The position numbers were made by a program, and so were the translations under genes. Of a DNA stretch of 64,000 nucleotides, positions 1 to 64,000 are shown piece by piece. The notes below the pieces were generated by a model. It did not search any database. It saw nothing but the letters and a program-made list of their open reading frames with translations, and was not told the origin of the DNA. This stretch comes from Ornithinimicrobium sp. F0845. Lineage in GTDB: Bacteria > Actinomycetota > Actinomycetes > Actinomycetales > Dermatophilaceae. Each line of letters begins with the position of its first letter. Position 1 is the stretch's first letter. The stretch is taken from the NCBI RefSeq assembly GCF_023015765.1, contig NZ_JALKAL010000002.1:1-64000 (forward strand), written 5' to 3'.

Positions 1-414
1 GCCGGGAAGGTTCCCGGCGGTGGGCGGACCGGCACCGGGCAGCACCTGTCGGCCGGGACCATCCGCCGGCTGGCCTGCGACGCGCAGATCATCCCGATCG
101 TCCTCGGCGGGCCCTCCGAGGCCCTGGACGTGGGCGCCACCCGGCGATTGTTCACCCCCGCGCAACGCAAGGCCGTCCTGCTACGAGACAAGGGATGCTC
201 CTTCCCAGGGTGCTCCGCTCCCGCGGGGTGGACCGACATCCACCACGTCATCCACTGGATCTTCGGCGGCGCGACAGACCTGTCCAACGCCGCCGCACTC
301 TGCCGGAGACACCACGTCATCGTCCACCGCTACGGCTACACCGCCACCGTCACCCCCACCCAGGTGATCTGGCACGCACCCACCGACCCCACCACACCCC
401 TGGACGACACCTAA
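1..414 (+). CDS. HNH endonuclease, DUF222/13E12-repeat family (3' part)
   Basis: This is the C-terminal 137 codons of a gene that runs off the left edge of the window. The frame is open from base 1 and ends at TAA 412-414. It carries the HNH core of the DUF222/13E12-REP family: a Cys pair in GCSFPGC, the His pair in DIHHVIHW, then a second metal-site segment LCRRHHVIVH. Members are common and multicopy in Micrococcales and are thought to be homing-type or defence nucleases, but their biology is poorly known. All visible catalytic residues are present, so there is no sign that this end is degenerate. The missing N-terminal half would hold DUF222. Confidence 0.88.
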   Translation, partial: AGKVPGGGRTGTGQHLSAGTIRRLACDAQIIPIVLGGPSEALDVGATRRLFTPAQRKAVLLRDKGCSFPGCSAPAGWTDIHHVIHWIFGGATDLSNAAALCRRHHVIVHRYGYTATVTPTQVIWHAPTDPTTPLDDT

Positions 415-640
415 CCACCACGCCCCCGACCCCGCCACCACCACACGGCAGCGGGGTCACAGGCACGTGCGGGTCTATGGCTCCTGACTCCCGGCCGGGT
501 GGGGCGTTCAGCGCAGGTGGTCGACAGCATTCAGCGTCATGACCTGCCGGTTGTGGACGAAGTCGTCCTCACGCAGGTGGGTGATGCCACCGCTGGTGGA
601 GCGCCTCTTCAGTCCGGGCTGGTATCCCCTCCTCAGCCCG

Positions 641-3364
641 TCACTCCAGGATGGTGTCGGGCGGGCACTGCGGTCCGTCGAGGTGACGATCCCCCTCGAG
701 CGGCAGCAAGGCGGACGCTCGTGCCCTCCCGAGATTCCACTCGAGCCAGTCGGTGTCCCGCTCCTCCTCGGTCACCGGCACGAGCACACACCCGGCAAGG
801 CCGTCGACGATCGCGGGAGTCGCATCGGGACCCAGTGACGCCAGATAGTCCAGGTCGATCTTGCCGGTCTCGTAGTAGCGCTCGATGTTGCGCTGTGCCA
901 CCCAGCCCTCGGGGTTCGCGATGCCGAGCACGAGCAGGAAGACCGCGCCGGAGGCCAGGGCCGCCCGTGGCAGCCACGTGCCGGAGAGCCGGATGCCCGC
1001 GACCATCACCAGCACGACGAGCAGGCCGAGCCAGAGCTCGAAGGCGTCGACGAGCACCCGGAGGACGGTGTAGCCGTAGGCCTCCTGATAGAGGGACATC
1101 CGGTAGAGCGCCGAGCCGACCACGACGAGCGTCAGCAGACAGAGCGTGCCCAGCAGGAGCCGCAGCACCCGCCGCTGACCAGGGGCCTCGCGCGGCGCCT
1201 TACGTACGGCGACGGCGATGGTCACGAGGGTGAGCAGGGTCGCGACGACCAGCTGGCCGAAGCCCTGGTGGACGTACTCGGCATACGTCAGGCCGGTGGT
1301 CTGCTGCAGGTACTCGTGTCCGCCCCACATCGCCGTCGCCTGGGCGATCAGGAATGCGGCGAAGACCGCGATGACCACCCCGACCGGCACCTGCCATTCC
1401 CATGCGCGGGCGACCGGCCGCGCCTGCCCGAGCGAGACCATCTCGACGCGCGGGGGGTTGAGTGCCAGGTAGCACGCCGCCAGCACGATGCCACCGACCA
1501 CGAACCAGGTGAAAGCGCGCAGGACCAGGGTGTCGGCGATCCGGATGTCGGGCAGTATGTCGCTCACCCAGGTCCCGAAGAGCGCGTCACCCGAGGCGAA
1601 GAGCCCGACGAAGACGACGAGCAGCACCAGCGAGAGGGCCGTGGTCCTGAGCACCGGCCACAGCACGGTGTGGCGGCTCGTCGCGGTGAGCGTGCGCCCG
1701 AGGAGCGGCAGGCCGCGCAGTCCGCTCAGCACCCAAGACGCGCCGCCGGCGATCATGGCCAGCGGACGACGGGCGTCGGTGAGCGCCGTGGCGACCAGCA
1801 CACCGGCCGCCATCACCGCCAGCACGGCCACCCATTCGGCGGCGCGCAGCACGACCAGTGCGCCGAGGCAGAAGCACAGCACGGCGCAGACGATCGTCCA
1901 CGTCCGCGAGCGGTGGACCGACAGCCGGAGGACCAGTGCACCAGCGGCCACGAGCACGAGGAAAGTCCCGAGGCCGAACATGCGGTCGGGCAGGATCAGC
2001 GCCCCGAGCAGGCCGATGGCGAGTGAGCCGAACAGCGCAGCGGGAGCCGTGCGCAGGGTGGCCCTCTCCGGCCAGAAGCTCCCGAACATCGAGGCGATCA
2101 CCGACGTCGTCGACGCGTCCACCGTGGTGGTGGTCGACCCGGGTTGCGTCGTTAAACGAGACTCGGTGGCAGCCACGTCACGCGTGGACGGCGGTGGGGT
2201 GGCGGTGGACACGGAGGCCTCCTGAGGAGTGGTGTGGATGGTCGTGTGCGGCTGGGGGTCCGTCGGCAGGACGACCCGGATGCGGGCGCCAACCGAACCC
2301 TCCGGGCCACGGATCTCACGCTCAGCGGTCGGGACAGCGGTGATCGTGCCGCCGTGGAGCTCGCACACCCAGCGGGCGATGGCCAGGCCGAGTCCGGTGC
2401 CACCGCCGGTGGAGTCACCCGTGCCGAACCGGGCGAACAGCGACTCGGCGCGGTCCGGCGGGATGCCCGGACCCTGGTCGGCCACCTCCAGGGACCACCT
2501 ACCCTCATCGAGCAGGGCGGCAGCGTGCACCCTGATGACTCCGTCGACCGGGCTGTGGCGGGAGGCGTTGTCGAGCAGGTTGGCCACTACCTGGTGCAGG
2601 CGCGCCTCGTCGGCCCGGACCTCCAGCTCCGGTGGCACCACCGAGATCTCGTAGCGGACCGGACGTCCACCGACCTCGGACTCCTCAACGGCGCGGCGCA
2701 GGAGGTCGGCCACGGTGACCTCCTCCAGCTGGAGGGGCACCGCTCCCCCGTCGACCCGGCTGACATCCAGCAGGTCCTCGACCAGACCGCTGAGGCGCTC
2801 GGACTGGGTGAGCGCGGCCTGCAGGGTCGCGTCGTCCGGGGTCACGACCCCGTCGACGAGGTTCTCGAGCAGGGCGCGCTGGCCGGCCAGCGGCGTGCGC
2901 AGCTCGTGCGAGACGGTCGCCACGAGCTGGCGCCGCTGCTGGTCGGCAGTGGCGAGGTCCTGCGCCATGGTGTTGAAGGCGCGACCCAGCTGGCCGACCT
3001 CGTCGGCCGACGTGGCGGTGACGCGGGCGCGGTAGTCGCCGCGCGCCATACTGCCGGCGGCGGTGGTCATCTCGCGCAGCGGGGCGGTCATGCCACGAGC
3101 CAGCCACTGGGTGACGCCCAGCGCTGCGGCGACGGTGACCGGCAGGGTCAGCCACGCGGGCACCCCGGACCTGTTTCCCACCTGGAGCACAAGGGCAGCA
3201 GCGAGGATGCTCAGGGCGACCAGCAGCCCGATCTTGACCTTGATGGAGCCCACCGGGTCGAGCGGGCGATCCGCCGCGAGTGAGTTGCGGTCAGTAGACG
3301 GCAAAGTGCTGTCTGTCGCGAGGGAGTTGCGGTCCGGCCGCGGGACCTGATCAGCGTCTGCCAT
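641..3364 (-). CDS. Sensor histidine kinase fused to a DUF4153/DUF4173 membrane domain
   Basis: A 907-residue fusion. The N-terminus has two membrane segments (about 43-61 and 71-88) and then a HAMP region. HisKA follows with phospho-acceptor His153 in VSHELRTP, then a HATPase domain with N-box ([10 protein letters not shown]) and G-boxes ([19 protein letters not shown]) to about residue 375. A Thr/Pro-rich linker leads to about 440 residues with ten or more hydrophobic helices resembling DUF4153/DUF4173, ending in a soluble tail. The gene starts 3 nt after the response regulator, so the two form a two-component operon. The linker is in frame with no internal start required, which argues for a true fusion. 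The function of the membrane domain is unknown. The N-terminus repeats the motif DRNSLA twice. Confidence 0.9.
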
Positions 3365-3367
3365 CCC

Positions 3368-4087
3368 TCATGCCTCCAGCGCGTAGCCGACGCCATGCAC
3401 CGTGCGGACCCGCTCGGCACCGATCTTGGCGCGCAGCGACTTGACGTGGCTGTCCAGGGTGCGGGTGCCGCGGGCGTCGGCCCAGCCCCACACCCCAGAC
3501 ATGAGGTCCTCACGCGTCTGCACGGCGCCGGGCTCGACGGCGAGCGCCGCCAGCAGGTCGAACTCCAGCGGCGTCAGGTGCACCTCGTCGGCGCCGATCC
3601 GCACCCGACGCGCACCGCGGTCCAGGTGCAGGTCGCCGACCGTCAACAGCGCCTCCGGAGTGTTCGCGAGCTCGGCGGCTCGCTCCACCCGGCGCAGCAG
3701 TGCCTGCACGCGGGCCACCACCTCACGCATCCGGAACGGCTTGGTGACGTAGTCGTCCGCGCCGACCCCCAGGCCGACCAGGACGTCGGTCTCCTCGACC
3801 CGCGCGGTCAGCATCATGACCGGGACTGGCCGCTCCGCCTGGATCCGGCGGCAGACCTCCAGCCCGTCATAGCCGGGGAGCATGACGTCGAGCAGCACCA
3901 GGTCCGGGCGGTGCTCGGTGAAGGCCGCGACAGCCCCGGGCCCATCGAAGGCACGGACGACCGCGAAGCCCTCGGCCACCAGGCGGTCCGAGAGCGCCTG
4001 GTTGATCGTCGGGTCGTCCTCGACGACGAGCAACGTGTGCTTCGAAGCGGGAGGGTCGAGCCGCTCCCGCGCGGACGTGTCGGTCAT
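3368..4087 (-). CDS. OmpR/PhoB-family response regulator
   Basis: A 239-residue regulator. The receiver domain (about 18-130) has the acidic pair in VVEDD, phospho-acceptor Asp in LLLDVMLPGYDG and Lys in VTKPF. It is followed by a winged-helix Trans_reg_C domain with the motif LTPLEFDLLAAL. The ATG at 4087 was chosen because the receiver begins shortly after it, and because a TAGGCT -10 element lies 7 nt upstream, so the mRNA is probably leaderless. An in-frame extension to 4264 has no domain content. It is the first gene of the operon with the kinase at 641-3364 and presumably receives phosphate from it. The target genes are unknown. Confidence 0.93.
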   Translation of the reverse strand: MTDTSARERLDPPASKHTLLVVEDDPTINQALSDRLVAEGFAVVRAFDGPGAVAAFTEHRPDLVLLDVMLPGYDGLEVCRRIQAERPVPVMMLTARVEETDVLVGLGVGADDYVTKPFRMREVVARVQALLRRVERAAELANTPEALLTVGDLHLDRGARRVRIGADEVHLTPLEFDLLAALAVEPGAVQTREDLMSGVWGWADARGTRTLDSHVKSLRAKIGAERVRTVHGVGYALEA

Positions 4088-4094
4088 GGGATCG

Positions 4095-4100
4095 AGCCTA
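4095..4100 (-). promoter_or_regulatory. -10 box of the response regulator (leaderless type)
   Basis: TAGGCT on the minus strand ends 7 nt before the ATG at 4087. With this spacing transcription would start at or next to the A of the start codon. No Shine-Dalgarno sequence is visible. Confidence 0.5.
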
Positions 4101-4182
4101 GGATCTGGGACCTGTCGCCAGGGGGTGCGACCTGTGAGGGACTTGTGAAGATTCCACCGGGCCACCTCATCCGGGCAGGGCG

Positions 4183-5415
4183 TCAGCCGCCGTCGGTGAC
4201 GGTGCCCTCTGCCCGCGCCACGGCCTCGCGCTGCGCCTGGTTGAGATCCTGCGACTGCAGCCACCCGTCGGGCAGCGCCACGACGCGCGAGGACCCGGCC
4301 CGGCCCCGCTGGCCCTCGGCGGCGTCACCGGGCCACGGCATACTGCCGTCGAGCCCACCGATCAGGTCGTCCAGCGCAGCCAGGGAGTCGACCAGGGCCA
4401 GCTTGTTGCGGAAGGCGCCCCCGACCGGGAAGCCCTTGAAGTACCAGGCGATGTGCTTGCGGATGTCGCGGCAGCCCTTGCCCTCGTCCTGGTGGAAGTC
4501 GACGAGATACTCAGCGTGCCGGCGCAGGGTGGCACCGACCTCGCCGAGGGTCGGGGTGATCCGCAGGTCGGATCCCGCGAAGGCTGCTGCCAGGTCGGCG
4601 AACAGCCACGGTCGCCCGAGGCACCCGCGACCGACGACGACACCGTCGCAGCCGGTCTCCTCGACCATCCGGAGAGCGTCCTCCGCCGACCAGATGTCGC
4701 CATTGCCCAGCACCGGGACGGAGGTGACCGTGCGCTTGAGCTCGGCGATCCGGGACCAGTCGGCCTGGCCGGAGTAGGCCTGGCTCGCGGTGCGGGCGTG
4801 CAGCGCGACGGCCGCGGCACCCTCGCCCTCGGCGATCCTCCCGGCCTCGAGATAGGTGATGTGGTCCGCGTCGATCCCGACCCGCATCTTCACGGTGACG
4901 GGCACGTCATACGGCGCGGCGGCGCGCACCGCGGCGGAGACGACCCCACGGAACAGCTCGGTCTTCCACGGCAGGGCCGCACCGCCGCCCTTGCGCGTGA
5001 CCTTGGGGACCGGGCAGCCGAAGTTGAGGTCGATGTGGTCGGTGCGGTCCTCGGAGACCAGCATGTCGACGGCGCGGCCGACGGTGGCCGGATCCACGCC
5101 GTAGAGCTGGATGGAGCGCGGCGCCTCCTCCGGGTCGTGCTCGATGAGCTTCATCGAGACCGGGGTCCGCTCCACGAGGGCCCGGGAGGTGATCATCTCG
5201 CTGACGTAGAGGGAGGTCGCCCCGCTGGCCGGCTGGCCCGCGGCGCCTGCCTCGCGGCAGAGCCGACGGAACGCCCGGTTGGTGATCCCGGCCATCGGCG
5301 CCAGGACCACCGGCGAGTCGATGGTGTGGCGCCCGATCTGCAGGGGCGGCAGCACGCGCCGCCCCGGCTCGGGGGCAGCGGTCTCGGGCAGCGTCGTGGT
5401 CGAGGTGGCACTCAT
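4183..5415 (-). CDS. dusB: tRNA-dihydrouridine synthase (DusB-like)
   Basis: This 410-residue flavoenzyme would reduce uridines in the D-loop of tRNA using FMN and NADPH. The TIM-barrel signature is clear: APMAGITNRAFR near the N-terminus, DLNFGCPVPKVTRKGGGAAL with the catalytic Cys, VKMRVG, LHARTASQAYSG, and the phosphate-binding VPVLGNGDIW and GVVVGRGCLGRPW. The ATG at 5415 is preferred over an in-frame one at 5490 because the extension is not conserved in character. The C-terminal 50 residues are a charged tail beyond the Dus domain. The gene is transcribed away from the downstream two-component operon's start and appears monocistronic. Confidence 0.93.
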   Translation of the reverse strand: MSATSTTTLPETAAPEPGRRVLPPLQIGRHTIDSPVVLAPMAGITNRAFRRLCREAGAAGQPASGATSLYVSEMITSRALVERTPVSMKLIEHDPEEAPRSIQLYGVDPATVGRAVDMLVSEDRTDHIDLNFGCPVPKVTRKGGGAALPWKTELFRGVVSAAVRAAAPYDVPVTVKMRVGIDADHITYLEAGRIAEGEGAAAVALHARTASQAYSGQADWSRIAELKRTVTSVPVLGNGDIWSAEDALRMVEETGCDGVVVGRGCLGRPWLFADLAAAFAGSDLRITPTLGEVGATLRRHAEYLVDFHQDEGKGCRDIRKHIAWYFKGFPVGGAFRNKLALVDSLAALDDLIGGLDGSMPWPGDAAEGQRGRAGSSRVVALPDGWLQSQDLNQAQREAVARAEGTVTDGG

Positions 5416-5467
5416 GTCGGCACTGATTCTCCCACCGATGCCGTGGCTGACCTGAATCCGCGCGGCA

Positions 5468-5498
5468 ACGCCCCGGCGCCGGGAGGGCACCGGGGCGT
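5468..5498 (-). terminator. Hairpin terminator of the PfpI-family gene
   Basis: A perfect 9-bp GC stem (ACGCCCCGG with CCGGGGCGT) and a 13-nt loop lie 15 nt past the stop codon of the PfpI-family gene. There is no T tract, as is usual for actinobacterial terminators. Confidence 0.6.
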
Positions 5499-5513
5499 CT
5501 CGCGTGGGTCGGG

Positions 5514-6062
5514 TCAGGCGGTCTGGCGCTCGTGCCGGCCCTCGCCGATCTCCTCAACCAGCTTGGCGTTGAAAGCCGGCAGATCGTCCGGGGTCCGGCT
5601 GCTGACCAGGCCCTGGTCGACCACGACCTCCTCGTCCACCCACTCGGCACCGGCGTTGCGCAGGTCCGTCTTCAGACTGGGGTATGACGTGAGCGTGCGT
5701 CCGCGGACCACGTCCGCGTCGGTGAGGATCCAGCCGCCGTGGCAGATCACACCGACCGGCTTGCCGGCCTCGAAGAACGCCCTCGTGAAGGCGACCGCAT
5801 CGTCGTCCATCCGCAGCTTGTCGCCGTTGACGACTCCGCCCGGAAGCATGAGGGCGTCGAACTGGCCAGCGTCGGCGTCCGCCACCTGCTGGTCGACGCT
5901 CGCCTCGTGTCCCTTCTTGCCGGTCAACGCGCCGGACTCGGGCGACACCAGGACGGCCTCGGCGCCCGCCTGCGTCACCGCGTCCCACGGCGAGGTCAAC
6001 TCACTGTCCTCGAAGCCGTTCGTGAGCAGGAACGCGACCTTCTTGCCGTCGAGCGCAGCCAT
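5514..6062 (-). CDS. DJ-1/PfpI family protein (type 1 glutamine amidotransferase-like)
   Basis: A 182-residue single-domain protein. It starts KKVAFLLTNGFEDSEL, which carries the conserved acidic residue of the family, and has the nucleophile-elbow Cys in VGVICHGGWIL followed by His. This is the Glu-Cys-His arrangement of the PfpI/YhbO group, whose members act as protein or nucleotide deglycases or stress proteins; their protease label is doubtful. The start ATG at 6062 has a good Shine-Dalgarno (AAGGAGAG). It is followed by its own terminator and is divergent from the toxin-antitoxin pair, so it is probably monocistronic. The exact substrate cannot be told from sequence. Confidence 0.9.
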   Translation of the reverse strand: MAALDGKKVAFLLTNGFEDSELTSPWDAVTQAGAEAVLVSPESGALTGKKGHEASVDQQVADADAGQFDALMLPGGVVNGDKLRMDDDAVAFTRAFFEAGKPVGVICHGGWILTDADVVRGRTLTSYPSLKTDLRNAGAEWVDEEVVVDQGLVSSRTPDDLPAFNAKLVEEIGEGRHERQTA

Positions 6063-6229
6063 GATCTCTCCTTCTGGTTCGGGGTTGCTGGGTCACCTCC
6101 CACCATAGGTCGGATGTGCCGGACGAGCACTCCCAATGCCAACGTCTCGTCGCGCGGAGGGTGGACCGAACGGGGGCGGCGGCCAAGTCTTTCGCGATAG
6201 CGTCACCCAGACTGTCACCCACGTCGGGT

Positions 6230-6235
6230 TACACT
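6230..6235 (+). promoter_or_regulatory. -10 box of the antitoxin-toxin operon
   Basis: TACACT lies 7 nt before the ATG at 6243, so the antitoxin transcript is predicted to be leaderless. Antitoxins of this type usually repress their own promoter, but I see no clear palindrome here. Confidence 0.45.
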
Positions 6236-6242
6236 GGACGGC

Positions 6243-6482
6243 ATGTCGACCCAGGTCTCTCTTCGACTCAACGACGAGCTCGTCGCGCGTATCGACGAGC
6301 TCGTCCGGTCAGGCGCTGCCCGCAGCCGGGCCGAGATCGTCGAGTCCGCGCTCGAGCGAGAGCTCCGCCGCCGTCTCTATGAACGTGATGCCGAGATCTA
6401 TCGCACCAGCGACTCCGATCCCGACCTGGATGCGCTCAACGCATGGATGCAGACCCGTCGCAGCTTCCCCGGCCTCGGCTGA
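6243..6482 (+). CDS. Ribbon-helix-helix antitoxin, MazE-type
   Basis: A 79-residue protein. The first 45 residues fit a ribbon-helix-helix fold: a short beta strand (QVSLRLNDELVARIDELV) followed by RSRAEIVESALERELRRRL. The acidic C-terminal tail is typical of the toxin-binding part of MazE-like antitoxins. The stop codon overlaps the start of the MazF-like gene (TGATG), which implies translational coupling and balanced synthesis. By family precedent the pair is autoregulated. Gene size, order and overlap all support a type II toxin-antitoxin pair. Confidence 0.85.
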   Translation: MSTQVSLRLNDELVARIDELVRSGAARSRAEIVESALERELRRRLYERDAEIYRTSDSDPDLDALNAWMQTRRSFPGLG

Positions 6483-6784
6483 TGCGACCGATCCACGCGG
6501 TGCGACTCGACAAGGTCCGGCCAGCGCTCGTCCTCACCCGGGCCGAGGTGCGTCAGGCGCGGACGTCAGTCACCATCGCCGCGATCACCTCCGCGCGCCG
6601 GGGCCTCTCGGTCGAGCTCCCTGTCGGCCCTGCCAACGGTCTGGACCACGAGTCCGTCGTCAACCTCGACACGATCTACACGATTTCGGTCGACGATCTC
6701 GGCCCACAGATCGGCTCCCTACGCGAGGATCAGGAGCCCGCACTGGCCGCTGCCGTCTTCCATGCCTTCGGTCTGGAATGGTGA
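6482..6784 (+). CDS. MazF/PemK-family toxin (endoribonuclease)
   Basis: A 100-residue MazF-type toxin. It begins MRPIHAVRLDKVRPALVLTR, the short actinobacterial form of the MazF N-terminus with the Lys-x-Arg-Pro core, and continues with VTIAAITS, the polar catalytic strand, and GLDHESVVNLDTIYT, where the conserved Asn-x-Asp is found. The start ATG at 6482 overlaps the antitoxin stop. Members cleave single-stranded RNA at short motifs; the sequence specificity is not predictable. It is convergent with the NUDIX fusion gene at 33 nt, leaving no room for a long terminator. Confidence 0.87.
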   Translation: MRPIHAVRLDKVRPALVLTRAEVRQARTSVTIAAITSARRGLSVELPVGPANGLDHESVVNLDTIYTISVDDLGPQIGSLREDQEPALAAAVFHAFGLEW

Positions 6785-6817
6785 CCCTGCACCCCCAGCC
6801 CCGTCGGCAGAGCCGTC

Positions 6818-7885
6818 CTACGTCCGCACCCTCACGTCGGCGCGCTCGGGCGTCCGGTCGGCCCCGAACAGCACACGCTCCTGGGCGGCCCACCGGTCCC
6901 AGTGCGGGGCGAAGGTTTCCCCGTCGCGCTCGATGCCCCGCTGGTGACGCACCTGCTCGTCGGCGTCGACCCAGACCCGCAGCGCGGCATACTCCCCCGC
7001 GCGCCCCACGCTGCTGCCGCACCCCTCGAGCACCAGCAGGTCGGTCGCCGGGAGCGTGGCGGTCCTCCCCCAGTCCCCGCGGGACCAGTCCCAGACCCGG
7101 TATGTCGTGTGCTCGCCTCGGCTCAGCGGCTCCAGCACCTGGTCGGTCACCAGGTCGACCGCGGCGGCGAGGCCGTCCCACCCGGGGCAGAAGTCGTCCA
7201 TGTGCAGGACCGGGCAGCTCAGGTCGTGCGCGACGGCCTCGGCGAGCGTCGTCTTCCCCGACCCGCTGGGTCCGTCGATGGCGACGACCGTCGTGGAGCC
7301 CCCGGTGCTCGCGCTCCGAGCGGCGGCCACGATGCGGCCGACCGCGTCCTCGTCCACCGGGGCGTCGTCGACGACCGGGCCCTCCCGGTGCCGGTCCTGC
7401 AGGTCGAGGGCGACCCCGACCAGGCTCGCGCAGGGCAGGGTCGCCAGGTCGGCGAGGGGCACCCAGCGGACATCGTCGGTCGAACCGTCCGTCTCGGGAC
7501 GCAGGTCACCGTCCGCGACCTCGGCGGAGTAGACCAGCTGCACCAGCATCATCGGCCGGTCCGTGTCCCTGGCCCGGTCTGGCGTCGCGATCATCGTCGT
7601 GCCGGTGCCGAGAAACCCGGTAAGACGCACGGCGTACCCGCTCTCCTCCGCCACCTCGCGGACCGCAGCCTGCTCGCACGTCTCGTGCGGTTCAAGTCCC
7701 CCGCCGGGGAGCATCCAGCACGGCCGGATGTGCCGCCCGTCGGCGCGGGTGTAGCCACCCCAGTGCACCAGCAGGACGTGTTCGTCCCGCTCGATCCACG
7801 CATAGCAGCCGACCCTCGTGTCGAAGTCCACCGACCAACCGTAGGTGAGAGCGAGCGACTGTGTCAGGCGACCCCCGCGTGCCAC
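6818..7885 (-). CDS. NUDIX hydrolase fused to a P-loop kinase
   Basis: A 355-residue two-domain protein. Residues about 20-165 form a NUDIX domain with a complete box (GGGLEPHETCEQAAVREVAEESGY fits Gx5Ex7REUxEExGU). Residues about 190-350 form a uridine-kinase/(d)NMP-kinase-like P-loop domain: Walker A GPSGSGKTT, an Asp pair in LHMDDFCPGW, and a VLEGCGSSV strand. NUDIX domains hydrolyse nucleoside-diphosphate-linked substrates; the kinase domain might phosphorylate a nucleoside or small alcohol. Because both are in one chain they may act in series on a nucleotide-related metabolite, but that is inference. An internal GTG about 18 codons in is a possible alternative start. Confidence 0.85.
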   Translation of the reverse strand: MARGGRLTQSLALTYGWSVDFDTRVGCYAWIERDEHVLLVHWGGYTRADGRHIRPCWMLPGGGLEPHETCEQAAVREVAEESGYAVRLTGFLGTGTTMIATPDRARDTDRPMMLVQLVYSAEVADGDLRPETDGSTDDVRWVPLADLATLPCASLVGVALDLQDRHREGPVVDDAPVDEDAVGRIVAAARSASTGGSTTVVAIDGPSGSGKTTLAEAVAHDLSCPVLHMDDFCPGWDGLAAAVDLVTDQVLEPLSRGEHTTYRVWDWSRGDWGRTATLPATDLLVLEGCGSSVGRAGEYAALRVWVDADEQVRHQRGIERDGETFAPHWDRWAAQERVLFGADRTPERADVRVRT

Positions 7886-7919
7886 AACACGGTCGTGCGA
7901 CCCCTGCCTGCGAGCTCGG

Positions 7920-8588
7920 TCAGCGCAACTGGTTGCCCAGGAGCTGCTCGAAGGGCGTCAGGGAGTCCTCCGAGATGCGGTCGACCTTGCCCACCTCGTC
8001 GACCGCGGGGGCGGTGAAGCCGGGGACCGACCCGGAGGTCGACACCAGCAGTGCACCCAACTCGCTAGCCGCCCGGGCGATGCGGCGATCCAGGCCGTCC
8101 TCGCCGTCGCGGCCGCCGTTGGAACCGAAGTCCTCGGTCGCCGCGAAGACGCCGGTGGGCACCACGACGGCGCGCAAGTAGGTGAACAGCGGCCGCAGGG
8201 CGTGGTCCAGCACCAGCGAGTGGCGCGGGGTGCCCGCGGTCGCCGCGATCAATACCGGCTTGCCGGTCAGCACATCCGGGTCAAGCAGGTCGATGAAGGA
8301 CTTGAACAGACCGGAGTAGGAAGTAGTGAAGACCGGGGTGACCGCGACCACGGCGTCGGCGGACGAGACGGCGCTGAGCGCCTGCCGCAGGGCCGACGGT
8401 GGCATGCCGGAGACCAGATGGTCGGCGATCTCCCGGGCCAGGCCGCGCAGCTCGACGACCTCCACCTCGAGACTCTCGCCCCGGGCGGTGACCTCTCGCT
8501 GCACGGCACCGCTGATGCGGTCGGCGAGGATGCGGGTGGAGGACGGCACACTCAGTCCGGCCGAGATGACGACGAGCTTGCGAGCCAT
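7920..8588 (-). CDS. NADPH-dependent FMN reductase (CE1759 family)
   Basis: A 222-residue flavodoxin-like oxidoreductase. It begins RKLVVISAGLSVPSSTRILAD, which supplies the FMN phosphate-binding Ser/Thr cluster, and contains VVAVTPVFTTSYSGLFKSFID, the flavin ring-binding loop of the family. The ATG at 8586-8588 overlaps the stop of the upstream monooxygenase (ATGA), so the pair is co-translated. It most likely supplies reduced flavin to that monooxygenase. The overall layout matches the CE1758/CE1759 pair of corynebacteria, an assignment I make from memory. Confidence 0.9.
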   Translation of the reverse strand: MARKLVVISAGLSVPSSTRILADRISGAVQREVTARGESLEVEVVELRGLAREIADHLVSGMPPSALRQALSAVSSADAVVAVTPVFTTSYSGLFKSFIDLLDPDVLTGKPVLIAATAGTPRHSLVLDHALRPLFTYLRAVVVPTGVFAATEDFGSNGGRDGEDGLDRRIARAASELGALLVSTSGSVPGFTAPAVDEVGKVDRISEDSLTPFEQLLGNQLR

Positions 8589-9718
8589 CAGTTGCTCCCT
8601 GCCTCGACGCGGCCGCGCGGGCCCATCGCGGCGTTGGCGTGGTCGTCGCCGGCCTCGATGAGGCTGGTGTGGGTGGGCGGGTCGGACGGGACGTCAGCCG
8701 GGCGACGGGCCTCGAACTCCTTGCGGAGCACCGGCACGACCTCGGACCCGAGGATCTCGATCTGCTCCAGCACCGTCTCCACCGGCAGGCCGGCGTGGTC
8801 CATGAGGAACATCTGGCGCTGGTAGTCGCCGACCGCGTCGGCGAAGCCGAGGGTGCGCTCGATGACCTGCTGGGGGCTGCCCACGGTCAGCGGCGTGGCC
8901 CGGGTGAACTCCTCCAGGCTCGGTCCGTGACCGTAGACGGGCGCGACGTCGAAGTAGGGGCGGAACTGCTTCACGGCCTCCTGGCTGTTCTTGGCCATGA
9001 ACACCTGGCCGCCGAGGCCGACGATCGCCTGGTCGGCGCGGCCGTGGCCGTAGTGCTCGTAGCGGCGGCGGTAGAGGTCCACCATCCGTGCCGTGTGGTC
9101 CATCGTCCAGAAGATGTTGTTGTGGAAGAAGCCGTCGCCGTAGTAGGCGGCCTGCTCGGCGATCTCCGGGGACCGGATCGAGCCGTGCCAGACGAACGGC
9201 GGGACGCCGTCCAGCGGACGCGGCGTGGAGGTGAAGCCCTGCAGCGGGGTGCGGAACTTGCCCTCCCAGTCCACGACGTCCTCGCGCCACAGGCGGCGCA
9301 GCAGGTGGTAGTTCTCCACCGCGAGCGCGATGCCGTTGCGAATGTCCTGCCCGAACCAGGGGTAGACCGGGCCGGTATTGCCGCGGCCCATCATCAGGTC
9401 GACGCGGCCACCGGACAGGTGCTGCAGCATCGCGTAGTCCTCGGCGATCTTCACCGGGTCGTTGGTGGTGATCAGCGTGGTCGCGGTCGAGAGCTGCAGG
9501 GTCGTGGTCTGCGCGGCGATGTAGCCCAGGAAGGTCGTCGGCGAGGAGGCGAAGAACGGCGGGTTGTGGTGCTCGCCGGTCGCGAAGACGTCGAGCCCGA
9601 CCTCCTCGGTCTTGAGCGCGATCCTGACCAGGTCCTGGATCCGCTGCCCCTCGGTGGGGGCGCGGCCCGTCGTCGGGTCGGTCGTGATGTCACTGACGCT
9701 GAAGATCCCGAACTGCAT
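8588..9718 (-). CDS. LLM-class flavin-dependent oxidoreductase (CE1758 family)
   Basis: A 376-residue luciferase-like monooxygenase. It begins MQFGIFSVSDITTDPTTG and has the bacterial luciferase landmarks EVGLDVFATGEHHNPPF, LSTATTLITTNDP, and GRVDLMMGRG. It would use FMNH2 from the downstream reductase and O2. The ATG at 9718 is chosen for its Shine-Dalgarno (GGAAGGA) and because the family starts exactly there; the 56-codon extension upstream lacks homology-like character. A palindrome TTGA-N4-TCAA lies about 45 nt upstream. The substrate is unknown; in corynebacteria such monooxygenases are tied to redox or quinone stress. Confidence 0.92.
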   Translation of the reverse strand: MQFGIFSVSDITTDPTTGRAPTEGQRIQDLVRIALKTEEVGLDVFATGEHHNPPFFASSPTTFLGYIAAQTTTLQLSTATTLITTNDPVKIAEDYAMLQHLSGGRVDLMMGRGNTGPVYPWFGQDIRNGIALAVENYHLLRRLWREDVVDWEGKFRTPLQGFTSTPRPLDGVPPFVWHGSIRSPEIAEQAAYYGDGFFHNNIFWTMDHTARMVDLYRRRYEHYGHGRADQAIVGLGGQVFMAKNSQEAVKQFRPYFDVAPVYGHGPSLEEFTRATPLTVGSPQQVIERTLGFADAVGDYQRQMFLMDHAGLPVETVLEQIEILGSEVVPVLRKEFEARRPADVPSDPPTHTSLIEAGDDHANAAMGPRGRVEAGSN

Positions 9719-9762
9719 GACTGCGTTCCTTCCGCTGAACCGACCCTGTGCCGGCGAATTGA

Positions 9763-9774
9763 TTGAATGCTCAA
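9763..9774. promoter_or_regulatory. Candidate operator upstream of the monooxygenase/reductase operon
   Basis: TTGA-ATGC-TCAA, set in the AT-rich stretch 9758-9782, is the only AT-rich island in this intergenic region. The arms match the core of the inverted repeat I recall for the corynebacterial MarR-type redox regulator RosR (TTGA-N4-TCAAC). No such regulator is encoded nearby, so the assignment is tentative. Confidence 0.4.
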
Positions 9775-9904
9775 CCTTCATAACGGAGGGCGGCCTCGAT
9801 CCATTCCCCGGTCCTGGCACGGTCCTGCGCTCGGGCGCAACCTGCTCGTGGCGTTCATGCCGGGCCAGCCGCGCGCCTGGTCGCACGCCGGCCCGGGCTC
9901 CTCG

Positions 9905-10225
9905 TCAGTCGATCTTCAGCTCGCCCATCTCGTCCCAGCCGTCACCCTCGACCTGCCGCGAGACGATCTTGGGCGTCGCTGTGAGGTACTGCGGGAAGTC
10001 CCGCTGCATCTGGGCGAAGTGCTCGGACTGCACGTGCGGGCCGGCGCCGTCGTCGTCGAAGGCCTCGACGAGGACGTACTCGTTGGGGTCCTTGAGGCTG
10101 CGCGACCACTCGAACCACTTGTTGCCAGGCTCGGCCTCGGTCGCCTCGGTGTAGGCACGGACGAGCTCCGGCCACTGCTCGGCAAACTCCGGCTTGACGG
10201 GGAACTTGACGACGATGAAGTACAT
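9905..10225 (-). CDS. Antibiotic biosynthesis monooxygenase (ABM) domain protein
   Basis: A 106-residue single ABM-domain protein of the ferredoxin-like dimeric alpha/beta barrel type. It shows FIVVKFPVKPEFAEQW at the start, NKWFEWSRSLKDPNEYVLVEAF in the middle, and HVQSEHFAQMQ, where ABM proteins such as YgiN place substrate-lining residues. YgiN-like proteins oxidise quinols or aromatic rings without a cofactor. The ATG at 10225 has an upstream GAGAGG stretch. It lies beside the flavin monooxygenase operon in the same orientation but 186 nt away, so co-regulation is possible but unproven. Confidence 0.88.
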   Translation of the reverse strand: MYFIVVKFPVKPEFAEQWPELVRAYTEATEAEPGNKWFEWSRSLKDPNEYVLVEAFDDDGAGPHVQSEHFAQMQRDFPQYLTATPKIVSRQVEGDGWDEMGELKID

Positions 10226-10303
10226 GACGGTCCTCTCGGTCGGGAATCGGTCCTGCCACCATCCAAGCCGCCCCTGCACCGCGGTGCGCGCGCGGTCCGG
10301 CGC

Positions 10304-10309
10304 TAGGAT
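10304..10309 (+). promoter_or_regulatory. -10 box of the GNAT gene (leaderless type)
   Basis: TAGGAT ends 5 nt before the ATG at 10315, with no Shine-Dalgarno in between. Confidence 0.45.
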
Positions 10310-10314
10310 TCGCC

Positions 10315-11157
10315 ATGACCACCTCACTGGCGATCTCGACCGCCACGCGCGACGACCTGGATACCATGGTCGAGTGGGCGGCGGCGGAGGGCTGGAACCC
10401 TGGCCTGGACGACGCCGGCGCCTTCTTCGCCGCCGACCCGGAGGGCTTCCTGGTCGGGCGCATCGACGGTGAACCCATCGGCTGCATCTCCGTCGTCGGC
10501 TACCCGCCCGCCTTCGGCTTCCTGGGGTTCTACATCGTCACCCCCCAGCACCGTGGCCAGGGGCACGGCCTGGCGCTCTGGCGGGCCGGCATGGAGCGCC
10601 TGCGCGGGCGGATCGTCGGCCTCGACGGGGTGGTCGACCAGCAGCCCAACTACCGCAGGTCCGGCTTCGTCCTGGCGCACCGCAACATCCGGTTCGGCGG
10701 TGCGGTGCGCGTCCCCGCGCCGCAGGACGGCCGACTGCGAGATCTCACCGCGGAGCTCGTCGAGGCCGTGCTGCAGTATGACGCGGGGTTCTTCCCCGCG
10801 GACCGCTCCTCCTTCGTGCGTGGCTGGCTGACGCCGGAACGGCGTCGTGCGCTCGTGCTCGTGGAGGACGGAGAGGTCCGGGGCTACGGCGTCGTGCGGA
10901 CCTGCCGTCAGGGCGCGAAGATCGGGCCCCTGTTCGCCGACACCGACGAGGGAGCCGACCTGCTCTTCCGCTCCCTGGCGGCCCGGGCACCGGGCGAGGT
11001 CTTCCTGGACTGCCCCGAACCCAACGCTGCCGCGACGAACCTCGCCACGACATACTGCCTCTCACCCGTCTTCGAGACGGCCCGGATGTATCGCGGGCCG
11101 GCCCCGGAGCTTCCGCTGTCGCGCACCTACGGCATCACGACCTTCGAGCTCGGCTGA
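10315..11157 (+). CDS. GNAT N-acetyltransferase with YitH/HsdM-type C-terminal domain
   Basis: A 280-residue acetyltransferase of two GNAT-like halves. The N-terminal domain (about 1-140) has the acetyl-CoA pyrophosphate loop in VTPQHRGQGHGLALW and an upstream beta strand FGFLGFYIV. The C-terminal half (about 150-280, containing YGVVRTCRQGAKIGPLFAD) resembles Acetyltransf_18, found in YitH-like proteins, and probably shapes the acceptor pocket. The acceptor substrate cannot be inferred. The gene has a leaderless-type promoter and is convergent with glyS. Confidence 0.9.
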   Translation: MTTSLAISTATRDDLDTMVEWAAAEGWNPGLDDAGAFFAADPEGFLVGRIDGEPIGCISVVGYPPAFGFLGFYIVTPQHRGQGHGLALWRAGMERLRGRIVGLDGVVDQQPNYRRSGFVLAHRNIRFGGAVRVPAPQDGRLRDLTAELVEAVLQYDAGFFPADRSSFVRGWLTPERRRALVLVEDGEVRGYGVVRTCRQGAKIGPLFADTDEGADLLFRSLAARAPGEVFLDCPEPNAAATNLATTYCLSPVFETARMYRGPAPELPLSRTYGITTFELG

Positions 11158-11211
11158 CCGGAGCCGCCCAGTTCGCCCGGCCGTTCCTGAGCCGTCGCCC
11201 CGGCCCTGGGC

Positions 11212-12615
<1,404 letters not shown>

Positions 12616-12622
12616 GGCGCCG

Positions 12623-12628
12623 AGTTTA
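12623..12628 (-). promoter_or_regulatory. -10 box of glyS (leaderless type)
   Basis: TAAACT on the minus strand, 7 nt before the glyS ATG. Together with the opposite-facing box at 12643-12648 it forms a 26-bp divergent promoter core in which both mRNAs would begin at their start codons. Confidence 0.5.
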
Positions 12629-12642
12629 GGCGGTCCGCCGGT

Positions 12643-12648
12643 TAGGCT
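12643..12648 (+). promoter_or_regulatory. -10 box of the DUF6703-like gene (leaderless type)
   Basis: TAGGCT ends 6 nt before the GTG start at 12655; there is no Shine-Dalgarno sequence. Confidence 0.5.
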
Positions 12649-12654
12649 CGGACC

Positions 12655-12978
12655 GTGTCCAACCCGATCCACTCCGCCGACCCCCACTACCACTCGACCG
12701 GCGCCCGCGCGGCGATCGAGCGAGCGAGCCTGCCGACGCTCCGCCAGCTGGCCAAGCTCCCCACCTGGCTGCCCATGCTCGTCATGGCCGCGCTCATCCT
12801 CGTGGGGGCCTTCCTCGGTGGCGTCGTAGGGGCGGTCCTGGTCGGCGTCGCACTGCTCGCCCTGCTCTGGCTGCTCTACCTGAGCTGGCCCCACCTGACC
12901 CCGTCGCTGCGGATGATGCGCATCGCGGTCCTGGTGCTGCTGCTCGCGATCGTCGTGACCCAGTTCGTCTCGCCCTGA
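12655..12978 (+). CDS. Small membrane protein, DUF6703-like
   Basis: A 107-residue protein with a polar N-terminal 37 residues and three hydrophobic helices (about 40-60, 60-77 and 85-104). The [18 protein letters not shown] and [11 protein letters not shown] segments fit the actinobacterial DUF6703 family as I remember it. The GTG start at 12655 is supported by the leaderless-type -10 box. It is divergent from glyS with 39 nt between start codons, so the two promoters touch. Function unknown; the inner membrane is the likely location. Confidence 0.7.
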
Positions 12979-12980
12979 CC

Positions 12981-13060
12981 AATTTTCGTAGCGGTTTTGC
13001 GGTCCGTGAGCAATTTTCGTAGTGGTTTTGCCGCTGGACTGCGCGGTTCTGTCGCTGGAC
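12981..13060. repeat. Short intergenic direct repeats
   Basis: A 20-bp unit (AATTTTCGTAGYGGTTTTGC) occurs at 12981-13000 and again at 13012-13031 with one difference. A second unit, CGCTGGACTGCG, follows twice within 13032-13065. The sequence is markedly more AT-rich than its surroundings and lies between the DUF6703-like gene and the Zur-controlled promoter. Confidence 0.7.
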
Positions 13061-13071
13061 TGCGGGCAGAC

Positions 13072-13101
13072 TTGACAATGATTCTCATCGCAAGTGAGAA
13101 T
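13072..13101 (+). promoter_or_regulatory. Promoter of znuACB-zur
   Basis: A consensus -35 TTGACA at 13072-13077 is separated by 18 nt from GAGAAT at 13096-13101. The start point would fall at about 13108, at the ATG of znuA, so the operon mRNA is probably leaderless. Both hexamers are buried in Zur boxes. Confidence 0.6.
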
Positions 13102-13109
13102 CATTGTCA
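13073..13109. promoter_or_regulatory. Twin Zur boxes (inverted repeat)
   Basis: Two 15-bp boxes, TGACAATGATTCTCA (13073-13087) and TGAGAATCATTGTCA (13095-13109), are exact inverted copies 7 nt apart. Each fits the actinobacterial Zur pattern TGANAATNATTNTCA and is itself a near-palindrome. They cover the -35 and -10 hexamers of the zinc uptake operon, and the last gene of that operon encodes a Fur/Zur-type repressor, which closes the loop. Confidence 0.85.
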
Positions 13110-14104
13110 TGACCCGACCGACCCTCGCCGTGAGCGGCGCGCTGGCGACCGCACTGTTGCTGACCGCGTGCGGCAGCGACGGCGCGAGCGCAGGAGACGA
13201 CGGTCGCCTGTCCGTGGTGACCGGCTTCTACCCCCTGGAGTATGCCGCGGAGCGCGTCGTCGGTGATGTCCCGGGCGTGACGGTCGAGACGCTGACCTCG
13301 CCGGGCACTGACGCCCACGACCTCGAGCTGAGCCCGCGGCAGGTCGGCGCGGTCCAGGACGCCGACCTGGTGATCTTCTCCGCGGGCATGCAGGCGGCGG
13401 TTGACGCCGCCGTCGCCGAGCAGGCACCGGACCGCAGTCTCGACGTGACGTCGGTCGTGGCGCTGGCGGAGACAGGCGACGACCACGAGGACCACGGGGA
13501 CCACGACCACGAGGATCACGACGGGCACGACCACGAGGGGCACGACCACGAGGGCCACGACCACGACGGGCACGACCACGGCCCGCTGGACCCACACTTC
13601 TGGCTGGACCCCGAGCGCTACGCCGCCGCCGGCGCCGCCATCGCCGAGGAGCTGGCCGCCATCGACCCGGTCAACGCGGAGGACTACCTCGCCAACGCCG
13701 AGGCCTTCAGCCAGGACCTGGACGAGCTCGACGCCGAGTTCCGCGAGGGTCTCGCATCCTGCGAGCACGACACCATGGTGACCACCCACGAGGCGTTCGG
13801 CTACCTGGCCGACCGCTACGGCCTGCACCAGGTCGGCATCACCGGCATCACTCCCGAGGCCGAGGCCTCGCCGGCCCGGATGGCCGAGATCACCCGCGAG
13901 GTCGAGGCTCTCGCCGTCCCCGCGATCTACGCCCAGAGCACCCTCGGCGGCGACCTCGCGGAGGTCATCGGCCGCGAGACCGGCACGCAGGTCCTCGTCC
14001 TCGACCCGATCGAGGGACTGACGGACGCGTCGGCCGGCAACGACTACTTTCAGGTGATGCGCGCCAATCTCGAGGCCCTGCGACAGGGCCAGGTGTGCTC
14101 GTGA
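13109..14104 (+). CDS. znuA: Zinc ABC transporter substrate-binding lipoprotein
   Basis: A 331-residue cluster A-I (TroA/ZnuA) metal-binding lipoprotein. The signal peptide ends in lipobox LLTAC (Cys21). Metal-ligand motifs are present at [20 protein letters not shown] and [14 protein letters not shown]. Residues about 125-158 form a loop of alternating His and acidic residues typical of zinc-specific members, where it is thought to sample or buffer Zn(II). The ATG at 13109 is preferred over an in-frame GTG at 13094 because the promoter and Zur box run up to it. It is the first gene of znuA-znuC-znuB-zur with overlapping junctions and is repressed when zinc is plentiful. Confidence 0.95.
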
Positions 14105-14967
14105 CCGGCCCGGCAGCGGCCAGCGCCGCCCACCCAGCGGCCGTGCGGCTCGACCACGCCTCCTTCGGTTACGCCGGCCGTCCGTTCACCGAGGGCGTCA
14201 CGCTGACCATCGCCCCCGGCGAGGTGGTGGCCCTGCTCGGCCCCAACGGCTCCGGCAAGTCCACCCTGGTGCGCGGCCTGCTCGGGCTGAACGACCACGT
14301 GGCCGGCCGGGTCGAGGTGCTCGGCACTCCCCTGGCGAGCCTCGCCGACCGCAGCCGGCTCGGCTACGTGCCCCAGCGGCATACTCTCTCGGCCTCGGTG
14401 CGCTCCACGGTGCGCGAGGTGATCGCCACCGGTCAGCTGGCCGGACGCCCCTGGTGGCGGCGGTCCACGGCCGCGGACCGCGCGACGGTCGTGAGGGCCG
14501 CGGAGACGGTCGGGCTGGCCGACCGGCTCGACGCCGACGTCGCCACGCTCTCCGGGGGGCAGCAGCGGCGCGTGCTCATCGCCCGCGCCCTGGCCGCCCG
14601 CCCCGAGGTCCTGATCATGGACGAGCCGACGGCCGGGGTCGACGCCGCCAACCAGGACGTCCTCGCCGCCGTGCTGCGCCGGCTCGCCGGGATGGGCGTC
14701 ACCATGCTGGTGGTCACCCACGAGCTGGCGGCGCTGCGGGGCATCGTGGACCGGATCATCGAGATGGATGCCGGGCACGTCGCCTTCGACGGCACCCCGA
14801 GGCAGTATGCCGAGCACCGAGCCGCCATCTCGCGCGCCGCTGACGCGGGGCACGGTGACCATCACGGCTATGACCACCACGGCTACGACCACGAGGACGG
14901 GTCCGAGGGGGGCCTGCTCAGCGGAGCCGGTCCGATGGACGGACCTGTGGAGGAGGCGACGCCCTGA
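14101..14967 (+). CDS. znuC: Zinc ABC transporter ATP-binding protein
   Basis: A 288-residue ATPase with Walker A GPNGSGKST, signature TLSGGQQRR, Walker B VLIMDEPTAG and switch His in VVTHELAAL. Its extra C-terminal tail of about 45 residues is rich in His, Gly, Asp and Tyr (repeats of YDHHG type), which is unusual for the ATPase subunit. The GTG at 14101 overlaps the znuA stop (GTGA); a GTG two codons upstream at 14095 is also possible. It powers uptake through the permease encoded next. Confidence 0.93.
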   Translation: MTGPAAASAAHPAAVRLDHASFGYAGRPFTEGVTLTIAPGEVVALLGPNGSGKSTLVRGLLGLNDHVAGRVEVLGTPLASLADRSRLGYVPQRHTLSASVRSTVREVIATGQLAGRPWWRRSTAADRATVVRAAETVGLADRLDADVATLSGGQQRRVLIARALAARPEVLIMDEPTAGVDAANQDVLAAVLRRLAGMGVTMLVVTHELAALRGIVDRIIEMDAGHVAFDGTPRQYAEHRAAISRAADAGHGDHHGYDHHGYDHEDGSEGGLLSGAGPMDGPVEEATP

Positions 14968-15986
14968 TGCTGGAGATCCTCACCTACGACTTCATGCGTT
15001 ATGCCCTGCTGGCCGCGCTGCTGGTGGGTGCCGTGGCACCCCTGGTCGGCATCTTCCTCGTGCAACGCCGACTGTCCCTCATCGGGGACGGTCTCGGGCA
15101 CGTGGCGCTGGCCGGCGTGGCCGTCGGCCTCCTGATGGACGGGCAGCCGATCGTCACCGCACTGATCGCGGCCGTCCTCGCCGGGGTCGCTGTCGAGGTG
15201 ATCCGGGCGCGCGGCCGCACCAGCGGTGACATCGCCCTGGCCGTCATGTTCTACGGCGGCATCGCGGCCGGTGTGGTCATCATCAACCGGGTCGACGGCA
15301 GCCAGAGCTCCAACCTCACCGGGTATCTGTTCGGTGCCATCACCACCACCTCGCCCGGCGACCTGGTCGTCTTCGCCGTGCTGTCCCTGGTGATCGTCGC
15401 GGTCACGGTCGTGCTGCGCCAGCGGCTGTTCCTCGCGGCGGGAGACGAGGAGTATGCCCGGGCCAGCGGCCTGCCCGTCATGGCCCTCAACATCACCCTG
15501 TCGGTGCTCACCGCCGTGACCGTCGTGGTGTCCATGCGGGTGGTCGGCCTGCTGCTGATCAGCGCCCTGATGATCGTGCCCAACGCCGCGGCCCAGCAGG
15601 TGGCCCGCAGCTTCCGCTCGGCAACGCTGTGGGCGGTGCTGTTCGGCGTGCTGTCCTCGGTCGGCGGCGTGATCACCTCCTTCTACGCCGACACCGCCGC
15701 CGGCGGCACGATCGTGCTCCTGGCGATCGCCCTCTTCCTGGTCGTCGCTGCCGTCGGTGCCCTGATCGCCGCACTCACCGCACGCAGGCACCGCATCGCC
15801 GAGCGGCACCCGCACGAGCACGGACCGGACTGCGGTCACGAGGCCGTGCCGCACGGTGACCACGTCGACTACCTCCACGGCGGCCACCGGCACGCCCCGC
15901 ACGGAGCCCACTACGACGAGCACGCCGACCCCACGACATACTCTGGGAGCAGTGATCCCGCTGACCAGGAGCAGGTGACTCGATGA
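14967..15986 (+). CDS. znuB: Zinc ABC transporter permease
   Basis: A 339-residue ABC-3 family permease with about eight hydrophobic helices in the first 270 residues, including VQRRLSLIGDGLGHVALAGVA, which is characteristic of the family. The final 65 residues form a cytoplasmic tail rich in His and acidic residues (HPHEHGPDCGHE and similar clusters). The start overlaps znuC (TGATG) and has an AGGAGG Shine-Dalgarno; the stop overlaps zur (ATGA). The His-rich tail may bind Zn(II) at the inner face, which is inference. Confidence 0.94.
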   Translation: MLEILTYDFMRYALLAALLVGAVAPLVGIFLVQRRLSLIGDGLGHVALAGVAVGLLMDGQPIVTALIAAVLAGVAVEVIRARGRTSGDIALAVMFYGGIAAGVVIINRVDGSQSSNLTGYLFGAITTTSPGDLVVFAVLSLVIVAVTVVLRQRLFLAAGDEEYARASGLPVMALNITLSVLTAVTVVVSMRVVGLLLISALMIVPNAAAQQVARSFRSATLWAVLFGVLSSVGGVITSFYADTAAGGTIVLLAIALFLVVAAVGALIAALTARRHRIAERHPHEHGPDCGHEAVPHGDHVDYLHGGHRHAPHGAHYDEHADPTTYSGSSDPADQEQVTR

Positions 15987-16384
15987 CCTCCCCGACCCGG
16001 CGCCGCCCGACCCGGCAGCAGGCGGCGGTGACCGCCGCCCTGGCGGACGGCCAGGACTTCAGCTCAGCCCAGGAGCTGCACGCCCGGCTCCGCGCCGCCG
16101 GGGAGACGGTCGGGCTCGCGACGGTCTACCGCACCCTGACCGGCATGGCCGAGTCCGGCGAGGTCGACGTGCTGCGCACCGACGACGGTGAGGCCGTCTA
16201 CCGGATGTGCAGCACCGGTCACCACCACCACCTGGTCTGCCGCGAGTGTGGCCGGGCCGTGGAGATCGAGGGTCCTTCCGCCGTCGAGCGGTGGACCGAC
16301 CAGGTGGCCGAGAAGCACGGCTTCACGCAGGTCTCGCACACCCTGGAGATCTTCGGCACCTGCGCCGACTGCGCACGAGGCTGA
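15983..16384 (+). CDS. zur: Fur-family zinc uptake regulator
   Basis: A 133-residue Fur-type repressor. The winged helix spans about residues 8-80 (ATVYRTLTGMAESGEVDVL). The metal sites are present as a His run in STGHHHHLVC, the structural CREC pair, and a second Cys pair in GTCADCARG. Its place as the last gene of the zinc uptake operon, and the Zur boxes in front of znuA, identify it as Zur rather than Fur. It would bind those boxes when loaded with Zn(II), repressing itself as well. Confidence 0.93.
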   Translation: MTSPTRRRPTRQQAAVTAALADGQDFSSAQELHARLRAAGETVGLATVYRTLTGMAESGEVDVLRTDDGEAVYRMCSTGHHHHLVCRECGRAVEIEGPSAVERWTDQVAEKHGFTQVSHTLEIFGTCADCARG

Positions 16385-16393
16385 CCGCCGACA

Positions 16394-16407
16394 TTACGTT
16401 TCAGTAA
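16394..16407. promoter_or_regulatory. Candidate operator upstream of the importer operon
   Basis: TTAC-GTTTCA-GTAA, with the nested pair CGTT/AACG, forms an AT-rich palindrome in the 118-nt gap after zur. Such sites are typical of TetR-type regulators of acyl-CoA metabolism. No matching regulator gene is in the window. Confidence 0.35.
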
Positions 16408-16502
16408 CGAGTCCTCGCACCACCCTCACAGAGGCTGCTCGGAGCACTACATTCAGCACACCTCGGCCGACCCCTGCGGCCGGTGCCGTCAAGGGAGCAA
16501 CG

Positions 16503-17285
16503 ATGCTCGGAGTGCACAACCTCGAGGTGGTCTACGAGGACGTGATGCTCGCTGTTCGGGGTGCCAGCCTGTCCGTGGGACGCGACCGCATCGTGGCTCT
16601 CCTGGGCGCCAACGGCGCCGGCAAGACCAGCCTGCTGCGTGCCATGACCGGGTTGCTCGACGTGCACCGGGGCAAGATCACCCGGGGCGAGGTCACGGTC
16701 GAGGGTCGCCCGCTCGACACCGGCAGCGCCTCCTCGGTGGTCCGTGCCGGCGTCGGCCAGGTGATGGAGGGGCGCCGGGTCTTCGTCGAGTTCACGGTCG
16801 AGGAGAACCTCCGGGTCGGTGGGCACACGGCCGGGGCCAGGGGTATGCAGGAGAAGTTCGACCGGATCTACGGCATGTTCCCGGTGCTCGCCGACCGCCG
16901 GAACACGATGGCCGGCTACCTGTCCGGCGGCGAGCAGCAGATGCTGGCCATCGGGCGAGCCATGATGTCCGACCCGGACTACCTGCTCCTGGACGAGCCC
17001 AGTCTCGGACTGGCCCCCAAGATGGTCGAGCGGATCCGCGACCTCATCGTTGAGATCAACCAGTCCGGCACGGGCATCCTGCTCATCGAGCAGAACGCCG
17101 CCATGGCCCTGTCCATCGCCCACCACGGCTACGTCATGGAGAACGGGATCACCGTGATGGATGCCCCGGCCGAGAAGCTGCGGGCGGACGAGGACATCCA
17201 GGAGTTCTACCTCGGCATCGGGGCCGAGAGCACCTCGCTGCGCGACGTGAAGCACTACAAGCGCCGCAAGAGGTGGCTGTCGTGA
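16503..17285 (+). CDS. livF: Branched-chain-type ABC importer ATPase (LivF-like)
   Basis: A 260-residue ATPase: Walker A GANGAGKTS, signature LSGGEQQM, Walker B YLLLDEPSLGL and switch region LLIEQNA. The pattern LGLAPKMVERI after Walker B is the LivF hallmark. The ATG at 16503 follows a GGGAG Shine-Dalgarno. It opens a six-gene operon (two ATPases, an acyl-CoA synthetase, two permeases, a binding protein) with overlaps at most junctions. The basic C-terminal tail (KHYKRRKRWLS) is longer than in typical LivF. Despite the family name, the cargo need not be an amino acid, since a CoA ligase is built into the operon. Confidence 0.9.
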   Translation: MLGVHNLEVVYEDVMLAVRGASLSVGRDRIVALLGANGAGKTSLLRAMTGLLDVHRGKITRGEVTVEGRPLDTGSASSVVRAGVGQVMEGRRVFVEFTVEENLRVGGHTAGARGMQEKFDRIYGMFPVLADRRNTMAGYLSGGEQQMLAIGRAMMSDPDYLLLDEPSLGLAPKMVERIRDLIVEINQSGTGILLIEQNAAMALSIAHHGYVMENGITVMDAPAEKLRADEDIQEFYLGIGAESTSLRDVKHYKRRKRWLS

Positions 17286-18088
17286 GCGCTCCCCTCCTGC
17301 GTGCCGAAGGCGTCAGCCTCCGGTTCGGCGGCAACGTCGCGCTTGACGACGTCAGCTTCGAGGTCCGCCCCGGCGAGCTGTTCGCCATCATCGGCCCGAA
17401 CGGCGCCGGCAAGACCTCGACCTTCAACTGCATCTCCGGTGTCTACCGCCCCCAGGCCGGCGAGATCACCTTCCGGGAGGAGTCCGTGCTCGGACAGCGT
17501 CCCGACCGGATCGCCTCCCGCGGCATCGCCCGCACCTTCCAGAACATCGAGCTGTTCGACAACCTGACCGTGCTGGAGAACCTGCTGCTGGGTCGGCACC
17601 ACGTGATGAGGGCACCCTGGTGGAAGGCGATGGCCTGGCTGCCGGGCACCAGCCGGGAGGAGTATGCCGCGCGCCTGGAGATCGAGTACCTCATCGAGTT
17701 CCTCGACCTCACTGCTGTCCGCCGCCACCCCGTCGGGATCCTCCCCTACGGCATCAAGAAGCGGATCGAGCTCGGCCGGGCCCTGGCGATGCAGCCGGAG
17801 CTGCTGCTGCTCGACGAGCCGGTGGCGGGCATGAACGCCGAGGAGACCGAGGACATGGCCCGGTTCATCCTCGACATCCGCAGCGAGCTCGGGCTGGCGA
17901 TGATCATGGTCGAGCACGACATGCGGCTGGTGATGGATCTCGCCGACCGGGTGATGGTGATCGACTTCGGGCGGCGCATCGCCCTCGGCACGCCGCAGGA
18001 GGTCCAGCGCGACCCGGCCGTCATCGCGGCCTACCTCGGTGGTGCCACCGACGACGTCCTGGAGTCGGTCCGGGAGGAGCTGTCGTGA
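17282..18088 (+). CDS. livG: Branched-chain-type ABC importer ATPase (LivG-like)
   Basis: A 268-residue ATPase: Walker A GPNGAGKTS, the LivG marker RTFQNIELFDNLTVLENLL, a weak signature ILPYGIKKRIELGRAL in place of LSGGQ, Walker B LLLLDEPVAGMN, and switch MVEHDM. The non-canonical signature PYGIKKR is common in this subfamily. The GTG at 17282 overlaps the livF-like stop. It would pair with the LivF-like subunit on the LivH/LivM-like permeases. Confidence 0.9.
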   Translation: MSAPLLRAEGVSLRFGGNVALDDVSFEVRPGELFAIIGPNGAGKTSTFNCISGVYRPQAGEITFREESVLGQRPDRIASRGIARTFQNIELFDNLTVLENLLLGRHHVMRAPWWKAMAWLPGTSREEYAARLEIEYLIEFLDLTAVRRHPVGILPYGIKKRIELGRALAMQPELLLLDEPVAGMNAEETEDMARFILDIRSELGLAMIMVEHDMRLVMDLADRVMVIDFGRRIALGTPQEVQRDPAVIAAYLGGATDDVLESVREELS

Positions 18089-19953
18089 CCGAGGTCCAGC
18101 ACCTGAGCCGGCAGCTGCGCGCCGCGGCGGCCGAGTCCCCGGACGCGGTCGCGCTCCGGGAGAAGCGCTACGGGCTCTGGCGGGACATCACCTGGGCTGA
18201 CTACCTGCACAACACCGAGGCCATCGCCTTCGGGCTGGCGGCCCTGGGGGTCGGCGTCGGGGACCGCGTGGCCATCCAGTCCGAGAACCGGCCGGAGTGG
18301 CTGTATGCCGACCTGGCCGCCACCATGCTGCGTGCCGTGAGCGTCGGCTTCTACCCCACCAACCCGGTCGCCGAGATCCGCTACCTGCTCAGCGACTCCG
18401 GCGCCCGCGTCCTCGTCTCCGAGGACCAGGAGCAGGTCGACAAGGCGCTGGAGCTGATCGACGAGGTCGACACCCTCGAGTGGGTCGTCTATGTCGACGG
18501 CCGCGGCCTTGCCGACTACTCCCACGAGCGGCTGCTCTCCATCGACCAGCTCATCGAGAAGGGGCAGGCGCTGCGCGACCAGGACCCGGACGTGCTGACC
18601 CGGATCGACGGGGACCGCACCCCGGAGGACCTCGTCACGGTCATCTACACCTCGGGGACGACCGGCCCGCCGAAGGGGGCCATGCTCAACGCCCGCAACG
18701 TGGACTTCGGTGCCGCGACCTTCGCCCGGGCGCCCGGCATGTTCGGTGACCAGGGCCTGCGGCAGAGCGACGTGCTGGTCTCCTACCTGCCGCTCTCGCA
18801 CGTCGTGGAGCGTGCGATCAGCACGTGGGGCGGGGTGCGCAACCGCAGCCTGGTCCACTTCGCCGAGTCGATCGACACGGTCGTCAGCGACCTGGCGGAG
18901 GTGCAACCCACGGTGCTCTTCGCCGTCCCGCGCATCTGGGAGAAGATCCAGGCGACGGTGTCCATCAAGATGGCCAACGCCTCCTGGGCCAAGCGCCAGG
19001 TCTTCGCCGTCGGCAACGCGCTCGGCACCCGGGCGGCCCGGCAGCAGCTGGCGGACGGACGCCCCAACGTGTTCTCCAGGGTCCTCTTCTTCCTCTCCTG
19101 GGTCCTCGTGCACCGCAAGGTGCGCCGGCACCTGGGCCTGGCCAAGGTGCGCCACGCGCTCTCGGGGGCCGCCCCCATCTCGCCGCAGGTGCTGGAGTTC
19201 TTCCTCAGCATGGGCGTGCTCATCCACGAGGCCTACGGCATGACCGAGAACACGGCCGTCGCGACCTGCAGCTATCCGGGCCGGGTGCGCTTCGGCACGG
19301 TGGGCCAGGCCCAGCCCGACATCGAGCTCGTGCTGGCCGAGGGCACCCACGAGGTGCTGACCCGGCACCCGGGCACCTTCGTGGGCTACTGGGGCAAGCC
19401 TGAGGCGACCGCGGAGGTCGTGGACGCCGACGGCTGGCTGCACACCGGCGACGTCGGCGAGTGGGTGGACGGGGACTACCTCAAGATCGTGGACCGCATC
19501 AAGGACATCATCATCACCGCCGGAGGCAAGAACATCTCCCCCAGCGAGCTCGAGAACGCGATGAAGGCCTCCCCCTACATCCGCGAGGCGGTCGTCATCG
19601 GGGACCAGCGCCCCTACCTCACCGCACTCATCGGGATCGAGTACGACACGGTGGCCGACTGGGCCTCGCGCGAGCGCATCGAGTACACCACCTACAAGGA
19701 CCTCGCCACCCGGCCCGAGACCGTCGACCTGATCTCCGGGGTGATCCGCCAGGTCAACACCCAGGTCGCCAGGGTCGAGTCGGTGCGCAAGTTCCGCATG
19801 CTCCACAAGGAGCTGGACCACGAGGACGGCGAGCTGACCGCGACCCAGAAGCTGAAGCGCACGGCCTTCGCAGCGACCGTCCCCCACCTGGTCGACGACA
19901 TGTACGCCAACGCCACCGAGCACGCCGGCGCCGACCTGGGCAGGAGCGGCTGA
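18085..19953 (+). CDS. Long-chain acyl-CoA synthetase (AMP-forming)
   Basis: A 622-residue member of the adenylate-forming superfamily. The P-loop TVIYTSGTTGPPKG, the A5 motif YGMTENTA, the A7 motif GWLHTGDVGEW and the A8 hinge IVDRIKDIIITAGGKNISP are all intact. The C-terminal insertion and motif spacing fit the long-chain (FadD15/FAA1-like) group. The GTG at 18085 overlaps the livG-like stop and follows GGAGGAG. Its place between the ATPases and permeases of an importer suggests that the imported compound is a carboxylic acid trapped as its CoA thioester. That role is inference. Confidence 0.92.
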   Translation: MTEVQHLSRQLRAAAAESPDAVALREKRYGLWRDITWADYLHNTEAIAFGLAALGVGVGDRVAIQSENRPEWLYADLAATMLRAVSVGFYPTNPVAEIRYLLSDSGARVLVSEDQEQVDKALELIDEVDTLEWVVYVDGRGLADYSHERLLSIDQLIEKGQALRDQDPDVLTRIDGDRTPEDLVTVIYTSGTTGPPKGAMLNARNVDFGAATFARAPGMFGDQGLRQSDVLVSYLPLSHVVERAISTWGGVRNRSLVHFAESIDTVVSDLAEVQPTVLFAVPRIWEKIQATVSIKMANASWAKRQVFAVGNALGTRAARQQLADGRPNVFSRVLFFLSWVLVHRKVRRHLGLAKVRHALSGAAPISPQVLEFFLSMGVLIHEAYGMTENTAVATCSYPGRVRFGTVGQAQPDIELVLAEGTHEVLTRHPGTFVGYWGKPEATAEVVDADGWLHTGDVGEWVDGDYLKIVDRIKDIIITAGGKNISPSELENAMKASPYIREAVVIGDQRPYLTALIGIEYDTVADWASRERIEYTTYKDLATRPETVDLISGVIRQVNTQVARVESVRKFRMLHKELDHEDGELTATQKLKRTAFAATVPHLVDDMYANATEHAGADLGRSG

Positions 19954-20867
19954 TGGGCAACCTGGTCACCGCGGTGCTGGCGGGTCTGGGCGACGGCGCC
20001 GTCTACGCACTCATCGCGGTCAGCTTCGTGATCATCTTCCGGGCGACGGGCGTCCTCAACTTCGCCCAGCCGGGTCTACTCATCCTGGGCACCTTCTTCA
20101 CCTCGGTGCTGGCCGTGGACCAGGGTCTCCCGTTCTGGGTCGCGGTCGCGCTGGCGATGCTGATCGTCGCGGTCATCTCGATGGGGATCGAGCGGGTGGC
20201 CATCCGACCGATGATCGGTCGACCGGTGTTCTCCACCGCGCTGGTCACCGTCGGCCTGTTCATCATGTTGTTGATCCTGGCCTTCCGGCTGTTCGCCGCC
20301 CGCGCCCGCACCATCAACGACCCCTGGCAGCTCGACCAGTGGTGCCTGGTCCAGGGCGAGGGGTCGTGCACCGTCGCCTTCTACCAGCACCACGCGGGCA
20401 AGATCGTCGTCGTGGCCGTGGTCCTGGCGGTGCTCGGGCTCTGGCTCAGCAGGTCCCGCACGGGCCTGGCGATGCGGGCCACCTCCCTCGACCAGGAGGC
20501 CGCCCTGGCGCAGGGCATCAACGTCGGGCGGATGTTCTCGCTGGCCTGGGGCATCGGCGGGGCACTGGCGGCGCTCGCCGGCATCCTCCTGGCCGCCAAC
20601 GGCTCGGTCGTGCAGGCAAACGACGCGCTCTTCGCGCTGGTGGCCCTGCCCGCCCTAATCCTCGGCGGGATCGACTCGCTCCGCGGTGCGCTGGTCGGCG
20701 GGCTGGTGATGGGCATCGTCTCCGCCCTCGCGCGGACCTACCAACCGGTCCACGCCCCCTGGCTCGGCCCCAACTTCGAGAACGTCGCGCCCTACCTGGT
20801 GATGATCCTGGTGCTCCTGATCCGGCCCTACGGCCTGTTCGGCACCAAGGAGGTGCAGCGAGTATGA
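19953..20867 (+). CDS. livH: Branched-chain-type ABC importer permease (LivH-like)
   Basis: A 304-residue inner-membrane permease with about eight hydrophobic helices. It has the LivH features LGDGAVYALIAVSFVIIF at the start, GVLNFAQPGLLILG, and an EAA-like loop (RATSLDQEAALAQGINV). A 35-residue extracytoplasmic segment (about 118-150) with two Cys residues (QWCLVQGEGSC) could form a disulfide. The start overlaps the acyl-CoA synthetase stop (TGATG), and the stop overlaps the next gene (ATGA). Confidence 0.9.
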   Translation: MGNLVTAVLAGLGDGAVYALIAVSFVIIFRATGVLNFAQPGLLILGTFFTSVLAVDQGLPFWVAVALAMLIVAVISMGIERVAIRPMIGRPVFSTALVTVGLFIMLLILAFRLFAARARTINDPWQLDQWCLVQGEGSCTVAFYQHHAGKIVVVAVVLAVLGLWLSRSRTGLAMRATSLDQEAALAQGINVGRMFSLAWGIGGALAALAGILLAANGSVVQANDALFALVALPALILGGIDSLRGALVGGLVMGIVSALARTYQPVHAPWLGPNFENVAPYLVMILVLLIRPYGLFGTKEVQRV

Positions 20868-22135
20868 CGACCAGCACCCCAGAGCGCGAGACCCCCGGCA
20901 CGCCAGAGCGCGAGACGCCCGGCACGCCGGCCCGCGAGACGACCGACTCGGCCACCTCCCGGCTGACGGGCCAGTCCCGGTCGCTGCTGGCCGGTCCGGA
21001 CCGCGGCAGGGTCAATCGCAACGCCCTTCGTGGGCGTCCCCGGCTCTACACCAGCTATGCCGGGGACTCCGCGCTGCTGAACACCCCGGCGAAGCGGTGG
21101 TGGACGCTCGCCGTCATACTCCTCGCCCTGGTCCTGCCGTTCTGGCTCACCCGCGACCTGAGCCACCTGCTCTCGGTGGCGATGGTGATGGCCATCGCGG
21201 GGATCGGGCTCAACCTGCTGACCGGCTACGCCGGGCAGATCTCCCTGGGCCACCCGTTCTTCATGGCCCTCGGCGCCTACACCGGAGCCGTGGTGGCCGG
21301 TGAGCCGGGCTCCATCGTCATCGGCTGGGAGCTCGACCTCGGGATCGCCCTCGTCCTCGCAGCAGTGGTCCCCGGCCTGGTCGGCCTCGTCGTGGCGCCG
21401 CTGGCCACCCGGGTGCGCGGGCTCTACCTCGCCGTGCTCACGCTCGGTCTCCTCATGCTCGGGGAGCAGGTCTTCAAGCAGTGGGCGAGCGTCACGGGTG
21501 GGTCGGGGGTGGGCCGTGCCGGTGCGCTCCCGGTCCTCTTCGGCAACGACCTCGAGCAGACGTATGCCGTGGGGCCGCTGCTCATCGAGCCGCACGTCTC
21601 CCTGTACCTGCTCTGCCTCGTCCTGCTCGTCGCGCTGGCCGTCGCCGCCCGCAACCTGGCCCGCAGCCGCACCGGACGGGCGTTCGCGGCGGTCCGCGAC
21701 CGCGACATCGCCGCGGAGATCATGGGCGTCAACCTGCTGCGGACCAAGACCCTGGCGTTCGTGCTCTCCAGCGCCTACGCCGGCGTCGCGGGCTGCCTCT
21801 ACGCCATCCTGATCGGGCGGGTGGCACCAGAGCAGTGGAACATCCTGTTCGCCATCAACCTCCTGGCGATCGTGGTCATCGGCGGCGTGGCCACGATCAG
21901 CGGCACCCTCATCGGCGCGGCCTTCGTCGTGCTGCTGCCGCGGCTGCTGGAGTGGCTCGCGCCGTGGCTGCCGTTCGTGTCCACCGGCAGCGGTGGCCTG
22001 ATCACGATCTTCCAGCTCGAGTCGATCCTGTTCGGAGCACTCATCGTGCTCTTCCTCATCCTGGAGCCGCGGGGCCTGTTCGGCCTGTGGCACCGGATCC
22101 GCACGTACTTCACAACCTGGCCCTTCAGCTATTGA
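20864..22135 (+). CDS. livM: Branched-chain-type ABC importer permease (LivM-like)
   Basis: A 423-residue permease. The LivM core begins at about residue 85, with NLLTGYAGQISLGHPFFMALGAY and a cytoplasmic EAA loop (AVRDRDIAAEIMGVNLLRTK). The first 75 residues are a polar extension with a repeated PERETPGTP motif encoded by tandem 24-nt repeats. That extension is uncommon and may be disordered. The C-terminus ends in the typical LEPRGLFGLW. The ATG at 20864 overlaps the LivH-like stop. Confidence 0.9.
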   Translation: MTTSTPERETPGTPERETPGTPARETTDSATSRLTGQSRSLLAGPDRGRVNRNALRGRPRLYTSYAGDSALLNTPAKRWWTLAVILLALVLPFWLTRDLSHLLSVAMVMAIAGIGLNLLTGYAGQISLGHPFFMALGAYTGAVVAGEPGSIVIGWELDLGIALVLAAVVPGLVGLVVAPLATRVRGLYLAVLTLGLLMLGEQVFKQWASVTGGSGVGRAGALPVLFGNDLEQTYAVGPLLIEPHVSLYLLCLVLLVALAVAARNLARSRTGRAFAAVRDRDIAAEIMGVNLLRTKTLAFVLSSAYAGVAGCLYAILIGRVAPEQWNILFAINLLAIVVIGGVATISGTLIGAAFVVLLPRLLEWLAPWLPFVSTGSGGLITIFQLESILFGALIVLFLILEPRGLFGLWHRIRTYFTTWPFSY

Positions 22136-22167
22136 TCCGCCCAACCCCGCACAAAGGAGTGCTCAAC

Positions 22168-23577
22168 ATGTCCCAGCGCACCACCCCACGACGGTTGCTC
22201 GCCGCAGTCGCGGCGACCGGCCTGATCCTCAGCGCCTGCACAGCGGTCGAGGAGGACCCCGAAACCACCGAGGAGGAGGCCCCGGCCCCCGAGGAGTCCG
22301 ACGAGACGGACGCCCCCGCGGGCGAGGAGGCCGACGACACCGAGGCCCCGGAGGCCGGCGGCGAGGTCCAGATCGGTGACGGTGTCACCGAGGAGGCCTG
22401 CCCGGAGGCGGTCAACCCCGACAACGGCTGCATCTACCTCGGTGTCCTCTCCGACCTCACCGAGGGTCCCTTCGCGGCGTTGGCGGTGCCGATCACCGAC
22501 GCACAGCGGGCCTACTGGGCCCAGGTCAACGAGGCCGGTGGCATCGCCGGCTTCGACGTGGACATCGACACCTACACCCGCGACACCAAGTACCAGCCGG
22601 CCGAGCACGCCGCGGCCTACCAGCAGATCGAGCCCAACATCCTGGCGATCGCCCAGAGCCTGGGCACGGTCAACACCGAGTCGGTGCTGGACGACATGGA
22701 CGCCAACGACATCGTCGCGGTGCCCGCGTCCTGGTGGTCCGGTTACGCCTTCTCCGCGAACGACCACGGTCTGATCATGGAGACCGGCTACTCCTACTGC
22801 ATCGAGGCGATGGTGGGCCTGGACTGGTTCAGCGAGAACCACGGCGAGGTCTCCTCGGTCGCCGCCGTCGGGTACCCCGGTGACTACGGTGGCGACTCCG
22901 CCGCCGGGGCCCAGCTGTGGGCCGAGGCCAACGGCGTGGACGACGTCACCGTCATCCCGACCGGTCCGAACCAGGTGACCGGTGGGCAGGACGCCGTCGT
23001 GTCCGCCGTCATGGCGGCCGAGCCGGACGTCGTGCTGCTGGCCGTCGGACCGGCCGAGAACGCCGAGATCGTCGGCAAGCTGGCCGGCGGCGGGTTCACC
23101 GGGCGTTTCCTGGGCTCGCTGCCCACCTGGAACCCGGCCCTGCTGGACAGCGCCGCCGCACCGGCCCTGGTCGGCCTCTACAACCACCTCGCGCCGACCG
23201 AGCAGTGGGACGGCACCAGTGCCGGCACCGAGGCGATGAAGGCCTCGCTGAACGGTGAGCTGCCCCCCAACGGCGGTTACATCATCGGTTGGGTCATGAG
23301 CTACCCGATGCACGCCCTGCTGGAGAAGGCCGCCGAGGGTGGCGACCTGACCAGGGCGGGGCTGCGGGCCGCGATGGACGGGCTGGAGGTTGACTTCGAC
23401 GGCATGGCTGAGGCGATCACTTACGGCGGTGAGGGCGCGGACGTGGCGGTCAGCGGTCTGATCGTGGGCACGCCCAACGCCGAGGCTCCGCTCGGCATCG
23501 AGACGAGCAACGAGTTCTTCCACGGGCCGACCTTCGACCAGGTGGACTACGCGCAGGCCTGCTCCGCCAGCAGCTGA
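22168..23577 (+). CDS. ABC importer substrate-binding lipoprotein (peripla_BP_6 type)
   Basis: A 469-residue exported lipoprotein. The lipobox is LILSAC at about residues 18-23. Next comes a 50-residue acidic Glu/Pro/Thr linker, then a two-lobed type I periplasmic-binding fold (from CIYLGVLSDLTEGPFAALAVPITDAQRAYW). The ATG at 22168 follows AAAGGAG. It ends the importer operon and is followed by a long hairpin. The ligand is not predictable, but the adjacent CoA ligase suggests a carboxylate rather than leucine. Confidence 0.9.
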   Translation: MSQRTTPRRLLAAVAATGLILSACTAVEEDPETTEEEAPAPEESDETDAPAGEEADDTEAPEAGGEVQIGDGVTEEACPEAVNPDNGCIYLGVLSDLTEGPFAALAVPITDAQRAYWAQVNEAGGIAGFDVDIDTYTRDTKYQPAEHAAAYQQIEPNILAIAQSLGTVNTESVLDDMDANDIVAVPASWWSGYAFSANDHGLIMETGYSYCIEAMVGLDWFSENHGEVSSVAAVGYPGDYGGDSAAGAQLWAEANGVDDVTVIPTGPNQVTGGQDAVVSAVMAAEPDVVLLAVGPAENAEIVGKLAGGGFTGRFLGSLPTWNPALLDSAAAPALVGLYNHLAPTEQWDGTSAGTEAMKASLNGELPPNGGYIIGWVMSYPMHALLEKAAEGGDLTRAGLRAAMDGLEVDFDGMAEAITYGGEGADVAVSGLIVGTPNAEAPLGIETSNEFFHGPTFDQVDYAQACSASS

Positions 23578-23605
23578 GGCAGCGCACCCCCGTTACCTCG
23601 ACACG

Positions 23606-23642
23606 GGACGCCCGTCACGGTCACCGGCCGTGGCGGGCGTCC
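23606..23642. terminator. Strong hairpin terminator between the importer operon and uppS
   Basis: A 15-bp stem (GGACGCCCGTCACGG with CCGTGGCGGGCGTCC, one G-T wobble) and a 7-nt loop. It lies 28 nt past the binding-protein stop, in the convergent gap before the uppS end at 23717. It could serve both strands. Confidence 0.75.
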
Positions 23643-23716
23643 GCGTGTGACGGTGCGGCCCTGGGTGCGCCGGGTCAGTGACTGGGTGCGCCGGGTGTGC
23701 GGATGTGCCGGGATGG

Positions 23717-24502
23717 TCAGGCTTGGGCGTCGACGGCACCGCCGTAGCGCCGGTCGCGGGAGGCGTAGGTCTCGATGGCCTGCCACAGGTGCCGCCGGTC
23801 GTAGTCGGGCCACAACGTGTCCTGGAAGACCATCTCGGCATAGGCGCTCTGCCAGAGCAGGAAGTTGGAGGTGCGCTGCTCCCCCGAGCTGCGCACGAAC
23901 AGGTCCACGTCGGGCACCTCCGGGTGGTAGAGGTAGCGCCCGATGGTCCGCTCGTCGATCCCCCGCGGGGACAGCCGCCCGTCACGCACGTCCTCCCCGA
24001 TGCGCCGCACCGCGTCGGCGATCTCGGCGCGACCGCCGTAGTTGACGCAGAAGTTCAGCGTGATGACGTCGTTGTCGCGGGTGCGCTCCTGGGCGTGCTG
24101 CAGCTCGGAGATCACCGACTTCCACAACCTGGGTGTGCGGCCCGACCAGACCACCCGCACCCCCCAGCTGTCCAGCTCGTCGCGGCGTCGGTGGATCACG
24201 TCGCGGTTGAAGCCCATCAGGAAGCGCACCTCGTCGGGGCTGCGGCGCCAGTTCTCCGTCGAGAAGGCGTAGGCCGAGATGCACTTCACACCGATCTCTA
24301 TCCCACCGGCGATGACGTCGAGCAGGCTCGCCTCCCCCGCCTCATGCCCCTGCGTCCGCTTCAGACCACGCTGGTTGGCCCACCGGCCGTTGCCGTCCAT
24401 GACCAGCGCCACGTGCCGTGGGACGAGCTCAGGCAGTATGACGGGCGGCCGGGCGCCGCTGGGATGCGGAAAGGGGGCGACGGGCTGGCGACGCCGCGCC
24501 AT
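23717..24502 (-). CDS. uppS: Isoprenyl transferase / (Z)-polyprenyl diphosphate synthase
   Basis: A 261-residue cis-prenyltransferase that makes the polyprenyl diphosphate carrier for cell-wall synthesis. Signature motifs are [17 protein letters not shown] with the catalytic Asp, [17 protein letters not shown], the [12 protein letters not shown] strand, and [19 protein letters not shown] near the C-terminus. The ATG at 24502 overlaps the recO stop (ATGA), so the two are coupled, an order seen in many actinobacteria. Chain length of the product (C50 or other) cannot be read from the sequence. Confidence 0.95.
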
Positions 24503-25230
24503 CAGACCCGCTCCACCAGGCGCAGCGAGCGCACGCCACGCTCCAGGTGCCAGTGCACGTGTGCCGAGGCCAGCTTGCTGGCCTCCATGCGGTGGCGGGG
24601 CTCGCTGCCGTCGGCGACCTCCCAGTCGCCGGTGAGCAGCGCCGCCATCAGCTCCAGGGTCTGTGGCGCCGGCGCGGCGGACCCGGGCGGACGGCATACT
24701 GGACAGACGGCCCCGCCGGTGGCGACGTCGAAGGCCCGGTGCGGGCCCTCCGCGCCGCAGCGGGCACAGTCGTGGAAGCTGGCCGCCCAGCCGGCGATGG
24801 CCATGGCGCGCAGCAGGTAGGAGTCCAGCACCAGCCCCGGCTCGTGCACGCCGCCGGCCAAGGAGCTCAGTGCCCCGGCGAGCAGCACGAACTGCTGGAC
24901 CGCGGGCTCCCCCTCCTCGGTCAGGCGGTCGCAGGTCTCGAGCATCGCGTTGGCCGCCGTCCACGACCCGTAGTCGCGGGCGATCGGCTCGCCGTAGGAG
25001 GCCAGCGACTCGGCCTGGGTGATGGTGTCCAGGTTGCGGCCCTCGTAGCACTGCAGGTCCACCACCATGCCCGGCTCGAGCCGCGCGCCGAACTTGGACT
25101 TGGTGCGGCGCACCCCCTTGGCGACCGCCCGGATCTTGCCGCGCCCGCGACTGAGCAGCGTGACGATGCGATCAGCCTCGCCCAGCTTGTGGGTGCGCAG
25201 GACGATCGCGGCGTCCCGATAGAGCGGCAT
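24502..25230 (-). CDS. recO: DNA repair protein RecO
   Basis: A 242-residue RecO. The N-terminal OB fold begins [20 protein letters not shown], followed by [24 protein letters not shown]. The C-terminal part carries a Cys4 zinc site (CARCGAEGP and CPVCRPP). RecO loads RecA with RecR and anneals single strands. The ATG at 25230 was chosen over longer in-frame openings because the OB fold begins there. It is divergent from the AlkB-like gene, placing two DNA-repair genes back to back. Confidence 0.95.
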
Positions 25231-25317
25231 GCCCCCAGTCTCCCACCCGCCACCGACGAACACCCCCACCGACCGCGCCGTGTTGCGCGCCACCCCACCG
25301 AGCACGCCGTGTCGCCG

Positions 25318-25389
25318 CGTCTTCGAGCGCCCTGGTGTTCCTCGGGCTGGCTACAGTCGGCCCGAGGAACCGGGAGGCGCCCGAAGACG
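25318..25389. repeat. 72-nt inverted repeat between recO and the AlkB-like gene
   Basis: Outer arms of 14 bp (25318-25331 with 25376-25389, one mismatch) and inner arms of 10 bp (TTCCTCGGGC with GCCCGAGGAA) are separated by a symmetrical 6/6 internal loop. The terminal loop is 12 nt. It sits upstream of both divergent genes, so it is unlikely to be a simple terminator. It could be an RNA leader structure, a protein-binding cruciform or a miniature repeat. Confidence 0.8.
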
Positions 25390-25406
25390 TCGGGCGGGCG
25401 GAAGCC

Positions 25407-25450
25407 TTGCGATAGTGCAACACCTGTTCTACTCTCGAACACATGTCCGT
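25407..25450 (+). promoter_or_regulatory. Promoter of the AlkB-like gene with LexA-like half-site
   Basis: TTGCGA (25407-25412) and TACTCT (25430-25435) are 17 nt apart, giving a start point at or next to the ATG at 25443. TCGAAC-ACAT-GTCCGT (25435-25450) overlaps it and matches one full half and four of six bases of the other half of the actinobacterial LexA box TCGAAC-N4-GTTCGA. Confidence 0.4.
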
Positions 25451-26090
25451 CGCACTCCAAGGTTCCCTCCTCGACCAGATCGACGAGATCGGCCTCCGTA
25501 CGTTGCGGGGCGCCGTCCAGCGCACCGAGCTCAGCGACGGCGCCTGGCTCGACGTCCGACCCGGGTGGGTGACTGGCTCCGACGAGCTCTTCACCCGGTT
25601 GGCGCTCGGCGGCTCGGCCGGGGTCGAGTGGCGCGGCGAACGGCGCGTGATGTGGGAGCAGGAGGTCAACACCCCTCGGCTACTCCGGTTCTATGCCGAG
25701 GACGAGCAGCTGCCGGATCCGGTGCTCACGCGGGCTCGCGAGGACCTCAGCGCCTACTACCGCCCCGAGCTGGGTGAGCCGTTCCGCACCGCCGGGATGT
25801 GTCTCTACCGCGACGGCCGCGACAGCGTCGCCTGGCACGGCGACCGGTTTGGCCGGGGGAGCACGCAGGACACGATGGTCGCGATCGTCTCGATCGGGGC
25901 ACCCCGTGCGCTCCTGCTGCGCCCCAACGGTGGCGGCGCCGGGCGCACGGTCCGGAGGGTGATCGGCCACGGCGACCTGCTCGTGATGGGCGGGTCGTGC
26001 CAGCGCACCTGGGAGCACGCCGTGCCCAAGACAGCCAAGCCTGTCGGCCCGCGGATCAGCATCCAGTTCCGGCCCCGTGGCGTGCGTTGA
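25443..26090 (+). CDS. alkB: AlkB-like Fe(II)/2-oxoglutarate-dependent dioxygenase
   Basis: A 215-residue member of the AlkB family, which removes methyl groups from damaged DNA or RNA bases by oxidation. The iron triad is His-x-Asp in VAWHGDRFGR and the distal His in RTWEHAVPK. The 2-oxoglutarate-binding Arg is in RISIQFRPRG. The ATG at 25443 fits a leaderless transcript from the promoter just upstream. It is divergent from recO and has its own terminator. A DNA-repair role is likely; tRNA modification, as for some AlkB homologues, cannot be excluded. Confidence 0.9.
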   Translation: MSVALQGSLLDQIDEIGLRTLRGAVQRTELSDGAWLDVRPGWVTGSDELFTRLALGGSAGVEWRGERRVMWEQEVNTPRLLRFYAEDEQLPDPVLTRAREDLSAYYRPELGEPFRTAGMCLYRDGRDSVAWHGDRFGRGSTQDTMVAIVSIGAPRALLLRPNGGGAGRTVRRVIGHGDLLVMGGSCQRTWEHAVPKTAKPVGPRISIQFRPRGVR

Positions 26091-26092
26091 GG

Positions 26093-26115
26093 GCACACCA
26101 CCGCGGACGGTGTGC
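26093..26115 (+). terminator. Hairpin after the AlkB-like gene
   Basis: A 7-bp stem (GCACACC with GGTGTGC) and 9-nt loop begin 3 nt past the stop codon. The remaining 137 nt before the dhaM end show nothing I can assign. Confidence 0.45.
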
Positions 26116-26252
26116 GACGGCCATCGAGCCAGCGGGCAGACCGATCGGCCATCAGCCGGGCCTCTCACTACGAGGCAAAATACCGGACGATTCAGACGGC
26201 GCGCGGACTCCGGGCACGCACCGTGGAGGCGCGCGGGCAGATCAGGCGTGCG

Positions 26253-28835
26253 TCAGGTCTGCAGCAGGGCGCGCACCTCAGCGGCAGACTCGGCCCGGAG
26301 TGCCCGGGCGGCCAGGTCCTGCAGGTCGACCAGGCGTGCTCGTCGCAGGACGTCCTTGACGGCAGGCACCGCCGCCGCTGCGGCGCTGAGCTCGGAGACA
26401 CCGAGCCCCACGAGCAGCAGTGCGAGGTCGGGGTCGCTGGCCGCGTCGCCGCAGAGACAGACCTGGACCCCGTCGGCCACGCCGGTGACCGTGTCGTGGA
26501 TCAGCTGCAGCACCGCGGGGTCGGCCGCATCGGCCAGGTCTCCCAGCGCAGGATTGCCCCGCTCGGCGGCCAGGGTGTACTGCACCAGGTCGTTGCTGCC
26601 CACGCTCACGAAGTCCAGCAGGGTCGTCAGGGCCTCCGGCCGCAGGGCCGCCGCCGGCACCTCGATCATGATGCCGACCTCGAGGCCGTCGGGCCGTCCG
26701 TCCGGCAGGCGGCCGGCAGCCTCATCCAGCCGGGCCAACGCCCAGTCCACCTCATCGACCGTGGCCACCATCGGGAACATCACCCGCACCGGCTGCTCGC
26801 GCGCCACGCGGCAGATCGCCTCCAGCTGGTCAACCAGCGGCCGGGGGTCGTCGCGGAAGGCCCGCAGACCCCGGACTCCGAGGAAGGGGTTGGCCTCAGG
26901 CTCCTGCGGGTGGAACGGCAGCGGCTTGTCACCGCCGACGTCCCAGGTCCGGATCGTGATCGTGCCACCGGCCAGTTGCTCGGCGATGCGCTCGAAGGCG
27001 GCCACCTGCTCCGCGACGGTCGGTGCGGTGGACCGGTCTCCGAAGAGTGCCTCGGTGCGGACCAACCCGGACCCGTCCGCGCCCGAGCGGGCCGCGAGGC
27101 TCGCATCGGCCACGCTGGCGACGTTGGCCTTGACCAGCACGTGGTGCCCGTCGAGGGTGATCGCTGGCTCTCCGGCCGCAGCCATCATCCGGTCCCGGGC
27201 CTCGGCCCGTTCGGCGAGGAGGGCCTCGAACTCAGAGCGCACACCAGGGTCCGGGTCGACCACGAGCCGCCCCGATCTCACGTCGAGGGCGACCAGGGTC
27301 CCCTCCTTCACGTCCCGCGCCGGCGCGGCACCGGTGAGCACCGGCAGGCCGCGTGCCCGGGCGAGCAGCACCCCGTGCGCCGTGGCAGCACCTCCCAGCG
27401 TGATGACACCGAGCGTCTCGCTCGGGTCGAGGAGCACCGCGGTGGCCGGGTCGAGCTCCCGCACGACGAGCACACCCGGCCCGTGCGCCCCGTCAGCCTC
27501 CGCCCCGCCGAGGGCTCGTAGCAGCCGCTCCCCCACGCTGGTGACGTCCTCACCCCGCGCCCGCTGATAGCTGTCGGCCAGCCCCTCGAACTGGGCCCGC
27601 AGCTCGGTGGTCCTCGTCAGGACTGCCTGTGGAGCGGCCTGACCAGCGAGTATGCCGTCACGCACCGGGTTCTGGAAGGCCGGGTCCTCAAGGATGGCCA
27701 GGTGGGCGTCGAAGACGCCCGCCTCGCCGGGCCCGAGTCGGGCCGTCGCCCGGTCAATGAGATCGGCCAGCTCGCCCCGGGAGCGGGTGACCGCCTCGTC
27801 CAGCGCCCGGAGCTCGGCCTCCACATCCCCGGCCCGGTAGTCCACCAGGGAAGCGGTGGCGTCCCCCCGGACCACGGGGCCCATGGCGGCTTCCAGCCCG
27901 AAGGTGGGTCCCTTCTCTGGCGGCCTGGAGATCTCACGGCTCCCAGATCGCGGCCCGGCCCCGGAGGTGGTCGCGCCGGAGGTGGCCGTGCCCGAGGTGG
28001 TCGCGCCGGAGGTGGCCGCTCCCGGCTGGGCCACGGCCAGTGCTGGGTCCGCCAGGTCTCCGAAGCCCGTGCCGGCGAGAGCACTCAGCTCCTGCAACAG
28101 GTCGGCCGCAGTTGCGCCCGCGGCGGTGACCTCGATCGTGTGCCCCTCCCGCGCGTCCAGGGTGGCCAGTCCCGTGAGGCTCCGTCCGTCGACCGGCCCC
28201 GACCCGGTGTCCAGGTTGCACACGCGCACCTCCACACCGTGGTGGGCGCCGACCGTCCGCACGAACCGCGCGGCCGGTCGTGCGTGCAGCCCGTGCGGTG
28301 CGGTCACCGCCAGCTCCACCACATGCTCGTCGTGGGTTCGCTCGCCGCCCACCGACTCTGGTCGTGGTTCCGCAGGAGCGCCGTCAGCGCCTTCCTCAGG
28401 GCCGCCCTTCCCAGTGCCCCCGTCGCCATGACCCAGGTGCTGGGTCTTGGCGGTCAGGCCTTGCTCGGCCTCGGCTGCGGCGCTCCCCAGGTCCGCCCCG
28501 GCACCGGCCGCGACCGCTGCCCCCACCAGACCCTCGACCAGGGGGGCGCTGGACAGCCGCACCCGTCCGGCCAGCTCGGGGTCGAGGAACTCCAGGGCCA
28601 TCTCGGCAGACAGCACCGCGCTCCCCAGGTCGAGCAGTACGAGCACCCCGTCGCCGCTGTCCGCCTCGCTGATCGCCTCGGAGACAGCCGCGGCGTCCGT
28701 GCCGAAGGTCTTATCGTCCAGCCCGGCTGCCACCTTGATGACCGGTCGGTTCTCGGGGTCGGTCATCTCCGAGGCCAGGGCCACCGCGGCATCCGCCAGG
28801 GCACTGCTGTGGCTCACCACGACGATGCCGATCAT
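26253..28835 (-). CDS. dhaM: Dihydroxyacetone kinase phosphotransfer protein DhaM with full-length enzyme I
   Basis: An 860-residue PTS fusion. Domains in order: EIIA-Man-type DhaM with phospho-His9 (VVVSHSSAL); HPr with His184 (GLHARPAARF); a repetitive Ala-Thr-Ser-Gly linker (about 270-295); and an entire enzyme I from about 313 to the end. The enzyme I part has phospho-His487 (ATAHGVLLARARGLP), PEP-binding motifs (RTEALFG, GGDKPLPF, NPFLGVRGLR, GSNDLVQYTLA) and the catalytic Cys in CLCGDAASDP. Unlike E. coli DhaM, whose enzyme I part is truncated, this protein could take phosphate directly from PEP. It phosphorylates ADP bound to DhaL. It is the last gene of dhaK-dhaL-dhaM. Confidence 0.94.
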   Translation of the reverse strand: MIGIVVVSHSSALADAAVALASEMTDPENRPVIKVAAGLDDKTFGTDAAAVSEAISEADSGDGVLVLLDLGSAVLSAEMALEFLDPELAGRVRLSSAPLVEGLVGAAVAAGAGADLGSAAAEAEQGLTAKTQHLGHGDGGTGKGGPEEGADGAPAEPRPESVGGERTHDEHVVELAVTAPHGLHARPAARFVRTVGAHHGVEVRVCNLDTGSGPVDGRSLTGLATLDAREGHTIEVTAAGATAADLLQELSALAGTGFGDLADPALAVAQPGAATSGATTSGTATSGATTSGAGPRSGSREISRPPEKGPTFGLEAAMGPVVRGDATASLVDYRAGDVEAELRALDEAVTRSRGELADLIDRATARLGPGEAGVFDAHLAILEDPAFQNPVRDGILAGQAAPQAVLTRTTELRAQFEGLADSYQRARGEDVTSVGERLLRALGGAEADGAHGPGVLVVRELDPATAVLLDPSETLGVITLGGAATAHGVLLARARGLPVLTGAAPARDVKEGTLVALDVRSGRLVVDPDPGVRSEFEALLAERAEARDRMMAAAGEPAITLDGHHVLVKANVASVADASLAARSGADGSGLVRTEALFGDRSTAPTVAEQVAAFERIAEQLAGGTITIRTWDVGGDKPLPFHPQEPEANPFLGVRGLRAFRDDPRPLVDQLEAICRVAREQPVRVMFPMVATVDEVDWALARLDEAAGRLPDGRPDGLEVGIMIEVPAAALRPEALTTLLDFVSVGSNDLVQYTLAAERGNPALGDLADAADPAVLQLIHDTVTGVADGVQVCLCGDAASDPDLALLLVGLGVSELSAAAAAVPAVKDVLRRARLVDLQDLAARALRAESAAEVRALLQT

Positions 28836-28898
28836 GACCAGACCTCCTCAACGCACCGGGGTGCGAACCACGACGACACTGGGTGGGAGACCTGAACG

Positions 28899-29531
28899 TC
28901 AGGCGAGGGTGCGGGCGGCGGACTCGAGCAGCAACGTCGAGCTCGTCGCGCCCGGGTCGATGTGCCCACGGCTGCGCTCACCCAGATAGCTCGCGCGTCC
29001 CTTACGGGCGACCAGTCCCTCGGTCTCGTCCCGACCCTTGGCGGCGGCCTCGGCGGCCGCCGCGAGCGCACCCGCCAGGTCGGAGCCGGAACCGGCGGCT
29101 GTGTCGAACGCCTCCAGCGCAGGCGCCCACGCGTCATACATCGTCTTGTCGCCGACCTCGGCCTTGCCGCGGGCGAGGATGCCCTCGACCCCGGCCCGCA
29201 GCCCCTTCCCGACCTCCTCGACGCCGGCGTCCTCCACCTCGGCGAAGGCCCCAGCCATCCGCAGGAAGAAGGTGCCGTAGAGCGGGCCACTGGCCCCGCC
29301 GACGTTGCTCACCAGGATCATCCCGACCTTCTTGAGGTAGGTGTCGATCCCGGTGAACTCCTCGGCCCCGGCCAGCTCGGCCGCTCGGGTCATGCCGCGC
29401 CTCATGTTGCTGCCGTGGTCCGCGTCGCCGATCGCACGGTCGAGGTCGGTCAGGTAGTCGGCCTGCTCGGTGACCGTCGCGGCGTAGTCCGCGATCCACG
29501 AGGTGAAGGCCTGCAGGTTCGCCACCCTCAC
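28899..29531 (-). CDS. dhaL: Dihydroxyacetone kinase ADP-binding subunit DhaL
   Basis: A 210-residue subunit holding ADP, which is rephosphorylated by DhaM and passes phosphate to dihydroxyacetone on DhaK. The metal- and ADP-binding motifs are [39 protein letters not shown], and [14 protein letters not shown] near the end. A GTG at 29531 overlaps the dhaK stop (GTGA) and gives the usual family length; a GTG two codons later (29525) is the alternative. It sits 63 nt before dhaM in the same operon. Confidence 0.93.
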
Positions 29532-30532
29532 ACCCCCCAGCGCAGGCCCGGGGTGTTCACGGGGGCGTCCCACAGCCCCACGAGGTCGTCGTCCGCCTTG
29601 AGCACGGTCACCGAGCAGCCGGCCATCTCCAGACTGGTGATGTAGTTGCCGACCAGACACCGGGCCACGGTGACGCCGGACTTCTCCAGGATCGCGGCGA
29701 CCTCGGCATACATCAGGTAGAGCTCGATGAGTGGGGTGCCGCCCATCCCGTTCATCATGACGATCGCGCCGGCGTCGCCGGTGAAGTCCAGGTCTGCCAG
29801 GATCGGCTCCACGAGCATCGCGGCGACGTCCTTGGCCGGCGCCAGGGGCAGCCGTTGCCGGCCGGGCTCGCCGTGGATGCCGATGCCGACCTCCATCTCG
29901 TCCTCGGCGAGGTCGAAGGTCGGCTTGCCCGCAGCGGGCACCGTGCAGGAGGTCAGCGCCATGCCCATCGACCGGCCGTTGCCGTTGACCTTGTGGGCCA
30001 GCTCGGCGCACTCGGCGAGCGAGCGGCCCTCCTCGGCGGCCGCACCGACGATCTTCTCCAGGAGCACGGTCGTCCCGACCCCGCGTCGACCCGCGGTGTA
30101 GAGGGAGTCCTGGACGGCGACGTCGTCGTCGACCACCACGGACTGCACCTCGGTGCCCGCCTCGGCGGCCGCCATCTCCGCGGCCATCTCGAAGTTCATC
30201 ACGTCGCCGGTGTAGTTCTTCACGATGTGGAGCACGCCTGCGCCGCCGTCGACCTCCTTGGTCGCAGCCATCATCTGGTCCGGCACGGGCGAGGTGAAGA
30301 CCTCACCGGCGCAGGCCGCGTCGAGCATGCCGAGACCGACGAGGCCACCGTGCATGGGTTCGTGCCCGGACCCGCCACCGGAGATCAGCCCGACCTTGCC
30401 CTGCCTGATCGGGTCCTTGCGGTAGACGACCTTGTGCTCGAGGTCCACCCGGAGCCGGTCGGGGTGGGCTGCGGCCATTCCACGAAGCGCCTCGACGACG
30501 ACGTCGGCGGGGTCGTTGATGAGTTTCTTCAT
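29528..30532 (-). CDS. dhaK: Dihydroxyacetone kinase substrate-binding subunit DhaK
   Basis: A 334-residue subunit that binds dihydroxyacetone covalently as a hemiaminal. The covalent His is in [10 protein letters not shown] context (IGIHGEPG), and the substrate loop [16 protein letters not shown] is intact. Further landmarks are [14 protein letters not shown] and [12 protein letters not shown]. The ATG at 30532 is chosen because the family begins MKKLINDP; the 11-codon extension upstream has no support. Product is dihydroxyacetone phosphate for glycolysis. No glycerol dehydrogenase gene or DhaR/DhaQ-type regulator is visible nearby. Confidence 0.95.
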
Positions 30533-30584
30533 GCGCACAGCCAACCACCGAACGCGCTGGCCCACCAGAGGAAACGCCCGTGAA

Positions 30585-30902
30585 CTACTCCGACATGCCG
30601 GCGGTCAGCGGTGTCAGGGTGTAGCTCACCTGGTCGCCGTCCACCTCGGTGGCCTCGATCCTGAAGCGGTCGATCGCCTCGGCCTCGCCGGTGATGACCA
30701 CCTCGCAGATCAGGATCGCGCCCACCTCGGGCGGCAGCCCGCCCGGGCAGTCGACCGACTCCAGCTCAAAGCCCTGGATCTCGGCCTGCTCCGCGATGCT
30801 GTCCTCGATGTCACCGGCAGAGACCTCCCGGCTGCACCCGCTGGCCAGCAGCACGACCGCCCCCAGGCTCGCCAGGACCATGCCCTTCCTGACCGTGCCC
30901 AT
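30585..30902 (-). CDS. DUF4333-domain lipoprotein
   Basis: A 105-residue lipoprotein. The signal peptide ends in lipobox LLASGC (Cys23). The mature part contains one DUF4333 domain with the conserved Cys pair in [18 protein letters not shown] and a closing beta strand [14 protein letters not shown]4333 proteins are widespread in actinobacterial cell envelopes, with no known activity. It lies 52 nt upstream of dhaK in the same direction, so read-through into dhaKLM is possible, but no functional link is evident. Confidence 0.85.
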
Positions 30903-30960
30903 CGCACACTCCCCTCCGTCGGTGTCCCTGTGTAGGAGCCAGGATAGCCGTGCGCGGGGT

Positions 30961-31941
30961 TCAGAAGCCGAGCCGCTGCAGCTGCTTGGGGTCCCGCTGC
31001 CAGTCCTTGGCGACCTTGACGTGCAGGTCCAGGAAGACCTTGTGGCCGATGATCCGCTCGATGCCGACCCGCGCCTGGGCGCCGACCTCGCGCAGCCGCG
31101 ACCCGCCCCTGCCGATGATGATCGCCTTCTGGCTGGGCCGTTCGACGAAGATGTGCACCCGCACGTCGGTCAGCGGTCGGTCGATCGGCCGCTCCGCACG
31201 GGGCACGACCTCGTCGACGACGACCGCGAGGGAGTGCGGCAGCTCGTCACGCACTCCCTCGAGCGCGGCCTCGCGCACGAGCTCGGCGATCATGACGACC
31301 GTCGGCTCGTCGGTCAGGACGTCGTCGGGGTACAGCTTCGGGGAGGCCGGCAGGTAGGAGGCCAGCACCTCGGCGACCTCCTCGACCTGGTCGCCCCGGG
31401 CGGCCGAGCACGGCACGATCGCGTCCCAGGTGCCGAGCTGGTCGATCGCGATGAGGTGCTCGGCGAGCCGCTGCTTGTCGACCGTGTCCGACTTGGTCGC
31501 GAGCGCGACGACCGGCACCCGCTTGGCTCGCTGCAGGTCGGCCAGGTCGCGGGCGATGAAGGCGTCGCCCGGCCCCGGTCGCTGGTCGGACGGCAGGCAG
31601 AAGCCGATGACGTCGACGTCCAGCAGCGTCTCGCGCACCAGGTCGTTGAGGCGTTGTCCGAGCAGCGTGCGGGGCCGGTGCAGCCCGGGGGTGTCCACGA
31701 GGATCAGCTGGTAGTCCTCGGTCGTGCGGATCCCCCGGATGGCGTGGCGGGTGGTCTGCGGCCTGCTGGAGGTGATGGCGACCTTGGAGCCCACGAGGGC
31801 GTTGGTCAGGGTCGACTTGCCGGCGTTGGGGCGGCCGACGACACAGGCAAACCCCGCCCGGTATGCCGAGGGGCCGGTCGGTTGGACCACCTCACCTGAG
31901 CCGGGGTCGGGCTGGGCGCCTGCGGGCTGGGTCTGGCTCAC
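30961..31941 (-). CDS. era: GTPase Era
   Basis: A 326-residue GTPase needed for 16S rRNA maturation and 30S assembly. The G motifs are G1 GRPNAGKST, G2 RPQTTR, G3 DTPGLH and G4 ATKSD. The C-terminal KH domain includes IFVERPSQKAIIIGRGGSRLREVG. A short proline-rich N-terminal extension precedes G1. The GTG start at 31941 overlaps the stop of the CorC-like gene, so it is the distal gene of phoH-ybeY-corC-era, a typical actinobacterial order. Confidence 0.96.
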   Translation of the reverse strand: MSQTQPAGAQPDPGSGEVVQPTGPSAYRAGFACVVGRPNAGKSTLTNALVGSKVAITSSRPQTTRHAIRGIRTTEDYQLILVDTPGLHRPRTLLGQRLNDLVRETLLDVDVIGFCLPSDQRPGPGDAFIARDLADLQRAKRVPVVALATKSDTVDKQRLAEHLIAIDQLGTWDAIVPCSAARGDQVEEVAEVLASYLPASPKLYPDDVLTDEPTVVMIAELVREAALEGVRDELPHSLAVVVDEVVPRAERPIDRPLTDVRVHIFVERPSQKAIIIGRGGSRLREVGAQARVGIERIIGHKVFLDLHVKVAKDWQRDPKQLQRLGF

Positions 31942-33251
31942 TCGTCACCCTCCGGCTCTGCCTCGGTGCCCGGTGCGACGGGCTGCGCACCGGCGTCTTC
32001 GTCCTCGACCTCACTGACCAGGACCGTGGCCACCCGCCGTCGCCGGCCGGCCATGCGCTCGGCGGTCAGACGCAGCCCGGCCACCTCGGTCGAGGACCCG
32101 ACGATCGGGACCATACCGATCGTGGCGGCCAGCAGGCCACCGACGGAGTCGACGTCCTCGGTCTCGATCTCGGTGCCGAACATCTCGGCCAGGTCGTCGA
32201 CGGGCATGGTGGCGGGCACCCGCACGGTGCCGTCCTCCAGCGTCTCGATCTCGACGACGTCGCGGTCGTACTCGTCGGTGATCTCACCGACGATCTCCTC
32301 CACGATGTCCTCGATGGTGATCAACCCGGCGGTCCCGCCGTACTCGTCGATGACGATCGCGATGTGGTTGCGGTCCCGCTGCATATCGCGCAGCAGCCCG
32401 TCGACGGACTTGGACTCGGGGACCCGCTGGACCGCACGCATGAGCTCGGTGACCGGCTCCTGGCTGTTGTCCGCGTTGGCGTTGACGGCCCGGGCGACGT
32501 CCTTGAAGTAGAGGATGCCCAGGACGTCGTCGGTGCCCTCGCCGATCACCGGGACCCGACTGAAGCCGGAGCGCAGGAAGAGCGACATCGCCTGGCGCAG
32601 CACCTTGTCCTGCCGGATGGAGACCATGTCGGGTCGCGGGACCATGACCTCGCGTGCGACGGTGTCGCCCAGCTCGAAGATGGAGTGGATCATCTCCCGC
32701 TCCCCGGCCTCGATGACCGCGCTCTCCCCCGCGAGGTCGAGCAGGTCGCGCAGCTCGGACTCGCTGGCGAACGGCCCCTCGGCATACCCCCGCCCCGGGG
32801 TGACGGCGTTGCCGAAGAGGACGAGGAGCTGCGCCAGGGGCCCGAGCAGGATGCGCAGCACCCGGATGATCGGGGCCGCCATCAGCGCGACCTTCTCCAC
32901 GTGCTGCCGCCCGAGGGTCCGCGGCGACACCCCGACGACGACGAAGGTGATGACGGTCATGATGCCGACGGCGATGAGCGCGGTGCGCCAGTGGCTGTCC
33001 GTCTGGGTGTCCACCGCCACGGTCACCACGACGGCGGCCACCGCCTCGGCCAGGGCCTTGGTGAAAGCCGCGACGGCCAGGTAGGGCGCCGGCCCGGAGA
33101 CGATCCGCAACAGCGCGTCGGAGCCGCGCAGACCCTCCTCCTGCAACTGCTCGGCACGGTGCCGCGACACCCGCAGCAGTGCGGTCTCGCTCGCCGACAG
33201 GAGGAAGGCGACAAGGGTCGCCACGATGGCGACGATGATCAGGGTGGTCAC
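31938..33251 (-). CDS. CNNM/CorC-family membrane protein with CBS domains
   Basis: A 437-residue protein. An N-terminal DUF21/CNNM domain of four hydrophobic segments (about 1-140, including LLSASETALLRVSRHRAEQL) is followed by two CBS domains (about 205-330; PRPDMVSI, GTDDVLGILYFKDVARA and IAIVIDEYGGTAGLITIEDIVEEIVGEI) and a CorC_HlyC domain at the end. The family is linked to Mg/Co homeostasis; the old name hemolysin is not supported. The GTG start lies 13 nt after ybeY, and the stop overlaps era. Confidence 0.93.
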   Translation of the reverse strand: MTTLIIVAIVATLVAFLLSASETALLRVSRHRAEQLQEEGLRGSDALLRIVSGPAPYLAVAAFTKALAEAVAAVVVTVAVDTQTDSHWRTALIAVGIMTVITFVVVGVSPRTLGRQHVEKVALMAAPIIRVLRILLGPLAQLLVLFGNAVTPGRGYAEGPFASESELRDLLDLAGESAVIEAGEREMIHSIFELGDTVAREVMVPRPDMVSIRQDKVLRQAMSLFLRSGFSRVPVIGEGTDDVLGILYFKDVARAVNANADNSQEPVTELMRAVQRVPESKSVDGLLRDMQRDRNHIAIVIDEYGGTAGLITIEDIVEEIVGEITDEYDRDVVEIETLEDGTVRVPATMPVDDLAEMFGTEIETEDVDSVGGLLAATIGMVPIVGSSTEVAGLRLTAERMAGRRRRVATVLVSEVEDEDAGAQPVAPGTEAEPEGDE

Positions 33252-33264
33252 GGTTCCCTCGTGC

Positions 33265-33765
33265 TCAGTGCTCGCCCCGGGCGTCCGGCGCCGCGGTGGT
33301 CGTGCGGCCCCGCTGGGCCAGGTAGGTCAGCAGCAGGGTGCGCTGCAGGTCGAACATCTCCCGCTCCTCGGCCGGCTCGGCGTGGTCGAAGCCGAGCAGG
33401 TGCAGGATCCCGTGTGTGGTCAGCAGCAGGATCTCGTCCTCGACGCTGTGCCCCGCGCCGGCCGCCTGCTTGCGGGCGACCGACGGGCACAGCACGACAT
33501 CACCGAGCACGCCCTCGGGGGTCTCGGAGTCCGACCCCGGCCGCAGCTCGTCCATCGGGAAGCTCATGACGTCCGTCGGCCCCGGCAGGTCCATCCACTG
33601 GACGTGCAGGGCCGCCATCGCCTCCTCGTCGACCAGGGTGATGGCCAGCTCGGTGCGCGGGTGCACCCGCAGCTGGTCGAGCACGTGCCGCGCCAGGTCG
33701 TGCAGCTCCTGCTCGGCGACGGGCGAGGGCACCTCCCCGGACTCGTTGAGGACCTCGATGCTCAC
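33265..33765 (-). CDS. ybeY: rRNA maturation endoribonuclease YbeY
   Basis: A 166-residue zinc-dependent RNase for 16S rRNA 3' processing and ribosome quality control. The signature HGILHLLGFDH, with three zinc-binding His, is intact, and TDVMSFPMDE is typical. The GTG at 33765 overlaps the phoH stop (GTGA). A 15-residue Thr/Ala-rich tail follows the catalytic domain. Confidence 0.95.
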   Translation of the reverse strand: MSIEVLNESGEVPSPVAEQELHDLARHVLDQLRVHPRTELAITLVDEEAMAALHVQWMDLPGPTDVMSFPMDELRPGSDSETPEGVLGDVVLCPSVARKQAAGAGHSVEDEILLLTTHGILHLLGFDHAEPAEEREMFDLQRTLLLTYLAQRGRTTTAAPDARGEH

Positions 33766-35993
33766 TGCTCACCAGCCGGAGTATGTCGGGTGGTCGCCTC
33801 GTCCGTGTCGTCCCGTCCGCGCCCGCCGAGCCGGTCGTGGGGCGTGTTGCGGTCGTGGGAGCCGGGCCGGTCACGGCGGCGGCGCGACTCGTCGTGCTTG
33901 CCGTAGGCCTCGACGATCGAGCTGACCAGCCGGTGCCGCACGACGTCGGCGGAGGTCAGCGTCGCGAAGTAGATGTCTTCCACGCCTGCCAGGATGTCCC
34001 GCACCACCCGAAGCCCCGAGCTGGTGCCGGTGGGCAGATCCACCTGGGTGACGTCGCCGGTGACCACCATCTTGGAGCCGAAACCGAGCCGGGTGAGGAA
34101 CATCTTCATCTGCTCGGCCGAGGTGTTCTGCGCCTCGTCCAAGATGATGAACGCGTCGTTCAAGGTGTTGTGCGTGACCAGGAAGTCGTCAGTGACGTAG
34201 AGCGAGTCGTCGGCGGCGACCCGGATGCACACCGTCTCCTGAATGCCCACCGGTTCGATCCGATCGACGAAGCGCATCGGCCGCCCGCCGGTTCTGGCCT
34301 CATAGGTCTCGCGCTTGTGCGCCAGTCGGAACGGGGGTACCCCGGGAGGTAGGCGGATGTCGACCACGAACGCGTCGTGGCGATAGGGCACGGGCCTACC
34401 CTTGGCGCGCCCGGGTTGGCGCCCCTCCGCTGGACGGGTCCGGCAGTATGCCGTCCCCCCGAGTGAGCGCACGAGGAACACCACGTCATCGCGAAGGCGG
34501 GGCGAGACCGTCGCGTAGTGCACGCGACACGTGCGACCTGCTTGCGTGACCGGTCCTCCATCGGTGTCCAGGAGCCCCTGGAGGACGGCAAGTCGCACCG
34601 CGAAGGAGTTCACGAGGTACTCCTCAGGTACGAACTTCGTCTGGGACCGCGTGCCAGCAAGGCCGAGGTCGCGCAGCACCTCGGTGACGGGATTGGCGAC
34701 GATCACGCCTCCGCGCCCACGCCCGGCACGGTTGAGCACATAGTCGCACCCGCCCTTGTGGCGCACCTCGATCCCGTCGATGACGTCCTCCAGCGCCTCA
34801 GCCAACTCTGGGGTCGTCGTGCTGAAGGTTGGCGTCGTCGTGGCCGTGATGCACGCGTCCCCAAGGAGGAGGCCGAGTGCGTAGGGGTCCAGCGGCACCG
34901 GCCGCGGAGTCAGCTCGGGGGGACTCATCATCGGCAGCTCAAAGCGCCGGCCGTAAACAGCTCGCAGGCGACCGTCCATGTCGCTGGTCTGCACCACGCG
35001 GGTGCGGCCGCGCCGCTTGTCGGACGCGGTCTCCACCCGCCAGAGGTGCTCACCGCACGCGAGGGTCGAGGCACCGTCCTGGGTCGAGACACGGTAGACC
35101 TCGCGCGGTCCCTGCGGGTAGACCCCCAGCACCGGGGTCGGGCCTCCGTCGGAGCCGATCACCAGGTCCCCGACCCGCAGGGATCCGATATCCCGGAACC
35201 CGTCCGGAGTGAGCACCTGCGCGTCGAGGGGCTGGGCCCGACCCCGCATGTAGGCCAACGGCGCGACCTCGACGGTGCCGGAGGCCATGAGGCGCGGGAT
35301 CGAGTCGGGGTCGACCATGTCGTGCAGGGCGTCGTAGAGCGGGCGCAGGTAGGGGTCGATCTTGTCGTTGAGGGTGCCGGGCAGGAAGCCGAGCCGCTCC
35401 CCGGCCTCGACGGCTGGCCGGGTCAGGATGATGCGGTTGACCTGCTTGGCCTGCAGCGCGGCGACCGCCTTGGCCATCGCCAGGTAGGTCTTGCCGGTGC
35501 CCGCCGGGCCGATGCCGAAGACGATGGTGTGCTTGTCGATCGCATCGACGTAGTGCTTCTGGTGCAGCGTCTTGGGGCGGATCGTGCGACCGCGGTTGCT
35601 GATGATGTTCATCGTCAGCACGTCGGCCGGACGCTCCGCGGACGCGCTGCGCAGCATGCCGATGGAGCGCTCGACAGCATCGCGGTTGAGCGGTTGGCCC
35701 GCGGCGACGATCACCACGAGCTCGTCGATGAGGCGCTCGATGATCGCCACGTCCCCCGACGGTCCGGCGAGCCGGAACTCGTTGCCGCGCACCATGACGT
35801 CCACGTGCGGGAAGGAGCGCTCGACGGTCCGCAGCAGCTCGTCACGCGGCCCCAGCAGGGCGGCCATCGAGGTCTCGGGCGGGATCACCACCGTGTGCAT
35901 CGGCGCGCGCGCTGCCCCCTCGCGCCCGGTGGTCTCGGTCAGGTCGGTGTCCTGGGGTTCCTCGGAGGACCCCGGATGGTCAGGCTCTGTCAT
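33762..35993 (-). CDS. phoH: PhoH-family ATPase interrupted by an intein
   Basis: A 743-residue precursor. Excluding the intein, PhoH is 386 residues: an N-terminal KH-like part, then the helicase-like ATPase with Walker A GIGPAGTGKT (about 160-169), RPAVEAGERLGFLPG, and, after the intein, Walker B FIILDEAQNTSAEQM and VVTGDVTQVDLP. The intein (A253-N609 by this start) splits the conserved MRGR/TLNDAF junction just before Walker B, so PhoH cannot be active without splicing. The ATG at 35993 is used; an upstream in-frame opening runs through the HIT gene's 3' end. PhoH is coupled to ybeY, matching the known phoH-ybeY link in RNA metabolism. Confidence 0.95.
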   Translation of the reverse strand: MTEPDHPGSSEEPQDTDLTETTGREGAARAPMHTVVIPPETSMAALLGPRDELLRTVERSFPHVDVMVRGNEFRLAGPSGDVAIIERLIDELVVIVAAGQPLNRDAVERSIGMLRSASAERPADVLTMNIISNRGRTIRPKTLHQKHYVDAIDKHTIVFGIGPAGTGKTYLAMAKAVAALQAKQVNRIILTRPAVEAGERLGFLPGTLNDKIDPYLRPLYDALHDMVDPDSIPRLMASGTVEVAPLAYMRGRAQPLDAQVLTPDGFRDIGSLRVGDLVIGSDGGPTPVLGVYPQGPREVYRVSTQDGASTLACGEHLWRVETASDKRRGRTRVVQTSDMDGRLRAVYGRRFELPMMSPPELTPRPVPLDPYALGLLLGDACITATTTPTFSTTTPELAEALEDVIDGIEVRHKGGCDYVLNRAGRGRGGVIVANPVTEVLRDLGLAGTRSQTKFVPEEYLVNSFAVRLAVLQGLLDTDGGPVTQAGRTCRVHYATVSPRLRDDVVFLVRSLGGTAYCRTRPAEGRQPGRAKGRPVPYRHDAFVVDIRLPPGVPPFRLAHKRETYEARTGGRPMRFVDRIEPVGIQETVCIRVAADDSLYVTDDFLVTHNTLNDAFIILDEAQNTSAEQMKMFLTRLGFGSKMVVTGDVTQVDLPTGTSSGLRVVRDILAGVEDIYFATLTSADVVRHRLVSSIVEAYGKHDESRRRRDRPGSHDRNTPHDRLGGRGRDDTDEATTRHTPAGEQ
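34167..35237 (-). mobile_element. Class 3 intein with LAGLIDADG homing endonuclease domain, in PhoH
   Basis: A 357-residue in-frame insertion. The first residue is Ala rather than Cys or Ser. The block B segment TLACGEHLW lacks the usual Thr but has His and, two residues later, Trp. Block F begins with Cys (ETVCIRVAADDSLYVTDDF). The end is Thr-His-Asn followed by Thr of the C-extein. Trp at B:12, Cys at F:4 and Thr at G:5 make up the W-C-T motif that defines class 3 inteins, which splice through the block F Cys. Between them lie two LAGLIDADG motifs (ALGLLLGDACI and LQGLLDTDGG) with both acidic residues kept, so the endonuclease may be active. Confidence 0.93.
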
Positions 35994-36006
35994 CAGGTGG
36001 ACGAGT

Positions 36007-36369
36007 CTAGCCGCGCCCGGCCGCGACCGGCCCGAGGTTTTGCCCACCCAGCACGTGGACGTGCACGTGGAAGACCTCTTGTCCGGCATCCGGCCCCACG
36101 TTGCTCACTACCCGGTAGCCGCTCTCGTCGATGCCCTCGAGGCGGGCGACCTCCCCGGCCGCCGTGAACAGCTCGGCCACGCTGTCCGCGTCCTCCGCGG
36201 ACATCTGGGCCAGCGTGTCCTGGTGTGCCTTGGGGATCACCAGCACGTGCACGTTCGCTCGCGGGGTGATGTCCCGGAACGCCAGGACCGTGTCGGTCTC
36301 GTGGACCGTGTCGTTGGGGATCTCCCCCGCCACGATCTTGCAGAAGAGGCAGTCGCTCGCAGTCGCCAT
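36007..36369 (-). CDS. HIT-family protein (HINT-like)
   Basis: A 120-residue histidine-triad protein. CLFCKIVAGEIPNDTVHETD at the start and the triad VFHVHVHVLGG near the end are diagnostic. HINT-type proteins hydrolyse AMP-linked amines such as adenosine phosphoramidates. The ATG at 36369 has a TAACGT -10 box 7 nt upstream and is preferred to a GTG three codons earlier. It may form an operon with phoH, whose start lies 13 nt downstream of its stop, and it is divergent from the VOC gene. Confidence 0.92.
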   Translation of the reverse strand: MATASDCLFCKIVAGEIPNDTVHETDTVLAFRDITPRANVHVLVIPKAHQDTLAQMSAEDADSVAELFTAAGEVARLEGIDESGYRVVSNVGPDAGQEVFHVHVHVLGGQNLGPVAAGRG

Positions 36370-36376
36370 GAGGATC

Positions 36377-36382
36377 ACGTTA
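36377..36382 (-). promoter_or_regulatory. -10 box of the HIT-phoH transcript (leaderless type)
   Basis: TAACGT on the minus strand, 7 nt before the ATG at 36369. It faces away from a similar box at 36419-36424. Confidence 0.4.
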
Positions 36383-36418
36383 GCGGCCTCTCACCGAGCC
36401 GCGCAGGCCCGACCCTCC

Positions 36419-36424
36419 TATCCT
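36419..36424 (+). promoter_or_regulatory. -10 box of the VOC-family gene (leaderless type)
   Basis: TATCCT ends 6 nt before the GTG at 36431; there is no Shine-Dalgarno sequence. Confidence 0.45.
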
Positions 36425-36430
36425 GGTGGT

Positions 36431-37180
36431 GTGGCATGGCTCCACGTCGTCATCGACGTCCCGGCACGGCTACACGCGCCGGGTGCCCGGTTCTGGTCCG
36501 CCGCCCTCGGCTGGTCTCCCGGTCCGCCCTGGGACGGGCACCCGGAGCTGAGCAGTCTGCAACCCTCCCGCGGCGACTCCTACGTCCACCTGCAGCAGAT
36601 CCACGGTGCACCACGCATCCACGTCGACGTCGCGTCGAAGGATCCTGAGGCCACTGTCACCGCCGCCGTGGCCGCGGGGTCAGAGGTCCGCAACAGGTCG
36701 CAGACCTGGGTGTTCCTGTTCTCCCCCGGTGGTCTGCCTTTCTGCGTCGTCACCTCGCGTCCTCGTCGTGCCCCCGAGCCGACCACCTGGCCGGACGGAC
36801 ACCGCTCCCGCCTGGTCCAGGTGTGCATCGACTCGCCTGTCGCCAGGCACGAGGACGAGGTCGCCTTCTGGCGGGGTCTGCTGGGCGGTCGCTGGGTCCC
36901 TTCCTCCAGCCAGGAGTTTGCCGGGAAGTGGCACGATGACGCGGGCTCCCCGCTGCAGCTGCTCTTCCAGCGCCTGGACGAACCCGACGGGCCGGTGCGC
37001 GCGCACCTGGACCTCGGGACCGACGGGCAGCCCGAGGAGGTCCGGCGTCTCGTGGAGTTGGGCGCTGTCGACCTCGGCGCTGGCCACGGTGGCTGGCACG
37101 TGCTCCGGGATCCGGTCGGCCTGGAGTTCTGCGTCACCACGAACGCACCGGACCAGAGCCACCACCGCCATCTGGACTGA
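36431..37180 (+). CDS. VOC-superfamily (glyoxalase-like) protein
   Basis: A 249-residue protein with two tandem glyoxalase-like modules (about 1-115 and 125-245), each with the family's paired beta-alpha-beta-beta-beta units. Examples are FWSAALGW, RIHVDVASKDPEATVTAAVAAGSEV and, in the second, FWRGLLGGRW and HGGWHVLRDPVGLEFCVTT. Residues typical of the metal site are only partly kept, so it may be a binding protein or an enzyme of unknown substrate. The GTG at 36431 is supported by the -10 box. It is convergent with the MFS gene. Confidence 0.82.
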   Translation: MAWLHVVIDVPARLHAPGARFWSAALGWSPGPPWDGHPELSSLQPSRGDSYVHLQQIHGAPRIHVDVASKDPEATVTAAVAAGSEVRNRSQTWVFLFSPGGLPFCVVTSRPRRAPEPTTWPDGHRSRLVQVCIDSPVARHEDEVAFWRGLLGGRWVPSSSQEFAGKWHDDAGSPLQLLFQRLDEPDGPVRAHLDLGTDGQPEEVRRLVELGAVDLGAGHGGWHVLRDPVGLEFCVTTNAPDQSHHRHLD

Positions 37181-37204
37181 CGACTGATCCATCTCGGGCG
37201 GACG

Positions 37205-37262
37205 CGACCCGACCCGGCAAGGCCACCGTCATCCGACCCGACCCGGCATGGCCACCGTCATC
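37205..37262. repeat. 29-bp tandem duplication in a convergent gap
   Basis: Two adjoining 29-bp copies (37205-37233 and 37234-37262) differ at a single base. They fill most of the gap between the VOC gene and the MFS gene end at 37278. Confidence 0.85.
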
Positions 37263-37277
37263 CGGCCGGACCGCGGC

Positions 37278-38642
37278 TCAGGCCGGACGGGACCGGGCCG
37301 ACGTGGCCACCGCCGCCGTGCCCGCCAGCACCGAGGCCACGGCCACGGCGAGGAACGCACTCTGCTGCGACCCGGCATACAGGGCGGTGAAGACGGCGCC
37401 GACGGCGGCGAGCGCCACCGCCGAGGCGAGCGCCTCGCTGACCTGCAGGGAGGATGAGTTGCGACCCAGCACCTCGGGCGGGGACAGCCGCATGGTCAGC
37501 AGGGACGTGGTGGGGTAGGCCACGCCGACACCCGTCTGGGTGATGCCCCAGATCACCAGCACCGTCCAGCCGGGCCACGCGAGGGCGATCGCGGCGCACA
37601 GCAGACCGGTGCCCACCAGGATGATGCAGCAGCCGATGACCATCACGCGCACCCGATCGACCGTGTCACGGAGGCGACCCTGCAGCCACGAGCCGCCGGC
37701 CCAGGTCACGGCGCCGACGGCCAGGGCGGCCCCCGCCTCGGCGGGGCTGTAGCCGTGCAGGTCCTGCAGCAGGAGCGGCAGGTAGGCCTCGCTGGCCATG
37801 AACGACGCGCCGATCGCCCCACGGGCCGAGATCACCGACGGCAGCCCCCGGCCGAGGGTGAACGTGCCCGGTGGCAGCAGGCGCCAGGCGGCGACGGCCA
37901 GGGCGATGGCGAACGGCACGCCGATAAGGACGTCGCGGGCCGAGATCTGCTCGCCACCGAGGTTCAGCACCCCGACGCTCAGCGCAGCGACGACGGCCCA
38001 CAGGATGGTCGCCACCCCGAGGTAGGGCGCGTCCTCACTGGGCTCGGTGCGGCCGAGTGCCGGCAGGAGCACCGCCATACTGACCAGGACGAGCGGGATG
38101 ACGCTGAGGAACACCCAGCGCCAGCCCGCGTGCTCGACGAGGAAGCCGGTGAGCACCGGGCCCACGAGTCCGGGCACCACCCACGCGGCGGCGAGCAGCG
38201 AGAACATCCGGGGGCGGAGCTGGTCGGGGATGCCCTGGGCGATGACGACATAGATCGCGACGATGGCCATGCCGCTGCCGAGCCCCTGCAGACCCCGGGC
38301 CGCGACGAACAGCTCCATGGTGGTGCTGAGGCCTGCGCCGAGGAGACCCACGGCGAAGATCGTGGCCCCCGCGACCAGGACCGTTCGTGGCCCGGACCGG
38401 TCCGACCACCAGCCGCCGAGGATCATCCCGATGACGCTGGCCGCGATGGTCGCGCCGAAGGCGAGGGCATAGAGCCCCAGCCCGTCCAGGGCCCGGGCGA
38501 CCGTGGGCATGGCGGTGCCGACGGCGATGTACTCGACCGCGAACAGCGAGATCAGGGCCGTCGTGCCGATGGAGACCGGACGGTGCTCCGGGGAGAGCAG
38601 CGTCGGTCCGGGCAGTTCGGTGGGAGCGGCGCTCAGGCCCAT
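37278..38642 (-). CDS. MFS transporter (multidrug-type, about 14 helices)
   Basis: A 454-residue permease with 12-14 hydrophobic segments. The motif A-like loop GGWWSDRSGPRTVLVAG and the motif C-like AAAWVVPGLVGPVLTGFL are features of drug:proton antiporters of the DHA2 kind. The ATG at 38642 lies inside the end of rsmE (10-bp overlap), so it is co-transcribed with the heat-shock operon. Its substrate is unknown, and coupling to hrcA-dnaJ may be incidental. Confidence 0.9.
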   Translation of the reverse strand: MGLSAAPTELPGPTLLSPEHRPVSIGTTALISLFAVEYIAVGTAMPTVARALDGLGLYALAFGATIAASVIGMILGGWWSDRSGPRTVLVAGATIFAVGLLGAGLSTTMELFVAARGLQGLGSGMAIVAIYVVIAQGIPDQLRPRMFSLLAAAWVVPGLVGPVLTGFLVEHAGWRWVFLSVIPLVLVSMAVLLPALGRTEPSEDAPYLGVATILWAVVAALSVGVLNLGGEQISARDVLIGVPFAIALAVAAWRLLPPGTFTLGRGLPSVISARGAIGASFMASEAYLPLLLQDLHGYSPAEAGAALAVGAVTWAGGSWLQGRLRDTVDRVRVMVIGCCIILVGTGLLCAAIALAWPGWTVLVIWGITQTGVGVAYPTTSLLTMRLSPPEVLGRNSSSLQVSEALASAVALAAVGAVFTALYAGSQQSAFLAVAVASVLAGTAAVATSARSRPA

Positions 38643-39376
38643 CGGGACCGGCCGCTGAGCAGGGCGATCGCGGCCGCTCCGGCGGTCGAGGTGCGCAGCA
38701 CGGTGCCGCCCAGCCGGACGGTGCGGGCGCCGGCCTCCACGAACGCCTCGGTCTCCTCGGGGCTGATGCCGCCCTCCGGACCCACGATCAGGAGCACCTC
38801 ACCGGTCTCGGGCAGGTCGACGGAGGCCAGTGGCTCGGTGGCCTCCTCGTGCAGCACGAGGGCCAAGTCCGCAGCGCGCACCCGCTCGACCACAGCGGCC
38901 CGGCCTGCGAGCTCAGCCACGGCGGGCACCCGTGCCCGGCGGGCCTGTTTGGTGGCGGCCTGCACGGTGCGCTCCCACTTGGCGTGGCCCTTGGCGGCAC
39001 GCTCACCCCGCCACACCACGACGCTACGAGCAGCCGCCCACGGGACGACCTCGTCCACGCCGAGCTCCGTGCCGACCTCGATGGCCAGCAGGTCGCGGTC
39101 GCCCTTGGCCAGGGCCTGCACGAGGGTGAACCGGGGCTCCGGCTGCGGCTCGTCGGTGACCTGCTCGATCGTCACGTCCAGTGCACCGCGGCCCACCGAG
39201 CTGACCCTGCCCCTGGCCGTCCGGCCGGAGCCGTCCGCGACCATCAGCTCTTCGCCCGTGCCGAGCCGCGTGACGGTCGCGGCGTGGCGACCCTCTGGTC
39301 CGTCGAGGCGCACCTGGTCGCCGGTCGACACGGCGGCCAGGGTTCCGGCCGCGACGAAGAACAGCGGCGCGCTCAC
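38633..39376 (-). CDS. rsmE: 16S rRNA (uracil(1498)-N3)-methyltransferase
   Basis: A 247-residue SPOUT methyltransferase. An N-terminal PUA-like part (about 1-75) is followed by the trefoil-knot domain with LVQALAKGDRDLLAIEVGTELGV, LLIVGPEGGISPEE and VRLGGTVLRTSTAGAAAI, which is the AdoMet-binding knot. It methylates U1498 of 16S rRNA. The GTG at 39376 overlaps the dnaJ stop (GTGA). The gene pair dnaJ-rsmE is conserved widely. Confidence 0.95.
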   Translation of the reverse strand: MSAPLFFVAAGTLAAVSTGDQVRLDGPEGRHAATVTRLGTGEELMVADGSGRTARGRVSSVGRGALDVTIEQVTDEPQPEPRFTLVQALAKGDRDLLAIEVGTELGVDEVVPWAAARSVVVWRGERAAKGHAKWERTVQAATKQARRARVPAVAELAGRAAVVERVRAADLALVLHEEATEPLASVDLPETGEVLLIVGPEGGISPEETEAFVEAGARTVRLGGTVLRTSTAGAAAIALLSGRSRWA

Positions 39377-40497
39377 CTCGGTGAGAAGGCTTCCTTGAGC
39401 TTGCCGAACAGACCGGAGTTGGCCGGGGCCATCCGACCCTCCGGGCGCGACTCGCCACGAGACTCCGCGAACTGCGCCAGCAGCTCGCGCTGGCTCTCGT
39501 CGAGCTTGGTCGGCACCCGCACGTCCAGGTGGACGATCAGGTCGCCTCGCCCCGTGCCGCGCAGGTGCGTGACCCCCTGGCCCGCCAGGGTGATGGTGTC
39601 CTGTGGCTGGCTCCCCGGCCGCAGGTCGACCTCGGTGGGACCGTCGAAGGTCTCGACGGTGAGCGTCGCGCCGAGCGCGGCGGCGGTCATCGGCACCTGG
39701 ACCGAGCAGTGCAGGTCGTCGCCGCGTCGCCGGAACGTCTCGTGGGGTCGCACCGCGATCTCGACGTAGAGGTCGCCGGGCGCTCCGCCACCCGGGCCGA
39801 CCTCGCCCTCGCCGGAGAGCTGGATGCGGGTGCCGGAGTCGACACCACCGGGCACCTTGAGGGTCAGGTCGCGACGGGCGCGCACCCGACCCTCGCCGGC
39901 GCAGTCGACGCACGGCTGCTCGATCAGCTCGCCGTAGCCGCGGCACTCGGGGCACGGACGGGTCGTCATGACCTGGCCGAGGAAGGAGCGCTGCACGGAC
40001 TGGATCTCGCCGCGGCCCGTGCAGGTGGGGCAGGTGCGCGTGCCGGTGCCCGGCTGGCTGCCCGACCCCGAGCACGTCGCGCAGCGGGTGGCGGTGTCGA
40101 TGACCACCGTCTCCTGGCCCCCGAAGACCGCCGTGCGCAGATCGATGTCCAGGCGCACGAGCGCGTCCTGCCCCCGCTGGGTGCGTGACCGGGGTCCCCG
40201 GCCACCACCTGCGGCGGCGCCCCCGAAGAAGGCATCCATGATGTCGGTGAAGCTGAAACCCTGGCCGAAGCTCTGGGTCGCCCCGGCATACGGGTCCTGG
40301 CCGCGGTCATAGGCCGCGCGCTTGGTCGGGTCGGAGAGGACGTCGTAGGCCTGGCTCACCTTCTTGAACTGCGCCTCGGCCTCCGGGCCCGGGTTCACGT
40401 CAGGGTGCAGCTTGCGGGCCTGCTTGTGATAGGCCCGCTTGATGTCCTGCGGGGTCGCCTCACGGGACACACCCAGGTCACCGTAGTAGTCGTTCAC
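39373..40497 (-). CDS. dnaJ: Chaperone DnaJ
   Basis: A 374-residue class A J-protein. The J domain has the HPD motif (KLHPDVNPG); a Gly-rich stretch follows. Four CxxCxGxG zinc repeats are present (CATCSGSG, CPTCTGRG, CPECRGYG, CVDCAGEG), and then the two substrate-binding beta domains. It recruits substrate to DnaK. The GTG start at 40497 lies 11 nt after hrcA, so this is the HrcA-linked DnaJ2 copy of actinobacteria rather than the one in the dnaK operon. Confidence 0.96.
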   Translation of the reverse strand: MNDYYGDLGVSREATPQDIKRAYHKQARKLHPDVNPGPEAEAQFKKVSQAYDVLSDPTKRAAYDRGQDPYAGATQSFGQGFSFTDIMDAFFGGAAAGGGRGPRSRTQRGQDALVRLDIDLRTAVFGGQETVVIDTATRCATCSGSGSQPGTGTRTCPTCTGRGEIQSVQRSFLGQVMTTRPCPECRGYGELIEQPCVDCAGEGRVRARRDLTLKVPGGVDSGTRIQLSGEGEVGPGGGAPGDLYVEIAVRPHETFRRRGDDLHCSVQVPMTAAALGATLTVETFDGPTEVDLRPGSQPQDTITLAGQGVTHLRGTGRGDLIVHLDVRVPTKLDESQRELLAQFAESRGESRPEGRMAPANSGLFGKLKEAFSPR

Positions 40498-40508
40498 TCA
40501 AAACCTCT

Positions 40509-41537
40509 CTAGCTGTCCAGGATCTCGGACACGTAGTGCGCGACCGCCCGCACCGACGCCATCGTCGTCGGGTAGTCCATCCGCGTCGGGCCGATCACGC
40601 CCATGCCGCCGGCACTGCCGTAGGTCGTGGCGACCACCGACGTGGAACGGAGACCCTCGTAGGGGTTCTCCGCACCGATGCTCACGGCCACGGAGTCCTC
40701 ATCGAGGAAACCGCTCATGCTGGACATCAACTTCAACAGCACCACATGTTCTTCCAGTGCCTCCAGCACGGGCCCGATGGAGCGGGGGAAGTCGGTGACC
40801 ACACGCGCGAGGTTGGCCGTCCCGGCCAGGACCACGCGCTCCTCAGTCTGCGCCAGGAGGGCGTCCCCGAGCGAATCGACCACGGCCGCCGCGACAGCCT
40901 GGTTGTCGGGCGTCATCCGGTCCATCGCGCTGTGGAGGAGCGCGGGCACGTCGGGCAGCGGCTGACCGGTGGCCTCGGCGTTGAGCATCGCGCGCACGTC
41001 CTGGAGCACCTGCTCCCCCGCCTGGTCCGTCATGTCGCGGCCAACGTCGACCACCCGCTGCTCGACGCGACCGGTGTTGACGATGAGCACGACCATCACG
41101 CGGCTGCCGCCCACGGACACCAGCTCGATGTGGCGGACCGTGGACCTGGTCAGGGAGGGGTACTGCATGACCGCGACCTGGTTGGTCAGCGAGGCCAGCA
41201 GCCGGACGGAGCGGCCGACGACGTCGTCCAGGTCGACGGCGCCGGCGAGGAACTCCTCGATCGCCCGGCGCTCGGCCCTGGTCATCGGCTTCATCGTGGC
41301 AAGACGATCGACGAACACCCGGTAGCCGGCATCGGTCGGCACCCGGCCCGCGCTGGTGTGGGGCGCGGCGATCAGTCCCTCCTCCTCGAGCTGGGACATG
41401 TCGTTGCGCACCGTCGCGGCGGACACTCCGAGCTGGTGCCGCTCGAGGAGCGCCTTGGAACCGACCGGCTCGGAGGTGCGGACATAGTCCTGGACGATCG
41501 CGCGCAGCACGTGGAGCCGTCGCTCGTCACCGCTCAT
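40509..41537 (-). CDS. hrcA: Heat-inducible transcription repressor HrcA
   Basis: A 342-residue repressor. The winged helix spans about 1-75 ([35 protein letters not shown]), and the GAF-like and dimerisation parts follow. The ATG at 41537 has a GAAGGAG Shine-Dalgarno about 10 nt upstream; a GTG at 41546 would be too close to it. A perfect CIRCE element lies 41-67 nt upstream of the start, so HrcA represses its own operon (hrcA-dnaJ-rsmE-MFS), as well as presumed groE genes elsewhere. Confidence 0.96.
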
Positions 41538-41577
41538 GCCCGTCACTCTCCTTCACCGGCGTGGCACTCTCTGCACT

Positions 41578-41604
41578 CTGGCACTCTGCTGGGTCGAGTG
41601 CCAG
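41578..41604. promoter_or_regulatory. CIRCE operator (HrcA binding site)
   Basis: CTGGCACTC-N9-GAGTGCCAG, perfectly symmetrical, matches the CIRCE consensus (TTAGCACTC-N9-GAGTGCTAA) except for the outermost bases. Two further half-sites in direct orientation precede it towards hrcA (TGGCACTCT at 41562-41570 and GCACTCT at 41573-41579). Confidence 0.93.
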
Positions 41605-41656
41605 TCTACGTCGTGTCGCCAGCACTTCGCCTGGGCAGGATCGTGCAGGCCCCGGG

Positions 41657-41731
41657 CGCACGCGGTGTCGCGAGCGGTGTGAACCTCAACTCCGCACGCG
41701 GTGTCGCGAAGCGGTGTGAGGTTCGCGACAC
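41657..41731. repeat. Direct-plus-inverted intergenic repeat cluster
   Basis: CGCACGCGGTGTCGCGA followed by GCGGTGTGA occurs at 41657-41682 and again at 41693-41719 with one inserted base. TTCGCGACAC at 41722-41731 then pairs with GTGTCGCGAA at 41701-41710 to give a 10-bp stem. Confidence 0.75.
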
Positions 41732-41732
41732 G

Positions 41733-41760
41733 CCGCCTCCGGAGTTGGGTCCGGAGGCGG
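41733..41760. other. GC hairpin
   Basis: A perfect 11-bp stem (CCGCCTCCGGA with TCCGGAGGCGG) and a 6-nt loop GTTGGG. It directly follows the repeat cluster and precedes the tandem hairpin element. It might insulate the hrcA promoter from transcription coming from the right, but no transcript is known there. Confidence 0.6.
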
Positions 41761-41770
41761 TGGTGCCGCT

Positions 41771-41891
41771 ACAAATGATGTGGTTGCCCCTGCCTGGTAT
41801 GAGCCTGCAGGGACCCCGGCTTGTGGAGAGCCGTCACAGATGAGGTGTGGGCCCCTCGCAAAGTATGAGTTTGCGAGGGGCCCACGGTGTG
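41771..41891. repeat. Two tandem diverged hairpin elements
   Basis: Copy 1 (41771-41825) and copy 2 (41836-41891) share an entry box ACARATGAKGTG, a loop GTATGAG and an exit TGTG, but differ in the stem. Copy 2 folds into a perfect 16-bp stem (41847-41862 with 41870-41885). Copy 1 has a shorter 6-bp CCCTGC/GCAGGG stem plus inner pairing. Conserved unpaired parts with changed stems suggest a structured RNA or a hairpin recognised by a protein, rather than a coding sequence. Confidence 0.7.
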
Positions 41892-42223
41892 TCCGGCATG
41901 ATGCTCCGAACGACCAGACAAGGAGTCGATGGCTCGCGCCACTGCATCACCAGTGGTGGTCACCGGGACGAACCCGGATCGCGAATCCACGACGAAGCCT
42001 TGCGGTCAGCTCCTCGTTTCCGAGGTGCGTAGGACAGTTCTAGCCCGGTTCGGTGACGAACACAAGGGGTCCGGGCAAAAAACTTCGGAAACTTCACCCG
42101 CCCCCGGCGTGTCGCGCCACGCACTGCCAAGAAGTGTGCCTCGAAGCTCCCCGCCCAGGGCCGACTCCCGCCGGGTCGGCGGGTCTCCCCGACCGTGACG
42201 GCACTCTTTCCTACCCTTGCCCG
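41892..42223. other. 332-nt stretch without a supported gene
   Basis: Several small stems are visible, such as CCACTG-N6-CAGTGG and CCGGG-N5-CCCGG near 41938-41980. An 89-codon opening at 41929-42198 begins three bases after AAGGAG, but its product (rich in Arg, Ser and Pro) looks like non-coding sequence, and the spacing is too short. I see no tmRNA, SRP RNA or RNase P signature. Confidence 0.4.
42212..42217 (+). promoter_or_regulatory. -10 box of the DUF3097 gene (leaderless type)
   Basis: TACCCT ends 6 nt before the GTG at 42224, and there is no Shine-Dalgarno sequence. Confidence 0.45.
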
Positions 42224-43102
42224 GTGAGCGACCGATACGGCACCGACGTCCTGTCCGGCGACTGGCGCGCCCCGCGCGGGGGGCGGGCCGTCCCGACCGA
42301 GGCCGAGACCGGCCTCGTGGTCGAGGACGTGCAGACGGGCTACGTCGGGGCGGTCACCGCCGTGGAGAAGGCCGGCGGGATGCAGGTCGTGCACCTGGAG
42401 GACCGGCACGGTCGACGCAGGGGATTCCCGCTCGGCCCGGGCTTCCTGGTCGACGGGCGCCCCGTCATACTGACTCCTCCGACTGCCGCAGCGCGGCAGG
42501 CACTGGCGCAGGCGCGCGCAGCAGCGTCCCGGACCGCCAGCGGCTCGCGCGCGGTCGCCGACGCACCGGCCAGGGTGGCGGCCGGGTCCCGGATCTTCGT
42601 GGAGGGCCGGCACGATGCCGAGCTGGTCGAGAAGATCTGGGGTGCTGACCTGCGGGTCGAGGGCGTGGTCGTCGAGCTGCTCGAGGGCGTGGACGACCTC
42701 TCTGCCGTAATCCGGGACTTCGCACCGTCGAAGGATCGTCGCATGGGCGTGCTCGTCGACCACCTGGTCCCCGGGACCAAGGAGGATCGGATCGTCCGCG
42801 CCGCCGAGCGGCTGCCCCAGTCGCGGTGGGTGCGGATCCTCGGCCACCCCTACGTCGATGTGTGGCAGTCCGTGCGCCCGGCCCGGCTGGGTCTGGCCGC
42901 CTGGCCGGTCATCGAGCGGGGGCGCCCGTGGAAGCAGTCAGTGCTGGCCGAGCTCGGCTGGGCCCATCGCACCCAGGCCGATGTTGCGAGAGGATGGAAA
43001 CAGATCCTGGGTTCCGTGCGTTCCTACAGTGATCTCGAACCCTCGCTGCTGGCCAGCGTGGAGGAGCTGATCGACTTCGTCACCGTCCCCCAGGAGGACT
43101 GA
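42224..43102 (+). CDS. DUF3097 family protein
   Basis: A 292-residue protein conserved in Actinobacteria. It has an N-terminal beta-rich part (about 20-85), then a Toprim-like segment (RIFVEGRHDAELVEKIWGADLRVEGVVVELLEGVDDL and MGVLVDHLVPGTKEDRI). That segment includes a Glu in the first strand and an Asp in the VDHL turn, as in Toprim catalytic sites. This suggests a nucleic-acid-related role, but no activity is established. The GTG at 42224 is supported by the -10 box. The DUF4870 gene follows 1 nt after the stop. Confidence 0.85.
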   Translation: MSDRYGTDVLSGDWRAPRGGRAVPTEAETGLVVEDVQTGYVGAVTAVEKAGGMQVVHLEDRHGRRRGFPLGPGFLVDGRPVILTPPTAAARQALAQARAAASRTASGSRAVADAPARVAAGSRIFVEGRHDAELVEKIWGADLRVEGVVVELLEGVDDLSAVIRDFAPSKDRRMGVLVDHLVPGTKEDRIVRAAERLPQSRWVRILGHPYVDVWQSVRPARLGLAAWPVIERGRPWKQSVLAELGWAHRTQADVARGWKQILGSVRSYSDLEPSLLASVEELIDFVTVPQED

Positions 43103-43103
43103 A

Positions 43104-43667
43104 ATGACCGACAACCCACAGTGGCAGCCGGGTCAGCCCCCACCGCCCCCGCCGGGCGAGTCCGGGCAGCAGCACCCCGGCCAGCAGTATGGCGGCCAGC
43201 CGGTTCAGTCCGCCGGTTCCACGCCGCAGGGTGGCTGGCAGGGACAGCCGCAGGACGGCTGGCAGAGCCAGCAGGCCTACCAGAGCCAGCAGGCGTACCA
43301 GAGCCAGCAGCCTGACGGTGACGAGCGCACCTGGATGGTCCTGGCGCACCTGTCGGCGCCGATCGCGCTCATCCTGAGCGCGGGCTGGCTCTCGATGGTC
43401 GGACCACTCATTGTGTGGTTGCTGAAGAAGGACACCAGCCCACGGGTCCGCCAGGCCGCCGCGGGCGCCTTCAACTTCAACATCTCCTTTTGGCTGATGG
43501 CCGTCGTCGGCTGGATCTGCTTCTTCACCATCATCCTGATCCCGGTCGCGATCATCCTCTGGATCATCGTCTTCATCGTGGCCGCCTACTCCCACCTACG
43601 GGGCGCCTGGCTGGCCTCCAAGGGCGAGGTCTACAACTACCCGTTCCAGGTCCGCGTCCTGAGCTGA
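43104..43667 (+). CDS. DUF4870 (Tic20-like) membrane protein
   Basis: A 187-residue protein. The first 72 residues are a Pro/Gln/Gly-rich cytoplasmic region with a tandem AYQSQQ repeat. The DUF4870 domain follows (about 75-180), with MVLAHLSAPIALILSAGWLSMVGPLIVWLLKKD and three or four membrane helices. Its role is unknown; the family resembles the protein-import component Tic20 only distantly. It is probably co-transcribed with DUF3097 (1-nt spacing) and ends at a strong hairpin. Confidence 0.88.
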   Translation: MTDNPQWQPGQPPPPPPGESGQQHPGQQYGGQPVQSAGSTPQGGWQGQPQDGWQSQQAYQSQQAYQSQQPDGDERTWMVLAHLSAPIALILSAGWLSMVGPLIVWLLKKDTSPRVRQAAAGAFNFNISFWLMAVVGWICFFTIILIPVAIILWIIVFIVAAYSHLRGAWLASKGEVYNYPFQVRVLS

Positions 43668-43686
43668 CCGCCTGGGACCAGGCATC

Positions 43687-43715
43687 GGCCCGCCGACCCC
43701 GTGTCGGCGGGCCGT
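43687..43715. terminator. Bidirectional hairpin terminator between DUF4870 and hemW
   Basis: A perfect 12-bp stem (CGGCCCGCCGAC with GTCGGCGGGCCG) and a 5-nt loop lie in the 53-nt gap between two convergent stop codons. Confidence 0.85.
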
Positions 43716-43720
43716 CGCCG

Positions 43721-44944
43721 TCAGGTCTCGAGCAACCGATGGACGACGGTGTCGGCGAGCAGCCGCCCGCGCACGGTCAGCACCGCCCTGCCGCCCAGCG
43801 CCCCGCGACCGTCGATCAGACCATCGGCGATCAACCCGGCGACGGCGGCGCGCCCACGACCGTGCACCAGGGACAGGTCGAGCCCCTCGACCAGCCGGAT
43901 CCCGAGCAGGACCTCCTCGTCGTGGCGCTGCTCGGCGGTGAGCACCTCGCGGCCCGCCCCCGGTGAGACACCCGAGGCGACGCGTTCGGCATACGGCGCG
44001 GGGTGTTTGACGTTCCACCACCGCACCCCGCCCACATGGCTGTGCGCGCCGGGCCCGATCCCCCACCAGTCGGCGCCGCGCCAGTAGTTCTCGTTGTGCC
44101 GGCAGCGGCCCTCGACCTCGCGGGACCAGTTGCTGATCTCGTACCAGCCGTAGCCCGCCCCACCCAGCACCCGCTCGGCCAGCTCGTATTTTTCGGCCTC
44201 GTCGTCGTCATCCGGCATCTGCACGCTGCCGCGCCGCACCTGCGCCGCGAGCTTGGTCCCGTCCTCCACGACGAGTGCGTAGGCGGAGACGTGGTCCGGC
44301 TCCAGGTCCAGAACGGCCTCCAGGCTGGCGCGCCAGTCCTCGAGCGACTCCCCCGGGGTGCCGTAGATCAGGTCGAGGCTCACCTGCAGCCCCGCGGCCT
44401 TCACCGCCTCCACCGCCGTCCGGATGTTGGCCGGGTCGTGGGTGCGCTCCAGGGTCGCCAGCACGTGCGGCACGACCGACTGCATGCCCAGGCTGACGCG
44501 CGTGAAACCGCCCGCCGCGAGACGGGCCGCGACCCCTGGCGTGATGGTGTCCGGGTTGGCCTCGGTCGTCACCTCGGCCCCGTCGACCAGCCCGAACTGC
44601 CCCCGTATGCCGTCCAGCACCCGGACCAGGTCCTGCGGGGGGAGCATGGTCGGCGTGCCGCCGCCGACGAACACGGTCTGCACCTTCGGAGCCCGTTCTC
44701 CCAGCACCTGTCGCGCGAGGCGGATCTCGGCGAGCGCGGCATCGGCGAAGGTGTCGACCGTCGCACCGTGCCCGCCCAGCTCCGGCACCGTGTAGGTGTT
44801 GAAGTCGCAGTAGCCGCACCGCACCCGGCAGAACGGCACGTGGACATATATCCCCAGCGGCTGCTCCCCCAGGCCGGCAAGTGCCTCCTCGGGCAGCCGG
44901 CCGTCCGCGGGCACGGGCTGACCCACGGGCTGTGCAGACGGCAT
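43721..44944 (-). CDS. hemW: Radical SAM heme chaperone HemW
   Basis: A 407-residue radical SAM protein, formerly called a coproporphyrinogen III oxidase homologue. The 4Fe-4S motif CRVRCGYCDFNTY, the AdoMet motif VGGGTPTML, EANPDT and the HemW C-terminal domain (HNENYWRGADWWGIGPGAHSHV) are present. The three-Cys motif without the extra residues of true HemN supports a heme-delivery role. The ATG at 44944 follows GGGAG. Confidence 0.93.
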   Translation of the reverse strand: MPSAQPVGQPVPADGRLPEEALAGLGEQPLGIYVHVPFCRVRCGYCDFNTYTVPELGGHGATVDTFADAALAEIRLARQVLGERAPKVQTVFVGGGTPTMLPPQDLVRVLDGIRGQFGLVDGAEVTTEANPDTITPGVAARLAAGGFTRVSLGMQSVVPHVLATLERTHDPANIRTAVEAVKAAGLQVSLDLIYGTPGESLEDWRASLEAVLDLEPDHVSAYALVVEDGTKLAAQVRRGSVQMPDDDDEAEKYELAERVLGGAGYGWYEISNWSREVEGRCRHNENYWRGADWWGIGPGAHSHVGGVRWWNVKHPAPYAERVASGVSPGAGREVLTAEQRHDEEVLLGIRLVEGLDLSLVHGRGRAAVAGLIADGLIDGRGALGGRAVLTVRGRLLADTVVHRLLET

Positions 44945-45023
44945 ACTCCCAGTGTCTCAGGCCCGGCCCGCTCGACCATGCTCGTGCCTCATCTCGCCAG
45001 CGGGCCCCCCGCCAGTGGCGCTA

Positions 45024-45350
45024 TCAACCGGACAGGGCGTAACCCGCGAGCGCGAGCGCGGCGACGACCCAGGCCAGCGCACTCCACGTCGTCCACCGAC
45101 GGGCCCGCACCTGGTCGCGGCGTGCGACGAAGGACAGCGCGAAGGCCCCGACCACCGAGGTCGGCACCAGCATCATCGACCCGAAGATCAACGTGTAGCC
45201 GTGCGGATCGATCCGTGCCTCGCCGAAGAGCGACCCCAGCACGGAGACGGCCAGGAACAGGGAGAGCGCTCCGGCAACCGTGGCCACCAGGATCGCCACC
45301 ACCTGCCCGACCGTAGACACCGCCCCGCGCGCTTGCGTTCTACCTGTCAT
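45024..45350 (-). CDS. Small membrane protein of unknown function
   Basis: A 108-residue protein with three hydrophobic helices (about 14-38, 49-70 and 84-105) and a basic cytoplasmic loop RRDQVRARR. I do not recognise the family. The ATG at 45350 follows GGAGGG; a 16-codon extension upstream has no support. It is divergent from the GntR regulator and shares its operator region, so it may belong to the same regulon. Confidence 0.65.
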   Translation of the reverse strand: MTGRTQARGAVSTVGQVVAILVATVAGALSLFLAVSVLGSLFGEARIDPHGYTLIFGSMMLVPTSVVGAFALSFVARRDQVRARRWTTWSALAWVVAALALAGYALSG

Positions 45351-45440
45351 GAAGCCCTCCCTCTGATCAGCGAGGCGGGGTGCCTCATCGAGCACCACGT
45401 CCTTTCCCCAACAATAGTTTTGCGAACCTCCCTGCTTCTA

Positions 45441-45466
45441 TGGTTCACTAGTCTAGTAATGAACCA
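45441..45466. promoter_or_regulatory. Palindromic operator of the GntR-ABC operon
   Basis: TGGTTCA (45441-45447) and TGAACCA (45460-45466) are exact inverted copies around an ACTAGTCTAGT core. The palindrome lies 14 nt before the regulator's ATG and between two divergent genes, as expected for autoregulation by a YtrA-type GntR protein. Confidence 0.65.
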
Positions 45467-45479
45467 GTGAGGAGCCCGT

Positions 45480-45875
45480 ATGTTCGAGGGTCGAGACCCG
45501 ATCTACCACCAGATCGCCGAGGCGATCCGTGGTGAGGTCCTCTCCGGCGCGCTCGAGGAGGAGGACCAGGTCATGTCCACGACGCAGTACGCCACGACGT
45601 ACCGGATCAACCCGGCGACAGCCGCAAAAGCATTTGCGCAGCTCGTCGATGAGGGGGTTCTCTACAAGAGGCGGGGCGTGGGGATGTTCGTCGCCCCCGG
45701 AGCCGCCGAGCGCCTCCGCGCCGAGCGCCGCCAGGCCTTCTTCGCCGAGTGGCTCGACCCGGTGATCCGCGAGGCACGACTCCTCGGTCTCAGCATCACA
45801 GACCTCACCGACTACCTGACCACGCACGCCGACAGCACACCGGCGGCGACCACCGACACGGAGGAGGGACGATGA
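45480..45875 (+). CDS. GntR-family regulator, YtrA subfamily
   Basis: A 131-residue repressor. The winged helix (about 8-75) reads PIYHQIAEAIRGEVLSGALEEEDQ, then TTYRINPATAAKAFAQLVDEGVLYKRRGVGMFV. The C-terminal part is the short dimerisation helix pair of YtrA-type proteins, not a large ligand domain. The ATG at 45480 follows GAGGAG, and the stop overlaps the first ABC gene (ATGA). By analogy with ytrA operons it represses the downstream ABC genes until cell-wall or antibiotic stress; the inducer is unknown. Confidence 0.93.
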   Translation: MFEGRDPIYHQIAEAIRGEVLSGALEEEDQVMSTTQYATTYRINPATAAKAFAQLVDEGVLYKRRGVGMFVAPGAAERLRAERRQAFFAEWLDPVIREARLLGLSITDLTDYLTTHADSTPAATTDTEEGR

Positions 45876-46759
45876 CCGGCTACGCGGTCCACACCGAGGC
45901 CCTCGGCCTCAGCTACGGCCGGACCCCGGCGCTCACCGCCATCACGCTGGACCTTGCTCCCGGACGGATCCACGGACTCCTGGGCCGCAACGGCGCAGGC
46001 AAGACCACGCTGATGTCCGTGCTCGCGTCGCTGCGACGAGCCAGCGAGGGCACGGTGCGGGTCGACGGGCAGGACCCGTTCGAGAACGAGCCGGTGATGG
46101 AGAACGTCTGCCTGATCCGGGAGAGCGGCGACCTGCTCACGGACGAGAAGCTCACCACCAACCTGAACTTCCTCGAGGGCGCTCGCCCGCGCTTCGACCG
46201 GGCCTATGCCGAGTCGCTGATGGAGGACTTCCGCCTCAACCCGAGGAAGAAGCCCCAGGCGCTCTCCCGCGGTCAGTCGTCGGCCTTCGGCGCGATCGTG
46301 GGACTGGCCAGCCGGGCACCGCTGACGATGTTCGACGAGGTCCACCTGGGCATGGACGCTCCCTCACGACAGCGCTTCTACGACGAGCTGCTCAGGGAGT
46401 TCGCCGAGCACCCGCGCACGATCGTGCTCTCCAGCCACCTGATCAGCGAGATCGAGCACATGCTCGAGACCGTGACCATCCTGCACGAGGGCCGTCTGCT
46501 GCTCTCCGGCGAGGCCGACGACCTGCACTCCCGCGGCGCGACCCTCACCGGACCGACCGCGGTGGTCGACCGGCACGTCGCAGGCCTGCAGGTGGTGGGC
46601 ACCCGCGACCTCGGGCCGACCCGCCAGGCCACGGTCTTCGGCGAGCTCGACGAGAGCGCCCTGGCAGCAGCCACGAGCGAGGGACTGCAGGTGGGCGCCG
46701 TGCCCCTGCAGGACCTGTTCATCCACCTGACCGACACGCAGACCGAGGAGGTCTCATGA
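45872..46759 (+). CDS. ABC transporter ATP-binding protein (YtrB-like)
   Basis: A 295-residue ATPase with Walker A GRNGAGKTT and a shortened ABC domain. The signature is ALSRGQSSAFG instead of LSGGQ, and Walker B reads TMFDEVHLGMD, with the usual Pro replaced by Val. The switch His is in LSSHLISEIEH. This degenerate signature is seen in YtrB/EcsA-like exporters paired with GntR regulators. The last 70 residues form an extra beta-rich domain. It overlaps the permease gene. Confidence 0.9.
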   Translation: MTGYAVHTEALGLSYGRTPALTAITLDLAPGRIHGLLGRNGAGKTTLMSVLASLRRASEGTVRVDGQDPFENEPVMENVCLIRESGDLLTDEKLTTNLNFLEGARPRFDRAYAESLMEDFRLNPRKKPQALSRGQSSAFGAIVGLASRAPLTMFDEVHLGMDAPSRQRFYDELLREFAEHPRTIVLSSHLISEIEHMLETVTILHEGRLLLSGEADDLHSRGATLTGPTAVVDRHVAGLQVVGTRDLGPTRQATVFGELDESALAAATSEGLQVGAVPLQDLFIHLTDTQTEEVS

Positions 46760-47508
46760 CCACCGTCACAGCTGCTCCCGCCACCCGCAGGAGCACCCGG
46801 CAGTGGACGAGTGCGCTCAGCTACCTGCTGTCCGGCTACGTCTACATGCTGACGCTCTGGTTCTGGGCGATCGCGCTGCCCGTCGTCGCGTTGATCATGT
46901 TCATCGTCGGCCAGAACGTGGACCAGGTGACCACCTCGGGCGTGGCCTTCACCCACCACGGCGCACTCTGGTTCCCGTTCAGCATCGCGATCATCCTCTC
47001 GGTCACCTACCTGCCGATCCACGTGGCCAACGGCATGACGCGCAGCTCGTTCACCAAGGCCGCCCTCGCGGTCAACTTCATCGTCGGTCTCCTCAACGCG
47101 GCCATCGCAACCGCTGCCCTGCTGGTGGAGCGCGAGATCTATGACGCGCTCGGCTGGGTGCACGGCGGCAACGACGGGTCCGGCATCCCGGTCTTCAACG
47201 GTGGGGTGCTGACCTACGCGTTGGGCCTGGCGATCCTGTTCCTGGCGGGCCAGGTCAGCGGTTCGCTCATCGGGATCAGCTACTACCGCCTCGGTGGTTG
47301 GAAGGGCACCTTCCTCCTCCCGCTGGGCCTGCTCCCCCTGGCCGCGGTCGGGCTCCTGGGGCTGGGTCAGGGCGTCCAGTGGAACCCGTGGAGCTGGACG
47401 GCCGACATCGCCCCCTGGGGCACGGTCGCCGCCGTCCTCACCCTCATCGCAGCGGGCGTGGCCTTCCACGTCCTCGTCCGCGACATCCCTATCGACAGCA
47501 AGGACTGA
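46756..47508 (+). CDS. ABC transporter permease, six-helix, family unclear
   Basis: A 250-residue membrane protein with six predicted helices (about 29-52, 70-90, 102-122, 149-170, 190-205 and 215-238). A large outward loop carries a HGGNDGSG segment. I do not recognise the family from sequence, but its overlap with the upstream ATPase gene (ATGA) identifies it as the membrane partner. It is probably an exporter half that dimerises. Confidence 0.8.
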   Translation: MTTVTAAPATRRSTRQWTSALSYLLSGYVYMLTLWFWAIALPVVALIMFIVGQNVDQVTTSGVAFTHHGALWFPFSIAIILSVTYLPIHVANGMTRSSFTKAALAVNFIVGLLNAAIATAALLVEREIYDALGWVHGGNDGSGIPVFNGGVLTYALGLAILFLAGQVSGSLIGISYYRLGGWKGTFLLPLGLLPLAAVGLLGLGQGVQWNPWSWTADIAPWGTVAAVLTLIAAGVAFHVLVRDIPIDSKD

Positions 47509-47510
47509 TC

Positions 47511-48533
47511 ATGAGCACCACACCCACCGCCAGTATGCCGTCAGTCACCGACTCCTCCCCCGCCACAGAACCGGTGGTCCGGGTGAGCGGCCTGCGCAAG
47601 ACCTACGGCGACAAGGTCGCCGTCCAGGACGTCTCCTTCGAGGTGCGCCCCGGCGAGATCCTGGGCGTCCTCGGCCAGAACGGCGCCGGCAAGACCACCA
47701 CGGTCGAGGCCGTCGCCGGCCTGCGGACGGCCGCTGCCGGCACCGTCTCGGTGCTGGGGCTCGACCCGCAGCGCGACCCCGCCCCCGTCCGTGAGGTCCT
47801 GGGCGTGCAGCTCCAGGAGTCCCGCCTGCCGGGCAAGCTGCGCGTCGAGGAGGCCCTGCGCCTCTACGCCTCGTTCTACGCCGACCCCCGGGACCCCGAC
47901 GAGCTGATCACCCTCCTGGGCCTCCAGGAGAAGCGGCACACGGCCTACGACAAGCTCTCCGGTGGCCAGAAGCAACGTCTGTCGATCGCGCTGGCCCTGG
48001 TCGGCAATCCCCGGGTCGCGATCCTGGACGAGCTGACCACCGGGCTGGACCCGCAGGCCCGCCGGGAGACCTGGGACCTGATCGAGGCGGTCCGTGACAG
48101 CGGCGTCACGATCCTGCTGGTCACCCACTTCATGGACGAGGCCGAGAGGCTCTGCGACCGGGTGATCATCATCGACCAGGGAAGGATCGTCGCGGAGGGC
48201 ACGCCGGCCGAGCTGGCCCGTCAGGGCCGCACGGGGGTGACCTTCCAGGTGAGCCTGGGCGACGCACTGGAGGATGTCGAGGTCCTCCGCCGCCTGCCGA
48301 GCGTCACGAGCGTGACCAGCACCGACGCCACCACCACGATCACGCCCGCGCAGCGCCGGACCGACTCGGGCACCCTGCTCGAGATCACCGGCGGCCCGAC
48401 TGTGCTGCCCGACGTCATCATCGCGCTGCACTCCCAGGGCATCGTGCCCGACGAGGTGCAGACCATCAGCCCCAGCCTGGAGGACGCTTTCGTCGCCCTC
48501 GTGGGCCACCCGTCCGAGGAGGACCCGACATGA
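47511..48533 (+). CDS. ABC transporter ATP-binding protein (drug-export type)
   Basis: A 340-residue ATPase of the DrrA/CcmA group. Walker A is GQNGAGKTTT, the Q-loop GVQLQESRLP, signature KLSGGQKQRL, Walker B VAILDELTTGLD and switch His in LVTHFMDEAERL. The final 110 residues form the accessory domain of drug-exporter ATPases. The ATG at 47511 starts 2 nt after the preceding stop. With the next gene it forms a second exporter in the same GntR-controlled operon. Confidence 0.92.
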   Translation: MSTTPTASMPSVTDSSPATEPVVRVSGLRKTYGDKVAVQDVSFEVRPGEILGVLGQNGAGKTTTVEAVAGLRTAAAGTVSVLGLDPQRDPAPVREVLGVQLQESRLPGKLRVEEALRLYASFYADPRDPDELITLLGLQEKRHTAYDKLSGGQKQRLSIALALVGNPRVAILDELTTGLDPQARRETWDLIEAVRDSGVTILLVTHFMDEAERLCDRVIIIDQGRIVAEGTPAELARQGRTGVTFQVSLGDALEDVEVLRRLPSVTSVTSTDATTTITPAQRRTDSGTLLEITGGPTVLPDVIIALHSQGIVPDEVQTISPSLEDAFVALVGHPSEEDPT

Positions 48534-49330
48534 CCACCGCCACCCTGACCCCACCACGAAGCCGCACCGGGACCCGCGGCCTCTCGGCACTCATCGGCGC
48601 CGAGGCCAAGCTCTTCCTGCGCGACCCCGGCAACCTGTTCTTCGTCGTGTTCTTCCCGACCGTCCTGCTCATCGGCATGGGCTACGCCATTCCCGGGATG
48701 CGCGAGCCGATCACCGACCTGCCCGAGCCCTGGCTCGGCCTGCGGGCGATCGACCTCTTCGCGCCCCTGATGCTCTGCGTGGCGGCCGCGACCGGAGGCC
48801 TGACCACCGTGGCGGCCTACCTGGCCGGCTACCGCGAGACCGGGGTTCTGCGCCGCATGGCCACGACCCCGATGCGACCACAGGGCGTCCTGTTCGCGCA
48901 GATTCTCGTGCAATTCGCCGGGGTCGCGGTCGGTGGCGCGCTCGCCCTGCTCATCGCCTCTGTCGTCTTCGGGACTCCCATGCCGCAGAACTCGCTGTTG
49001 GCCCTGGTGGTCTTCCTGCTGGCGGTCGCCGCGATGTTCAGCATCGGCGTGCTCATCGGTGGCCTGGCCCCCAAGGGCTCGACCGCCTCCGGCATCGGGA
49101 TGCTGATCTACTTCCCGATGCTCTTCGTGGCCGGGCTGTGGACTCCCGGCCCGCTGATGCCGGACGCGGTCGAGAAGGTCGCCACCTACACCCCGCTCGG
49201 CGCCGCCTCGCAGGCGATGAACGACGCCTGGTTCGGACTCGGTATGCCGTGGCTCCAGCTGGTCGTCATGGCCGTCTGGGCCGTGGTGATGTTCGTCCTG
49301 GCGGCCCGCACGTTCACCTGGGAGACCTGA
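48530..49330 (+). CDS. ABC-2 type permease
   Basis: A 266-residue ABC-2 membrane protein of six helices. It begins SALIGAEAKLFLRDPGNLFFVVFFPTVLLIGMG, the usual amphipathic entry followed by helix 1. The conserved YRETGVLRRMATTPMRP loop, which contacts the ATPase, is present. The ATG at 48530 overlaps the ATPase stop. It is the last gene of the GntR operon, and the direct/inverted repeats that follow could act as the terminator. Confidence 0.92.
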   Translation: MTTATLTPPRSRTGTRGLSALIGAEAKLFLRDPGNLFFVVFFPTVLLIGMGYAIPGMREPITDLPEPWLGLRAIDLFAPLMLCVAAATGGLTTVAAYLAGYRETGVLRRMATTPMRPQGVLFAQILVQFAGVAVGGALALLIASVVFGTPMPQNSLLALVVFLLAVAAMFSIGVLIGGLAPKGSTASGIGMLIYFPMLFVAGLWTPGPLMPDAVEKVATYTPLGAASQAMNDAWFGLGMPWLQLVVMAVWAVVMFVLAARTFTWET

Positions 49331-49339
49331 CCCCACCCT

Positions 49340-49455
49340 GCACGTTTCGTCAAACCTGCGATGCGCCCACCCCGCACGTTTCGTCAAACCTGCGATGCGC
49401 TTGGCGTTCCGACGGTCCTGCCTCAGGGCCCACGCATCGCAGGTTGGGCGAAACG
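49340..49455. repeat. Direct-plus-inverted repeat cluster
   Basis: A 27-bp unit (GCACGTTTCG..CCTGCGATGCGC) occurs at 49340-49366 and again at 49374-49400 with no mismatch. An inverted copy with two mismatches lies at 49434-49455, so transcripts could form a stem of about 22 bp with a 35-nt loop. It sits in a convergent gap. Confidence 0.85.
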
Positions 49456-49513
49456 ACGGGACTGAAGTCTCGAGCTGAACTGCCGGCCGAGCGCACGGGT
49501 GCCGGCTCCCAGA

Positions 49514-49619
49514 GCGCACGGGGTGGGACGGGTCCTACAGCAGGCCCCGTGCGCGCGCCAGGGCCCGCGCACGGGGTGGGGACGGGTCCTACAACAAGCC
49601 CCGTGCGCGCGCCAGGGCC
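49514..49619. repeat. Tandem duplication of the LuxR-gene 3' end
   Basis: Two copies of a roughly 53-bp unit (49514-49565 and 49567-49619) differ at a few bases. The right copy contains the last ten codons and TAG stop of the LuxR gene plus a 10-bp stem (GCGCACGGGG with CCCCGTGCGC). The left copy repeats the same text beyond the stop, giving two consecutive hairpins. Confidence 0.85.
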
Positions 49620-52600
49620 GCGGCCTCGGTGCGGCCGGTCGCGCCGAGCTTGGCCAGGATGTTGCTCACGTGGACGCTGACGGTCTTGGTGCTGATGAAC
49701 AGCTGCTTGCCGATCTGCCCGTTGGTCCGGCCCTGGGCTACCAGAGTGAGCACCTCCCGCTCGCGGGGCGTCAGGTCCGGCTCGCCGGCGACGGTCTCGG
49801 CGGGGGCGGCCGCGGACGGGTCGAGCTGCGAGAGCTCGGCCAGCAGCGGCAGGGCACCCAGATCCGTGGCTGTGCCGCGGGCGAGGGCGACCATCTCGTG
49901 GGCGGCCGCGGTGTCGCGCTGCGCACGCAGGACCGCCGCCAACCGAGCCCGTGAGCGGGCAATCTCGAACTCGTGGCCCAGAACGACGAAGGAGTCGATC
50001 GCCCGCTCCCACGCCGCCCGCAGCTCCCCTTCGTCAGGGGCGTCGATCCCGGTGAGCCAGCGCAGCCGGAGGAGCTCGGCCTGCACCCGGTGGTGCCAGG
50101 CCTGTCCCTCCGGACCCATCGGGCGCTGGGCATCCGCGCGCGAGGCCACCGTCTCGTCGGCGTCCGCACGGATCCGGTCGGCCCGCGCCACCAGTGCCTC
50201 CCGATCAGCCTGGGGCACCGAGGCGATGTTGGTGCCCATCTGCCCCAGCAGCAGGCCGGCCAGTCGCACCTGGCCGAAGAAGCGCGGCACGTTCCAGAGC
50301 GCACTGACGATGGACACGACCTCGTCGTAGACCTCGGCCGCGCGGTCCAGCTGGCCATCGTCACCATAGGCGTCGATCCCCGCACCGGCGGCCATGATGG
50401 CCACGAACCCCTCCTCAGACCACGAGGTGCGGGAGTGCTCGACGAGGTTGATGGTCGCCGGGTCCCCCCGGCCCGCAGCGACCATCAACCGCAGGGCGGC
50501 GAGCACCAGGCGGTGGGCCGGTGGCACCGTCTGCCCCTTGGTGCTGGCGGTGCGCTCGGCGCCCACCCAGTCGCCCAGCATGTAGGCCGTGATGCCGGCC
50601 AGCACCCGGGCGTCGAACCCGTAGGGCGCCCAGGCACGGCTTGTGCTCCGGGCCAGCGCGGTGGCCTCCTCGTAGGCGGCTCGGGCTGCGGTGACGTTGC
50701 CGACCTCCAGCTGCGCACCGCCGAGCTGGTGCAGCCCCCGCAGCAGCGCCGCGGGCTCGCCGCCCTCGCGGGCCTGCGCCACGATCTCGGTGAGCGCCTC
50801 GACCGAGGCCTCCGGGTCGCCGAGGAACTCCTGCAACCTGGCCAGGGTGGTCGCCGCGTCTACGGCGGTGCCCGGCAGGTTGAGCTCGTCGGCCAGGTCG
50901 AGGGCAGCCTGCGCGAACCGGACCGCGTCCGCGAACCGGTCCTTGCCGATGTGCGATCGTGCGTGCTGGGCCAACGCCGTGGCCCGGATCGCCCGGGTCT
51001 CGGGCCCGACGAGGTCGAGAGCCTCGGTGGTGGCGGCCACCGCGGTCTCAGGATCCTCCTCGCTCATCATCGCCGCGCGCGCGAAGCCGAGCAGCAGGGC
51101 GACGCGGTCGTCCCCACCGGCGGGTGCGTCAGCCCGTGCCAGGGCGGAGCGCAGGAGCGCCGTAGAGCGCTCGGTGTGACCCGACTCCAGCAGGGCCTCG
51201 CCGGTGCGCACGGTCAGGTGCACCCGGTCGACGTCGACCTGTGCGGCGACGGCCGGGTCCTCAAGCAGCTGCAGCGCCAGCTCGTAGTGCTCAGCCGCCT
51301 CGTCCGGCCCACCGACCTGCATCGCGTCGTCCCCCGCCTCGATGCTGGCGGTGACGGCGGTCGCCAGGTCGTGCGCCGCCCGGGCATGACGAGCCAGCTC
51401 GGCCGAGGAGCCGAGACCGTTGCCCGACCTGAGGGCAGCCACGTAGGCCCGGTGCAGGCGGCTGCGCTCCCCCGGCAGGAGGTCGTCATAGACGGCCTCG
51501 GCCAGCAGGGCGTGCCGGAATGCGTAGTGCGACCCGTCCGGCACCAGGACGTTCGCCTCGACCGCGGCCCGCAGTGCGGCGTCAAGCTCGCTGTCGGTCT
51601 GGTCGACGACGGCGGCCAGCAGGTCGTGGCCGACCCGGCGGCCGGCGACCGCTGCCGCTCGCACCATCGTCTGGGCCGCGTCGTCGAGCCGGTCGAGCCG
51701 CAGCAGCAGGAGATCGGCCAGATCGGCCGGCAAGGTTTCACGGTCCAGCTCGCTGGCGTCGAGCAGTTCCTCGGCGAAGAAGGCGTTGCCCTCGGCGCGT
51801 CGCACGATCTCACGCACCCGCTCCTCGGGCAGGTCCGTGCCCGTGGTCAGCGCCTCGTGCACGGACCTCACCAACCGGCGCACGTCGGCATCAGCGAGCG
51901 CATCCAGGTGGAGGCGCTCCACCCCCGGGATGCGTCCCCACTCGGTGACGGCACCGCGCAGCGGGTGTCGCCGGTGCAGGTCATCGCTGCGATAGGACAC
52001 GACCACGCTCACCGGACTGCGGAACCCACGTCCGAACAGGAAGGAGATCATGTCGCGGGTCGAGCGGTCCGCCCAGTGCGCGTCCTCGACGACCACGAGT
52101 AGCGGAGCGTCGTCCCCGAGCTCCTCCAGCGTGCCGTGGACCGCCTCGAAGAGCTCTCCGCGCGCCATCCCCTCGTCCGGCTCGTCCCCGACCGGGCCCA
52201 TGCCGCGCCCGGCCAGCCCTGGACCGCCCCCGACCGGCACCGCACCCCCGGCCGACCCCGCGCCGCCCCCGGCGGCCGAGCCGCCCCGTTCCCCCGGCAT
52301 ACTGCCGCTGCGCATGCGCCGGCCCGGCTGCAACCGGTTGATGGCCGGTCGTGACTCGGCCAGCACCGCGGAGCGCTCCGGGGCCGCGCTGGCCAGGCGC
52401 CCGAAGAGCTCGGTGAACGGCAGGTAGGGCAGGGAGCTGTCGCCGAAGTCCAGGCAGTGCCCCACGAGGACCGTCCACCCCGCCCGCTCCGCCCGCGCCC
52501 CCAGCTCGGAGAGCAGTCGCGTCTTGCCGACCCCGGCGTCCCCGCCGAGCACGACAGCAGCCGACACCGGGTCGCTCCCGATGCCGGCTGCCGCCGTCAG

Positions 52601-52669
52601 GTGGTCGATCTCGCGCGCTCGTCCGACGAGCGGGGTCTGCGTACGTGGGGTGGACACGTCCTCCATCAT
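49589..52669 (-). CDS. LuxR-family regulator with AAA ATPase domain (LAL type)
   Basis: A 1026-residue regulator. The N-terminal AAA_16 ATPase has Walker A GGDAGVGKTR and Walker B LLVVVEDAHWAD. A Gly-rich insertion lies between them (about 120-170). The middle 500 residues are TPR-like helices. The C-terminal LuxR helix-turn-helix (about 955-1020) reads LTPREREVLTLVAQGRTNGQIGKQLFISTKTVSVHVSNILAKLG. LAL regulators respond to small molecules through the ATPase; the ligand and targets are unknown. It is the largest gene in the window and lies between the exporter operon and the small protein at 52685. The duplicated 3' end is noted separately. Confidence 0.93.
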   Translation of the reverse strand: MMEDVSTPRTQTPLVGRAREIDHLTAAAGIGSDPVSAAVVLGGDAGVGKTRLLSELGARAERAGWTVLVGHCLDFGDSSLPYLPFTELFGRLASAAPERSAVLAESRPAINRLQPGRRMRSGSMPGERGGSAAGGGAGSAGGAVPVGGGPGLAGRGMGPVGDEPDEGMARGELFEAVHGTLEELGDDAPLLVVVEDAHWADRSTRDMISFLFGRGFRSPVSVVVSYRSDDLHRRHPLRGAVTEWGRIPGVERLHLDALADADVRRLVRSVHEALTTGTDLPEERVREIVRRAEGNAFFAEELLDASELDRETLPADLADLLLLRLDRLDDAAQTMVRAAAVAGRRVGHDLLAAVVDQTDSELDAALRAAVEANVLVPDGSHYAFRHALLAEAVYDDLLPGERSRLHRAYVAALRSGNGLGSSAELARHARAAHDLATAVTASIEAGDDAMQVGGPDEAAEHYELALQLLEDPAVAAQVDVDRVHLTVRTGEALLESGHTERSTALLRSALARADAPAGGDDRVALLLGFARAAMMSEEDPETAVAATTEALDLVGPETRAIRATALAQHARSHIGKDRFADAVRFAQAALDLADELNLPGTAVDAATTLARLQEFLGDPEASVEALTEIVAQAREGGEPAALLRGLHQLGGAQLEVGNVTAARAAYEEATALARSTSRAWAPYGFDARVLAGITAYMLGDWVGAERTASTKGQTVPPAHRLVLAALRLMVAAGRGDPATINLVEHSRTSWSEEGFVAIMAAGAGIDAYGDDGQLDRAAEVYDEVVSIVSALWNVPRFFGQVRLAGLLLGQMGTNIASVPQADREALVARADRIRADADETVASRADAQRPMGPEGQAWHHRVQAELLRLRWLTGIDAPDEGELRAAWERAIDSFVVLGHEFEIARSRARLAAVLRAQRDTAAAHEMVALARGTATDLGALPLLAELSQLDPSAAAPAETVAGEPDLTPREREVLTLVAQGRTNGQIGKQLFISTKTVSVHVSNILAKLGATGRTEAAALARARGLL

Positions 52670-52684
52670 CGCTGGCCCCGGGGG

Positions 52685-52834
52685 TCAGCGCGCGATCGCC
52701 ACGCGTGTGCTGCCCGGCGTGGTGGGCCGGACGACCTTGTGGCGCGGCCGCGCGGGCCGGCCCCAGGCACGCCGCAGCTCCTCGCGGCGGTACTCGATCT
52801 CGCTGCTCAGGTAGGGCGAGTGGGTGGTAAACAT
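52685..52834 (-). CDS. Small conserved-type protein, 49 residues
   Basis: An ATG at 52834 preceded by a Shine-Dalgarno (GGAG, 7 nt away) opens a 49-codon frame ending at TGA 52685. It begins MFTTHSPYLSSEIEYRREEL and ends in a basic, Pro-rich stretch. The motif SPYL..EIEYRREELRR is one I associate with tiny actinobacterial proteins of unknown function. There is no signal peptide or membrane helix. It lies 15 nt upstream of the LuxR gene start in the same direction, so the two may be co-expressed. Confidence 0.65.
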   Translation of the reverse strand: MFTTHSPYLSSEIEYRREELRRAWGRPARPRHKVVRPTTPGSTRVAIAR

Positions 52835-52892
52835 GGTGTTGCTCCGATCTGGTCAGGGGTCCAGGTGAACCCGATGTATCCAGAGTCGGTTG

Positions 52893-52983
52893 CTGAGGTA
52901 GGCCAGCACATCGGAGGAACTCCGTATCTCCACCGGCGCCACTACCTCAGACGGGGTGTTCGTGCAGGTCCCGGCTACCTCAG
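52893..52983. repeat. Three 9-bp CTGAGGTAG/CTACCTCAG sites
   Basis: CTGAGGTAG at 52893-52901 and CTACCTCAG at 52942-52950 and 52975-52983 form inverted and direct repeats in the 156-nt gap between trmB and the 49-residue gene. Spacing of about 41 and 24 nt is compatible with regulator sites, but no regulator is indicated. Confidence 0.5.
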
Positions 52984-52990
52984 AGGGCCC

Positions 52991-53739
52991 TCAGAGGCGC
53001 CGATAGGCCAGATCGGTGATGCTCCGCCCGACGGCGGCCCCCTTGCGCTCGAACCGGGTGACCGGTCGCAGCGGTGCGCGCTCGGTGGAGACCAGCTCAA
53101 AGCCCTCGTGAGCGTCGAGCACCTTCCGCATGTGGGTGGCGTAGCCGTCGATGTCGGTCGCCAGCCGCCACAGCCCGCCGACCCGGAGCACGCGGCGCAC
53201 CGTGTCGGCGAACTCGGGGCCGACGATCCGGCGGTGCTGCTGCTTGCGCTTGGGCCACGGGTCCGGGAAGTAGGTCCAGACCTCCTCGACCGAGCCCGGC
53301 ATCAGCATGGTGGCCAGCGCGACCTCGGCGTCCGCCTCGACGAACCGGACGTTGGGCAGCGGATCCTCGATCATCCGGGACAGGCACTGGCCGATCCCGG
53401 GGCGCCACACCTCCAGCGCCAGGAAGTCGGTGTCCGGCCGTGCCCTCGCCCCCGCGATCAGCGCGTCGCCGGACCCGGGGCCGACCTCGACGACCAGCGG
53501 CGCCACCCGCCCGAAGGCGACGGCGGGGTCCAGGCAGTATGCCGGGGCAACAGTCGTCGAACCCCCCTCCCGGGGGACGTCGATCACGTAGCGCGGGGCG
53601 AGCTGGTCGTAGGCCTGCTGGTGCCGCGGGGGCATCCGCCCGCCGCGGCGGGTGAACGACCGGGTCCGGGACAGGTAGCCGGCGGGGGCGCCGCCCTCGG
53701 GTCCAGACGCCTCCCGGTCCGACCCGTCGGTCACTGCGC

Positions 53740-53743
<4 letters not shown>
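52991..53743 (-). CDS. trmB: tRNA (guanine(46)-N7)-methyltransferase
   Basis: A 250-residue AdoMet-dependent methyltransferase. The motif I region [13 protein letters not shown], the [20 protein letters not shown] signature of TrmB and the C-terminal [14 protein letters not shown] are intact. It makes m7G46 in tRNA. A 30-residue polar N-terminal extension precedes the [12 protein letters not shown]-type start of the domain. The GTG at 53743 overlaps the lepA stop, coupling the two. Confidence 0.94.
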
Positions 53744-55611
<1,868 letters not shown>

Positions 55612-55727
55612 GCTGGGAGAACCTCGGGGTCGTCGGGACAGTTGTCCTAGTCTCCCACGCTCGGGCACAGACCTTGGACTCCCGCAGGGCTGGCGGGCCT
55701 CCCGCGTGGTGTGGGACCTTCGTGGTC

Positions 55728-56711
55728 ATGGGCGCGGCGTTGGAGTTGTGTCGGCGGTTCTACGGCGAGGTGGTGCGTGCACGGGTCGACGTGCCGCACA
55801 GTGCCGGTCTGCTGGGGCGGGGCTCGGAGGTGCTCGGTTATGACGACGCGATGTCCGCAGACCACAACTGTGAGGCGCGCGTGCTGGTGTTCGTGCCGCC
55901 GGGTGTGACGCTCGAGCCGGTCGTTCCAGACCGGTTCGAGGGACGGCCGACCCTGGTCGAGGTGCACACCATCGCGGAGTTCTTCGGCTCGCGGCTCGGG
56001 TTCGACCCTGAGGCGGAGCTCACGGTCGCGGACTGGCTCACCTTCCCGGAGGCCGGACTGCTGATGATGACCGCGGGCGACGTCTTCCACGACGACCTCG
56101 GACTGGTGGACGTCCGCGCGAGGTTGGCGTACTACCCCGACGACGTCTGGCGCTACCTGATGATCGCGGCCTGGTGGCGCGTGCACCCGGAGATGAACCT
56201 CGCCGGGCGGGCCGGCTACGTCGGGGACGAACTCGGCTCGTCGGTGATCGGCGCGCAGCTGGTGCAGGACCTGATGCAGCTGTGCTTCCTGATCGAGCGA
56301 CGGTATGCGCCCTACTCCAAGTGGCTCGGGACGGCGTTCCACCAGCTGCCCTGCGGGCCGGCCCTGACCCCGTTGTTCGAGGAGGTCCTGGCCGCGTCGA
56401 CCTGGCAGCAGCGCGAGGTGAAGCTGATCGAGGCCTACCGTGCCGTGGGAGAGCTGCACAACCAGCGGCGGATCACGGCGCACGTCGAGCTCGAGGTGGA
56501 GCAGCTGTGGGGCCGTCCGTTCCGGGTCCTCTGGGGAGACTTCCCCGGGGCGCTCGCCGCGACGATCCAGGACCCCGAGGTCCGGCGGATCGTGGACCGC
56601 TGGCCGGTCGGCGGGGTCGACCGGGTCCGCGACGTGCTGCATCGTGCGTCCGACCGGCGACTCCTGGTGCAGCTGCTTGACCTCCGGCTGGGCAAGGACG
56701 CCGCGAACTAG
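55728..56711 (+). CDS. DUF4037 (nucleotidyltransferase-like) protein
   Basis: A 327-residue protein. The N-terminal 100 residues resemble a minimal nucleotidyltransferase core: AGLLGRGSEVLGYDD with the Gly-Ser motif, then SADHNCEARVLVFV with a spaced acidic pair. The DUF4037 helical domain follows, with RRYAPYSKWLGTAFHQLP. By fold it could be adenylyl- or uridylyl-transferring, but no substrate is known. The ATG at 55728 is the only suitable start in the frame before the domain. Its TAG stop is part of the -10 box of the PemK-like gene. Confidence 0.8.
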   Translation: MGAALELCRRFYGEVVRARVDVPHSAGLLGRGSEVLGYDDAMSADHNCEARVLVFVPPGVTLEPVVPDRFEGRPTLVEVHTIAEFFGSRLGFDPEAELTVADWLTFPEAGLLMMTAGDVFHDDLGLVDVRARLAYYPDDVWRYLMIAAWWRVHPEMNLAGRAGYVGDELGSSVIGAQLVQDLMQLCFLIERRYAPYSKWLGTAFHQLPCGPALTPLFEEVLAASTWQQREVKLIEAYRAVGELHNQRRITAHVELEVEQLWGRPFRVLWGDFPGALAATIQDPEVRRIVDRWPVGGVDRVRDVLHRASDRRLLVQLLDLRLGKDAAN

Positions 56712-56714
56712 GGT
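56709..56714 (+). promoter_or_regulatory. -10 box of the PemK-like gene, overlapping the upstream stop codon
   Basis: TAGGGT contains the TAG stop of the DUF4037 gene and ends 6 nt before the ATG at 56721. The toxin-like gene therefore appears to have its own leaderless transcript. Confidence 0.45.
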
Positions 56715-56720
56715 GGGCGC

Positions 56721-57239
56721 ATGCCGTCGATGCAGCGCTTCCTGGAGTCCGTGCTCAAGACCCTCCGCTCGGCCACCAGGACCGCGCAGCGGCGCACCAC
56801 CGGGCGGACGCAGCAGTCGTCGCGGACAGGTGGGGATCGCTATGCCGGCGACTTCGAGGGGACTCCGCGGATCAGCTACGAGCCCGTGCAGGACGACCTG
56901 CCCGACCCGGGTGAGATCGTGTGGGCGTGGGTGCCCTACGAGGAGGACCACTCCCAGGGCAAGGACCGACCGGTCCTGGTGATCGGACGTGACGGCGACC
57001 TGCTGCTCGCGCTGCAGCTCAGCAGCCAGGACCACGACAAGGACGCCGCGGACGAGGCGCGGTGGGGGCGCTACTGGGTGGACGTCGGGGCGGGCGCGTG
57101 GGACCGGGAGCGGCGCCCCAGCGAGGCGCGCGTCGACCGCATCCTGCGGATCGACCCGGCGGCGGTGCGCCGCATCGGCGCCGTGCTGGACCGCGAGCGC
57201 TTCGATGAGGTGGCCGCGGGCGTGCGCCAGCACACCTGA
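56721..57239 (+). CDS. PemK/MazF-like protein, orphan
   Basis: A 172-residue protein. After a basic N-terminal region of about 60 residues there is a PemK-like core: PDPGEIVWAWVPYEEDHSQGKDRPVLVIG, whose Pro-Gly-Glu-Ile-Val-Trp and Lys-x-Arg-Pro match the toxin fold, and then a short beta-rich end. No antitoxin gene is adjacent on either side. It may be a solitary member of the actinobacterial PemK-like family with a non-toxin role. The long basic extension is atypical for classical toxins (about 110 residues). Confidence 0.78.
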   Translation: MPSMQRFLESVLKTLRSATRTAQRRTTGRTQQSSRTGGDRYAGDFEGTPRISYEPVQDDLPDPGEIVWAWVPYEEDHSQGKDRPVLVIGRDGDLLLALQLSSQDHDKDAADEARWGRYWVDVGAGAWDRERRPSEARVDRILRIDPAAVRRIGAVLDRERFDEVAAGVRQHT

Positions 57240-57257
57240 GGCACACGACTGCGGGAG

Positions 57258-57953
57258 GTGAGTGGACTGGTCCTGAACCGGCGCACCAGCCTTGTCCCGG
57301 GTCTTGGCTCGGCCATCGTGTGCATGCTCTGGTTGCCGGCATGCACGGCCGTTTCATCCCCCGGCGATGCCGCGCCGACGGTTGCTGCGGAGTCAGTCGG
57401 CGCGACGGCCGCCGCTCAGGACACGGTCGTCTGGCAGGACGAACTGGATCGTCTGGCGGACCGCCTGGGTTTGGATCGTGCCTATCCCGTATCCGTGGTC
57501 CGAGAGGTCACTCCGGCCGAGAGTCGGGAGGCGCTGCTGGCGTGCCTCGGCGAGCGTGGCTGGGTTGCGGACGCAACCGGGGGCATATCGATCGCCCCTG
57601 GTCAGGAGGACTCGTATGCGACCGCGACCTACGAGTGCACAGCGGCCTATCCGGTCCAGGAGCGCTATCTCCGACCGTTGGCGCCGCAGGCCTGGGTCCT
57701 GATCTACGACCACTTCACCAGTGTGGCGGTTCCATGTCTTGAGGACGAGGGGCTGCCGGTCCCCGGGCTGCCCAGCCGTGAGGTCTTTCTCGCCGACCCA
57801 GAGACTCACTGGGCCGAGGCTGCCCCGCAGCGAGCCAACCTGAACGCTGCCATCGCTGCCACCGGCGACGATCCCGACGAGTTCCTCGCACGGGTCTGCC
57901 CGCTCACTCCTCCGGCAGAGTCGCTGTACCCAGAAGTGCCGGAGCCTGACTGA
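57258..57953 (+). CDS. Putative lipoprotein of unknown function
   Basis: A 231-residue protein with a signal peptide ending in WLPAC (Cys about 29), followed by a Thr/Ala-rich linker. The mature part has several Cys residues (ALLACLGERG, TYECTAAY, AVPCLEDEG, ARVCPLTPP), spaced as if two disulfides form. I recognise no domain. The GTG at 57258 has a Shine-Dalgarno placed too close, so the true start is uncertain by a few codons. It is convergent with the MFS gene. Confidence 0.72.
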   Translation: MSGLVLNRRTSLVPGLGSAIVCMLWLPACTAVSSPGDAAPTVAAESVGATAAAQDTVVWQDELDRLADRLGLDRAYPVSVVREVTPAESREALLACLGERGWVADATGGISIAPGQEDSYATATYECTAAYPVQERYLRPLAPQAWVLIYDHFTSVAVPCLEDEGLPVPGLPSREVFLADPETHWAEAAPQRANLNAAIAATGDDPDEFLARVCPLTPPAESLYPEVPEPD

Positions 57954-58010
57954 CTGCCGTCCGCGGCTCCAGCTGCTCCTGGCACCAATCCGGCAGCAGC
58001 TCCTGCCGTC

Positions 58011-59213
58011 TCACGCCGAGCGCGCCGTCCGTCGCAGCCGGTCGACCCTGCCGGTCCAGTAGCCGACCCACACACTGCCGGCCAACCCGAGCACGCCGGC
58101 GACCAGGCAGGCCGCGGCAAGAGGCACGACGACAAGTAGTCCCGCCAGCCCCACGGGTCCACCCGTGACCCCGAGATCACCGGCGAAGCGCCACGCGCCG
58201 AGGAACTGGGCACGACCCAGCCGCGGCGAGGCGTCCGCCCCGAGCGTCATCACGATCCCCGCGCCGAGCCCGTTGCCCAGCGCCATCAGCAGGGCGACAG
58301 CAGTCACCCCGACGATGCCACCGGTGAGCGGCAGCAGCAGGGTCCCGAGCGCGACGGCCAGCACCACGGGCACCGCCACGAACTGCCGGCCACGATGATC
58401 CATCAACCATCCGGCCGGATAGAAGAGCACCATGTCCAGGGCCGCTGCGATGCCAAAGACCAAGGACGTCTCGGCCGGTGTCATGTGCACGTGCTCGGCC
58501 CACAACGGCAGCAGGGTGGTGCGCACGGCCCGGGAGGCTGAGATGACCACGACCACGCTGCCGAGGGTGACCAGCACCCGACGGTGCTCCTTCATCACCG
58601 ACCACACCGACAGGTGGCCGCTGGCCGCTTGCTCGTGCCGGCTCGCAGCACCCGGGTCCGGCATCACCAGAGCGATGCCGGCCGCGACCACGGCGGCGAG
58701 CGCGGCCAGCCAGAAGACCCCGCGAATCCCCCACTGGTGCACGGCGAGAGCGCCGAGCAGCGGTCCGATGAACAGTCCCACCCGGTGCGATCCTCCAAGC
58801 ATCGACAGCGCCCGCGCCCGGTAGTAGTCGGGCACCACCTCGATCATGAACTGCTGCCTGGCCAGCAGGAAGACGGTAAACATCATGCCGCTGGCCAGGA
58901 CCGCGACACTCAGCCAGAGCACCGAACCGGACAGTCCGGCACCCACCATGGCGACGGCGTCCAGCAGGCCCGCCCCCACGAGCGCCCAGCGCTCACCGAC
59001 CCGCGCGACCAGGGCACCGGCGGGCAGCGAGGCGATCAGCTGGCCGATCCCCAGCAGCGCCACCACGAACGCGGCGGTCCCCAGGTCCGCACCGAGCTCC
59101 CGGGCGCGCAGCGCAAGCATCGGCAGCACGGCGCCGTGCCCGATCGCGCTGACCACCGTCGGCCCGTAGGCCGTCAGGGCCACCTCGCGCAGCCGGAACT
59201 CGGGGGTGCTCAC
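58011..59213 (-). CDS. MFS transporter
   Basis: A 400-residue carrier with 12 hydrophobic helices. A motif A-like segment lies in GALVARVGERWALVGAG, and a central cytoplasmic loop holds PGAASRHEQAASG. The short LDMVLFYPAGWLMDHRGRQFVAVP segment in the second half is the repeat of motif A. It is probably an exporter; the substrate is not predictable. The GTG at 59213 is 36 nt from the divergent 69-residue gene. Confidence 0.9.
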   Translation of the reverse strand: MSTPEFRLREVALTAYGPTVVSAIGHGAVLPMLALRARELGADLGTAAFVVALLGIGQLIASLPAGALVARVGERWALVGAGLLDAVAMVGAGLSGSVLWLSVAVLASGMMFTVFLLARQQFMIEVVPDYYRARALSMLGGSHRVGLFIGPLLGALAVHQWGIRGVFWLAALAAVVAAGIALVMPDPGAASRHEQAASGHLSVWSVMKEHRRVLVTLGSVVVVISASRAVRTTLLPLWAEHVHMTPAETSLVFGIAAALDMVLFYPAGWLMDHRGRQFVAVPVVLAVALGTLLLPLTGGIVGVTAVALLMALGNGLGAGIVMTLGADASPRLGRAQFLGAWRFAGDLGVTGGPVGLAGLLVVVPLAAACLVAGVLGLAGSVWVGYWTGRVDRLRRTARSA

Positions 59214-59249
59214 CGCCGCATCCTGTCACCCGTCTGTCACGATGAGGGC

Positions 59250-59459
59250 ATGGCCACGGACAGGGAGACCCTCGAGCGCTGGGCGGACTTCGGTGGAGTA
59301 TGGCGGGTGCTCGCCGCGGACGACCACGTCGCCACGGTCTCGATGTGCCGGTGCGACGGTGGCGAGGAGGTCCAACGGCTCACCACCCAGGACCCCGAAC
59401 TGGTGGCCTGGCTCACCGAGCACCTCTCGTCGGAGCCCCCTGGCACCGCGCGGGCGTAA
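59250..59459 (+). CDS. Small protein, 69 residues
   Basis: A short acidic protein: METLERW-type start (TDRETLERWADFGGVWRVLAAD), a Cys pair in SMCRCDGGEEV and LVAWLTEHL at the end. There is no membrane segment. I do not know the family, but the sequence has the balanced composition of a real protein. The ATG at 59250 lies 6 nt after a weak -10-like CACGAT. A small hairpin (ACCGCTG/CAGCGGT, 59459-59481) follows the stop, separating it from the sigma factor gene. Confidence 0.7.
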   Translation: MATDRETLERWADFGGVWRVLAADDHVATVSMCRCDGGEEVQRLTTQDPELVAWLTEHLSSEPPGTARA

Positions 59460-59526
59460 CCGCTGGCCAACTCTCAGCGGTGGCGGTGCACCTCACGTTC
59501 TGTCCCCCGTCCGCGTCTACGGTGTG

Positions 59527-60018
59527 ATGAGCATGCAGCAGCCCTTCGAGCACACCGTCACCGAGCACGGCCCCACGGTCCTGCGGGTCGTCCGGGCGGT
59601 CCTCGGGCCCGGCCCAGACGCCGACGACGCGTGGTCCGAGACGTTCCTGGCGGCGCTGCGTGCGTGGCCGGACCTGCCCGCCGACACCAACGTGCAGGCC
59701 TGGCTGGTCCGCGTCGCGCACCGCAAGGCGATCGACGTCACCCGTGGGGCGCGCCGCAGGGCGCAACCCACCGACATACTGCCCGAGCGACCGGCGACGA
59801 CGGGGCTCCCCGAGACGTCCGCGCCGGACCTGTGGGCCGCGGTCGCGGCCCTTCCCGAGCGGCAGCGGCTGTCGCTCGCCTACCACTACCTCGGCGGGCT
59901 GCGGCACACCGAGACGGCGGAGCTGATCGGCGGCTCCCCCGAGGCGGTCAGACGGGCCGCCGCCGACGGCATCCGCGCACTGCGCCGCACCTACACCCCG
60001 GAAGGAGCACCCCGATGA
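59527..60018 (+). CDS. RNA polymerase sigma factor, ECF-like
   Basis: A 163-residue sigma factor. Region 2 (about 8-75) contains DADDAWSETFLAALRAW and LVRVAHRKAIDVTR. Region 4 (about 100-155) reads AVAALPERQRLSLAYHYLGGLRHTETAELIGGSPEAVRRAAADGIRALRR. The ATG at 59527 is used; another at 59533 is equally possible. The stop overlaps the Ogt/MGMT gene (ATGA, with a GAAGGAGC Shine-Dalgarno). A sigma factor coupled to an alkyltransferase suggests damage-responsive expression of the repair gene. No separate anti-sigma gene is present. Confidence 0.88.
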   Translation: MSMQQPFEHTVTEHGPTVLRVVRAVLGPGPDADDAWSETFLAALRAWPDLPADTNVQAWLVRVAHRKAIDVTRGARRRAQPTDILPERPATTGLPETSAPDLWAAVAALPERQRLSLAYHYLGGLRHTETAELIGGSPEAVRRAAADGIRALRRTYTPEGAPR

Positions 60019-60713
60019 ACGACACCCCCGAGAACAACGTCCCCACGGACCGTGTCGGCACGGACGCCGTCGGCACCAAGAGCGTCGCCACGGACAGTGT
60101 TGGCATGGACAGTGGGGGCAGGGACGATGCGCTGCTTGAGCGGCTGGCACCGGCGACCGACGTGGCGGGCCTGCACCGCCTCCTCGAGCTGCGTGCGGAG
60201 CAGGACGGCCTGCTGGATGTCAGCTATCGCACCGTCGACTCCCCCGTCGGCGCGCTGCTGCTGGCGACAACGCCTGTCGGACTGGTCCGGGTGGCCTTCG
60301 ACCGCGAGGGTTTCGACGCGGTGCTGGAGGCGCTGGCGACCCGTCTCGGGCCGCGCGTGCTCCGGGCGCCGGCGAAGCTGGACGAGGCGGCGCGACAGCT
60401 GGAGGAGTACTTCGCCGGCACCCGCACGGCCTTCGACCTGCCGCTGGACCGCGCGCTGAGCACCGGGTTCCGTGGGCAGGTGCACGTCTATCTCCCGCAG
60501 ATCAGCTACGGCCACACCGCGTCGTACGGCGAGGTCGCCGCAGCCGTCGGCAGTCCTCGAGCCGTGCGGGCGGTCGGTTCGGCCTGCGCGACCAACCCGC
60601 TCCCGGTCGTGGTGCCGTGCCACCGGGTGCTGCGCAGCGACGGCTCCCTGGGTGGCTATCTCGGTGGCGCACAGGCGAAGAACGCGCTGCTCGCCCTGGA
60701 GCACGCGGCGTGA
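60015..60713 (+). CDS. ogt: Methylated-DNA-protein cysteine methyltransferase
   Basis: A 232-residue suicide alkyltransferase that removes O6-alkyl groups from guanine. The active-site motif is PLPVVVPCHRVLRSDGSLGGYLGG with nucleophile Cys. The Asn/Arg hinge and helix-turn-helix (PQISYGHTASYGEVAAAVGSPRAVRAVG) are intact. The first 70 residues are extra: a repetitive Asp/Thr/Val/Gly stretch and then helices (ALLERLAPATDVAGLHRLLELR). The extension may contact the sigma factor encoded just upstream, in the manner of a sensor, but this is only inference. Confidence 0.93.
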   Translation: MNDTPENNVPTDRVGTDAVGTKSVATDSVGMDSGGRDDALLERLAPATDVAGLHRLLELRAEQDGLLDVSYRTVDSPVGALLLATTPVGLVRVAFDREGFDAVLEALATRLGPRVLRAPAKLDEAARQLEEYFAGTRTAFDLPLDRALSTGFRGQVHVYLPQISYGHTASYGEVAAAVGSPRAVRAVGSACATNPLPVVVPCHRVLRSDGSLGGYLGGAQAKNALLALEHAA

Positions 60714-60750
60714 CCGGGCACTGTCGGTGGCGGCTGCCACAATCGCGGGC

Positions 60751-61356
60751 ATGATGACCACCGACTCCCCCGTGGTGCTGGGTGAGGACGGTCTGGCGCG
60801 CCCGCCGTGGGCCGCCGCCGACCCCCTGCTCCGGGACTACTACGACACCGAGTGGGGTCTGCCGATCCGGGACGAGCGGGGACTGTTCGAGCGGCTGAGC
60901 CTGGAGGCCTTCCAGTCCGGGCTGTCGTGGGCGACCATCCTGCGCAAGCGGCCGGCCTTCCGGGCGGCCTTCGACAACTTCGACCCCGACGTGGTGGCGG
61001 CCTACGGCGAGTCCGACGTCCAGCGGCTCATGGGTGATGCGGGGATCGTGCGCAACCTGGCCAAGATCCGCGCCACCATCACCAACGCGGCCGCCACCGT
61101 GCGGCTGCGTGAGCAGGGCGGCCTCGCGGAGTTCATCTGGTCCTTCCAGCCGGACCGCACGCCCGAGCCGCGCACCCCTGACGAGATCCCCACGACCTCC
61201 CCGGAGTCACTCGCGCTGGCCAAGGCACTGCGCCGGGAGGGCTTCGCCTTCGTCGGGCCCACCACGATGTTCGCGCTCATGGAGGCGGTCGGCATCGTGG
61301 ACACCCACCTGGTCGGTTCTCACCGACGAGGCACCTCCGGCGTCTGGGCGTCCTGA
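60751..61356 (+). CDS. tag: DNA-3-methyladenine glycosylase I (Tag-like)
   Basis: A 201-residue glycosylase of the Tag family that excises 3-methyladenine. DYYDTEWGLPIRDERGLFERLSLEAFQSGLSWATILRKRPAFR contains the catalytic Glu, and FVGPTTMFALMEAVGIVDTHL the helix-hairpin region. The zinc ligands of E. coli Tag appear altered: the N-terminal Cys is Pro, the first His is Tyr (DYYD) and the last Cys is Ser (HLVGSH). Two adjacent ATG codons (60751, 60754) are possible starts. It follows Ogt by 37 nt, extending the alkylation-repair cluster. Confidence 0.92.
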   Translation: MMTTDSPVVLGEDGLARPPWAAADPLLRDYYDTEWGLPIRDERGLFERLSLEAFQSGLSWATILRKRPAFRAAFDNFDPDVVAAYGESDVQRLMGDAGIVRNLAKIRATITNAAATVRLREQGGLAEFIWSFQPDRTPEPRTPDEIPTTSPESLALAKALRREGFAFVGPTTMFALMEAVGIVDTHLVGSHRRGTSGVWAS

Positions 61357-61374
61357 GGCCGGCAGCGCGGCCAG

Positions 61375-61447
61375 GCGTCGGTGCGAGCAACACGCCGTCG
61401 GTGCGAGGTCCATGACGTCACACCGGTGCGGATTGGCTCGCACCGAT
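61375..61447. repeat. Direct-plus-inverted short repeat cluster
   Basis: CGTCGGTGCGAG occurs at 61376-61387 and 61396-61407, and an inverted near-copy (CTCGCACCGAT) lies at 61437-61447. The cluster fills the convergent gap between tag and the DUF1801 gene and may double as a terminator. Confidence 0.75.
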
Positions 61448-61479
61448 CACGGATACTGCTGCAGCGGCAGCTCGCGCAC

Positions 61480-61917
61480 CTAGTGCTTCTCGCCGGGCAG
61501 GGCGCTGGCCTGCTTGATCCAGGAGGTCAGCTGCTCCTCGTCGACCGGGTCGTCCTCGTGCAGATCCAGGTGACGCTGTTCCGGGTGCTTGGAGGCCTCG
61601 GGTGGCTCCGGGTCCAGTGACGTGCCCCGGAAGAAGGTGACCTTCACATACTTCGTGAAGCAGCGGAAGGTCAGGAACCAGCTGTCCGGGCCGTCGCCGT
61701 AGAACGGCTGGTTCCACTTCACCGCCTTGTGCACGTCGGGGACGGTGTCGACGATGAGTCGGTCCAGGCGCTCACCCAGCCCCCGCTTCCACCCGGGCAT
61801 CGCGGCGATGTAGGCCTGCACGGGTTCGTCCCCGTCGCCCTTGGGGATCTGCGGGTTGCCTCCCGACAGCAGCTTCGGCTCGGTCGTTCGTGACTTCTTC
61901 GTGTTCGTCGTGTTCAT
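61480..61917 (-). CDS. DUF1801-domain protein
   Basis: A 145-residue protein. The DUF1801 (YdhG-like) core spans about 30-140, with VQAYIAAMPGWKRGLGERLDRLIVDTVPDVHKAVKWNQPFY and GPDSWFLTFRCFTKYVKVTFFRG. The family fold is known but no biochemical role is assigned. The ATG at 61917 is preceded by AGGAGG. It is divergent from the glyoxalase-like gene. Confidence 0.88.
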   Translation of the reverse strand: MNTTNTKKSRTTEPKLLSGGNPQIPKGDGDEPVQAYIAAMPGWKRGLGERLDRLIVDTVPDVHKAVKWNQPFYGDGPDSWFLTFRCFTKYVKVTFFRGTSLDPEPPEASKHPEQRHLDLHEDDPVDEEQLTSWIKQASALPGEKH

Positions 61918-62029
61918 GCCATACCTCCTCCAATGGCACCTTCGAGCATGTCACCGACCGCCGTGCGGTGCGACCAGGACGGGTGGGGCAACGATCAGGA
62001 TCCGAGAAGCGTGATCACGTGGCCGAATC

Positions 62030-62035
62030 TAGGCT
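62030..62035 (+). promoter_or_regulatory. -10 box of the VOC-family gene at 62043
   Basis: TAGGCT ends 7 nt before the ATG at 62043. A short AAGG lies in between, so translation may be leaderless or use a minimal ribosome site. Confidence 0.45.
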
Positions 62036-62042
62036 CAAGGCC

Positions 62043-62666
62043 ATGGCTTCCATCGAATTCCTGACTATCGAGGCGGACGACCCGACGGCCGCCCAGCCCC
62101 TCTACACCGCCCTCGGCCTCGATCAGCACGTGCAGCTACGTGCGACAACCGAGCCGACCAGCGGCTTCCGGGGCTGGACCCTCTCGCTCGTCGCGGCCCA
62201 GCCGGCGAACGTCAACGCCCTGATGGTCTCCGCGACCGACGCCGGAGCCACCGTCCTCAAGCCGGCGACGAAGTCGCTGTGGGGTTATGGCGGCGCGCTC
62301 CGGGCCGCTGACGGGACCATCGTGACGCTGGCGTCCTCGTCCAAGAAGGACACCGGCCCCGCGACCCTGGAGTTCGACGAGGTCGTGCTGCAGCTGGGCG
62401 TCACGGACGTGGCGGCGACGAAGGCGTTCTACGTCGAGCATGGGCTGGAGGTGGGCAAGAGCTTCGGGCGCAAGTATGTCGAGTTCGCGATGTCCGGCCC
62501 CATCGCGTTGTCCCTCACCAAGCGTGGCGCCCTCGCCAAGGTCGCCGGCGTCGACCCGGACGGCACAGGCTCGCACCGGCTGGCCGTCGCCAGCGACGTG
62601 GGGCCGTTCACCGACCCCGACGGCATCGTCTGGGGGAGGCCTGACCGAGCCTCCGACGCAGGCTGA
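62043..62666 (+). CDS. Glyoxalase/VOC-superfamily protein
   Basis: A 207-residue protein of two VOC modules (about 1-100 and 105-200). It begins SIEFLTIEADDPTAAQPLYTALGL; the second module has VVLQLGVTDVAATKAFYVEHGLEVGKSFGRKYVEF. Metal ligands are incomplete, so it may be a binding or resistance protein rather than a dioxygenase. The longer in-frame opening to 61890 has no homology-like content. It ends 64 nt before a shared terminator. Confidence 0.87.
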   Translation: MASIEFLTIEADDPTAAQPLYTALGLDQHVQLRATTEPTSGFRGWTLSLVAAQPANVNALMVSATDAGATVLKPATKSLWGYGGALRAADGTIVTLASSSKKDTGPATLEFDEVVLQLGVTDVAATKAFYVEHGLEVGKSFGRKYVEFAMSGPIALSLTKRGALAKVAGVDPDGTGSHRLAVASDVGPFTDPDGIVWGRPDRASDAG

Positions 62667-62729
62667 CGCGGCGCGAGGTGTGGCCGGGCGGAGGGTAACC
62701 CGGCGCAGGTTGTGGCCGGGCACGACGAA

Positions 62730-62753
62730 GGCCCGGGTCGTCTGACCCGGGCC
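62730..62753. terminator. Bidirectional hairpin terminator next to tRNA-Ala
   Basis: A perfect 10-bp stem (GGCCCGGGTC with GACCCGGGCC) and tetraloop GTCT lie 16 nt past the tRNA 3' end on the minus strand and 64 nt after the VOC-gene stop on the plus strand. Confidence 0.8.
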
Positions 62754-62768
62754 CTCGGTCCTGCTCGG

Positions 62769-62841
62769 TGGAGCTGAGGGGACTCGAACCCCTGACCCCC
62801 TCCATGCCATGGAGGTGCGCTACCAGCTGCGCCACAGCCCC
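62769..62841 (-). tRNA. tRNA-Ala (anticodon GGC)
   Basis: A 73-nt cloverleaf. The acceptor stem is GGGGCTG with CAGCTCC, discriminator A. The D arm has GCGC pairs around AGCTGGTA. The anticodon stem is CCTCC/GGAGG with loop ATGGCAT, giving anticodon GGC. The T arm is AGGGG-TTCGAGT-CCCCT. The CCA end is not encoded. No integrase or duplicated tRNA end is visible nearby, so the site seems unoccupied. Confidence 0.96.
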
Positions 62842-62924
62842 TTGCGGAACCCCAGAAGTTTACCCATATCGCCCCCCGTTCCACCAAATCCGTCGGGCCG
62901 TTGCCGGTGCTCCCTGGACCGGGC

Positions 62925-63560
62925 TCAGCGGTCGCTGGTCGAGACCACCGAGTCGGTCACGCCGACGTTCCAGGTGAGCATCCGCCAGCCGGTCCGGTGC
63001 TCGGCCAGCTCCGCCCAGTGGCAGTTGCGCAGCCCGCCCATCGACAGCCAGGCCTGGTGCTGCGGCAGACCGATCAGGGCCGCGACCAGGGCCCGACCAG
63101 CCACGCCGTGGGTGGTCACCACGAGGGCGCCGTCGTCCGGCAGTGCCTCCAGCGCGTCCTGGGCACCAGCCATCACTCGCTCGGCCACGTGGGCCACGGA
63201 CTCGCCGTGGTCGCCGCGCACGATGTCCTCGCCCCGGGACAGGGCGTCCACGGCCTCGGGGTACCGCTCGGCGACGTCGCCCTGGCTCATCCCCTGCCAG
63301 GTGCCGACGTGGATCTCCCGGAAGCGCACGTCATACTCCACGGGCAGTCCGGTCACCCCACCCAGCGCCGCCGCGGTGTGCGAGGCCCGGCGCAGGTCGC
63401 TGGAGACGATGCGGGTCGGGCCGAGGGCGGCGAGCGCGGTGGCCGCCGCCCTGGCCTGCTCGACCCCTCGGGACGACAGGTCGGTGTCGAGCTGGCCCTG
63501 CCAGATCCCGCTGGCGTTGTGCTCGGTCTCCCCGTGCCGCCAGACGACCAGGCGCCGCAC
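62925..63560 (-). CDS. Histidine phosphatase family protein (phosphoglycerate mutase-like)
   Basis: A 211-residue phosphatase. The catalytic motif RHGETEHN is near residue 9; the second His is in VVTTHGVAGRALVAALIG, and FREIHVGTWQGMS is typical of the small-molecule phosphatase branch. In mycobacteria the gene after rsfS encodes glucosyl-3-phosphoglycerate phosphatase (GpgP), so that is a possible role by synteny; a general phosphatase is the alternative. The GTG at 63560 lies 4 nt after the rsfS stop, so both are co-translated. Confidence 0.9.
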   Translation of the reverse strand: MRRLVVWRHGETEHNASGIWQGQLDTDLSSRGVEQARAAATALAALGPTRIVSSDLRRASHTAAALGGVTGLPVEYDVRFREIHVGTWQGMSQGDVAERYPEAVDALSRGEDIVRGDHGESVAHVAERVMAGAQDALEALPDDGALVVTTHGVAGRALVAALIGLPQHQAWLSMGGLRNCHWAELAEHRTGWRMLTWNVGVTDSVVSTSDR

Positions 63561-63564
63561 CGGA

Positions 63565-63924
63565 TCAGGCCTCGGGCAGGGTGACGACCGGGCAGTCCTT
63601 CCACAACCGCTCGAGGTCGTAGAACTCGCGCTCCTCGGTGTGCATGACGTGGACGACGATGTCACCGAAGTCCATCAGCACCCACCGGCCCTCGCGCTGC
63701 CCCTCCCTGCGCACCGTCTTGGCGCCCAGCTCCAGGAGGCGTTCCTCGATCGCGTCCACGATCGCGGCGACCTGGCGCTCGCCCGGGGCGGAGGCGATCA
63801 CGAAGATGTCCGTGAGGGCCAACTGATCGCTGACGTCGAGGCCGATCACCTCCTCGGCCAGCTTGTCCTGCGCGGCGTGGGCCGCGGCACGTGCGAGATC
63901 CAGGGCGCGTTGTGTCGCGGCCAC
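63565..63924 (-). CDS. rsfS: Ribosome silencing factor
   Basis: A 119-residue RsfS/DUF143 protein that binds L14 on the 50S subunit and blocks subunit joining in starvation. The fold landmarks LALTDIFVIASAPGERQVAAIVDAIEERL, EGQREGRWVLMDFGDIVVHVMHTEEREFYDLERLW are intact. The GTG at 63924 directly follows the nadD stop at 63925. The order nadD-rsfS-phosphatase is standard in actinobacteria. Confidence 0.96.
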   Translation of the reverse strand: MAATQRALDLARAAAHAAQDKLAEEVIGLDVSDQLALTDIFVIASAPGERQVAAIVDAIEERLLELGAKTVRREGQREGRWVLMDFGDIVVHVMHTEEREFYDLERLWKDCPVVTLPEA

Positions 63925-64000
63925 TCACTGCTCCTTGTAGAGGTGGTACTTGCCGATGTACTGCACGACGCCGTCGGGCACCAGGTACCAGACCGGCTCA
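63925..64000 (-). CDS. nadD: Nicotinate-nucleotide adenylyltransferase, C-terminal end
   Basis: The last 25 codons of a gene that enters from the right edge. The end WYLVPDGVVQYIGKYHLY, then a TGA at 63925, matches the C-terminal strand and helix of actinobacterial NadD. Its position immediately upstream of rsfS agrees. Only this fragment is visible, so intactness cannot be judged. Confidence 0.85.
   Translation of the reverse strand, partial: EPVWYLVPDGVVQYIGKYHLYKEQ

Follow-up and report, generated by a model that had tools for sequence, protein, structure and literature searches.

The gene for a PhoH ATPase in Ornithinimicrobium sp. F0845 is interrupted by a long in-frame segment between the coding regions of its Walker A and Walker B motifs, which raises the question of what this segment is, whether it would be removed from the protein, and whether it may still be mobile. 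The window analysed, i.e., the whole stretch of 64,000 nucleotides in which the gene lies, was compared with related genomes, phage collections and solved protein structures. An earlier note on this DNA had taken the segment for an intein of class 3 that includes a LAGLIDADG endonuclease, and this reading is supported by the WCT (Trp-Cys-Thr) signature, by the structure model and its matches, and by the empty sites encountered in relatives.

The interrupted phoH gene and its class 3 signature

The phoH precursor (33762..35993, minus strand, stop codon included) comprises 743 amino acids from a likely ATG start (MTEPDH...), which was picked by inspection within a mechanical open reading frame that extends up to 36089, and its adjoining downstream gene is ybeY (33265..33765, minus strand; PF02130, E 1.6e-36). 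The insert consists of 1071 bases (34167..35237, minus strand), encoding 357 residues from Ala1 to Asn357 in frame within the single phoH reading frame, with the junctions ...AYMRGR/AQPLDA... and ...YVTDDFLVTHN/TLNDAFIILDE.... Upstream lies the N-extein (35238..35993, minus strand), which contains the Walker A motif GPAGTGKT (35487-35510, minus strand) and ends in ...PLAYMRGR, and downstream lies the C-extein with the stop codon (33762..34166, minus strand), which starts at Thr+1 (TLNDAF) and contains the Walker B motif FIILDE (34134-34151, minus strand), 5 codons beyond the insertion point. The Pfam PhoH profile (PF02562), which reaches 297 bits against the whole precursor, was matched separately by its positions 2-117 and 116-204, the two matches abutting the insert on both sides. 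The boundaries that the earlier note had given for a 357-residue insertion between MRGR and TLNDAF, ahead of Walker B, proved exact, with one open frame; its description of these flanks as invariant did not hold for the C-side residues, which are TLN, SLN, TIN or TLS followed by D, S, N, G or E.

Class 3 inteins are defined, in PMC3196547, by the WCT triad of Trp at B:12, Cys at F:4 and Thr at G:5, and the window intein fits this definition with Trp66, Cys337 and Thr355, its block positions being assigned by eye from motif context. Its first residue is Ala instead of a nucleophilic Cys, Ser or Thr, and it has a block B His64-Leu65-Trp66 (35040..35048, minus strand) in which Trp follows His by two residues, and a block G ending Thr355-His356-Asn357 (34167..34175, minus strand), comprising the triad Thr, the penultimate His and the C-terminal Asn, with Thr at +1; all of these had been recognized in the earlier note. 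Cys337 (34227..34229, minus strand), the presumed first nucleophile, was present as claimed, but occupies position 4 of block F instead of its first residue. A class 1 or class 2 intein was rejected on the combination of Ala1 and the WCT triad.

These residues are strongly conserved. Among 37 aligned same-site PhoH inteins, a set that excludes the intein of locus L155 as identical to that of L065, His64, Trp66, Cys337, Thr355, His356 and Asn357 are invariant, and 36 start with Ala and one (L178) with Ser. A second alignment (A4; 39 rows), which includes other bacterial and phage inteins, has Ala1, His64, Trp66, Cys337 and Thr355-His356-Asn357 in every row. A Ser start in place of Ala was seen in three same-site PhoH inteins, L178, L193 and L199, the first of which keeps the remainder of the triad, the other two being read in part only. 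The best sequence matches of the window intein among solved structures were the gp41-1 intein 6riz, engineered as C1A/F65W/D107C, and its parent 6qaz; since these outrank the class 3 DnaB intein 6bs8 by sequence, the class assignment was drawn from the signature and not from overall similarity.

Predicted fold and endonuclease part

The AlphaFold model of the intein has a pLDDT of 91.7 and a pTM of 0.91, and in this confident model the intein is predicted to be a Hint splicing domain joined to a two-motif LAGLIDADG endonuclease, the endonuclease part being well modelled except for stretches near residues 171-180 and 271-290. The top Foldseek match was the PI-SceI mini-precursor 1ef0_A (E 1.3e-17, TM 0.66 by query length), and I-DmoI was matched as well. 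Over about 80 columns, the Hint part was matched by the class 3 DnaB inteins 6riy, 6rix and 6bs8 with 31-32% identity, and the gp41-1 inteins 6riz and 6qaz sit among these class 3 matches at 30-31% identity.

A Pfam endonuclease match (PF14528, E 4.5e-8) was found within the intein, and the earlier note's observation that both LAGLIDADG motifs keep their acidic residue was borne out by Asp127 in the first motif (LGLLLGDAC; 34857..34859, minus strand) and Asp226 in the second (LQGLLDTDGG; 34560..34562, minus strand). Asp127 is present in 37/37 PhoH inteins and 31/39 rows of A4, and Asp226 in 35/37 and 39/39, respectively. The residue after the first catalytic Asp is Ala128 in the window intein and Gly in 35 of the 37 PhoH inteins (block C column). 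Three PhoH inteins, L163, L186 and L008, have shortened or altered endonuclease parts with intact splicing residues: L163 is without the second acid, part of the endonuclease is deleted in L186, and in L008, from the same genus, the motifs are changed to GDES followed by a deletion and to DAGGE.

A further residue of the splicing part is Cys61, three residues ahead of the block B His; this position is Cys in 28, Ser in 8 and Thr in 1 of the 37 PhoH inteins, and Cys in 30/39 rows of A4. In class 1 inteins this position belongs to the block B Thr, and in the Mycobacterium smegmatis DnaB intein, which PMC6195587 describes as redox-sensitive, to Asp62. By way of Cys61, which lies at this block B Thr position, the PhoH intein might act as a redox-gated switch, which we regard as improbable; a disulfide between Cys61 and Cys337, if these are within reach of each other, would then pause splicing, so that Walker A and Walker B would stay on unjoined exteins and PhoH would be off until the stress ends.

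Distribution and history of the intein

A PhoH match was obtained in all 31 genomes of the genus, four of which (G000, G005, G006 and G010) contain the intein, and in 26 the site is uninterrupted, MRGR being directly followed by TLN or SLN. Comparison of relatives for PhoH with and without the insert, as suggested in the earlier note, thus yielded 4 carriers, 26 empty sites and 1 fragmented gene (n=31). The latter (G008:C1:2332008-2332614) has its phoH match in three pieces and no intein, reflecting a broken gene or sequencing errors. That the site is empty in 26 of the 31 genomes, together with the signature, rules out a normal PhoH-specific domain.

Wider spread was assessed with a PhoH-intein profile (E <= 1e-60, 5 candidates scored per genome) in order, class and phylum samples that overlap and each include the window's genome. 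The order sample had the same-site PhoH intein in 9/396 genomes, 10 being matched, the tenth (G223) in a helicase-domain protein; the class sample had it in 24/394, 27 being matched, of which the rest were G223 and two RecG-type junctions; and the phylum sample had it in 15/396, 17 being matched, with G790 (N-junction alone read) and G520 (RecG-type junction) as the remaining matches. All 37 aligned PhoH inteins, including that of the window, sit between MRGR and (T/S)(L/I)(N/S), part of this set having been selected by those very junctions, and another 8 loci with both ends read share the insertion site. At this one site, class 3 PhoH inteins are spread widely but patchily across Actinomycetota. 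The view that a PhoH ATPase is an unusual carrier, expressed in the earlier note, was not supported: the site is occupied in approximately 2 to 6% of the genomes of the three samples, and PMC6195587 includes mycobacterial class 3 PhoH inteins. Intact, eroded and empty alleles of the same site coexist within one genus, so that nature here offers a convenient series on which to measure how an intein homes, and how its endonuclease decays, in a chromosomal gene.

The patchy spread suggests that the intein moves between related species, and horizontal transfer within the genus is suggested because intein and extein histories disagree there. In the intein tree, the window's intein (L006) groups with L008 (support 100/98) and L007 with L009 (100/99); L163 forms a long branch near the outgroup and was flagged with a warning. 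In the phoH extein tree, L006 groups with the intein-free L052 (96/91), and the extein data reject both an L006 plus L008 clade (AU p 0.0006) and a clade of the four carriers (p 8.5e-6). This extein tree covers 24 of the 31 phoH genes of the genus (4 carriers and 20 empty), leaving out 6 empty genes with TLNS or SLNS, which were missed by the search string, and the fragmented gene of G008. Four-fold-site identity between L007 and L009 is 84% in the intein vs 61% in the extein, and dS points in the same direction (0.08-0.29 vs 0.46), any dS value above 1 being rough; for L006 and L007 the four-fold-site identities are 39% and 58%, respectively. The most straightforward interpretation is that descent with phoH does not by itself account for the four copies: there were separate entries of two intein lineages, one of which moved between the hosts of L007 and L009, or relatives of these hosts, once the phoH genes of the two had diverged.

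For six congener pairs, the 20 codons on each side of the insertion were not clearly more alike than other extein, a weak comparison with about 20 four-fold sites each. This absence of a co-conversion signal counts against recent homing of the window's copy, as do the altered endonuclease motifs of its nearest intein relative, L008. In the wider intein tree, the rows of families f22 and f37 and three of the four f35 rows group by family (support at least 100/99), and therefore vertical descent or within-family transfer is also substantial. When the homing site was searched for with a DNA pattern, 1 of 200 loci was matched, the pattern being too strict.

Related inteins occur in phages and in other proteins. 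N-junctions were read in 63 of 88 related loci, and 53 of these lie directly after the GK of a P-loop-like stretch, the others being 3 at the PhoH MRGR, 4 with the GK a few residues upstream of the alignment start, and 3 of another kind. Two viral PIN-PhoH proteins, L096 and L134, have such inteins at the P-loop, and the second (L134:874-4635) carries two class 3-like inteins, one at the P-loop and one after FLPG; together with the cellular MRGR/T, three insertion sites in PhoH were thus encountered. A near phage source was rejected, as none of the 696 matched phage-collection records reached 60% identity. The best phage match was 43.6% (Phrappuccino, Settecandela), its host protein being annotated as terminase in 2 of 3 records and as DarB-like antirestriction protein in 1 of 3, and the best whole-intein matches on viral contigs were 41-42% in a scan by two short peptide patterns, which can miss relatives. 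Two phage proteins annotated as PhoH, QBQ74860.1 of GX15bay (L153:1529-4351) and QXJ36684.1 of Eggerthella phage LE2-3 (L154:2219-3838), gave endonuclease or Hint matches and no PhoH domain with Pfam; they may owe their annotation to PhoH proteins that contain an intein. Class 3-like P-loop inteins were also observed in RecG-type helicases, comprising L068:1708-5298, L069-L071, L078, L086, L088 and L092 of Streptomyces, and L187-L189; RecG domains were confirmed by Pfam in L068, the junction sequence of which the others share. In addition, a congener DnaB (L010:784-4026) contains another intein, 33% identical to that of the window.

Proposed working, alternatives and known systems

Very probably, the insert in this chromosomal PhoH ATPase is a class 3 intein of full size that includes a LAGLIDADG domain; its splicing chemistry is proposed here by analogy with characterised class 3 inteins, and its DNA cleavage by analogy with LAGLIDADG enzymes. 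In the proposed reaction, Cys337 would attack the Arg-Ala1 peptide bond and take over the N-extein, which would then be transferred to Thr+1, after which cyclisation of Asn357 would free the intein; the exteins would be ligated as ...MRGR-TLNDAF..., reuniting Walker A and Walker B and restoring the ATP site. Since these motifs reside on different exteins, the unspliced precursor should be without normal ATPase activity. Homing would begin with cleavage of intein-free phoH alleles at the insertion site by the LAGLIDADG domain, after which repair would copy the intein in; the disagreement between intein and extein histories lends this step indirect support.

It is possible, if rather doubtful, that the intein is late in its homing cycle, i.e., that it splices while its endonuclease is already inactive and its inheritance is now vertical. 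Ala128 in the first motif of the window intein favours this reading, as do the altered or lost endonuclease features of L008, L163 and L186, and the dN/dS between L006 and L008, which is higher in the endonuclease part (0.32) than in the splicing part (0.16), a difference that decay of L008 alone could explain. Against it stand the retention of both acids in the window intein, its mostly well-modelled endonuclease part, and the dN/dS of this part, 0.14 vs L007 and 0.16 vs L009, values that are rough, as dS exceeds 1 there. The sequence GDA is also found in the active enzyme I-SceI, which counts against an inactive endonuclease.

That the insert does not splice, leaving a broken phoH product covered by a second PhoH, is far less probable. 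An uninterrupted second PhoH-domain protein is indeed encoded on contig C45 of the window's genome, and a non-splicing class 3 relative without Cys F:4, Arsp-FB24 Arth_1007, appears in PMC3196547. However, the splicing residues are invariant in 37/37 inteins, the splicing part has a dN/dS of 0.09-0.25 across the six pairs of congeners, and strong constraint also acts on the extein (dN/dS 0.06 with L007 and L009, and 0.22 with L008). Least credible is that the segment is an ordinary PhoH domain, or an insertion specific to the lineage but not an intein; nothing was found in support of this, and against it stand the 26/31 congeners with empty sites, the predicted Hint and LAGLIDADG fold, and the invariant splicing residues.

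With respect to known systems, the proposed class 3 PhoH intein shares its Hint and two-motif LAGLIDADG architecture with PI-SceI, the yeast VMA intein, but differs from it in host and site, at 16% identity. PI-SceI is a class 1 intein with Cys1. The Hint fold and WCT triad of the window's intein also occur in two DnaB inteins of class 3, DnaBi1 of M. smegmatis (6bs8) and DnaB1 of Mycobacterium chimaera (6rix, 6riy); DnaBi1, as characterised in PMC6195587, differs in lying in the DnaB P-loop, in being without an endonuclease, and in having Asp62 vs Cys61. The RecG P-loop inteins share Ala1 and the THN end with the window's, to which the eight from Streptomyces are 34-41% identical, but they insert at GSGK/T instead of the PhoH MRGR/T.

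The closest counterparts are in mycobacteria, which belong to a different actinomycete order. A 2018 figure in PMC6195587 aligns the class 3 PhoH inteins of Mycobacterium fortuitum (OBK00716) and Mycobacterium xenopi (EID13626), which share host protein and WCT class with the window's, and M. smegmatis is said, in PMC7360933, to house a PhoH intein, which shares the host protein. Among the genomes analysed, four of family f22 have an intein at MRGR/T with 61-67% identity to the window's. One of these (G502) is probably a Mycobacterium, because it has 106 PE-domain matches vs 2, 6 and 3 in the other three; since the PE marker is not exclusive, with one weak match in the window's genome and a match in the E. 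coli control, the count of G502 alone was taken as telling. The intein in the window is not new in kind and leaves the general picture of inteins unchanged; it is a further example of a class already published in mycobacteria.
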